From Novacetimonas hansenii JCM 7643 (GTDB lineage Bacteria > Pseudomonadota > Alphaproteobacteria > Acetobacterales > Acetobacteraceae), in the NCBI RefSeq assembly GCF_000964405.1, contig NZ_BANE01000047.1, positions 1 to 35,202 on the forward strand: DNA of 35,202 nt, given 5' to 3'. Within the stretch, counting starts at the first letter, position 1. Each line of letters opens with the position of its first letter. Shown piece after piece: positions 1 to 35,202 of the stretch. A program made the translations under genes and the position numbers. Below the pieces are notes generated by a model. That model saw nothing but the letters and a program-made list of their open reading frames with translations. It did not search any database and was not told the origin of the DNA.

Positions 1-26
1 AAGGCAGCACCCAGAAACTTTTCTTG
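1..26 (-). repeat. Truncated copy of an AT-rich dispersed palindromic repeat
   Basis: Read on the minus strand this segment matches the left arm of the palindromic element at 15623-15708: both contain AAGTTT, a variable base, TGG, a variable base and TGCTGCCTT. The rest of the copy lies outside the window. It sits just downstream of the pstS stop codon, so it may form the 3' end of that transcript. The family assignment comes only from comparing copies inside this window. Confidence 0.5.
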
Positions 27-59
27 TTTTTTATCAATGAGTTGCTTTCAAACACGCTC

Positions 60-1070
60 TTACTGCTTCAGGAAGCTTTCTATCCCGACCTTTACCTCCG
101 GCGGCAGGGGCACGTATTGCAGTTTACGCGCCGTCTCGTCCCCCCGGTCGAATGCCCAGACAAAGAAATCCCGCACCGCGCGCCCCTGCGCGGGATCGGT
201 GGGATCAGTGGGGATCAGGACATAGGTCGCAGCCATGATCGGCCATGCCCCTGCCCCCGCCGCATCAAGGACATCGACACGCCGTGTGGCGTCATCCGCC
301 CATTTCGCGGAACGGGCAGCAGCCTCGAAACTTGCATGGTCGGCCACCACATCCTCCCCATGGCGGTTACGCATCTGCGCCATGACCATGTGGTTGCCCG
401 CGGCATAGGCATATTCAAGATAGCCGATACTGCCCTGTGTATTGCGCACTGCGGCGGCAATCCCGTCATTGCCGCGCGCCCCCTCGCCAACCGGCCATTG
501 GATGGAGGTGCCTGCCCCTTCCTGCGCCTGCCATTGGGGCCATGACTGCGAAAGATAGGTCGTGAACACAAAGGTCGTGCCAGACCCGTCTGCCCGCCGC
601 ACCGGCGCTACAGGGATATCGGGCAGGGCAAGGCCCGGATTGACGGCGGCGATACGCGCATCATTCCACGACGTGATTTCCCCGTCATAAACCTGCGCCA
701 GCAATGCACCCGTCAGGTGCAACTGATTATCCCCCACACCGGGCAGGTTGATGACAGGGACAATCGCCCCCATGACGGTAGGAAACTGCGCAAGGCGCGC
801 ATCGTGCAGCGCGGTGGCGGACATCGGTGCATCCGACGCCCCGAAATCAACCGTACGGGCACGGGCCTGATTCTGTCCCGCCCCGGAGCCGATCGTCTGG
901 TAATTCAGGGTGATGCCCACATCCTTCGCCGCATCCTCGCCCCACGCGCCATAAATGGGCGCGCCAAAACTGGACCCCGCCCCCGTAATCGCCGTGGCGC
1001 CAGCGGTGCCGGCATATCCCGCCATCAGGACAACAAGCCCCGTCCCGATCCATCCCCCTATGGCGCGCAA
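60..1070 (-). CDS. pstS: Phosphate ABC transporter substrate-binding protein (PstS family)
   Basis: Periplasmic phosphate-binding protein of the high-affinity Pst importer. The 336-residue product starts with a hydrophobic signal peptide (about residues 5-25, ending near AGA). The family opening TGAGSSFGAPIYGAW follows, then GSGAGQNQ, FGASDAPM and ADGSGTTFVFTTYLS, segments that build the phosphate-binding cleft in PstS proteins. Length fits the family. The start is a TTG preceded by a purine-rich run (GGGGGGAGAGG, minus strand), which I take as the ribosome binding site; a downstream ATG at residue 16 would cut the signal peptide. It lies 82 bp downstream of pheT on the same strand, apart from any pstCAB or phoU gene, so the rest of the transporter must be elsewhere. 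I see no clear Pho box in the short upstream gap. Confidence 0.93.
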   Translation of the reverse strand: MRAIGGWIGTGLVVLMAGYAGTAGATAITGAGSSFGAPIYGAWGEDAAKDVGITLNYQTIGSGAGQNQARARTVDFGASDAPMSATALHDARLAQFPTVMGAIVPVINLPGVGDNQLHLTGALLAQVYDGEITSWNDARIAAVNPGLALPDIPVAPVRRADGSGTTFVFTTYLSQSWPQWQAQEGAGTSIQWPVGEGARGNDGIAAAVRNTQGSIGYLEYAYAAGNHMVMAQMRNRHGEDVVADHASFEAAARSAKWADDATRRVDVLDAAGAGAWPIMAATYVLIPTDPTDPAQGRAVRDFFVWAFDRGDETARKLQYVPLPPEVKVGIESFLKQ

Positions 1071-1098
1071 TGACCTCTCCCCCCCTGATCAACATGCG

Positions 1099-1153
1099 AA
1101 TGCCGGATGCATGGGCGCGACAGGAGCACAGCCCCGTCGCGCCATCAGGCATT
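1099..1153 (-). terminator. Nested hairpin in the pheT-pstS gap, possible transcription terminator
   Basis: An 8-bp inner stem (1114-1121 with 1136-1143, GGCGCGAC/GTCGCGCC) lies inside a 6-bp outer stem (1099-1104 with 1148-1153, AATGCC/GGCATT). The outer arm reaches into the last base of pheT. No T-run follows on either strand, so intrinsic termination would be weak. It could instead be a processing or stability structure between pheT and pstS. Confidence 0.35.
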
Positions 1154-3615
1154 CAGCCACGCAGTTCGGCATTGCAGGTTTTCTGCGCGGCGGCAATCAC
1201 GCGTGCGCACACCGCCTCGATATCCGCATCAGTCAGGTTGCGGTCGATGGGCTGGATCGTGATCTCCACCCCCATGGACTTGTACCCGGCCGGGATCTTG
1301 TCACCTTCGTACACATCGAACAGGCTGACGGCGGAAATCAGGTTGCGTTCCGCCCCCCTGACAGCGCGCAGCAGTTTTTCCGCAGGGACATCGCCCGCCA
1401 CGATAAAGGCGAAATCACGATGCAGCGGCTGGAACGGCGACAGGTTGGGCGGCGCGCGGCGGCGGCGCTTGGGTTCGGGCACATCCTCAATGAACGTCTC
1501 GAACCCCACCACCGGCAGGTCGATCCCGCGTTCAGACAGCAGCGCGGGATGCAATTGCCCGAAATACCCCAGCACCAGCTTCGGCCCCTGACGCACCGTG
1601 CCGGAACGGCCCGGATGATAATGCGCGGGCGCGTCGGGGGTAATGCTCAGCCCCTCCATCGCAGCCCCCGCGATGCGCAGGACCTCAAGGATATCCGCCT
1701 TGGCCGCCCACAGGTCCACGGGCGTTGCCGCATGACCGGGGATGCGCGCCGAATGGCCACTGCGAATGCCCGCCACGACCTGACGCTGTCCTGCCTCGGC
1801 AAAGCCAGCCCCGATTTCAAACAGGCCGAGGTCGGGATATCCACGTACCGCATTATGCTGCACCGCGTTCAGCAGGTTGACCAGAGGCGTCGGACGCATC
1901 TGATCCAGATCGGCGGCAATGGGGTTGAGCAGATGCAGGCTTTCGGGTGTTTCGCCAAACGCTGCCGCCTGGGCATGCGCGACAAAGGAAAAACCGACCG
2001 TCTCCAGCAGGCCACGCGCGGCCAGGTGCCGCCGCGCCGAGGCCACGCGCACCTGCGCCGCCGTCAGGGCGGGCACCGGTACGGCGGATACAGGCGGCAG
2101 GGAGACCGCCGGGACCGCATCCATGCCCTGCAACCGCAGGACTTCCTCAATCAAATCCACTTCTGAATCGACCGCCATCGCGCCCTGCGCCGCGCGGGCA
2201 GCCTGTTCAGGTGGCAGGTCCCGCGCCTGGTCCAGCACCATCGGCGTTGCGATGTCATTGCGCCATGACGGCACGCTGACGACCACATGTTGCGCATCGC
2301 GCTCGCGAACCTCAAAGCCCAGCCCCTCCAGCGAGGCCACCGCCTGGTCCGGCGCAACCGTCAGTCCGCCAAGCGTCGCGATACGGGCAAAGCGCAGGTG
2401 CGCGTCGCGCTGCCATGCGGGCGGCGCACCGGCTGAGACGACCTCGCTGGCCTCCCCCCCGCACAGATCAAGGATCATGCGTGTCGCCGCCTCCAGCGCG
2501 GCGGGGGGCAGGGCCTGGTCCACACCACGTTCAAAGCGCTGACGCGCATCGGAATGCAGGTTATGCCGCCTGCCGCTCAGGGCGATATGCACGGGATCAA
2601 ACAGCGCACATTCAACAAAGACGTCGGTCGTCGCCGCGTCCACGCCCGTTGCTTCCCCCCCCATGATGCCAGCCAGCGACTGCACGCCGTTGGCGTCGGC
2701 GATCACGCAGTCCTCCACCGTCATCACATGTTCCGCACCGTCAAGGGTACGCAGTGTTTCGCCCTCTCCACGACACAGGGTCAGCACCTTGCCCCCCACC
2801 TTTGCCACATCAAAGACATGCAGCGGACGGCCAAGATCGAACGCGAAATAGTTGGTGATGTCCACCAGCGCGGAAATCGGGCGCAGCCCCACGGATTCCA
2901 GCCGCCGCTGCAACCATTCGGGGCTTGGCCCATTGCGCACGCCACGGATCGTACGGCCCAGAACCCACGGGCAGGCCTGCGTAAATGTATTGGCCCATGA
3001 CAGCGGGGACGCGAACGTCCCTTCCACCGTTTCGGCAAGCCAGGGCCTGAGCGTGCCCATCCCCGCCGCGGCAAGGTCGCGCGCAATGCCACGGATGGCC
3101 AGTGCGTCGCCCCGGTTCGGCGTGATGGCGATTTCGATGACCGGATCATCCATATCCGCAAACAGGGCATAGGACTGCCCCACCACCGTATCATCGGGCA
3201 GTTCGGCAATGCCGTCGGTTTCCTGCCCCAGCCCCAGTTCACGCAGCGAACACAGCATCCCGCCGCTGGCCTCACCCCGGATCTTGCCGGCCTTGATGGT
3301 AATGTCGCTGCCTGGAATCCATGTGCCCGGCGGGGCAAAGATGACCGACAGGCCCGTGCGTGCGTTGGGCGCGCCACAGACGACCTGCACGCGCGCAAAT
3401 CCCTCGCCCGCGTCCACCTGGCATACCCGCAGGCGATCGGCATTGGGGTGCTGTTCCGCGCTGAGGATACGCGCCGTGCGGAATGGGGCGAGGACCGCGC
3501 CACGATCCTCGATCCCCTCGACCTCCAGCCCGATGGTATTCAGCCGTGCGCAGATGTCCTCGACGCTTGCCGTCGTGTCCAGATGTTCACGCAACCATGA
3601 CAGTGAAAACTTCAT
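1153..3615 (-). CDS. pheT: Phenylalanine--tRNA ligase beta subunit
   Basis: Beta chain of the cytosolic alpha2-beta2 phenylalanyl-tRNA synthetase, which charges tRNA-Phe. The product is 820 residues, normal for the bacterial long form. It starts MKFSLSWLREHLD, then has an EMAP/OB-type tRNA-binding domain (about 40-150, with HPNADRLRVCQVD and VVCGAPN), the B3/B4 editing region, the B5 domain, a catalytic-like core (SFVAHAQ, LNPIAADLDQMRPTPLVNLL), and a C-terminal ferredoxin-fold anticodon-binding domain (FDVYEGDKIPAGYKSMGVEITIQP). The ATG start lies 3 bp after the pheS stop, so the two are translationally linked as in nearly all bacteria. Nothing appears missing. Confidence 0.98.
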   Translation of the reverse strand: MKFSLSWLREHLDTTASVEDICARLNTIGLEVEGIEDRGAVLAPFRTARILSAEQHPNADRLRVCQVDAGEGFARVQVVCGAPNARTGLSVIFAPPGTWIPGSDITIKAGKIRGEASGGMLCSLRELGLGQETDGIAELPDDTVVGQSYALFADMDDPVIEIAITPNRGDALAIRGIARDLAAAGMGTLRPWLAETVEGTFASPLSWANTFTQACPWVLGRTIRGVRNGPSPEWLQRRLESVGLRPISALVDITNYFAFDLGRPLHVFDVAKVGGKVLTLCRGEGETLRTLDGAEHVMTVEDCVIADANGVQSLAGIMGGEATGVDAATTDVFVECALFDPVHIALSGRRHNLHSDARQRFERGVDQALPPAALEAATRMILDLCGGEASEVVSAGAPPAWQRDAHLRFARIATLGGLTVAPDQAVASLEGLGFEVRERDAQHVVVSVPSWRNDIATPMVLDQARDLPPEQAARAAQGAMAVDSEVDLIEEVLRLQGMDAVPAVSLPPVSAVPVPALTAAQVRVASARRHLAARGLLETVGFSFVAHAQAAAFGETPESLHLLNPIAADLDQMRPTPLVNLLNAVQHNAVRGYPDLGLFEIGAGFAEAGQRQVVAGIRSGHSARIPGHAATPVDLWAAKADILEVLRIAGAAMEGLSITPDAPAHYHPGRSGTVRQGPKLVLGYFGQLHPALLSERGIDLPVVGFETFIEDVPEPKRRRRAPPNLSPFQPLHRDFAFIVAGDVPAEKLLRAVRGAERNLISAVSLFDVYEGDKIPAGYKSMGVEITIQPIDRNLTDADIEAVCARVIAAAQKTCNAELRG

Positions 3616-3618
3616 TGA

Positions 3619-4689
3619 TCACAGACCTTCATGCAGCAGGGCGGGTGACAGGGGGCTGGTCCCGTAATGACGCAGCCAGCGTACGTCACTGTCGTAAAAG
3701 GAACGCAGGTCGGGAATGCCATGGCGCAGCATGGTCAGACGTTCGATCCCCATGCCAAAGGCAAATCCCTGCCATTCACGCGGGTCGAGGCCACAATTCG
3801 CCAGCACGCGCGGATGCACCATGCCCGACCCCAGCACCTCCAGCCAGTCATCGCCACCACCGATCTGTCCCGTCTTGCGCGACCAGCCGATATCAACCTC
3901 CATCGACGGTTCGGTAAAGGGGAAATAAGAGGCACGGAACCGCACCGGCAGGTCAGGCTGCGCAAAGAAGGCGCGCAGGAAATCCGACAGGCAGCCCTTG
4001 AGATGGCCCAGCGTGATGTCGCGGTCGATCACCAGTCCCTCGCACTGATGAAACATCGGTGAATGGGTCGCGTCATGATCGGCGCGATAGGTGCGCCCCG
4101 GCGCAATGATGCGAATGGGCGGTTCATGCGCCAGCATGGTGCGGATCTGCACGCCCGATGTCTGGGTGCGCAACACACGCTCCGCCGTTTCCGTCCCCTC
4201 CCGCGGGAGGTAGAACGTGTCCTGGTCCGTGCGCGCGGGATGGTGCGATGGGGTATTGAGGGCGGCGAAATTATGCCAGTCGGTCTCGATATCCGGGCCT
4301 TCGGCAACCTTGAAGCCCATCGCCCCGAAAATCGCGGTCATTTCCTCGATCGTGCGGCTGATCGGGTGCAGCGTGCCTTCGGCCTGCACGGCGGCAGGCA
4401 GGGTGACATCGACCCGTTCGGCAGCCAGACGGGCATTGAGGGCCTCGGCCTCCAATGCTTCGCCACGGGCCGCGATCTCACGCGAGAGTTCGTCGCGCAG
4501 GCGGTTCAGCGCGCTGCCACGCAGCTTGCGCTCCTCCGGCGACATCCGGCCCAGTTCCTTCAGCAGGCCGGTCAGGCGTCCTGACTTGCCCATTGTCGCG
4601 ACGCGCACCTCGTCCCATGCCCGCAGGTCAGGTGCCGCGGCCAGCGCCGCAAGGGTGTCTTGCTTCAGGGTTTCGAGATCGTCACTCAT
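3619..4689 (-). CDS. pheS: Phenylalanine--tRNA ligase alpha subunit
   Basis: Catalytic alpha chain of phenylalanyl-tRNA synthetase. I place the start at MSDDLETLKQDTL (356 residues) because GAGG lies a few bases upstream and the encoded N-terminus is the usual coiled-coil arm; the frame stays open to 4815 but the extra 42 residues look non-coding. Class II motifs are present: motif 2 around FHQCEGLVIDRDI and FRASYFPFTEPSMEVD, and motif 3 in GFAFGMGIERLTMLRHGIPDLRSFY. It is followed after 3 bp by pheT and preceded by rplT on the same strand, with a hairpin in the rplT-pheS gap. Confidence 0.98.
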   Translation of the reverse strand: MSDDLETLKQDTLAALAAAPDLRAWDEVRVATMGKSGRLTGLLKELGRMSPEERKLRGSALNRLRDELSREIAARGEALEAEALNARLAAERVDVTLPAAVQAEGTLHPISRTIEEMTAIFGAMGFKVAEGPDIETDWHNFAALNTPSHHPARTDQDTFYLPREGTETAERVLRTQTSGVQIRTMLAHEPPIRIIAPGRTYRADHDATHSPMFHQCEGLVIDRDITLGHLKGCLSDFLRAFFAQPDLPVRFRASYFPFTEPSMEVDIGWSRKTGQIGGGDDWLEVLGSGMVHPRVLANCGLDPREWQGFAFGMGIERLTMLRHGIPDLRSFYDSDVRWLRHYGTSPLSPALLHEGL

Positions 4690-4830
4690 GCTACCTCGCA
4701 CAGGCTCACCGGACAGGCAGGCCGAGGCGCATTCGACAGATGGCGGCCATGCCGGGTATCGGATTAGGTATCGGATTACGTGGGGTGGGACCATCGCCGC
4801 GCCGCTGTCGCGCATCAGGACACACCGGGG

Positions 4831-4871
4831 TACTCAAAACAAAACGGGCCGCCCGGCAGGACGACCCGTTT
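4831..4871 (-). terminator. Intrinsic terminator or attenuator between rplT and pheS
   Basis: On the minus strand a 7-bp stem AAACGGG/CCCGTTT (4865-4871 with 4842-4848) is followed by a T-rich tail, TGTTTTG. It lies downstream of rplT and about 140 bp upstream of the pheS start. It could end the rpmI-rplT transcript or act as a leaky terminator ahead of pheST. I see no phenylalanine-rich leader ORF that would make it a classical phe attenuator. Confidence 0.55.
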
Positions 4872-4909
4872 CGCGGACCTGTCACCACATTATGGGGTGG
4901 ACAACAGGT

Positions 4910-5266
4910 TCAGGCCAGAGCGGCCTGCGCCTTCTTGACGATTTCGGCAAAGGTCGCGGCATCGTCGAACGCAATGGCGGCCAGCACCTTGCGATCAATT
5001 TCGATCCCTGCCTTGTCCAGACCGTTGATGAAACGGCTATAGGTCAGGCCATGTTCACGCACGGCGGCATTGATGCGCTGAATCCACAGGGCGCGGAATT
5101 CACGCTTCTTGTTGCGACGGTCGCGATAGGCATAGCGAAGGGCCTTTTCAAGCCGTTCGAGCGCAATGCGATAATTGGTGGACGACCGGCCCCGGTACCC
5201 CTTGGAGAGTTCCAGAACCTTCTTGTGACGGGCGTGTGAGGTAACGCCCCGCTTGACGCGTGCCAT
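4910..5266 (-). CDS. rplT: 50S ribosomal protein L20
   Basis: Large-subunit ribosomal protein L20, needed early in 50S assembly and bound to 23S rRNA. The 118-residue product has the family's very basic N-terminal half ([19 protein letters not shown], then [22 protein letters not shown]) and a globular C-terminus ([24 protein letters not shown]). Length is exactly typical. It lies 14 bp downstream of rpmI, the usual pairing, and upstream of pheST. L20 represses its own operon translationally in other bacteria; I cannot see a specific L20 leader structure here. Confidence 0.98.
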
Positions 5267-5280
5267 GTATCAGATGCTCC

Positions 5281-5484
5281 TTATGCCAGCCCGTAGGGCG
5301 CCCACTGCTTCACAGTGCGGCCATCCATTTCCGTCAGGGTCTGCGAACCGCGGTTGGTACGCTTCATCTTCTGCGAACGGTTGATAAGGCCGTGACGCTT
5401 GTTGCCGGGGCCAGCCAGCACCTTGCCGGTCGCGGTGATCTTGAACCGCTTTTTGACCGACGACTTGGTCTTCATCTTGGGCAT
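5281..5484 (-). CDS. rpmI: 50S ribosomal protein L35
   Basis: Small basic ribosomal protein L35 of 67 residues ([20 protein letters not shown]..., later KRHGLINRS and the tail WAPYGLA). The start at 5484 has GGAG about six bases upstream. The frame runs open further upstream, but those residues do not resemble L35 and the family always starts MPKMKTK or similar. It heads rpmI-rplT. infC, which often precedes rpmI, is not here; the upstream neighbour is a divergent SDR gene. Confidence 0.97.
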
Positions 5485-5597
5485 TTTCATCTCCATCGGT
5501 TTTTCGCATCCCATGGCCCACCGGACCGGTCGGAACGCGAACGTGACATTGCGGCCGGGCATGCCCTTGATCAGGCCCGGACGCGCGAACATCGCTG

Positions 5598-5626
5598 CCT
5601 ATAAACAACGCCGCGACACCAATCAA
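5598..5626 (-). promoter_or_regulatory. Candidate promoter for rpmI-rplT
   Basis: On the minus strand TTGATT (5621-5626) and TATAGG (5598-5603) are separated by exactly 17 bp. Each matches the sigma-70 consensus at four of six positions. This would start transcription near 5591 and give a leader of about 105 nt before rpmI. Just upstream lie short tandem units TGATCGCCCC and TGATTGCCCC (5631-5650). No other signal stands out between rpmI and the SDR gene. Confidence 0.45.
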
Positions 5627-5740
5627 GCCCTGATCGCCCCTGATTGCCCCTGATCACCATGGCGCGTTGTCTCCCCCCGGACGGCAGCCTATAACGCAAC
5701 GGCAACATGGGGACCGGTCCCCAGACGGGAGAGAACGATC

Positions 5741-6472
5741 ATGACAGCACAACGCGTGGCGATAGTGACCGGCGGCAGCCGTGGAATTGGGGCCAGCATT
5801 GCCGAAGCCCTGGCGAAGGACGGGTTCGACATTGCAATTTCCTATGCCCGCAATGCAACGGCGGCGGATGCGACTGTGGCGCGCATCACGGCACTTGGCC
5901 GCACGGCACGGGCCTATCGCGCGGGTGAGGGCACGGACGCGGCACGGGAACTGATCGAACAGGTTGTGCAGGATTTCGGGCGGCTGGACACGCTGGTGTG
6001 CAATGCCGGCATCTATCCCTATGCCAAGGTGCAGGAAATGACGGTGGCGCAGGTGGATGCGACGCTGGACCTGAACGTACGCGCCGTCATGCTGGAGACG
6101 ATGGCCGCCGTGACGCATATGAAGCGTGGCGGGCGCATCATCCTGATCGGTTCCACCTTTGGCGAACGCGCGCCCTTCCCCGGCATCTCGCTCTACAGCG
6201 CGACGAAGGCCGCGCTGGGTGGTTTCGTGCGTGGCGCGGCGCGTGACCTGGGGCCGGAAGGCATTACCATCAACGTGATCCAGCCCGGCCCCATTGATAC
6301 GGACATGAACCCTGCCGATGGCGCGGGTGCGGACATGCTGCGCGGTTTCCTGTGCATGCCGGAATATGGCAAACCGGCTGACATCGCCTCCATGGCGTCC
6401 TTCCTGGCCCGCCCCGAAAGCGACAACATCACCGGCGCGGCCCTGACCGTGGATGGGGGGCTAGCTGCCTGA
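5741..6472 (+). CDS. SDR-family NAD(P)-dependent oxidoreductase
   Basis: A classical short-chain dehydrogenase/reductase of 243 residues, probably cytosolic. Seen directly: the cofactor-binding TGGSRGIG (residues 10-17), CNAG at 87-90, the catalytic Ser near 138 (IGSTFGE), YSATK with Tyr152 and Lys156, and the C-terminal ALTVDGG. PGPIDTDMNP follows the active site as usual. A GGGAGAG ribosome binding site lies just upstream of the ATG. The protein resembles FabG-like 3-oxoacyl-ACP reductases and sugar or alcohol dehydrogenases, so the substrate cannot be named. It stands alone, divergent from rpmI, and is followed by a long gap before the mannitol dehydrogenase gene. Confidence 0.93.
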   Translation: MTAQRVAIVTGGSRGIGASIAEALAKDGFDIAISYARNATAADATVARITALGRTARAYRAGEGTDAARELIEQVVQDFGRLDTLVCNAGIYPYAKVQEMTVAQVDATLDLNVRAVMLETMAAVTHMKRGGRIILIGSTFGERAPFPGISLYSATKAALGGFVRGAARDLGPEGITINVIQPGPIDTDMNPADGAGADMLRGFLCMPEYGKPADIASMASFLARPESDNITGAALTVDGGLAA

Positions 6473-6869
6473 CGCCGCGTTTGCGCAGGGAAACAGGCTG
6501 TTTCCCTGCGGCACCCTTTGCGGAGCCTGCCCGACTGTCGCCCGCTTCCTGCACCGGCCTTGATTTTTTGAATCAAGACTGCATGCAAAAGCTTTTTTGC
6601 GAAAATGATACCGCAACCGCATCCCGCTTCCGGCTTTGCCGGGACTTCGGCCTGCACTTTACGCATGCGCCTTAACGGATGTGGCCCGGATGCTGCGCAA
6701 TACTTCGTAATATACACAGCCATCGTCCCCTCATGCCCCAAATCCCGCCAAAGCGGATCACCCTGCCCTTTTCCTGCCGGAAACTGACGGCAGGTACATC
6801 ACTTTCGCGGGTTGTCACATTTTCCATTTCTGATTAGGCGTCGTGAATACTTTGCCGTGGAAAATGGTC
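6473..6869. other. Intergenic region with three hairpins, no gene seen
   Basis: A 12-bp perfect stem with a 3-nt loop (6484-6510, CGCAGGGAAACA/TGTTTCCCTGCG) follows the SDR stop, without a T-run. Further on, two AT-rich hairpins occur near 6557-6602: CTTGATT/AATCAAG, and GCAAAA/TTTTGC ending in a T-rich stretch. These probably end the SDR transcript. The promoter of the mannitol dehydrogenase gene should lie in the second half, but I find no convincing -35/-10 pair. Confidence 0.4.
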
Positions 6870-8351
6870 ATGACCATACTCAATACTACATCCCTGCCCC
6901 ATCTGCCGCCGGAAATCATGGTTCCGTCCTATGACCGCGGCAAGGTTACGCCGGGCATTGCCCATCTGAGTGTCGGTAATTTCCACCGCGCGCACGAAGC
7001 GGTCTACCTTGAACGCATTCTGGCGCGCCCGGGGCAGTCGGACTGGGGCATCGTGGGGATCGGCCTGATGGACAGCCCCGGCGAGGCGGACAAGGCCGAT
7101 GCCATGAAGGCGCAGGACTGCCTGTATTCCCTGACGGAATGCGCGCCCGACGCACCCGATACCGTGCGGGTCATCGGCTCCATCATCGAATATGTCCACG
7201 CCCCGGCCGATCGTGCGGCAGCCATCGAACGCCTGGCTGACCCCGCGATACGCATCGTCAGCATGACAATTACCGAAGGCGGCTATTACGTCGATGAAAA
7301 CGGGCATTTTCCGCTCGACCTGCCTGTCATTGCCGAAGACCTGAAGCGCGATGTGCCCCATACCGCCTTTGGCGTCCTGACCGAGGCGCTGCGCCTGCGC
7401 CGTGACCGCGGGATTGGCCCATTCACCGTCCTGTCTTGCGACAACCTGCCGCAAAATGGCCACGTGGCGCGCAACGCCACCCTGACATGGGCCAGGGCAC
7501 GCGATGCGGCGCTGGCGGAATGGATGGCAGACAACGTCACCTTCCCCTGCACGATGGTGGATCGCATCACCCCGGCGGTGCGCCCCGATGACGTGCGCCG
7601 CCTTGATGCCGCCAGTGGCCTTGATGACCGCATCCCCGTCTTTTGCGAGGATTTCATACAATGGGTGATCGAGGACAAATTCTGCGCAGGCCGGCCGGAA
7701 TTCGATGCCGTGGGCGTGCAGTTCACGGACAATGTCTATCCGTATGAGGAAGTAAAGCTGCGGATGCTCAATGCCTCGCACTCGCTGCTGGGACTGTCGG
7801 GCGTGCTGTCGGGATACCGCATTGTCAGCGACATCATGGCTGACATGAACGAAGTCTCCCTGGTGGAGCGTTACCTCGGCCTTGACGCAGAACCGCTGCT
7901 GACGGCACCGCCGGGCATGGAACTGCATGAATATGGCGCACTGCTGCTGCGGCGTTTCCGCAATCATGCCATCAGCGACCAACTGCTGCGCATCGCATCG
8001 GACAGCACGTCAAAGCTACAGATGTTCATCCGTGAAACAGCGATGGGCCTGCTGGCGACGCACCGCACCCCGATCCGCGTGGCCTTCGTGATCTCGTGCT
8101 ATCTGGAATATCTGCGCGGCCATGATGACAATGGCGCGACCTATCCGATCATGGAACCACATCTCAGCGCGCCGGACCGTGCCCTTGCCACTGGCGCGGA
8201 CCTTGATGCGGCCCTGAACATGTCGGTGTTCGCGGGCTGGGGACTGACGGAGTCACCGGACTTCGTCACATGCTATCGCACGGTCCGGCAGGCCATCCGT
8301 GCGCACGGCACGCGCAGGACACTGGCGGAGGTCGTTCTTACGGCGCAATAA
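6870..8351 (+). CDS. Mannitol 2-dehydrogenase family protein (polyol-specific long-chain dehydrogenase)
   Basis: NAD(P)-dependent oxidoreductase that interconverts D-mannitol and D-fructose or a closely related polyol/ketose or uronate pair. From the chosen ATG the product is 493 residues, the length of well-studied mannitol 2-dehydrogenases. The active-site set K296, N301 and H304 is present in VKLRMLNASHSLL, and the N-terminal Rossmann region contains GNFHRAH. The ATG at 6870 is preferred because GGAAA lies at a good distance; in-frame GTG (6843) and ATG (6864) starts are possible and add up to nine residues. Fructuronate and tagaturonate reductases share this fold, so the exact substrate is inferred. 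It lies upstream of gcd, a common oxidative-sugar setting in acetic acid bacteria. Confidence 0.9.
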   Translation: MTILNTTSLPHLPPEIMVPSYDRGKVTPGIAHLSVGNFHRAHEAVYLERILARPGQSDWGIVGIGLMDSPGEADKADAMKAQDCLYSLTECAPDAPDTVRVIGSIIEYVHAPADRAAAIERLADPAIRIVSMTITEGGYYVDENGHFPLDLPVIAEDLKRDVPHTAFGVLTEALRLRRDRGIGPFTVLSCDNLPQNGHVARNATLTWARARDAALAEWMADNVTFPCTMVDRITPAVRPDDVRRLDAASGLDDRIPVFCEDFIQWVIEDKFCAGRPEFDAVGVQFTDNVYPYEEVKLRMLNASHSLLGLSGVLSGYRIVSDIMADMNEVSLVERYLGLDAEPLLTAPPGMELHEYGALLLRRFRNHAISDQLLRIASDSTSKLQMFIRETAMGLLATHRTPIRVAFVISCYLEYLRGHDDNGATYPIMEPHLSAPDRALATGADLDAALNMSVFAGWGLTESPDFVTCYRTVRQAIRAHGTRRTLAEVVLTAQ

Positions 8352-8387
8352 CCCTTCTTTTTCCACGATATACGACCCGTCCTGTGC

Positions 8388-8420
8388 GCCCTCCGTCATG
8401 CCTGCATCGCGGAGGGCTTT
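8388..8420 (+). terminator. Probable terminator after the mannitol dehydrogenase gene
   Basis: A perfect 8-bp GC-rich stem (8388-8395 GCCCTCCG with 8410-8417 CGGAGGGC) and a 14-nt loop are followed by only three Ts. It lies 37 bp past the stop codon. The weak T-run makes efficiency uncertain. Confidence 0.5.
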
Positions 8421-8525
8421 GACACGTCATCGTTAGAAATAACTTCTTGACCTGCGCCTGATTTATAAGCTGTCTCCTGAACTAAGGCCCGCGCCCGCCG
8501 TTTTTCGCTCTGCTTCAGGAAGATC

Positions 8526-10889
8526 ATGAATACTCCCCCCACCCGTCCTGGTCCCCTCCTCCTCCTCGCCATTGCCCTATGTGCGATATCCGGCCTTTAC
8601 CTGCTGGGTGGTGGCATATGGCTGGCCGTTCTGGGGGGATCTATTTATTATGTCCTTGCCGGGGTGGCATTGCTGGGCACGGCATGGCTGCTGTTCATGC
8701 GGGCACAGGCCGCGCTGGGCCTGTATGCCATCCTGCTTGCGGGTACGATGATATGGGCCGTGCGGGAAGCCGGTTTCGATTTCTGGGCGCTGGCCCCGCG
8801 CGGCGACATTCTGGTGCCGATTGGCATCCTGCTGCTTCTGCCGGGGGTGACGCGGCATCTCAGGGCACCAGTCGGGGCGCCACGCCTTGTGCTTGGGGCG
8901 GTGATTGCCGCGGCGGTCGCGGTTGTCGGCATTGCCCTGACGCAGGACCCGCAGGACATCGCCGGCAGCCTGCCGGCCGTGGCGCAGAATGCCCCGACGC
9001 CCGGCGATGCCAGCCAGATGCCCGACGAAGACTGGCAGGCTTATGGCCGTACGGAGTTCGGGGACCGTTTTTCTCCCCTCAAGCAGATTACGCCTGCGAA
9101 TGTCGGCAAGCTGAAAGTCGCGTGGACATTCCGTACGGGTGACATGCGTGGTCCGGGCGATCCGGGGGAGACGACGGACGAAGTCACGCCGATCAAGATC
9201 CGCGATACGATTTACCTGTGTTCACCGCACCAGATCCTGTTCGCGCTGGATGCCGCCACAGGCAAGCAGCGGTGGAAGTTCGATCCGCAGATCGTCCATA
9301 ACCCAACGTTCCAGCACCTGACCTGCCGTGGCGTTTCCTATCACGAAGCCCCGGCGGATGCGGCGCCTGCCGAATGTGCGCAGCGCATCTTCCTGCCAAC
9401 GAATGATGGCCGCCTGTTCGCCCTTGATGCGCATAGCGGGGCGCGTTGTCACGGGTTCGGCACGGATGGGGAAATCGACCTGAAGGACGGCATGACGGTC
9501 AAGACGGCGGGTTTTTACGAACCCACCTCCCCCCCGGTTGTGACGGACAACATGGTCATCGTATCGGGTGCGGTGACGGACAATTATTCCACGCATGAAC
9601 CCTCTGGCGTCACGCGCGGCTTTGACGTCAATACGGGTGAACTGAAATGGGCGTTCGACCCCGGCAACCCTGACCCCAACGAAATGCCGTCCGAACACCA
9701 CCATTTCGTGCCCAATTCACCGAATTCATGGATCACGTCGTCCTATGACGCGCATCTGGACCTGATCTATATCCCCATGGGTGTCCAGACCCCCGATATC
9801 TGGGGCGGAAACCGCAATGCGGATTCCGAACGCTATGCCAGCTCGATCGTCGCGCTGAACGCATCGACGGGAAAACTGGTATGGAGTTACCAGACCGTCC
9901 ATCATGACCTGTGGGACATGGACATCCCGGCACAGCCCAGCCTGGTGGATATCCGCATGCCCGACGGGCAGGTTGTCCCGACCCTGTATGCCCCGGCGAA
10001 AACCGGCAATATCTTTGTGCTGGACCGCCGTGACGGCAAACTGGTGGTGCCCGCCCCCGAACGCGCCGTCCCGCAGGGCGCGGCGCCAGGGGATCACCTG
10101 TCGGCCACGCAGCCTTTCTCCCAACTGACATTCCGGCCGAAAAAGAACCTGACGGATGCGGACATGTGGGGCGGCACGATGTTCGACCAACTGATCTGCC
10201 GCGTCATGTTCCACCAGCTCCGCTATGATGGGCCATTCACGCCGCCTTCGCTGCAGGGAACACTGGTCTTCCCCGGCAACCTCGGGATGTTTGAATGGGG
10301 CGGACTGGCGGTCGATCCGGTCCGGCAGATCGCGATCGCCAATCCTATCGCCATCCCGTTCGTGTCCACCCTGATCCCGCGCGGCCCCAACAACCCCGCA
10401 ACCCCTGACAAATCCCAGCCATCCGGCAGCGAAAGCGGCGTGCAGCCACAGTTCGGCGCACCTTATGGCGTTGACCTGCATGCATTCCTGTCACCGCTGG
10501 GCCTGCCGTGCAAACAGCCTGCATGGGGATATATGTCCGGCATCGACCTGCGTACGAACAAGATCGTGTGGAAGCATCGCAACGGCACGATCCGTGACAG
10601 CGCACCACTGCCGATCCCCTTCAGGATGGGCGTACCCAGCCTGGGCGGCCCGTTGACCACCGCAGGGGGGGTCGCATTCCTGACCTCCACGCTCGATTAC
10701 TATATCCGGGCATATGACGTCACGACCGGACAGCAGTTGTGGCAGGACCGCCTGCCCGCCGGTGGGCAGTCCACGCCGATGACCTATGCCGTCAATGGAC
10801 GCCAGTTCATCGTGACGGCCGATGGGGGCCACGGCTCCTTCGGGACCAAGATGGGCGATTACGTGGTCGCCTACAGCCTGCCTGAATAA
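8526..10889 (+). CDS. gcd: Membrane-bound PQQ-dependent glucose dehydrogenase
   Basis: Quinoprotein that oxidises D-glucose (possibly other aldoses) to the lactone on the periplasmic face and passes electrons to ubiquinone. The 787-residue product opens with about five membrane segments (residues 10-130), as in E. coli Gcd (796 residues). A periplasmic beta-propeller follows. Close family segments include YGRTEFGDRFSPLKQI, TCRGVSYHEAP, PTSPPVVTDNMV, GVQTPDIWGGNR, YQTVHHDLWDMD, AKTGNIFVLDRRDGKLV, NLGMFEWGG and the C-terminal GGHGSFGTKMGDYVVAY. The high similarity over full length supports glucose dehydrogenase over the quinate/shikimate or glycerol relatives that share the domain plan. A divergent pqq operon is not present here, so PQQ is made elsewhere. 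The start ATG follows AGGAAG. Confidence 0.93.
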   Translation: MNTPPTRPGPLLLLAIALCAISGLYLLGGGIWLAVLGGSIYYVLAGVALLGTAWLLFMRAQAALGLYAILLAGTMIWAVREAGFDFWALAPRGDILVPIGILLLLPGVTRHLRAPVGAPRLVLGAVIAAAVAVVGIALTQDPQDIAGSLPAVAQNAPTPGDASQMPDEDWQAYGRTEFGDRFSPLKQITPANVGKLKVAWTFRTGDMRGPGDPGETTDEVTPIKIRDTIYLCSPHQILFALDAATGKQRWKFDPQIVHNPTFQHLTCRGVSYHEAPADAAPAECAQRIFLPTNDGRLFALDAHSGARCHGFGTDGEIDLKDGMTVKTAGFYEPTSPPVVTDNMVIVSGAVTDNYSTHEPSGVTRGFDVNTGELKWAFDPGNPDPNEMPSEHHHFVPNSPNSWITSSYDAHLDLIYIPMGVQTPDIWGGNRNADSERYASSIVALNASTGKLVWSYQTVHHDLWDMDIPAQPSLVDIRMPDGQVVPTLYAPAKTGNIFVLDRRDGKLVVPAPERAVPQGAAPGDHLSATQPFSQLTFRPKKNLTDADMWGGTMFDQLICRVMFHQLRYDGPFTPPSLQGTLVFPGNLGMFEWGGLAVDPVRQIAIANPIAIPFVSTLIPRGPNNPATPDKSQPSGSESGVQPQFGAPYGVDLHAFLSPLGLPCKQPAWGYMSGIDLRTNKIVWKHRNGTIRDSAPLPIPFRMGVPSLGGPLTTAGGVAFLTSTLDYYIRAYDVTTGQQLWQDRLPAGGQSTPMTYAVNGRQFIVTADGGHGSFGTKMGDYVVAYSLPE

Positions 10890-11322
10890 CGGCGGCACAT
10901 ACGCAACCGGGACGACGCGGCATGTCGTCCCGGCTTGACCCGGCGGTGACTGTCTGTATATACTCGGATATAGACATGGTTCACCGGGGAAACAACGTTC
11001 CCCGCCACCCTGCCCCATCCGCCATCAGGCCCCTGTAAACGCCACTTATTCAGGCTTTTACAGATGATCTTTCGTGGGGTATAAAGATCCAAATAAGTCT
11101 TATAAGTGTTTTCACCTTACGTTAGGTGGAAGCCCTTGATTAGGAAACATCAAGACTGACTGTCCGCCGCGAGGAAGGAGCGCCCCTGCGCGTCCTGTTG
11201 CTCCGGTGCCGGAAAGCAGCATGCACATGCATGTTGGTTTCTTTGTTTCTGAAGACGTAGCGCCGAAACTCGGGGCGGATGATACGGGGTGATAAAATGA
11301 CTTTCACAACCGCGAGAACATC
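10890..11322. other. Long leader/intergenic region before the aldehyde dehydrogenase operon
   Basis: No gene seen. Structures: a 10-bp hairpin (10907-10916 with 10924-10933, CCGGGACGAC/GTCGTCCCGG) just after gcd, probably ending that transcript although no T-run follows; a 7-bp hairpin CGGGGAA/TTCCCCG (10985-10991 with 10998-11004); and between about 11120 and 11157 two smaller dyads, CACCT/AGGTG and CTTGAT/ATCAAG. AT-rich sequence at 11040-11110 is the likeliest place for the aldF promoter. If so, the operon has an untranslated leader of roughly 200 nt. Confidence 0.4.
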
Positions 11323-12651
11323 GTGATTAAACGCATTGCAGCAGCGATTGTGGGAATCGGTGTCGCCGGTGGCGTCGGATTCCTTGCGTACGCGTGGTAT
11401 CCGGAGATTGCTCCGGTTGCGCCGCCGTCTCCCTCCTCCTTCAGCAAGGCACAGATCGAACATGGTCGTGTGCTGGCCGCCGGTGGTTACTGTGCGGAGT
11501 GTCATACCCGCACCGACGGCAAGCGCGGTATCGAACTGGCGGGCGATTACAAGATGGACACGCCCTTTGGCGCCATCTTTTCCTCCAACATCACGCCCGA
11601 CCCGGAAACCGGTATCGGTCACTGGTCGCAGGCCGCGTTCAAGCGTGCGATGCGCAAGGGCATTTCACGTGACGGGACACAGCTTTTCCCGGCGTTCCCG
11701 TTCGATCATTTCACGCATATGACGGATCAGGACATTGATGACGTCTATGCGTTCCTCATGACGCGCGAACCGGTCCATTCGGTCAAGCGCGACAACACGG
11801 TGGCCTTCCCCTTCAATATCCGCCTGGAACAGGCTGGATGGAAGCTCCTGTTCCTGCATGAAGGGCCGCTGAAGAATAACGATGCCAAGGATGCGCAGTG
11901 GAATCGTGGTGCCTATCTTGCCGAAGGGCTGAGCCACTGCTCTGCGTGCCATACACCGCGCAATGCGATGGGCGCGGAAAAGAGCAGCGCCCCCTATGAC
12001 GGCGCGCCGGTGGATAACTGGATTGCCCCGCCGCTCAACGAACATAACCCCACCCCTGTCGTGTGGACCGAGGACGAGTTCTTCAAGTATCTGCGTTACG
12101 GTTCCGCCCCGCTGCATGGCAGTGCGGCTGGCCCGATGTCGCCTGTCGTCCATGGTGGCCTGAGCGAGATGCCGGAATCCGACGTCCACGCCATCGCGCA
12201 CTATCTTGCGGATATCGACAAGGCCGCCACCCGCGTCAACGAAGACCCCAAGGCCATTGCCTGGGCCATGAAGGCGTCCATGCGTGACCTCGTCGGCCCG
12301 CAGACAGACCCCAACGCACGCCTGTATGCCGGGGCCTGCGCCGCGTGCCATGCCAACGCCGGCCCGCAGCCGGTTGACGGACGCCCCGACCTGGCGCTGA
12401 ACAATGCGCTGTGGCTGGATGAACCGACCAACCTGTATCAGGTGATCCTGCACGGAATTGGAACGCAGGAAGGCATCTCCACCGTGTCGATGCCCAGCTT
12501 CTACCATTCCTTCTCCGACGCGGACCTCGCACGTCTGGCCGCCTACCTGCGCGCCACGCGGACGACCCTGAAACCCTGGACCGACCTTGAGAAGAAAGCC
12601 GCAGACGTCCGCAAGACGCTGGCTGCCTCTCCTGTCGCCTCTTCTCATTGA
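11323..12651 (+). CDS. aldF: Triheme cytrome c subunit of membrane-bound aldehyde dehydrogenase
   Basis: Electron-transfer subunit that should take electrons from the 2Fe-2S subunit and deliver them to the membrane quinone pool. The 442-residue product begins with an N-terminal hydrophobic signal/anchor (about residues 3-24), so it is periplasmic and membrane-attached. Three CxxCH heme c sites are visible: CAECH (57-61), CSACH (206-210) and CAACH (339-343), the plan of the cytochrome subunits of acetic acid bacterial dehydrogenases. The start is GTG with a weak GAGA upstream. It is followed after 21 bp by the 2Fe-2S gene and then the molybdopterin gene. The subunit letter follows my memory of the vinegar-bacterium ald nomenclature and is less certain than the function. 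Confidence 0.9.
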   Translation: MIKRIAAAIVGIGVAGGVGFLAYAWYPEIAPVAPPSPSSFSKAQIEHGRVLAAGGYCAECHTRTDGKRGIELAGDYKMDTPFGAIFSSNITPDPETGIGHWSQAAFKRAMRKGISRDGTQLFPAFPFDHFTHMTDQDIDDVYAFLMTREPVHSVKRDNTVAFPFNIRLEQAGWKLLFLHEGPLKNNDAKDAQWNRGAYLAEGLSHCSACHTPRNAMGAEKSSAPYDGAPVDNWIAPPLNEHNPTPVVWTEDEFFKYLRYGSAPLHGSAAGPMSPVVHGGLSEMPESDVHAIAHYLADIDKAATRVNEDPKAIAWAMKASMRDLVGPQTDPNARLYAGACAACHANAGPQPVDGRPDLALNNALWLDEPTNLYQVILHGIGTQEGISTVSMPSFYHSFSDADLARLAAYLRATRTTLKPWTDLEKKAADVRKTLAASPVASSH

Positions 12652-12672
12652 GATGAAAGACGGAGCTAGAAC

Positions 12673-13146
12673 ATGACGACCTTTCACCTCAATGGACGCG
12701 AAGTCACCGTTGACGTCCCCGAAGATACCCCGCTTCTGTGGGTTATCCGTGACGAAGTTGGCCTGACCGGGACAAAGTTCGGCTGTGGCATCGGCATGTG
12801 CGGCGCATGCACCGTGCATATCGGCGGTCGCGCCACCCGGTCGTGCATCACCCCCATCAGCGCCGCCGAAGGCGCTGACATCACCACGATCGAAGGGCTT
12901 GACCCCGAGGGCAAGCATCCCGTGCAAGAAGCATGGCGTGAACTGCAGGTGCCGCAGTGCGGGTACTGCCAGTCGGGACAGATCATGCAGGCCGTCAGCC
13001 TGCTCAAGGATTATCCCTCCCCCACGGATGAGGAAATCGACGCGGTCATGGCCGGAAGCCTGTGCCGTTGCATGACCTACATTCGCATACGCGACGCCAT
13101 CAAGAAGGCCGCGGCAGCCGCACGCGGAGATTCGTCAAATGGGTAG
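12673..13146 (+). CDS. aldG: 2Fe-2S subunit of membrane-bound aldehyde dehydrogenase
   Basis: Small iron-sulfur subunit (157 residues) of the xanthine dehydrogenase family, linking the molybdopterin subunit to the cytochrome. The N-terminal plant-ferredoxin-type cluster uses C38, C43, C46 and C58 ([14 protein letters not shown] ... SC). The C-terminal helical domain binds the second cluster with C96, C99, C131 and C133 (QCGYCQSGQ ... SLCRC). Length and motifs match isoquinoline 1-oxidoreductase and aldehyde dehydrogenase small subunits. There is no signal peptide; it would be exported folded together with its Tat-tagged partner. Its 3' end overlaps the next gene by 8 bp, showing tight coupling. 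Confidence 0.93.
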
Positions 13147-15463
13147 ACTGAACCGTTTTCTTACTGGAAAAGGCTCCGGCTCAGGACAGGGACTGTCCCG
13201 GCGCGGCTTCCTTGTCACCTCGCTTGGCGCGGGCGTCATGTTTGGATTTGCCCGGCAGGCATCGGCCAACCAGGTTTTCCCGCTTGATAAATCCGGTCCC
13301 GGCGATGGTGCGTTCGAACCCACCATCTGGTGTGCGATCGCACCGGATGGGGAGATCACGGTCAATATCATCCGTGCGGAAATGGGCCAGCATATCGGCT
13401 CCGCCCTTGCCCGCATCATCGCGGACGAGATGGAGGCCGACTGGGACAAGGTACGGATCAATTATGTCGATACCGACCCCAAATGGGGCCTGATGGTCAC
13501 AGGTGGCAGTTGGTCCGTCTGGATGACGTGGGATATTTTCCGTCAGGCAGGCGCGGCAACGCGCACGGCCCTGGTGGAAGAAGCCGCGCGCCTGCTGGGC
13601 ACGACGCCCGACAAGTGCAGCGTCAGCAAAAGCATCGTGTCCGCCGCCAATGGCAAGCAGATCAGCTTTGGCGACATTGTCACGCAGGGTCATCCCAGCC
13701 ACTCCTTCACGCCCGAGGAAATGGCCAAGCTGCCCCTGAAACCTGCGAGCGAGCGTCGCCTGATCGGTAATTCGGAACTCAAGAAGGCACTCGACATTCC
13801 TGCCAAGACCACGGGCGAGGCCATTTATGGCATCGACGCCAAGGTCGAGGGCATGGTCTATGCCCGCCCGAAGATGCCGCCGACGCGCTATGGCTCCAAG
13901 GCGCGTTCCGTTGATGACAGCGAGGCCCGCAAGGTCAAGGGCTATATCCGTTACCTGAAGATCGACGACCCGTCGGGCGTGGTGCAGGGGTGGATCGTGG
14001 TGCTTGCCAGCAGCTACAGCGCCGCCATCCGTGCGACCGACGCGCTGAAGGTGGACTGGATCCCGGGGGAGACCGCCCATGTCAACGAACGCGACATCCA
14101 GGATCGTGGCCGTGAACTGATCAACCACAAGGAAGGTGGTGTTTACGTCTTCAATGACGATGGCGTGGATCAGGCGTTCAGTTCGGCCCATACGGTCATG
14201 GACAAGGAATATACCTGCGCATCCGTCCTGCATTACCAGCTGGAGCCGATGAACGCCCTCGCCTTTGTCAAGGACGGCGTTTACGAGATCCATGCAGGCA
14301 ACCAGTGGCAGTCATTGATCCTGCCGACACTGGCAAAGGCGCTGGAAGTCCCGGAAAGCAAGATCGTGCTGCGCAGCTATCTGCTGGGTGGCGGGTTCGG
14401 GCGTCGCCTGAACGGGGATTACATGATCCCGGCCGCCCTCGCTTCCAAGGCACTTGGCGGCAAACCGGTCAAGCTGATCCTGACGCGTTCGGACGACATG
14501 GTGTTCGACTCCTTCCGCTCACCATCCGTGCAGCGGGTCCGCATGGCGTTCGATGCCTCCAACAAGATCACCGCCATGGATTATCAGGCGGCGGCCGGCT
14601 GGCCCACCGGGGTCATGGCGGAAGCTTTCATGGCCAAGGGCGTACATGACGCCCCATATGACCAGTTTGCCATTGCTGGTGCCGATCACTGGTACGAAGT
14701 GGGGGCATTTCGCGTGCGGGCGTTACGCAACGACCTGGCGGAAAAAACCTTCCGTCCCGGCTGGCTGCGCTCGGTCAGTCCCGGCTGGACCAGTTGGGGG
14801 GTGGAATGCTTCCTGGACGAAGTCGCCCATGCGCAGAAAAAGGACCCCGTGCAGTTCCGTCTGGATATGCTGACGGCCACCGGACGCAACAAGGGCGAAG
14901 CCCCCGATGCCGTTGGCGGGGCATTGCGGCAGGCTGCGGTTCTGCGCCGCCTGGCGGAAAAGGTGGGCTGGGGCCAGCAGACGCTGCCCAAAGACACCGC
15001 GCTGGGTATCTGCACGACCGCAGGACAGGAACGCGGCATGCCGACATGGATCGCCTGCTGTGCGCAGGTGCATGTTGACCGCTCTACCGGTGTTGTCCGC
15101 TGTGAAAAGCTGACGATCGTGGTGGATGCCGGTACGGTGGTCGATCCCGACGGCGCACGTGCCCAGACCGAGGGTGCGGCCCTGTGGGGCCTGAGCATGG
15201 TACTGTTCGAGAACACGGAAATCGTGAACGGACAGCCGGTGGACCGGAACCTGAACACCTATACCCCCCTGCGTATGGCCGATACGCCGGAGATGGATAT
15301 CGAGTTCCTGCCCAGCACCGAAAAGCCGATGGGCCTTGGTGAACCCGGAACCACGGTTGTCGGCCCGGCCATTGGCAATGCGATCTTCAACGCCGTCGGT
15401 GTCCGGCTGCGCCATATGCCGGTGCGCCCGGCGGATGTCCTGCGTGGGCTTCAGGGAAGCTGA
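13139..15463 (+). CDS. aldH: Molybdopterin-binding large subunit of membrane-bound aldehyde dehydrogenase
   Basis: Catalytic subunit that oxidises aldehydes, chiefly acetaldehyde to acetate, on the periplasmic side. This is the second step of vinegar production after alcohol dehydrogenase. The 774-residue product has a Tat signal ([11 protein letters not shown], arginines 21-22, predicted cleavage after ASA near 43). Molybdopterin-family segments follow: [30 protein letters not shown] and GLGEPGTT, with the likely catalytic Glu at 735. From memory, length and sequence closely resemble the 773-residue vinegar-strain aldehyde dehydrogenase that was originally described as a PQQ enzyme; the motifs show it is a molybdopterin protein. 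It ends the operon before a strong terminator. Confidence 0.93.
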
Positions 15464-15485
15464 GCCTGCCCCGGACAGGGCATGA

Positions 15486-15527
15486 AAAAGGGGGCTGGCG
15501 CATGATGTGCCAGCCCCCTTTTCTTTT
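15486..15527 (+). terminator. Rho-independent terminator of the aldFGH operon
   Basis: A 14-bp perfect stem AAAAGGGGGCTGGC (15486-15499) pairs with GCCAGCCCCCTTTT (15509-15522) around a 9-nt loop, and is followed by CTTTT. It lies 22 bp after the aldH stop. The A-run on the other arm means it could also work for minus-strand transcripts. Confidence 0.9.
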
Positions 15528-15622
15528 GCCGTTTGGAAACGGCGTCTTTGCCTAACGTCCGGGATGTTGCCTGATGTCAAAGACTGTTTGAAACATTGGT
15601 CCGGGAAGCGGCTTGAAATCAT

Positions 15623-15708
15623 AAGGAAGTTTTTGGATGCTGCCTTTTTTCAGAAAGGCAGCATCTTCGAAAGCCCTTTTGAAAAAGCTTCATCAAAAAC
15701 CTTTATAA
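15623..15708. repeat. AT-rich dispersed palindromic repeat (full copy)
   Basis: The core is a 12-bp hairpin: GATGCTGCCTTT (15636-15647), a 6-nt loop, and AAAGGCAGCATC (15654-15665). An outer pair GTTTTTG (15629-15635) with CAAAAAC (15694-15700) closes a larger imperfect palindrome. The right arm reads AAGCTTCATC, AAAAACCTTTATAAT. Copies or half copies occur at 1-26 and 22067-22100 and perhaps at the right edge of the window, always between genes. This looks like a REP- or MITE-like family; I know of similar AT-rich elements in Komagataeibacter-type genomes but cannot check. Confidence 0.6.
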
Positions 15709-15756
15709 TTTCAGGATGCTATTGAACCTGACTTTTTCAAACAGCCCCTGATAAAT

Positions 15757-15784
15757 TTTCAAAGCTTTCCCCAAAGCTTTGAAA
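15757..15784. repeat. Perfect 12-bp AT-rich hairpin
   Basis: TTTCAAAGCTTT (15757-15768), the loop CCCC, and AAAGCTTTGAAA (15773-15784) form an uninterrupted 12-bp stem. It is in the 485-bp gene-free stretch 15464-15948, which otherwise holds the aldH terminator and the dispersed repeat. It may belong to the same repeat family or terminate the minus-strand phosphodiesterase transcript, although no clear T-run follows on that strand. Confidence 0.45.
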
Positions 15785-15948
15785 GACATCGCATGTTCAA
15801 AAAAAAACAAGGCGATGACTGAAAACTTTTCCCATTCTTTTTCAATGGGTGCTTTCAATCCGCACCAAGGGAAGAGGGAATGTCTTTCGCAACTATTCCC
15901 CTGGCGGAAGTCCTACCAGAAACGCACCGTCAGCCAACAGGCGGCGCG

Positions 15949-17061
15949 TCACATCCGCACGGCCTGTCGGCCAAGCGCCGGGTCATCCGTAAAGAACCCG
16001 TCCAGCCCAAGATCAAGATAGCGCCGGATTTCCGCGATGGCCCCGTCGGGATTGCGGGCATTATCCCCCAGCGCATTGCGCAGTTGCAGCGGCAGGAAAC
16101 AGTTTTCGGGCCGGAAGGTATACGAATGCACCAGCAACCCGGCCCTGTGCGCATCCTCGATCAAGGATGACGGCGCAAGCCATGCCCCGGAGGCATCGCG
16201 CGGAATGATGTCTACATTCGACGGACCAATCACATCCGCATACTGCCGCACGTTACGCAGCCCCTCTGGCGTCATCAGGTCGCCAAATGTCGTGCCCTGC
16301 CCAGCCGCCGCAAGGTCCGGCACCCGTTGCGTGCGCTCCCCCATCAGGAACATCAGACGTGCCTGCGGGTTGATCGCCTTTACCTTGCCAGACAATGTCT
16401 TGAGATTCGTGGTCTCAAACGACTGAACCTCCAACGGGCAATAACGCGTATATTCATGCGCCCCGATCACCTGCAGGAACGTTTCTTCCGGTGTATGACC
16501 CAATTTGTGGAAATAGGTGGAGTTCTTGATCTCCGGGATCAGGCCGATCACACGTCCACGTGCGGCAGCCTCTGCCGCCACGAAATCAATGACTTCCTCG
16601 AACGTGGGGATATCGAAATGTCCATCATAACGCGTGTTATGGGCACGCACCATCGGCAGGCGTTCCCGCGCGCGCAGGGTTTTAAGCTCCTTCAGCGTGA
16701 AATCCGTCGTGAACCATCCGGTTTCCGACACGCCATCAATCACGACCGTCCGCTTGCGCGATGCGAATTCAGGATGGCTTGCGACATCCGACGTTCCCGC
16801 GATATTGCTTTCATGTCGCGCCACCAGCACACCATCGCTGGTGGGGACAAGGTCGGGTTCGATATAATCAGCGCCATCCGCAATGGCCCTGGCATAGGAT
16901 GCCAGCGTATGTTCCGGCCGTAATGCGGATGCCCCACGATGCGCCATGACCAGGGGCACCGGTGCCAGTGATGGCGCGGCACGTCCGGGCCGCACCGGCA
17001 ACATTATCGCGCCCCCCGCCAGAACGATTGCCTGCCTGCGTGTCAGCATGGCCTTATCCAT
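15949..17061 (-). CDS. Glycerophosphodiester phosphodiesterase (exported)
   Basis: Hydrolyses glycerophosphodiesters to glycerol 3-phosphate and an alcohol. From the chosen start MDKAMLTRRQ the product is 370 residues with a Tat-like leader (TRR at 7-9, a hydrophobic stretch, AA near 28-29), so it should act in the periplasm. Catalytic family features are seen: HRG (41-43), E68 and D70 in IEPDLVPTSDGVLVARHE with the second catalytic His at 83, and LDGFFTDDP near the end. This is the periplasmic GlpQ class in length and layout. The start at 17061 has GGAAA upstream; the open frame continues 28 residues further but lacks a signal-like N-terminus there. It belongs with the acid phosphatase and PPK2 genes upstream. 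Confidence 0.93.
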   Translation of the reverse strand: MDKAMLTRRQAIVLAGGAIMLPVRPGRAAPSLAPVPLVMAHRGASALRPEHTLASYARAIADGADYIEPDLVPTSDGVLVARHESNIAGTSDVASHPEFASRKRTVVIDGVSETGWFTTDFTLKELKTLRARERLPMVRAHNTRYDGHFDIPTFEEVIDFVAAEAAARGRVIGLIPEIKNSTYFHKLGHTPEETFLQVIGAHEYTRYCPLEVQSFETTNLKTLSGKVKAINPQARLMFLMGERTQRVPDLAAAGQGTTFGDLMTPEGLRNVRQYADVIGPSNVDIIPRDASGAWLAPSSLIEDAHRAGLLVHSYTFRPENCFLPLQLRNALGDNARNPDGAIAEIRRYLDLGLDGFFTDDPALGRQAVRM

Positions 17062-17159
17062 GAATTTTTCCAGTCTGATTGTCTTGGCGCCATGACCCGG
17101 TTGGGGCTGTCGGAAAAGATGATCCATGGGGCAACTGGGAAACATAAAAGCTTTCCGGG

Positions 17160-17209
17160 CGTCGACTTTTCAAAAAAGCCCATGTTTTTCAAATACTTTC
17201 AAAAACATG
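17160..17209 (-). terminator. Probable terminator downstream of the acid phosphatase gene
   Basis: On the minus strand CATGTTTTT (17201-17209) pairs with AAAAACATG (17181-17189) around an 11-nt loop, followed by GGGCTTTTTTG. The 9-bp stem and T-run fit an intrinsic terminator for the gene ending at 17280. The AT-rich content resembles the dispersed repeats, so it may be a diverged copy put to use. Confidence 0.45.
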
Positions 17210-17279
17210 CACCGACACTTTTGTTCCCCAGTCATGGAGAGATTCCCATGGGGGCATTCGTCCCCTGCCCCATCACGGA

Positions 17280-18089
17280 TCAGAGCGGAGAATGGGCCGC
17301 AGCATCATGCTCGATCGTACAAGCCTGCGGATTGGGTTTGGGGGCTTCGTGACGCAGGCCCTCCAACTCGGTCCGTGCGGCATCCAGATCCGCCCGGAAG
17401 GCAGGGTTGCCGTGCATGGCGGCAATATCGCCTGCCCCGGTCATATATCCCTCCAGCACGTCACTGGCCCAATGCACGCCACAGACGATACGGCTTTCAC
17501 CGAATACGCGCCCACGTTGCAGGATTTCGGTCGAACGGTCCGGCAGAAGTTCCGCCAGCACCAGCGCCGTACTCCAGCCCAGAAGGGTGTGCCCGGAAGG
17601 ATAAGCCCCCGATGTCGCCAGGTGGGACCGATCGTCCTCTGTGCAGATCGACTGCGTATTGCCCACGAAAGGACGTGCGCGATGCCATGATGCCTTGGCG
17701 TTGCGCATATCGGGAATTTCGCTGACATCCATCCGATGGATCAGCGCGGCAAGGCGCGGTGCCTTGCTGGCGTCGATCGTAAAGCCTGCCGCACAGGAAA
17801 AGCTGCGCAGCAGCGCCTCGATACGCAGGTCCGCATCGGATGTCGCCAGTGCCCAGCGCGCGCCGCCCTTCAGCCCACGCGTGGATTCAAAGGCATGGTC
17901 ATCCGCGGCCTGACGCGCCGAGCCAGCCTGCGGCGGCGGGGGAAGGTACTGTGTGGCATCAGGCTGCGTCGCAGGTGTTAGATACCCTGCCTCCGGCGCG
18001 TGTGCTGACGGTGCCGTACGGGCCACGCAATTTCCTGAAACCATGAACAGTGACGAACACAGGACTGACAATAGATAATGTTTCCGCAT
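17280..18089 (-). CDS. Class A non-specific acid phosphatase (PAP2 family), exported
   Basis: Periplasmic phosphomonoesterase of the bacterial class A acid phosphatase (PhoN/PhoC) type. The 269-residue product begins MRKHYLLSVLCSSLFMVSG, a signal peptide. The three PAP2 phosphatase motifs are complete: K132-x6-R139-P140 (KASWHRARP), PSGH at 164-167, and SR-x5-H-x3-D at 199-210 (SRIVCGVHWASD). GVHWASDV and PSGHTLLGW are typical of class A enzymes. The start at 18089 has GGGA at correct spacing; the frame extends 55 residues upstream without a signal sequence. It lies 97 bp downstream of ppk2 on the same strand. Confidence 0.93.
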   Translation of the reverse strand: MRKHYLLSVLCSSLFMVSGNCVARTAPSAHAPEAGYLTPATQPDATQYLPPPPQAGSARQAADDHAFESTRGLKGGARWALATSDADLRIEALLRSFSCAAGFTIDASKAPRLAALIHRMDVSEIPDMRNAKASWHRARPFVGNTQSICTEDDRSHLATSGAYPSGHTLLGWSTALVLAELLPDRSTEILQRGRVFGESRIVCGVHWASDVLEGYMTGAGDIAAMHGNPAFRADLDAARTELEGLRHEAPKPNPQACTIEHDAAAHSPL

Positions 18090-18162
18090 GACATCCCACA
18101 ATAATAAAACACAATAACGCGCCAGATACGGCCCCCGCCGCCGGGTCACCGGTATGTTTCCG

Positions 18163-18187
18163 ACGGTGACATGTCCGTCACCTTTTT
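18163..18187. promoter_or_regulatory. Inverted repeat in the ppk2-phosphatase gap
   Basis: GGTGAC and GTCACC face each other across six bases just after the ppk2 stop. On the plus strand the right arm runs into TTTTTC, so it is terminator-like in that direction; on the minus strand it has no T-run. The TGTCAC half-sites resemble Pho-box units in part, but the direct-repeat spacing of a PhoB site is not present. The role is unclear. Confidence 0.3.
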
Positions 18188-19140
18188 CAATACAAATCTG
18201 GAACGACCATATCATCGGGCACGGGCTGGCGGATATAATCCGGGCCGAAGACACGTTCAGGCAGCGTGACTTCGGGCTTTTCCACGTCCTGATAGGGAAC
18301 CTGCGACAGCAGGTGACTGATGCAGTTCAGGCGCGCTTTTTTCTTGTTATCAGCCGGGACGATCCACCATGGCGCATCCGCGATGTTTGAACGTTCCAGC
18401 ATGATTTCCTTGGCCAGCGTATAAGCTTCCCACCGCCTGCGGCTTTCAAGGTCCATGGGGCTTAGCTTCCACTGCTTCAGTGGATCTTCCATCCGGGCAC
18501 GGAAACGCAGTTCCTGTTCGTCATCGGAAATCGAAAACCAGTATTTGACGATCTGTATTCCACTGCGCACCAGCATCCGCTCGAACTCCGGCACCGAACG
18601 AAAGAATTCCTCATATTCCGCATCCGTGCAGAAATTCATTACCCGTTCAACACCTGCGCGGTTGTACCAGCTTCGGTCAAACAGCACGATTTCACCTGCG
18701 GCAGGCAGGTGGCTGACATATCGTTGGAAATACCATTGCGTGCGTTCACGGTCATTGGGCGCAGGCAGGGCAGCGACACGGCAGATGCGCGGGTTCAGGC
18801 GTTGGGTAATGCGTTTGATCACGCCCCCCTTTCCCGCCGCATCGCGTCCTTCGCAGATCACGACCAGCCGATGCCCGGTCTCCTTGACCCAGTCCTGCAA
18901 TTTCACCAGTTCGCCCTGCAGGCGCAGCAGTTCACGGAAATAGACCTGACGAAAATCCAGCGGGTCACAATTCTTTCCCGACCCCAGACGTGCGTCATCA
19001 AGCTCAAGCTCGATCTCTTCATCAAGGTCGTCAAGGATCTCCTCGCGCAGGCGGATCTTGTCACGCGATTCGCGATCGCAACTATGCTTCATGAGGAAAC
19101 TGGCCATCCTGTCAAATGGGGTCGTGGTGATCGATACCAC
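18187..19140 (-). CDS. ppk2: Polyphosphate kinase 2 (PPK2 family)
   Basis: Transfers phosphate between polyphosphate and nucleotides, usually making NDP to NTP from polyphosphate, in the cytosol. The 317-residue product carries the P-loop CEGRDAAGKGG (97-106) and the lid-region motif FDRSWYNRAGVERVM (154-168). WKLSPMDLESRRRWEAYTLAKE and APWWIVPADNKKKARLN, also typical, follow near the C-terminus. Single-domain size fits class I PPK2. The start is uncertain: GTG at 19140 gives the length used here, and ATGs at 19107 and 19092 are possible; none has a strong ribosome binding site. It follows the small 89-residue gene by 10 bp, so translation may be coupled. Confidence 0.93.
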   Translation of the reverse strand: MVSITTTPFDRMASFLMKHSCDRESRDKIRLREEILDDLDEEIELELDDARLGSGKNCDPLDFRQVYFRELLRLQGELVKLQDWVKETGHRLVVICEGRDAAGKGGVIKRITQRLNPRICRVAALPAPNDRERTQWYFQRYVSHLPAAGEIVLFDRSWYNRAGVERVMNFCTDAEYEEFFRSVPEFERMLVRSGIQIVKYWFSISDDEQELRFRARMEDPLKQWKLSPMDLESRRRWEAYTLAKEIMLERSNIADAPWWIVPADNKKKARLNCISHLLSQVPYQDVEKPEVTLPERVFGPDYIRQPVPDDMVVPDLY

Positions 19141-19150
19141 GCATTAGCCG

Positions 19151-19420
19151 TCAGAATTCGTCGTGGATATAGGCATCCTCGTCATCAATCGGCGCAAGCG
19201 CATCATGCGGGGCACCATGCAGGGCCCTGTCCCTGTTGCCCGCGCTTTCATGCCGACGGTCCTTCCACACCAGAACCAGCGCGGGACGCCATTCCTCGAT
19301 GATGTCCTGCTTCTTTTCGCGCGACGTGTCCTGCATGACCCACTCTTTGTCAGACCAATGGATCAGCGGACCATAGTCCTGATTTTCCTTATGGAATGTG
19401 AACGTTTCTTGAAATGTCAT
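19151..19420 (-). CDS. Small protein of unknown function, upstream of ppk2
   Basis: An 89-residue hydrophilic protein (MTFQETFTFHKENQDYGP, later EEWRPALVLVWKDRR, ending in the acidic DDEDAYIHDEF). I do not recognise a family. There are no membrane segments, signal peptide or cysteines. The chosen ATG at 19420 has TTGAGA upstream; the frame continues open to 19759 but that part is Cys/Arg-rich and overlaps a strong hairpin, so I treat it as non-coding. It ends 10 bp before ppk2 and probably shares its transcript, so a link with polyphosphate or nucleotide handling is a guess from position only. Confidence 0.6.
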   Translation of the reverse strand: MTFQETFTFHKENQDYGPLIHWSDKEWVMQDTSREKKQDIIEEWRPALVLVWKDRRHESAGNRDRALHGAPHDALAPIDDEDAYIHDEF

Positions 19421-19546
19421 TTTGGTCTCAAAACATAAATATCGCCATGTGCGGGAAACTTCACCTCCCCCGCACGGTTGCAATGGGGTTCGCCTACATA
19501 CCGCCATCAGCCCGGTCGCTGTGGGGGCGGAGCCTGCACTTTCGTG

Positions 19547-19579
19547 TTGCAATTGCGATGCGTTTGCAATATGGATAAT
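19547..19579 (+). promoter_or_regulatory. Candidate promoter for the structured leader at 19585-19690
   Basis: TTGCAA (19547-19552) is followed after 17 bp by TATGGA (19570-19575); an overlapping choice is TTGCGA (19553-19558) with GATAAT (19574-19579) at 15 bp. Either would start transcription a few bases before the hairpins described in the next entry. Confidence 0.35.
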
Positions 19580-19584
19580 GAACT

Positions 19585-19690
19585 CACGGCGTATCAGACA
19601 GTTCCCCAACCGTCGATTTCCCAGCCCTAACGCCGTGAAAACTCTGCGGCATCGTCCACCTTCCTTGGGGCGATGCCGCACCTTTTTTTC
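19585..19690 (+). ncRNA. Candidate structured small RNA or attenuator leader
   Basis: Two hairpins in series. The first pairs CACGGCGT (19585-19592) with ACGCCGTG (19630-19637), 8 bp, with a small inner hairpin GTT-CCCC-AAC. The second is a perfect 10-bp stem TGCGGCATCG (19645-19654) with CGATGCCGCA (19671-19680) followed by CC and seven Ts, a textbook intrinsic terminator. It ends only 21 bp before the start codon of the next gene, so it is either a small RNA of about 100 nt or a premature terminator controlling that gene. It matches no riboswitch class I can recognise by eye. Confidence 0.5.
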
Positions 19691-19710
19691 AGTGCAGGGA
19701 CAAAGCCACC

Positions 19711-20688
19711 ATGCCCGACACCACAGGATGCACACCCGACTGGCACCTAGAGCACTCACGCCCCGCCCTGTTCCTTGATTATTTCAATCCGCGCACATTC
19801 TTTTCCTCCCAGGTCAACAGGCTGGCCACGCGGTTCCGCGATATTCAGGCCTTGTGTGACGAAGGTGAAAATCCGCCGGACCTGACGCGGCTTCGCAATG
19901 AACTTGCCTTTCACCTCATCAAGATGTCCCGCTGGTGGGGTTTTGATTTTTGTCCACGTGGCGTAACGAATGTGCGTAATCCGCTTTTCATGACCTATGT
20001 AAAGACACATATCGAAAATTCGATCGAGGACGAAAGCCTGTTCGACCTTCTGACGGTGCAACGTCATATGCATGCGGGCGATGCGGGCCATATCCTTGTT
20101 CTGGGACATGAAGGCGGCGCCGACCCGACACTGAGTGTACTATTCGGTATAGACGGGCAACGCGGATTCCGCTTTGCCATTGGGTCGAGCGGCCTTGCCC
20201 CCCTGTGGAATGGGCAGACTTATCCCGATTTCGCCAGCGCCTGGCTGGCGGCACGCGCCGTGCATGCGCTGATTGCAGACAGCCACGCCAACGTGCAGGA
20301 ATATGAAATCGCGCATCAGGAACATATCTGGGCGCGTGCATGGCACAGGCGGCATTTTCACCGTCATATCACCCGTCCCGCCATGGACATGTATGTTCAG
20401 GCCAAGGAACAGCTTGGTGCCTGCCAATCGGAATTCGGCAGGCAGGAATTTGAAACGATCGTAAACAAGGCCGCGTTCCACATCACCTGGAGCGCATTTC
20501 ACCGGAACATGACAATCGCGGACATGATCGCGGAAAGCAACATGGGCGAAACAGAACTGCGTCAGGCCAACATCATCAAACGACGTGCCCGGACCTATAT
20601 CACCACATGTGTCGATCCGATCCAGCGCCCGGAAATGGATATCCTGCTTGATCGTGTCATTTCATACCTGCCGCGGCGATGCGCCTGA
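19711..20688 (+). CDS. Unrecognised 325-residue protein
   Basis: A convincing coding region with normal GC-rich codon use and an ATG start preceded by AGGGA about ten bases upstream. I do not recognise a family. The product lacks a signal peptide and membrane segments; it is rich in His, Trp and Arg, with the segments HLIKMSRWWGFDFCPRG, GHEGGADPTLSVLFG and a His/Arg-dense stretch HIWARAWHRRHFHRHI near residues 210-225. The N-terminal third and the last 70 residues look helical. It stands alone between oppositely oriented genes and lies right behind a strong terminator-type hairpin, which suggests its expression is controlled by attenuation or by readthrough. No function is proposed. Confidence 0.7.
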   Translation: MPDTTGCTPDWHLEHSRPALFLDYFNPRTFFSSQVNRLATRFRDIQALCDEGENPPDLTRLRNELAFHLIKMSRWWGFDFCPRGVTNVRNPLFMTYVKTHIENSIEDESLFDLLTVQRHMHAGDAGHILVLGHEGGADPTLSVLFGIDGQRGFRFAIGSSGLAPLWNGQTYPDFASAWLAARAVHALIADSHANVQEYEIAHQEHIWARAWHRRHFHRHITRPAMDMYVQAKEQLGACQSEFGRQEFETIVNKAAFHITWSAFHRNMTIADMIAESNMGETELRQANIIKRRARTYITTCVDPIQRPEMDILLDRVISYLPRRCA

Positions 20689-20716
20689 CAGGCACCACCG
20701 CGACAGCACACGGGTA

Positions 20717-21130
20717 CTACCACCCGCCGCCCCAACCACCCCAGCCCCATCCCCCATAAGGATAGGCATAATAACCGGGATAGCCGTAACCATATCCGGG
20801 ATAACCATAATAGGGATACGGACCACCCCAACCATAGCCATATCCCCCGCGATCCCAGCCACCGCCACGATCCCAGCCGCCACGGTCGCCACCCCAGCCG
20901 CCATCTGGGCCGCCTGGACCTCCACCACGGGAGCCTCCTCCGCCCCAGCCGCCGCCCGGTCCACCACGACCGCCGCCACCGGGTCCTCCCCCCCCATGAC
21001 CGCCACCGGGTCCACCACCGCCACCCGGGCCGCCACCATGCTGCGCATGCGCCTCTGTCAGGGTCAGGACCGGCGCCACAGCCAGCGACATGGCCATCAG
21101 CGCCACCGTCCAGTATTTTGTCTGCTTCAC
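20717..21130 (-). CDS. Exported glycine-rich, tyrosine/tryptophan-rich protein
   Basis: A 137-residue protein. The GTG start at 21130 is chosen because a near-ideal GGAGGAG lies eight bases upstream and the product then begins MKQTKYWTVALMAMSLAVA, a clean Sec signal peptide with a likely cut after AHA (residue 29 or so). The mature part is about half glycine: first GGG/GGP repeats with scattered Arg and Asp (GGWDRGG twice), then a Gly/Tyr/Pro/Trp tail (YGYPGYGYGYPGYY). Such low-complexity exported proteins can be envelope or surface components, but no role can be assigned. It converges with the 325-residue gene, stops 28 bp apart. Confidence 0.65.
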   Translation of the reverse strand: MKQTKYWTVALMAMSLAVAPVLTLTEAHAQHGGGPGGGGGPGGGHGGGGPGGGGRGGPGGGWGGGGSRGGGPGGPDGGWGGDRGGWDRGGGWDRGGYGYGWGGPYPYYGYPGYGYGYPGYYAYPYGGWGWGGWGGGW

Positions 21131-21661
21131 CTTATTTCTCCTCCACCGGCGGCCCATGCCATGCGCTGCCACGATGTTCGCGCATGATCCGGGGGCTTCA
21201 CAAGACATAGTGCTGCATGGGACCTACGTGAATGATGAGGAGCATATTCTAACATTTCGTGACATTTGCCGCCTTCCCCCACGGGAACACCCATGGGACT
21301 GCGTAATCATGGCACCCGCTTTCCCCGGCCCCGAGATCTGGCGCGGATACTGCGGTGAAGCAAAAAACAAACCTCAGAGGTCAGGAAGCAAGACATCATT
21401 CCGGCCCTGACGGCCAGGCCCCACCGCCCTGAAACCGCCCCGAACCCGAGGGGCTTTCCTTCCTCATGCATATCCCCATCATGAACCAAACGGTACAATA
21501 CATTCCGCCAGTTATGGACCAGAAGCCGACGACGGCAATGCCTGACCCGCTGGGGATACATTAGCCACCATCGCAACATTTACTGTACCATACGGCATAG
21601 CGCGCAACAGGAGGATATCCGCGATGGATATGTCCGCAATTTCGGCTGCCGCCTTAAACAG
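21131..21661. other. Gene-poor region with an operator-like dyad
   Basis: I see no convincing gene. TGAACC-AAAC-GGTACA (21482-21497) is an imperfect dyad of the kind bound by some TetR-family repressors. A related half-site GGTACA on the other strand, with a similar AT flank, lies near 21582-21587. No regulator or efflux gene is next to them, so this may be what is left of a deleted gene pair. Short open frames here on either strand have unnatural composition and no ribosome binding site. Confidence 0.3.
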
Positions 21662-21910
21662 TCAGCACTTATTCAAAATATCTTTTTTTGCCAGAGACAA
21701 TGCGAAGACGAATATATCATATCTCACTTTGTTCTTTTTACATTCCTCCTCACAATCTGGAAATACTATGCTAATTCTATCTACTCCATCGTCCACAGAC
21801 AAAAGACATATATATACTCCGTCAATATATATCTCACAAACCAGCTTGTGATATTCAGAATCACTAAATATTTTTGTTTCTATTATTGACCCATGAAAAT
21901 TAAAATTCAT
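21662..21910 (-). CDS. Small AT-rich ORF, 82-residue unknown protein
   Basis: The predicted product (MNFNFHGSIIETKIFSDSEYHK..., ending LAKKDILNKC) is acidic with alternating hydrophobic and polar residues and looks like a folded small protein rather than noise. AGAGGA lies about 11 bases upstream of the ATG, a slightly long spacing. Base composition is far more AT-rich than the neighbours and codons end mostly in A or T, a sign of transfer from outside. A plus-strand frame over the same bases has a less protein-like composition. Size and composition recall small immunity-type or phage proteins, but I recognise no family. Confidence 0.45.
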   Translation of the reverse strand: MNFNFHGSIIETKIFSDSEYHKLVCEIYIDGVYICLLSVDDGVDRISIVFPDCEEECKKNKVRYDIFVFALSLAKKDILNKC

Positions 21911-22066
21911 GGTTATAGAAATCCTCTAAATATACCGTCAGCATCGAAGCGTGCTCCTCGAGCCGTCACATTTTTTCCCTCCAGATCTGTTCCCGTTATT
22001 CATTACATCTTCGATTCATTTTCGAAACAATAAAAACCATTCACGCATTCCCTGTTCCCACCAGAG

Positions 22067-22100
22067 GCTACGTCCTTCAAAGGCTTCATGAAAAAACCTT
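22067..22100 (+). repeat. Half copy of the AT-rich dispersed repeat
   Basis: The segment around 22078-22100 shares GCTTCAT, an A-run, and AACCTTTATAAT with the right arm of the full element at 15623-15708, in the same orientation. The left arm is missing. It lies in the 246-bp gap between the AT-rich ORF and the ribonucleotide reductase stop, where no gene is seen. Confidence 0.5.
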
Positions 22101-22156
22101 TATAATACCGGCATGTTCCTGACACTGCCCTTTCAACTAACCAGCCCCCATCACCG

Positions 22157-24574
22157 TCAGATGGGACATACTCCACTGGCACATTGCAGATGCGCCCAGT
22201 CAACAACTTCCTTTACATCATCATCATGTATCGCAGCGGCAATTGCCGCGAACTTCCCGGCGGAGATTTCCTCCTCCGGCAGGTATTCATAACCAAGAGC
22301 GGAATCCGGACGGCTGGGTAATATGGCACAGCAGCGGACATGCGGTTGGTGGGTCGCGACCAATGCACGGAATTCCGCCAGATCATACCGGTTGGTATAT
22401 ACCTTAAGCGTATAAGACACCTGGTTGCCCTGTTCCGCCCCGATCCAGTATTTTTCCAGCAGCTCCAACCAGCGATACTGTGCCTCTGGCGTGGCTTCCG
22501 GCGCCGTGACAATCCGTTCCCCCATACCCAGGCGCTGAATCAGCGGCACGGTGGGAAAGCCCACGATGCTCATGCCCGGAAAACTGCGCAATGAACGCAC
22601 CGGATATCCCCGTTTTTCATACGCCGGAAGCAGCGGGTCGGCCCCCTCCTCCCACGTGCCATCTTCGCGCTGCACGCCCTTGAACTGCACCCAGCGCAGG
22701 TACTGCCGCCGTGCCGGTAGGTGTGCCCCTTCCGTCAGGCCAAACAGCTTGGACGTCGTGCCGGCGGGCTTGATGGTTGTCACCGTAACCGGACGCACAG
22801 TTCCGGTTTCGCGGGCATAGAGATTGGCTTCTTCCTTGGCTATGATTGAAAGTTCCTGCACTGCGCCCCAGAACGGGGCAGCGCGCTCCTCGTCCAGCAG
22901 GTCGTTAAAATCCAGACCGAAGCGCACCCACGCCCATTCGTGCAGGCCGGTTGGCCCGATCCCGATACGGTTGGTCCGTCGCACTTCCTCCCCATACAGG
23001 GCGTCCATGCGATTGGCACGCAGCAGGAACCTTACACCCAACCTGACGGAATCACGCACACGCGCATCCCACACCTGCGTAACCGCATGCGGTATGCGCC
23101 CGGGCGTCACGTCCCCCGGTGGTATCGGACAGGCCAGCAACGGCGCAAAATCACCGATCACGCAATACCCACCCGTTACATGCAGCGTAATTTCGCCACA
23201 CGGGTTGGTCGTCACCGGGAAATGCGCATGTGCCGCACGCCCGGCAAGATCCGCCAGAAGGGCGGCCGCCTCTGTCGCCTGATACCGCCCCGAGCGGAAA
23301 TCCCGCCCGTCCGCATGGATTTTCTTCTGCCGGGCACTCCCGGTCCGGTTGTCCTCCAGCCGGTCGCCATTGATGAAACCAGGCTCCCCATTGATCCATG
23401 CGCATCGCGTGGCCTCGGCAAAGACCCTGCGGGCATGCCCGGCCAATGAACCGGTCATGGCCGGGTCGTTCACAAAACCCCAGAATTCGCGGTCCACCAT
23501 TACGGAATGGTTGGCCGTCCACAGGCCGCCTTCTTCCTTGGCACGGATAAAGCGCAGCACATCGGCATCGCGCCATGACTTGGTGGCCATACGTGCGGCA
23601 CGGCGGGCGCCACCGACCTGCACCTCCACCGACAGGTAATGATCCACCCGCAACGCCTGTTCCCACAGGGGCATAGCCTTGTCCCGCCCCGCCTCGATCA
23701 CGTGACGGCGAATGTTCAGCAACCCGCGCAAAAGGGAAATCGGGCCAGATGCAGGGCGCCCCTGCATGCCCGCAATCGGGCTGCCGGCGCACCGGATGGC
23801 ACTGAGGTCCAGGACAAGCCGATGGTCATGCTGTCCCCTGAATGCCATGGCCTCGATCTTCTCGATCGCCTTGCCCCAGCCTTCGCGACTATCCTCGATG
23901 ACATGGACACTTATCGCGGCACCGTTTCGCATCTGTGGCGCAGGCACTTCGGGCAGGATGGACGAGGCGCGGAACGCACGGACCTGTGCCTCCATCCCTG
24001 CGTCAAAGGTTTCCAGCGTTGTCCCCCATGGCACGACCTGCATATCCAACCCGAACCGCAACAACCCGGCACGATCACGGGGATAATCCGGATGCGTCGG
24101 CGCAAGGACGAACGACAGGTCAGGCGCCCGCGTCCAGTCCACCACACAGAGTTCATCATCATAGGCCCGCCCCACGCCGGAGCCATTGAGCAACAAGTAG
24201 AATTTGGCGAAGGAACAGATGGCGGTGGCGCAATTGGTGAACATTTCCATGTTCCGGCCCGGTTGTGTTGCATCACCATGTTGCAGATGCCGACCGGATG
24301 TCAGTAATGCACCGGTGGCGATGGCGTTACGCAACTGCGCACGTTCCCGCGCGTCCACGCCGGGCAGTAACGCCGTATTGCCCCGCGCCACACGCGCGGC
24401 CACATGGCCGAAATCCTCGTGATCGGTGGGGCGGAACACGGTCCGCCGCCCCACAGCCGCCCCCATCCCACGATCCAGCGAACGGGCAGGCAGCGGGGAT
24501 AGGCCGAATACCCCTTCGAAGGGATCACGTATCTGCGCACGCGCGCCGCCAAACAGCGAAAAACCTCCGTCCAT
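22157..24574 (-). CDS. nrdJ: Adenosylcobalamin-dependent (class II) ribonucleotide reductase
   Basis: Reduces ribonucleotides to deoxyribonucleotides using a B12-derived radical, independent of oxygen. From the chosen start MDGGFSLFGG the product is 805 residues, closest in plan to the monomeric triphosphate reductase group. Key residues are visible: C115 in TNCAT, the thiyl-radical loop N457-P458-C459-G460-E461, C471 as partner cysteine (GGYCVIG), and the C-terminal redox pair C798-x4-C803 (CASGVCPI). RTNRIGIGPTGLHEW and TIKPAGTTSKLFG are typical of the barrel. No N-terminal ATP cone is seen. The start has GGGAG at nine bases; an upstream ATG at 24631 has no ribosome binding site. A NrdR-box-like palindrome lies 80 bp upstream. 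Confidence 0.88.
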   Translation of the reverse strand: MDGGFSLFGGARAQIRDPFEGVFGLSPLPARSLDRGMGAAVGRRTVFRPTDHEDFGHVAARVARGNTALLPGVDARERAQLRNAIATGALLTSGRHLQHGDATQPGRNMEMFTNCATAICSFAKFYLLLNGSGVGRAYDDELCVVDWTRAPDLSFVLAPTHPDYPRDRAGLLRFGLDMQVVPWGTTLETFDAGMEAQVRAFRASSILPEVPAPQMRNGAAISVHVIEDSREGWGKAIEKIEAMAFRGQHDHRLVLDLSAIRCAGSPIAGMQGRPASGPISLLRGLLNIRRHVIEAGRDKAMPLWEQALRVDHYLSVEVQVGGARRAARMATKSWRDADVLRFIRAKEEGGLWTANHSVMVDREFWGFVNDPAMTGSLAGHARRVFAEATRCAWINGEPGFINGDRLEDNRTGSARQKKIHADGRDFRSGRYQATEAAALLADLAGRAAHAHFPVTTNPCGEITLHVTGGYCVIGDFAPLLACPIPPGDVTPGRIPHAVTQVWDARVRDSVRLGVRFLLRANRMDALYGEEVRRTNRIGIGPTGLHEWAWVRFGLDFNDLLDEERAAPFWGAVQELSIIAKEEANLYARETGTVRPVTVTTIKPAGTTSKLFGLTEGAHLPARRQYLRWVQFKGVQREDGTWEEGADPLLPAYEKRGYPVRSLRSFPGMSIVGFPTVPLIQRLGMGERIVTAPEATPEAQYRWLELLEKYWIGAEQGNQVSYTLKVYTNRYDLAEFRALVATHQPHVRCCAILPSRPDSALGYEYLPEEEISAGKFAAIAAAIHDDDVKEVVDWAHLQCASGVCPI

Positions 24575-24650
24575 GCACTGGCTCCCTCGTGCAGGCGAAC
24601 GAGGACCATGCGAGGACACCGGTTCGCGCATTTAGTGGAAAGAAGGCAAT

Positions 24651-24674
24651 CATGACACCAGATATGGTGTCATG
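24651..24674 (-). promoter_or_regulatory. NrdR-box-like palindrome upstream of nrdJ
   Basis: A perfect 10-bp inverted repeat with a 4-bp centre (CATGACACCA / TGGTGTCATG). Its 16-bp core ACACCAGATATGGTGT (24655-24670) fits the NrdR box pattern ACACwATATATwGTGT at 13 of 16 positions. NrdR boxes usually come in pairs with centres about 31 bp apart; at 24686-24701, in that spacing, only the half-site GTGT with A-T flanks remains. A -10-like GATAAAAT lies just upstream on the minus strand near 24685-24694, so a bound repressor would block the nrdJ promoter. Confidence 0.6.
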
Positions 24675-24818
24675 CACGGAGAAATTTTATCCAGAGCGTG
24701 TGAATCCCCCCACGAAGGGCAGGACTTTCGCCGCGCGACTCATGAAACAGTTTTTTTGTAACATCCGATGATCGCAGAGTCGGAAAACATCAGCCTCCTG
24801 CCATGCTGCGCAAACACA

Positions 24819-25213
24819 GGCGATGGCACAGAGCATGCGGGGAACACCGCGAGGTCGGGTTGGGGGATCTCGTGTTCGACGGTTCATCCCCGCGTATGCG
24901 GGGAACACAGGTCAGCAAACACGTTCGTGTTAAACTGGCTCGGTTCATCCCCGCGTATGCGGGGAACACTCAAGTTCTGCGTCTCGACGATCTTCTTCGT
25001 CCGGTTCATCCCCGCGTATGCGGGGAACACCGCGTAGTATAGGCCATCTCTCAGGGCGTGTTCGGTTCATCCCCGCGTATGCGGGGAACACCGCGCGCCG
25101 CGAATTCCTGCCAGTCCCGGCCACGGTTCATCCCCGCGTATGCGGGGAACACCTGCGCAAGGCATGGCGCGTCACGGTTGACGGCGGTTCATCCCCGCGT
25201 ATGCGGGGAACAC
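24819..25213 (-). CRISPR. CRISPR array 1 (type I-E), 7 repeats and 6 spacers
   Basis: Six identical 29-bp repeats start at 24880, 24941, 25002, 25063, 25124 and 25185; a seventh, degenerate one is at 24819-24847. All six spacers are exactly 32 bp. In transcript orientation (minus) the repeat opens GTGTTCCCCGC, has the loop ATAC, and closes GCGGGGATGAACCG: a 7-bp stem with a 4-nt loop and the 8-nt crRNA handle ATGAACCG. The degenerate repeat keeps the first half and has lost the handle end, as expected at the leader-distal end. The leader is on the right, between the array and cas2, so transcription runs right to left. Repeat and spacer size match the I-E Cas proteins next door. Confidence 0.97.
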
Positions 25214-25284
25214 TCTTCGTGGAACCATTTGATTTTAAACGGTTATTTTATTGTCAAAGAATCTACCAACTTTAACCTCTGTAT
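25214..25284 (-). promoter_or_regulatory. Leader of CRISPR array 1 with IHF-like site and -35 element
   Basis: The 71-bp AT-rich leader lies between cas2 and the first repeat. Its first 44 bp are nearly the same as the leader of array 2. On the minus strand AATCAAATGGTTC (25222-25234) fits the IHF pattern WATCAANNNNTTR at 12 of 13 positions and lies 8 bp from the first repeat, the place where IHF bends the leader for spacer insertion in E. coli. A perfect TTGACA (25252-25257) suggests the array promoter; the best -10 (TAAAAT) is only 14 bp away. Confidence 0.75.
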
Positions 25285-26566
<1,282 letters not shown>

Positions 26567-26579
26567 GGGTTCCCTTCCC

Positions 26580-27269
26580 TCAACGCGCGCGACGGATCAG
26601 CATAAGGCCGCACCCGAATGCCCGCGCCCGGCCGTATCCACCAAGCAGGGCAGACATGAAAAGAGCGGGATCTGTAACCCGCAGTTCCCCCGTCATGTCC
26701 ACCACGCCAAAAGTCGCCGCCCCGGTTTCGCGTACACGGGGAACACGCAACATGTCACAACTTTCGACATTCAGGGCATCAGCATCCGGACAGAACCCGG
26801 ACCGTACGCCCTGCCGTGCCAGCCACGCGGCAATGACGGGGGGCACGACTTCATCACGTGCCTGCGCACGTTGGCCCGGCGGAATCCTGTGCAGTGCATC
26901 CATCACGATATCATGCCGCTGACTGCGTGCGCGGCCCGGCACCTTGCGGTCAACCGTGGCATTGGCGCGCAAAAGGAATCGCAGATGATCCCCCTCCTTC
27001 AGCACGGGTGCGAACGTACGGCTTTCGATATCGAACAACCCGTGTGTATCCACCGGTTCACGTGCCGACAGAACCATGAAATGCGCAGGTTCCGTCTGAC
27101 GCCACAAAAAATCCCGCCTGCGGTCCGGTGTATCGCCAAACAGGGTCCATAACAGGTGATGCGCGGCCCCGTGCTGGCGGCCTTCCCCCTGCGGCACCAA
27201 AAGCGCGGCGATGGCCTGCACGGCGGCATCACGCCGCAATGCCACGCGCGACAGGAACCCCGAATTCAT
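26580..27269 (-). CDS. cas6e: crRNA-processing endoribonuclease Cas6e (CasE)
   Basis: Cuts the repeat hairpin in pre-crRNA and stays in Cascade bound to the crRNA 3' hairpin. The product is 229 residues with two ferredoxin-like halves. The likely catalytic His37 lies in AAHHLLWTLFGD, aligning with His20 of E. coli CasE, and the C-terminal glycine-rich loop GGYGRARAFGCGL is typical. The start at 27269 has AAGGAG eight bases upstream and overlaps the cas5e stop as ATGA. One odd feature: the coding strand contains a 16-of-18 match to the first part of the CRISPR repeat at 26718-26746. Confidence 0.95.
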   Translation of the reverse strand: MNSGFLSRVALRRDAAVQAIAALLVPQGEGRQHGAAHHLLWTLFGDTPDRRRDFLWRQTEPAHFMVLSAREPVDTHGLFDIESRTFAPVLKEGDHLRFLLRANATVDRKVPGRARSQRHDIVMDALHRIPPGQRAQARDEVVPPVIAAWLARQGVRSGFCPDADALNVESCDMLRVPRVRETGAATFGVVDMTGELRVTDPALFMSALLGGYGRARAFGCGLMLIRRAR

Positions 27270-28045
27270 GTCCGTGCTCCTTTCGTGCCACACAGGATCG
27301 CTTCTTCCCGCAGCGCAAATTGCCACGCTGTACGTGAAAGGGGCTGATCGCGTCGTATTTCGCGACGGATCACATCATGCCCAGCCCCCTGCTGTGCGAC
27401 ATCCGCTGCATCAAGCACCACAAGTGTATCCATCCCACCTCCACGCCCTGCAAACTGGTCACGCAGATGCCCATAACGCATCGTAATCCGGCTTTCCGGT
27501 CCATCTGCATGCCTGGCAAGAAGGACGGAAACCACATTTTCACCGTCCACCAGTTGTGGGGCCAATGGCAGGCCGGGCGGACAGGATTTACGCCCCAAAG
27601 AGGGTGTGAAGACAGGTTCACACATCGCGTGGCACAGATCCTCCAGCGTCCAGCGCGGCGTTTCATCACGTGCCCAGATCGCCCCCAGATGCCAGCTTCC
27701 CATCCGGTAATCCCGACGGGACAGGATCGTCGCCAGTTCACCAGCCCCGGCCAGTTCTTGCGCACGGGTCGCGGGATGCCAGTTCCGGCGCGATGGCGCG
27801 GTCTGGGCGGTATGATAATCCGTCAGCAGCCGACCGGGCGCATGGCACAGAACCGCCAGTCCATATCCCATGCCAAGAGCCTCCTGCGCGTTCCTATCAT
27901 CGCGCGTGATGCCAAGGCAGGCCCCCATCAACCCCAGGATGGCAGAGCGCGCGGGACGATCCCCGCCGTCCCGCCTTTCCCCCACCGCAAGCGTGCCGAA
28001 TGAGGCCATTGGCCCCACCATGGCAAATGTCAGGAATTGCCCCAT
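27266..28045 (-). CDS. cas5e: Cascade subunit Cas5e (CasD)
   Basis: Caps the 5' handle of the crRNA within Cascade. The 259-residue product opens MGQFLTFAMVGPMASFG, the usual Cas5e start, and contains the family segments GLAVLCHAPGRLLTDYHTAQ and FTPSLGRKSCPPGLPLAP. Length is slightly above the E. coli protein (224). It follows cas7e after 5 bp and overlaps cas6e by 4 bp, so it is part of one operon. Confidence 0.95.
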   Translation of the reverse strand: MGQFLTFAMVGPMASFGTLAVGERRDGGDRPARSAILGLMGACLGITRDDRNAQEALGMGYGLAVLCHAPGRLLTDYHTAQTAPSRRNWHPATRAQELAGAGELATILSRRDYRMGSWHLGAIWARDETPRWTLEDLCHAMCEPVFTPSLGRKSCPPGLPLAPQLVDGENVVSVLLARHADGPESRITMRYGHLRDQFAGRGGGMDTLVVLDAADVAQQGAGHDVIRREIRRDQPLSRTAWQFALREEAILCGTKGART

Positions 28046-28050
28046 GCCCG

Positions 28051-29109
28051 TCAGGTCCGGCAGAATGCAACGATATCAGCCAGCGTGGCGCTACCGGCAT
28101 CCCCAAGCGCAAGTTCGCATGTTTCATCCACGCCCGCGCCATAAACCCGCGCCAATTCAGAACGAAACGCCTTCAGCGCCGCGATGGAAGCGCCCATCAG
28201 GTCATGCCCCCCAACGGGCCGGGCAAATGCACCCGCCAGCGTACGGGGCTGTGCATTGCCTTTTTCCACCAGCACGTAGCCCGCCCGCGCAAGGGCTGCG
28301 AAACTGTTCTGCTTGCCAGACGGGGAGACCGTCATCGCTGCCTCCACCAAGGCGCCGAGCGCGGCTTGCGCGACACCGGTGTCACAGTCATCACCAAGAT
28401 TTTTCCCAAGCAGGTCGCGATTTACACACAGATAGAGATAGAAAACCCCAGAACCGAACCCGGCCTCCCCCAGGAAGCCCGCGCCGGCATCGTCGTCATC
28501 CCCCTTCAGGTCGTCAATCGCGGTATAGTAATCATCCTCTACCGTCACACGATGCGTCGTGATGGCATGCGCCACCTGCACCGCCGCTTCGCGGTTAAAG
28601 GACGGGGCGCCGGCCAGCATGCGGCCAAACAGAGCAATATCCGCCGTTGAGTCCGCACGATGCAGCAAGATGTCCTGCTCTTTCCGAAGGTCCACCTTTT
28701 CCCCTGCGGCCATGCGGTCCGCCACCGACAGCGCCATTTCACGTTCGGACGGGGAAATGAATACAAGCTGCTCGGTACGGGTGGGATGTGCGTCCTTGTC
28801 CCCCTTCACCTTGCCATAAACGCCGGCAATTTCCCGCGCGATCGCAACGGCTTTTTTCTCGTCCACTTCTTGCGCACGCAGATGCGCAAGGACTTCTTCC
28901 CCCAGACGTTGCGTCCGCTGTCCCATGTGTCCCGTCAGGGCGGAAGAAAAAATATCGGATGTCCGCCACGCGCGCTTGAGCGCCTGAGAGGAAATCCGTA
29001 ACCGCGTCACCCCACCGACCGTTGCGGTCTTGGGGTTGCCGGTATCGTCACGATTGACGTTGGAAGGGGGATAAAAAGTCAGGAGGTGAATCTGAAGGAA
29101 ACGGCTCAT
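28051..29109 (-). CDS. cas7e: Cascade backbone subunit Cas7e (CasC)
   Basis: Six copies of Cas7e form the helical filament along the crRNA spacer. In E. coli Cascade their thumbs flip out every sixth nucleotide, which matters for the guide described at 31608-31685. The 352-residue product contains the family N-terminus FLQIHLLTFYPPSNVNRDDTG, the repeat-type motif RLRISSQALKRAWR, and AVQVAHAITTHRVTVEDDYYTAIDDL and NSFAALARAGYVLVE later. AAGGA precedes the ATG. It lies 21 bp after cse2. Confidence 0.97.
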   Translation of the reverse strand: MSRFLQIHLLTFYPPSNVNRDDTGNPKTATVGGVTRLRISSQALKRAWRTSDIFSSALTGHMGQRTQRLGEEVLAHLRAQEVDEKKAVAIAREIAGVYGKVKGDKDAHPTRTEQLVFISPSEREMALSVADRMAAGEKVDLRKEQDILLHRADSTADIALFGRMLAGAPSFNREAAVQVAHAITTHRVTVEDDYYTAIDDLKGDDDDAGAGFLGEAGFGSGVFYLYLCVNRDLLGKNLGDDCDTGVAQAALGALVEAAMTVSPSGKQNSFAALARAGYVLVEKGNAQPRTLAGAFARPVGGHDLMGASIAALKAFRSELARVYGAGVDETCELALGDAGSATLADIVAFCRT

Positions 29110-29130
29110 TTCTAATATCCTTATTTAAAA

Positions 29131-29691
29131 TCAAGAATTGTTCTGCTTGCTCTGATCCACAGATCCGGCGTTCCAGTAATGATAGACCCAGTCACGCCGG
29201 ACCCGATCGCCCACACTGTCATCATACGCGCCCTCGCGTGGCCACATCATGAGGGCTTCGGCCAGATCGGCCACATTCACCCCTCCGCCCGCCAGCGCCA
29301 CAAGTCGCCGGAATGCACGCAGGCATTCGTCAAAGGTTGCGGCATCCATCAACCGCCGGAAGCGCAGGGGCTTACACAATGCCGTTGCATCATCCTTCAG
29401 ATCCGCGGGACCGACCTGGCGCGCCACCCGTATTCCGGGCTGATCCGCACGTACATGCGCACATACCGCAGCGACAAGGGCAAGACGCGCAAGTTCGGTG
29501 TCACCACGCGCACCGCACCTGTGCACCAGCTTCTGGACCTGTGGTTCGAACAGGGCATCAACCACGCTGCCGCAGCGCCGCAGTGCCGCAAGTGCCGCGC
29601 GATCCCCCGCCTGTTTTTTTACAGGATCGGGTTGGAGGTCATGCCACCATCCCATGATTGATCGCACCGTTGCCTTATCATCACTCCGCAT
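29131..29691 (-). CDS. cse2: Cascade small subunit Cse2 (CasB)
   Basis: The small subunit, two copies of which stabilise the R-loop in Cascade. The 186-residue helical product starts with a segment typical of the family (RSIMGWWHDLQPD) and has the basic helix LRRCGSVVDALFEPQVQKLVHRCG and the segment LRFRRLMDAATFDECLRAFRRLV. The ATG overlaps the cas8e stop codon (TGATG), indicating translational coupling. The C-terminus (DWVYHYWNAGSVDQ) matches the common ending. Confidence 0.93.
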   Translation of the reverse strand: MRSDDKATVRSIMGWWHDLQPDPVKKQAGDRAALAALRRCGSVVDALFEPQVQKLVHRCGARGDTELARLALVAAVCAHVRADQPGIRVARQVGPADLKDDATALCKPLRFRRLMDAATFDECLRAFRRLVALAGGGVNVADLAEALMMWPREGAYDDSVGDRVRRDWVYHYWNAGSVDQSKQNNS

Positions 29692-31349
29692 CAGGAGGCT
29701 GCTCCCGTTGTTTTTTGTTTCTTTTTTACTGGCAAAGGAATATCCAAAATTTCCATGATTTTTACCCCTTCCTTTCCCATACCCGATACCGCGGCGCCAA
29801 GCCGCCTGCGCGCCAGTGCGGAACGTCGTGCCTCCGTCTCGGCCGTATCCGGTTCCAACGTAACGGTGGCGTCAAATTCCTTCATGGCTGCCTGCCCAAG
29901 CGTCCGCAGCCATGACTTTTTCAGGGCCAGGTCCGCATCATCCCCTGTGCTGGTCCCGGCCCCGTGCAATACGGCAAAAAAGCTTCCTTCCGTATCCATC
30001 CAGAACCGTTCCTGCACATTGGAAATACCCGTTGCATCGACGGATACTTTTTCCTTGCCAAACAGGGCGTCACGCACACAGCTACGCAGGATATCCGCCA
30101 CCTGCTTTGCCGCCGTAACACATTGACGCGCCAGTTCGTCCAGCACCTCCTGCCGATCCGCATCAGACGTACCGGGAAGCGGCATTTCACTTTCCACGAA
30201 ACTGCGCGCCTTCATGTTATCCATGTCGAAACCGGCTGTCAGAAGACGGGGATTTTCCGAAAGACCAGCATCACGCCCACGTTCGTTACGCCATGCGACC
30301 ACACAGCTTGCGGGCAGGCGGTTGGCATCCGCGCTTTCCACGACTACACCAGCCCAATGCCGATACCCGATCCCCCCGGGTTGTGGATGCACGGCAAGCC
30401 AGTCCGTGCCCTCTTTTTGTCGATAGCGCGGCGTCAGGGGATGCACGGTGCCCCCCGCACCATATGGCATCCCGATCCAGCCCGCATATTTCGGCCCATA
30501 AGGCCTCTGCCGCCATCCCGCCACCATAACAGCATCTGGAGATCCCGTAAGATCACAGATACCATCAGCAATATTTTCAAAATCAAGCCGGATGCGCCGG
30601 GGCATTCCCCACCAGCATTGCAACAGGGATGCATTTACATCCGCACACACATCCCTCCCCCCCTTACCCGCGATCGTGGGGGCCATCCATGGGAATGTTG
30701 TTCCCATGGCCTCCTCCTTCACGGGGACGCCATACGGCACATTCGCCCAGATCACGTTCCACAGGCTCCCCCCTTCGATCGGCAACACCAAGGTTGTAAG
30801 TGGCCCACCCCCACGCAGGCCAGTCAGGTTGCCGGCCCCACCACTGGGCGCCCATGATTGCAAGGTGAACAAAGCCATGGCCGCTGCCGGGCGGCCAAGC
30901 CTCCCGACCTGTCCCCGATGCACGAAAAGATCCGCATTGCGCTTTATGGTGCTTTCACCGGGCGCATCAATCAGCAGACGTTCTACAGGTTCCGACCCGC
31001 TGCTGAGGTCTTCATGATCCTGCAAAAATCGTGGCCCGGGCCCATCAAGCCAGAACGCATCGGCGATGCGCGCAAAGGCATCGTCCAGCGTCGCGACAGA
31101 AGGCGCCCTGCGCCATACCCCAAGCCATGAGCGCCGATCAGTCGGGGGACAGGCGGTTGCCACAAGCCCGATCAGGAATTCATAAGCAGCAACACGCAAA
31201 TCCGCCCGTGGCCATGCGAATTCGACAACCGGATCGTCCGCCACCCCGTCCACGATCTGTGCCGGACGAATGACATCACATGCACCAGACCTGCGACGTA
31301 CAGGCAACCAGGGATCTGAAATAAGGTTGAGCGCACGATCTTCCATCAT
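29691..31349 (-). CDS. cas8e: Cascade large subunit Cas8e (Cse1/CasA)
   Basis: Recognises the PAM and recruits Cas3. The product is 552 residues, beginning MMEDRALNLISDPWLPVRRRSG, the typical Cse1 opening. Family segments follow: FEFLIG-like AYEFLIGLVAT, FLQDHEDL, PAAAMALFTLQSWAPSGGAGNLTGLRGGGPLTTLV and the C-terminal four-helix bundle. The start is one of two adjacent ATGs (31349 or 31346), with AAGGA about 11 bases upstream; a TTG at 31352 is also in frame. It is the first gene of the Cascade operon. The 319-bp gap before it carries the crRNA-like element and its apparent target. Confidence 0.95.
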   Translation of the reverse strand: MMEDRALNLISDPWLPVRRRSGACDVIRPAQIVDGVADDPVVEFAWPRADLRVAAYEFLIGLVATACPPTDRRSWLGVWRRAPSVATLDDAFARIADAFWLDGPGPRFLQDHEDLSSGSEPVERLLIDAPGESTIKRNADLFVHRGQVGRLGRPAAAMALFTLQSWAPSGGAGNLTGLRGGGPLTTLVLPIEGGSLWNVIWANVPYGVPVKEEAMGTTFPWMAPTIAGKGGRDVCADVNASLLQCWWGMPRRIRLDFENIADGICDLTGSPDAVMVAGWRQRPYGPKYAGWIGMPYGAGGTVHPLTPRYRQKEGTDWLAVHPQPGGIGYRHWAGVVVESADANRLPASCVVAWRNERGRDAGLSENPRLLTAGFDMDNMKARSFVESEMPLPGTSDADRQEVLDELARQCVTAAKQVADILRSCVRDALFGKEKVSVDATGISNVQERFWMDTEGSFFAVLHGAGTSTGDDADLALKKSWLRTLGQAAMKEFDATVTLEPDTAETEARRSALARRRLGAAVSGMGKEGVKIMEILDIPLPVKKKQKTTGAAS

Positions 31350-31668
31350 CAAATGGATGTTCCTTTAAAATACCCTGATTCCTGGCATTTGACCGCGATC
31401 CAGAAACAAGGACTTTGCCAAACATGCGTATGCAGAGCGTATGATTTACGGACAATAAGTACCAAACGTTACAATTCTGCATTGATTGCCATGCCGCCCC
31501 CATGGATGACTGGGATGACTTTTTCTGCTTAGCCTGATTTTTTCACCAGTCAAATATATTAACCTAACGGTTCAAGACTTATTGATATACACAAACTTAA
31601 ACAGATACAGGAAATCCCTGCTGACGCAGGGAACCACCTGACCTTACGGTGCAAGACGGTTCATCCCG
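31350..31668. promoter_or_regulatory. AT-rich cas3-cas8e gap with the Cascade promoter region
   Basis: No gene is supported here. The stretch 31545-31605 is strongly AT-rich and is the likeliest Cascade promoter: on the minus strand TAATATATTTGACT covers 31548-31561, giving -10-like TATATT or TAATAT and a -35-like TTGACT. None of these forms an ideal pair, so the start point is not fixed. The protospacer-like target (31562-31577) touches this block, and the crRNA-like element occupies the right end. Confidence 0.5.
31558..31580 (-). promoter_or_regulatory. Protospacer-like target of the crRNA-like element, AAG PAM
   Basis: On the minus strand AAG (31580-31578) is followed by TCTTGAACCGTTAGGT (31577-31562). 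Compared with the guide TCTTGCACCGTAAGGT the only differences in these 16 positions are 6 and 12; position 18 also agrees, while 17, 19 and 20 differ. Cascade does not pair every sixth crRNA base, and AAG is the best I-E PAM in E. coli. The site is about 215 bp upstream of the cas8e start and next to the AT-rich promoter-like block, so bound Cascade should hinder cas8e transcription. Confidence 0.75.
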
Positions 31669-31685
31669 TCAAGAAACAGGAAGCA
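31608..31685 (-). ncRNA. crRNA-like guide element (two degenerate CRISPR repeats around a 20-nt spacer)
   Basis: In minus orientation: degenerate repeat 1 (31685-31657), which overlaps the last codons and stop of cas3; guide TCTTGCACCGTAAGGTCAGG (31656-31637); degenerate repeat 2 (31636-31608). Repeat 1 ends in GGGATGAACCG, keeping the whole crRNA handle ATGAACCG. Both keep the real repeat's fold in exact register: TCCTGTT/GACGGGA in repeat 1 (with two G-U pairs) and TCCCTGC/GCAGGGA in repeat 2, each a 7-bp stem with a 4-nt loop, although several stem bases have changed on both sides. Cas6e should be able to process this out of the cas3 transcript. The short spacer suits binding without cleavage. 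It resembles the CreR/CreTA class of cas-linked crRNA-like RNAs. Confidence 0.75.
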
Positions 31686-34371
31686 TCTGTAAACCATACT
31701 GTTGATCGTATCGGATCACAATCTCTTTCCCTTTTTCGTCATATCCCCGCCCTTCCATACCGTCTTCACCTTCATCAAGCAGAAGCAGGAGAAACTGCGT
31801 CTCGTCCTCACGCTCCCAACGTGACCAGGCGGCACGCGCGGTCATCACGGCCCCTGCCCACACCGCCGGAACCGCACATGCGGCAAGGGAATGCCGCGCC
31901 ACCGATATCTCAGACAATGCCCATGCCCTCCGCAGCGCTTCGGGCGGAGCAAGACTGCTGTCTTTCAATACGGCCCAAGGCAACACCTGCCCATCGCGTA
32001 TGACGGCCAGGCGCACAGTGACATAAGGACGTTCCTCCAAACGTGTGGGAGTACTGACATCGCGTTCCCACAAGGCGCCATCGGGTGCATATCCCGTCGC
32101 ATAATTCAGGACGTTACGACTTGCCGCCCCACGGGCTGCCCAGCCCTTCCCCCGCGCTTCGTCGCTGGCTGCCATCAGTCCGGGCGGCACCATGCGATCG
32201 TCCCCGGCCTCTTCAATTAATGCACGGATATTATCGGGAGTACATATCCTTCCGACACGTTGCAGCACCCTTGCAGTACGCCACAGCAATGCCGGATCAC
32301 GATACACTGCCGCCGTGCCAGGCAGAAGGCGGGCAAGCCATTGCGGGTCCGGGTCATCAACTGGTTCTGGTGACAGGACCCATACTTCCTCACGATCCAC
32401 CGGGCGCCCATGCCGTTCATGACGACGCAGACGCCCAGCCCGCTGGATAATCAAATCCATCGGCGCAAGATCCGTAAACAGGACATCGAAATCAAGATCC
32501 AGGGACTGTTCGATCACCTGGCTTGCAACCAGTACCCCTGCACGCACGGTGTCGTCACCGTCCCGGCCAAAACGCGCCAGAACATCACGTTCTATTGCCA
32601 GCCGATCCACCATGGCGAAACGCGCATGAAATACCGTTACCGCCGTACCTTCCTGTGCCATCAACTTTGCAGTGGCGATGACATCATCCACTGTATTGCG
32701 CACCCACGCGACTGCCGCGCCCTGTCGTGCGGCATTGGACGCCGCGACCATGACTGCCTGCCCATCCGCCAGGCACCGGACAGCAATATCACGCCGCAAG
32801 CCAGGGCGCGGCGCACACGGCAGTTCCTCCACCCCTGCGCGCGCCACAAGGGTCACAAGCGGATAGGCAGTGCTGGACAGCGCTGCCCCCCCTTCGTGGT
32901 GCAAGCCCTCCCTGAACGCCATAGTAAGTTTGTGGCGCACTGATTGGGTCAACGTAGCGGACAGGAGGATGGCAGACCCGCCCATCGCAGCATGAAAACG
33001 CAGCAGAGCCGCCATCTCTTCGTGCATGTAGGGATCATAGGCATGACATTCATCAACAAGCAGGATCTTCCCCGCAAGCCCGGCCTGCCTGATGGTGGCA
33101 AAGCGAACCGGGAGGACCGCCATGAATGCCTGGTCAATCGTACCCACCCCCACCTGCGCAAGCAGGGCACGCCGCGCCTCACTCCCCAACCATGCGCTAC
33201 AACAGATCTCTGCCGCATCTGTGCGTTCTGCCTGCACGGACATACCGTCCACATGATCGTCAGGCGCCACAACGGAAACAAACCGTTCATCCAGCCGCGC
33301 ACGTCCATGAGCCAGCGCAAGAGAAGGATGCGACGAAGGCTGAAACAAGCCACGATATGCCGAGGCAAGCCGGTCGAACATGGCATTCGCAGTCGCCATG
33401 GTGGGCAGGGCGACAAACAGCCCATTGGCATGCCCCGACGCCATCAGCCGATGCGCCGCCACCATCGCCGCCTCGGTTTTGCCCGCACCCGTCATGTCCT
33501 CAATCACGACCAGCGTTGGCCCTTCCGGTATGTCGATGCCTTCCATCAATGCCTGAACGGGGGATGGTATGCTGACACGCGGAAACAGACGTCCAATGCC
33601 CCGGAAGGGCGCAACATCGACTGGCCCAAGACCAGCACGTGCGATTGCCGTGCGCGCATGAGGCAGGGCATGGTTCCAGAAATATCCTGCGGCATCCTGC
33701 ACCGCATCGGGCGTAACATAGGGAAACCATTCCCGCCGCGACCCGATCCAGTCCGCAGTGACCGTCAACCCGGCAAGCCGCCATTCCAGACGCAGCAGAT
33801 CCTGTGGCGACAGACAAGGGATCGGCGGGGGACGAAAAATATCAAACAAAAGAGTACAAAACTGTCGCGCATAAACCCCACAGACCGCTTTTTGCAGGCC
33901 ACGCGCCCTATTCCCCGTCACGGCGACCGGTTGACCATGATGCCCTGCGATGGCACGCCATATCTGGCGTTTATCGACAGGCGACCAGTCAAAACCATTA
34001 TCATCCACACCAAAGAGCGGCGCCAGCACATCTTCGCAGACATAATCAAGAAGCAGCAGACCATCGACATCATGGCGCGAGAGCGTTACCGCATCAGCAT
34101 ACGGGCCGAGTGCCTGGTGCGGCCAACACGCCGGCACCTTTGCCTGAAACGCAGGCATTATTTTACCAATATCATGTAACGCCACCAGTAAACCAAGCTG
34201 CCGACGATCCAGCCCCGTATGCACGTTCCCCGGCAAGAGAACAGCTACGGCGGCGACATCCAGCATGTGGGCGACAAGCGGATGATAATCAGGCTCCCCC
34301 GGCTTTTTTTCATCGCCTGACTGAGCCTTACCCCAAAAAAACTTCAGCATATCGTCGCCTGCATCCAGCAT
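31669..34371 (-). CDS. cas3: CRISPR-associated helicase/nuclease Cas3, type I-E
   Basis: Effector nuclease-helicase recruited by target-bound Cascade to unwind and degrade DNA. The 900-residue product has an N-terminal HD nuclease (H35, H66-D67 in LHDIGK, HH at 144-145) and a superfamily 2 helicase: Walker A TGAGKT at 294-299, DECH at 440-443, SAT at 471-473 and the motif VI region QRAGRLRRHERHGRP. The C-terminal accessory domain is complete, so the enzyme should be active. The ATG at 34371 has AGGCGG upstream; an ATG seven codons later is possible. Its last codons (LPVS, stop) form the first stem of the crRNA-like element. Confidence 0.97.
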   Translation of the reverse strand: MLDAGDDMLKFFWGKAQSGDEKKPGEPDYHPLVAHMLDVAAVAVLLPGNVHTGLDRRQLGLLVALHDIGKIMPAFQAKVPACWPHQALGPYADAVTLSRHDVDGLLLLDYVCEDVLAPLFGVDDNGFDWSPVDKRQIWRAIAGHHGQPVAVTGNRARGLQKAVCGVYARQFCTLLFDIFRPPPIPCLSPQDLLRLEWRLAGLTVTADWIGSRREWFPYVTPDAVQDAAGYFWNHALPHARTAIARAGLGPVDVAPFRGIGRLFPRVSIPSPVQALMEGIDIPEGPTLVVIEDMTGAGKTEAAMVAAHRLMASGHANGLFVALPTMATANAMFDRLASAYRGLFQPSSHPSLALAHGRARLDERFVSVVAPDDHVDGMSVQAERTDAAEICCSAWLGSEARRALLAQVGVGTIDQAFMAVLPVRFATIRQAGLAGKILLVDECHAYDPYMHEEMAALLRFHAAMGGSAILLSATLTQSVRHKLTMAFREGLHHEGGAALSSTAYPLVTLVARAGVEELPCAPRPGLRRDIAVRCLADGQAVMVAASNAARQGAAVAWVRNTVDDVIATAKLMAQEGTAVTVFHARFAMVDRLAIERDVLARFGRDGDDTVRAGVLVASQVIEQSLDLDFDVLFTDLAPMDLIIQRAGRLRRHERHGRPVDREEVWVLSPEPVDDPDPQWLARLLPGTAAVYRDPALLWRTARVLQRVGRICTPDNIRALIEEAGDDRMVPPGLMAASDEARGKGWAARGAASRNVLNYATGYAPDGALWERDVSTPTRLEERPYVTVRLAVIRDGQVLPWAVLKDSSLAPPEALRRAWALSEISVARHSLAACAVPAVWAGAVMTARAAWSRWEREDETQFLLLLLDEGEDGMEGRGYDEKGKEIVIRYDQQYGLQMLPVS

Positions 34372-34502
34372 GACACCGCCTTTTTATGCACTCGACAGGT
34401 TTTGCAAAAAAACCATACCCAACATACTTGGATTTGTAAGTTTAGAAAAAAGCAGAACAGCCTTTCAACCAACGCATCAAATATCTATTTACAATATCAT
34501 CT

Positions 34503-34714
34503 GCCGACATCCCCGCGTGTGCGGGGAACACGGCCGGTCAACGTCCAGAAAAAACAGACGTGACGGTTCATCCCCGCGTGTGCGGGGAACACCGGCGCAT
34601 TGAAGCGATGGAATAGGCGTAGCCCGGTTCATCCCCGCGTGTGCGGGGAACACCGTTTTGAGACGTTCCACAACGGCTCTGTGAGCGGTTCATCCCCGCG
34701 TGTGCGGGGAACAC
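34503..34714 (-). CRISPR. CRISPR array 2 (type I-E), 4 repeats and 3 spacers
   Basis: Repeats at 34564, 34625 and 34686 are identical 29-mers; a fourth at 34503-34531 differs in five bases at its handle end and is the leader-distal copy. All three spacers are 32 bp. The repeat differs from array 1 at a single base: the loop reads ACAC instead of ATAC in transcript orientation. The stem and handle are unchanged, so the same Cas6e can process both. The leader is on the right. The array lies upstream of cas3, so arrays flank the whole cas cluster. Confidence 0.97.
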
Positions 34715-34760
34715 TCTTCCTGGAACCCATTGATTTTAAATATTTATTTTATTGTCAAAA
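34715..34760 (-). promoter_or_regulatory. Leader of CRISPR array 2 with IHF-like site and -35 element
   Basis: Nearly identical to the leader of array 1 over 44 bp, then diverging. On the minus strand AATCAATGGGTTC (34723-34735) is an IHF-like site (12 of 13) 8 bp from the first repeat, and TTGACA is at 34753-34758. Conservation of just these elements suggests both arrays can be transcribed and can gain spacers using the same Cas1-Cas2. Confidence 0.72.
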
Positions 34761-35202
34761 TTCCACCGTGTGAAACACCCTAAATTATTAGCTTTTTTTC
34801 TTCCTCTGCGAAAGCTACAAGGCCGCAGTTCAAACGGTCATATTCTGAGAAAACAAGCGGTCATTGGTGATGCTGCCTCAAAGCCATTGAATGATAGTCT
34901 GCACACTCCATAAAAACATGGCGAGCCAAGCGCGCCCCAATAACAAAATCCGGTCTATAAATATTAAAAGTGAAATCATGCATCTTAATGCAATATAAAT
35001 ATAGTAATTATTTTAATAAAATTAATAAATTTCATAACAAACAATAAACTCTCATTTATTTCACCATGTTGTATATTGAAATTATTTATATTTTATTTGA
35101 TTGGGAGAAGTGAACAGACGCTTTTGTGAACGAGGCATGTGCGATCTGGAAACCTCTGAGAGCCTGATCCGAAAGTTTTTGAACAATACCAGCATGTTGT
35201 GA
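34761..35202. other. Gene-free AT-rich right edge
   Basis: No gene, RNA or promoter can be supported. The part 34960-35100 is extremely AT-rich, unlike the rest of the window. Near the right end AAGTTTTTG and AATACCAGCATGTT echo the dispersed repeat family (compare AATACCGGCATGTT near 22099), so a diverged copy may begin here. The composition suggests an acquired or decayed segment bordering the CRISPR locus. Confidence 0.35.

What the first reader, a model, noticed from the sequence alone, without database searches (positions are those of the whole stretch)
19547..19710. Promoter-hairpin-terminator unit directly in front of an unknown gene
A candidate promoter is followed by an 8-bp hairpin, then a perfect 10-bp terminator stem with seven Ts, ending 21 bp before the ATG of the 325-residue gene. 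A strong terminator right before a start codon usually means attenuation by a ligand, protein or antisense RNA, or an independent small RNA. No known riboswitch motif was recognised by eye.
Basis: partly seen in the sequence, partly recalled or inferred. Interest (0 to 1): 0.5.

Follow-up and report, generated by a model that had tools for sequence, protein, structure and literature searches.

The report
Iron-sparing small RNA in acetic-acid bacteria
The hairpins in front of this gene look like a separate regulatory RNA that vinegar and cellulose bacteria probably make when iron is short, to shut down the iron-rich enzyme succinate dehydrogenase; RNAs that work this way are known from other bacteria, but this one is a new family.

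Summary
In detail: promoter, 9-bp hairpin, perfect 10-bp terminator stem, seven Ts, 21 bp, ATG. Attenuation is not the best reading. The unit is one copy of a ~105-nt RNA family: I accept 45 copies in 31 of 397 family genomes, and its stems covary. Nineteen copies lie at a second locus without this gene; 12 of those carry 13-14 of 14 Fur-box bases. The unpaired core GUCGAUUUCCC is exact in 41 of 43 aligned copies. It pairs over 12 bp with the sdhC (succinate dehydrogenase) leader, -20 to -9 from the ATG; this site is in 17 of 37 leaders compared, all Novacetimonas, Komagataeibacter or Gluconacetobacter. In lineages with another core the sdhC leader differs too and still pairs, though two of those four cases are weak. 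Best reading: a RyhB-like, Fur-type iron-sparing sRNA with no Rfam relative, with the 325-residue gene behind an often imperfect terminator. Caveats: no expression data; the window's own operator does not score as a Fur box by itself; only two candidate targets were tested.

The parts
19547..19571 (+). Palindromic operator across the promoter (TTGCAA - 17 nt - TATGGA); at the place where the relatives have Fur-box-like palindromes
   Evidence: Scores 8 of 14 against TGATAATNATTATCA, reached by 27% of shuffles, and the best window is not even at this place; only copy of its pattern in the genome. Operator role by homology to relatives.
19579..19690 (+). Small RNA (about 105 nt; exact ends not known)
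   Evidence: Covariance model hit 19579-19692; fold z -6.39; 45 accepted copies; covariation
19584..19638 (+). Hairpin 1, outer stem 19584-19592/19630-19638
   Evidence: Helix 1 paired in 99.0% of cells, 6 of 8 pairs with changes on both sides
19597..19614 (+). Inner hairpin showing a CCCC loop
   Evidence: Helix 2 paired in 91.7% of cells, but only 1 of 6 pairs changes on both sides
19611..19622 (+). Conserved core CGUCGAUUUCCC, the proposed seed for sdhC
   Evidence: 11-mer exact in 41 of 43 copies; 12-bp match to the sdhC leader
19645..19689 (+). Intrinsic terminator, 10-bp stem, CC, T7
   Evidence: helix 3 paired in 96.3% of cells, 6 of 10 pairs with changes on both sides
19711..20688 (+). 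325-residue protein of unknown function, probably made by read-through
   Evidence: Orthologues or paralogues in 43 of 397 family genomes; no Pfam match over cut-off, none in NCBIfam; poor AF2 model

Best explanation
The unit is a gene for a trans-acting iron-sparing small RNA that works like RyhB, PrrF, NrrF or FsrA. With iron present a Fur-family repressor sits on the palindrome that spans the promoter. When iron falls, a ~105-nt RNA is made and ends at the terminator. Its exposed core (C)GUCGAUUUCCC pairs with the sdhC leader at -20 to -9 from the start codon, which should block translation of the succinate dehydrogenase operon and save iron. Where the terminator is read through, the 325-residue protein is made under the same control. 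Shown by sequence: the RNA family, its covarying stems, the second-locus copies, near-perfect Fur boxes before the Komagataeibacter second copies, the sdhC match and its change together with sdhC in other lineages. Inferred: transcription, iron response, Fur binding, repression of sdhC, read-through.
For: Conserved RNA with covarying stems. Core 98% identical on average, stem 1 77%. Nineteen second-locus copies; 12 in Komagataeibacter with 13-14 of 14 Fur-box bases, 7 in Gluconacetobacter with 11-12. Own genome: 10 places match a canonical Fur box with up to 3 mismatches (2 in the reversed control), three of them before ORFs that I read by eye as Bfd, an MbfA/rubrerythrin-like protein and an iron-uptake binding protein. 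sdhC: the exact 11-mer complement GGGAAATYGAC is in 17 of 37 leaders, namely all 17 examined from the three genera with the common core. In 28 of 31 RNA-sdhC pairs at most 1 of 300 shuffled loops pairs as well; in 27 of 31 none of 26 control start regions does. An exact search in 8 genomes gives 92 places, with the sdhC leader in 8 of 8. Joint change: G372 15 bp and G143 15 bp with wholly different cores.
Against: No transcript or iron response was seen. The window's own operator scores no better than shuffles as a Fur box (8 of 14), as do several class 1 operators; another Fur-family or unrelated regulator could act there. sodB, the other candidate tested, shows no comparable match by eye, though a sodB leader was the best of the 26 controls for 9 of 31 RNAs. 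G012 (73 of 300 shuffles as good), G295 (14 of 300) and G399 class 1 (31 of 300) are weak; the G295 RNA pairs slightly better with the unrelated G019 leader (-20.2) than with its own (-19.8). The G143 RNA pairs even better with G318, G398 and G410, in which no RNA of this kind was found, so that match may reflect a conserved leader. A gapped score does not discriminate. In Komagataeibacter an ORF with a similar N-terminus (MK...LPAD) follows class 2 in 10 of 10 loci, 27-529 nt behind.
Confidence: 0.75

Rival explanations
1. Cis-acting attenuator or riboswitch: the leader senses a ligand or protein and switches the terminator in front of the 325-residue gene.
For: In 26 of 45 accepted copies the RNA stands directly before the orthologue (or, in G149 and G270, before its broken remains), the stop of the T-run being about 20 bp from the ATG here. 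Class 1 T-runs start 2 or more nt behind the GCCG of the stem, or are missing, in 26 of 26 copies, against directly behind it in 16 of 19 class 2 copies (the class 1 stem runs 1-2 nt further), which suggests read-through.
Against: Nineteen copies without the gene; no conserved alternative pairing seen by eye; the RNA remains in G149 and G270 where the gene is in pieces; the core's match and joint change with sdhC.
Confidence: 0.1
2. A trans-acting sRNA as described, but class 1 answers to another signal (for example manganese through a Mur-type regulator, or an unrelated repressor) rather than iron through Fur.
For: Class 1 operators in Novacetimonas and some Gluconacetobacter form a different palindrome (TTGCAA...TTGCAA) and score 6-11 of 14 as Fur boxes; it is the only such site in the own genome. 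A loose alphaproteobacterial Fur sequence TG(C/A)NAN8CA(A/T) is quoted in PMC9409073 (passages); whether it applies here was not tested.
Against: The operators stand at the same place and grade from canonical boxes (Komagataeibacter class 2) through Gluconacetobacter class 2 and G295 (12 of 14) to class 1; sdhC is a typical iron-sparing target.
Confidence: 0.15
3. The stretch codes for a small peptide (for example MDNELTAYQTVPQPSISQP from the ATG at 19572).
For: An open frame through the core is present in the four own-genus copies (read by eye).
Against: The ATG lies in the -10 element, upstream of the expected start; many copies have no ATG there, and copies differ by insertions of 1-2 nt; all three codon positions of the core are conserved.
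Confidence: 0.03

Closest known systems
RyhB, PrrF1/PrrF2, NrrF, FsrA, IsrR: Fur-repressed iron-sparing sRNAs
   Same: Short RNA with intrinsic terminator under a Fur-type operator; C-rich unpaired stretch; match at the leader of the succinate dehydrogenase operon, a shared target of such RNAs (PMC11257911, passages); often two copies, as in PrrF.
   Different: No Rfam match over threshold in the window and none of these families among the weak matches; one class stands before a protein gene behind an imperfect terminator; different host group; iron response and Hfq untested.
RusT of Caulobacter crescentus (PMC11005374: abstract, outline, passages)
   Same: Alphaproteobacterial sRNA linked to iron starvation, 118 nt.
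   Different: RusT is controlled by NtrYX with no Fur site found, and its targets are mainly outer-membrane transporters; sequences were not compared.
Fur-repressed region CC0682-sRNA1-CC0681-sRNA2 / R0117 of Caulobacter (PMC3751524 and PMC6120978, passages)
   Same: Suspected mixture of RNA and small proteins repressed by Fur.
   Different: Only a large (about 1 kb) transcript is reported there; no defined short sRNA or target; sequences were not compared.

Membership tests
Fur-controlled iron-sparing sRNAs (functional class) | Fur box across the promoter | tested here: inconclusive
   Met in 12 Komagataeibacter class 2 copies (13-14 of 14) and nearly in 7 Gluconacetobacter class 2 copies (11-12); 26 class 1 copies 6-11; own copy 8, not above shuffles
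Fur-controlled iron-sparing sRNAs (functional class) | Short structured non-coding RNA ending in an intrinsic terminator | tested here: met
   transcript itself not seen
Fur-controlled iron-sparing sRNAs (functional class) | Conserved core complementary to the start region of an mRNA for an iron enzyme | tested here: met
   sdhC, 12 bp in 26 of 31 RNA-target pairs; sodB without comparable match
Fur-controlled iron-sparing sRNAs (functional class) | Induced by iron shortage, represses the target, usually with Hfq | not testable with these tools
   Needs bench work
RyhB, PrrF, NrrF, FsrA and other Rfam sequence families | Match to the Rfam covariance model | tested here: not met
   0 matches at gathering score in the window; in 19540-19720 only ATPC 20.2, tfoR 15.7 and CcsR1 15.3 bits, all far below their gathering scores; none at the RNA in 10 relatives' loci
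Cis-acting attenuator or riboswitch | Found only in front of the gene(s) it controls | tested here: not met
   19 of 45 copies are elsewhere; 3 of 3 Gluconacetobacter second loci checked have no same-strand ORF of 100 aa within 600 nt, while 10 of 10 Komagataeibacter ones have one at 27-529 nt

The most novel reading that the evidence does not exclude
The first Fur-controlled iron-sparing sRNA with a matched target in Alphaproteobacteria: an invention of acetic acid bacteria, unrelated to RyhB, that began as the leader of a Fur-controlled protein gene, became a mixed sRNA-and-protein unit with a leaky terminator, was duplicated to a stand-alone locus, and has kept pace with the sdhC leader while its seed was replaced in several lineages. 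The 325-residue protein may be its partner, as FbpABC are for FsrA.
Probability: 0.3. Interest if true: 0.8.

Novelty: new member of a known kind. Interest (0 to 1): 0.62.

Why it matters
[quoted passage not shown] A Fur-type sRNA on sdhC in acetic acid bacteria would mean that iron sparing by RNA arose again in this class, would give a natural case of an sRNA and its target changing together, and bears on respiration of strains used for vinegar and cellulose. It is testable with one reporter and two matching mutations.

Tried and rejected
Attenuation by alternative folds: in this copy stem 1 (CGGCGU) could pair with the terminator arm (AUGCCG), but by eye this is not kept in Komagataeibacter class 2 or Gluconacetobacter class 1.

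Loose seed search (GGGYTGGGRRRTYGAY, up to 2 mismatches, 4 genomes): 97-106 places per genome against 26-38 in the reversed control; too loose to use. Exact search (8 genomes): 92 places against 3 in the control; 8 are sdhC, 11 are the RNA itself, 73 others. I fetched 72 of the 73 (the other lies in the window at 9469, inside an ORF). Judged by mechanical ORFs, not annotation, many lie inside ORFs, several by eye in Walker A codons (GKST), which may explain the excess; I saw no other start site that recurs like sdhC, but did not annotate each.

Rows dropped: 8 of the 39 genomes (G063, G180, G222, G223, G228, G233, G257, G315; 27-35 bits) were not accepted; I looked at four (G257, G180, G223, G233: no core) and not at the other four. 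Matches of the RNA's own reverse strand were dropped between (46 to 43 rows). G143 and G399 class 1 are accepted copies but not in the 43-row alignment; G295 and G372 were recognised by eye and are not among the 45. The two weak hits were not read. Of the 40 loci four are other organisms (weak model scores). From the 22 genomes, G075 (no sdhC) and G023 (start not located) fell out.

The 325-residue protein: Pfam X-Tfes_XVIPCD in 9 of 16 members, best E 5.3e-5; in the window's own protein it is below Pfam's cut-off (17.6 of 24.9 bits); PDB sequences nothing below E 0.1; AF2 mean pLDDT 60.5; Foldseek no match at E 0.001. Function left open.

Literature: nine searches of an open-access library listed no paper on such an sRNA in acetic acid bacteria; most subscription papers are not held, and listings were judged by title and start of abstract. 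Seen as passages only: PMC3751524, PMC6120978, PMC11257911, PMC9409073; abstract, outline and passages: PMC11005374; the rest as listings. The Fur consensus TGATAATNATTATCA, the names Bfd, MbfA, Dps and the RyhB-class facts not cited to a paper are recalled.

Full report
What is there. The window is contig C421 of a 3.7-Mb genome. The parts named in the finding are present.

A family of RNAs. The leader is conserved before the orthologue in G001, G002, G003 and G012. A covariance model from these and the window matched 39 of 397 family genomes. I accept 31 (4 of the own genus, 12 of g67, 13 of g85, G012, G143) with 45 copies. Class 1 (26 copies) stands before the orthologue of the 325-residue gene or, in G149 and G270, its broken remains; class 2 (19 copies) lies elsewhere; 14 genomes have both. 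A second model from 43 copies matched 3 of 385 genomes of the class: the own one and two weak ones, not read. G295 and G372 have the same layout before the orthologue with another loop sequence (by eye); the second model gives G372 11.9 bits at that place, E 0.08, and lists nothing for G295.

Structure. Over 43 copies helix 1 is paired in 99.0% of cells with changes on both sides in 6 of 8 pairs, the terminator in 96.3% with 6 of 10, the inner hairpin in 91.7% with 1 of 6 (the alignment was fitted to the model, which favours it). The most conserved part is unpaired or in the inner hairpin: mean identity 98% over ACCGUCGAUUUCCCA against 77% in stem 1; GUCGAUUUCCC is exact in 41 of 43. A fixed core in freely covarying stems is what a trans-acting seed looks like.

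The second locus. In 3 of 3 Gluconacetobacter loci checked the RNA is followed after 15-18 nt by an ORF on the other strand and by no same-strand ORF of 100 aa or more within 600 nt; in G. liquefaciens a Dps-like ORF (by eye) diverges from it. In 10 of 10 Komagataeibacter loci checked a same-strand ORF follows after 27-529 nt; its start looks alike in these (MK...LPAD), and it is not the 325-residue gene. The T-run starts right behind the GCCG of the stem in 16 of 19 class 2 copies and 2 or more nt later, or is missing, in 26 of 26 class 1 copies (the class 1 stem runs 1-2 nt further); a run of 6 or more T is present in 9 of 26 class 1 copies, the window's among them. Read-through into the gene is inferred from this, less strongly for the window's own copy.

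Operator. Against TGATAATNATTATCA (recalled) 12 Komagataeibacter class 2 copies have 13-14 of 14, 7 Gluconacetobacter class 2 copies 11-12, 26 class 1 copies 6-11, G295 12 and G372 11. In the own genome a similar pattern has 10 places against 2 in its reversed control; three lie before ORFs that I read as Bfd, an MbfA/rubrerythrin-like protein and an iron-uptake binding protein. The window's own palindrome scores 8, reached by 27% of shuffles, and is the only one of its pattern in its genome. Fur control of class 2 is well supported, of this copy less so.

Target. Two classical targets were tested in the same 17 genomes. sodB shows no comparable match by eye. The sdhC leader has CAGGGAAATTGACGAGACGACC-ATG in Novacetimonas and Komagataeibacter and CAGGGAAATCGACGAGACGACC-ATG in Gluconacetobacter: 12 contiguous pairs with CGUCGAUUUCCC, one of them G-U in the former. 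Of 31 RNA-sdhC pairs 26 have this helix. In 28 of 31 at most 1 of 300 shuffled loops does as well; in 27 of 31 none of 26 control start regions (22 from the window, 4 sodB) does. Exceptions: G012 73 of 300 shuffles and 2 controls, G295 14 and 1, G399 class 1 31 and 6, G239 1 control. A sodB leader was the best control for 9 of 31. The exact complement GGGAAATYGAC is in 17 of 37 sdhC leaders: all 17 from the three genera with the common core, none of 13 genomes of other genera without an RNA match, none of the g31 genomes, not G012. An exact search of 8 whole genomes gives 92 places; the sdhC leader is among them in 8 of 8.

Joint change. G372: GUAUCCCGUCCGUCU against AGACGGACGGGAUAC, 15 bp, -32.8. 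G143: 15 bp across the start codon, -31. G012: UCCCCCG against CGGGGGA, 7 bp, 12 pairs in all around one bulge. G295: 11 bp ungapped. In the ungapped matrix over 37 leaders the common core scores -21.7 to -23.5 with Novacetimonas, Komagataeibacter and Gluconacetobacter and at best -19.8 elsewhere; G372 -32.8 with G295 and G372, at best -19.1 elsewhere; G012 -17.8 with its own, at best -16.3 elsewhere; G295 -19.8 with its own and G372 but -20.2 with G019; G143 -31.0 with its own but -33.7 with G318, G398 and G410, where no RNA was found. A gapped score does not discriminate. G372 is thus the strongest case; G143 is strong in pairing but ambiguous in history; G012 and G295 are weak alone.

Reading. 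A Fur-type iron-sparing sRNA that works like RyhB but belongs to no Rfam family. Succinate dehydrogenase is a shared target of such RNAs (PMC11257911, passages). In Caulobacter the known iron sRNA is under NtrYX, and no sRNA is said to be known in the Fur regulon (PMC11005374); one RNA of about 1 kb is Fur-affected without a Fur box found, and Fur activates sdh itself (PMC6120978); an earlier paper speculated on Fur-repressed RNAs there (PMC3751524). Within my searches this would be the first such RNA of the class with a matched target. Nothing here shows expression.

Noticed in passing
G000:C449:7916-7934 (L130 around 1501): A near-perfect Fur box (1 mismatch) in the own genome with no obvious iron gene beside it and no match to the RNA model.
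   Followed up: partly
Window 20688 onward; G001:C22, G002:C22 and C88, G003:C13: In the three other same-genus assemblies a contig ends within or shortly behind the 325-residue gene, which suggests a repeat or insertion element there; in the window a Gly/Pro-rich repetitive ORF follows on the other strand.
   Followed up: no
G000:C400:3583-4533 (L008) and relatives L009-L011: A paralogue (about 40% identical) of the 325-residue protein, with a palindrome resembling a Fur box (TTGATGTTAAGAACTGTTATCAA in L008) some 300 bp upstream, by eye.
   Followed up: no
G410 (L068), before the orthologue: A Fur-box-like palindrome (GATAATTGATAACGATTATCATTTGCAATA) directly before the gene and no terminator between, so the gene itself may be the older Fur target (by eye).
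   Followed up: no
L059:3529-3587 and L060:474-532: SECIS_3 (selenocysteine insertion) matches of 51.5 and 37.3 bits, below the gathering score of 63, near the orthologue in two g31 genomes.
   Followed up: no
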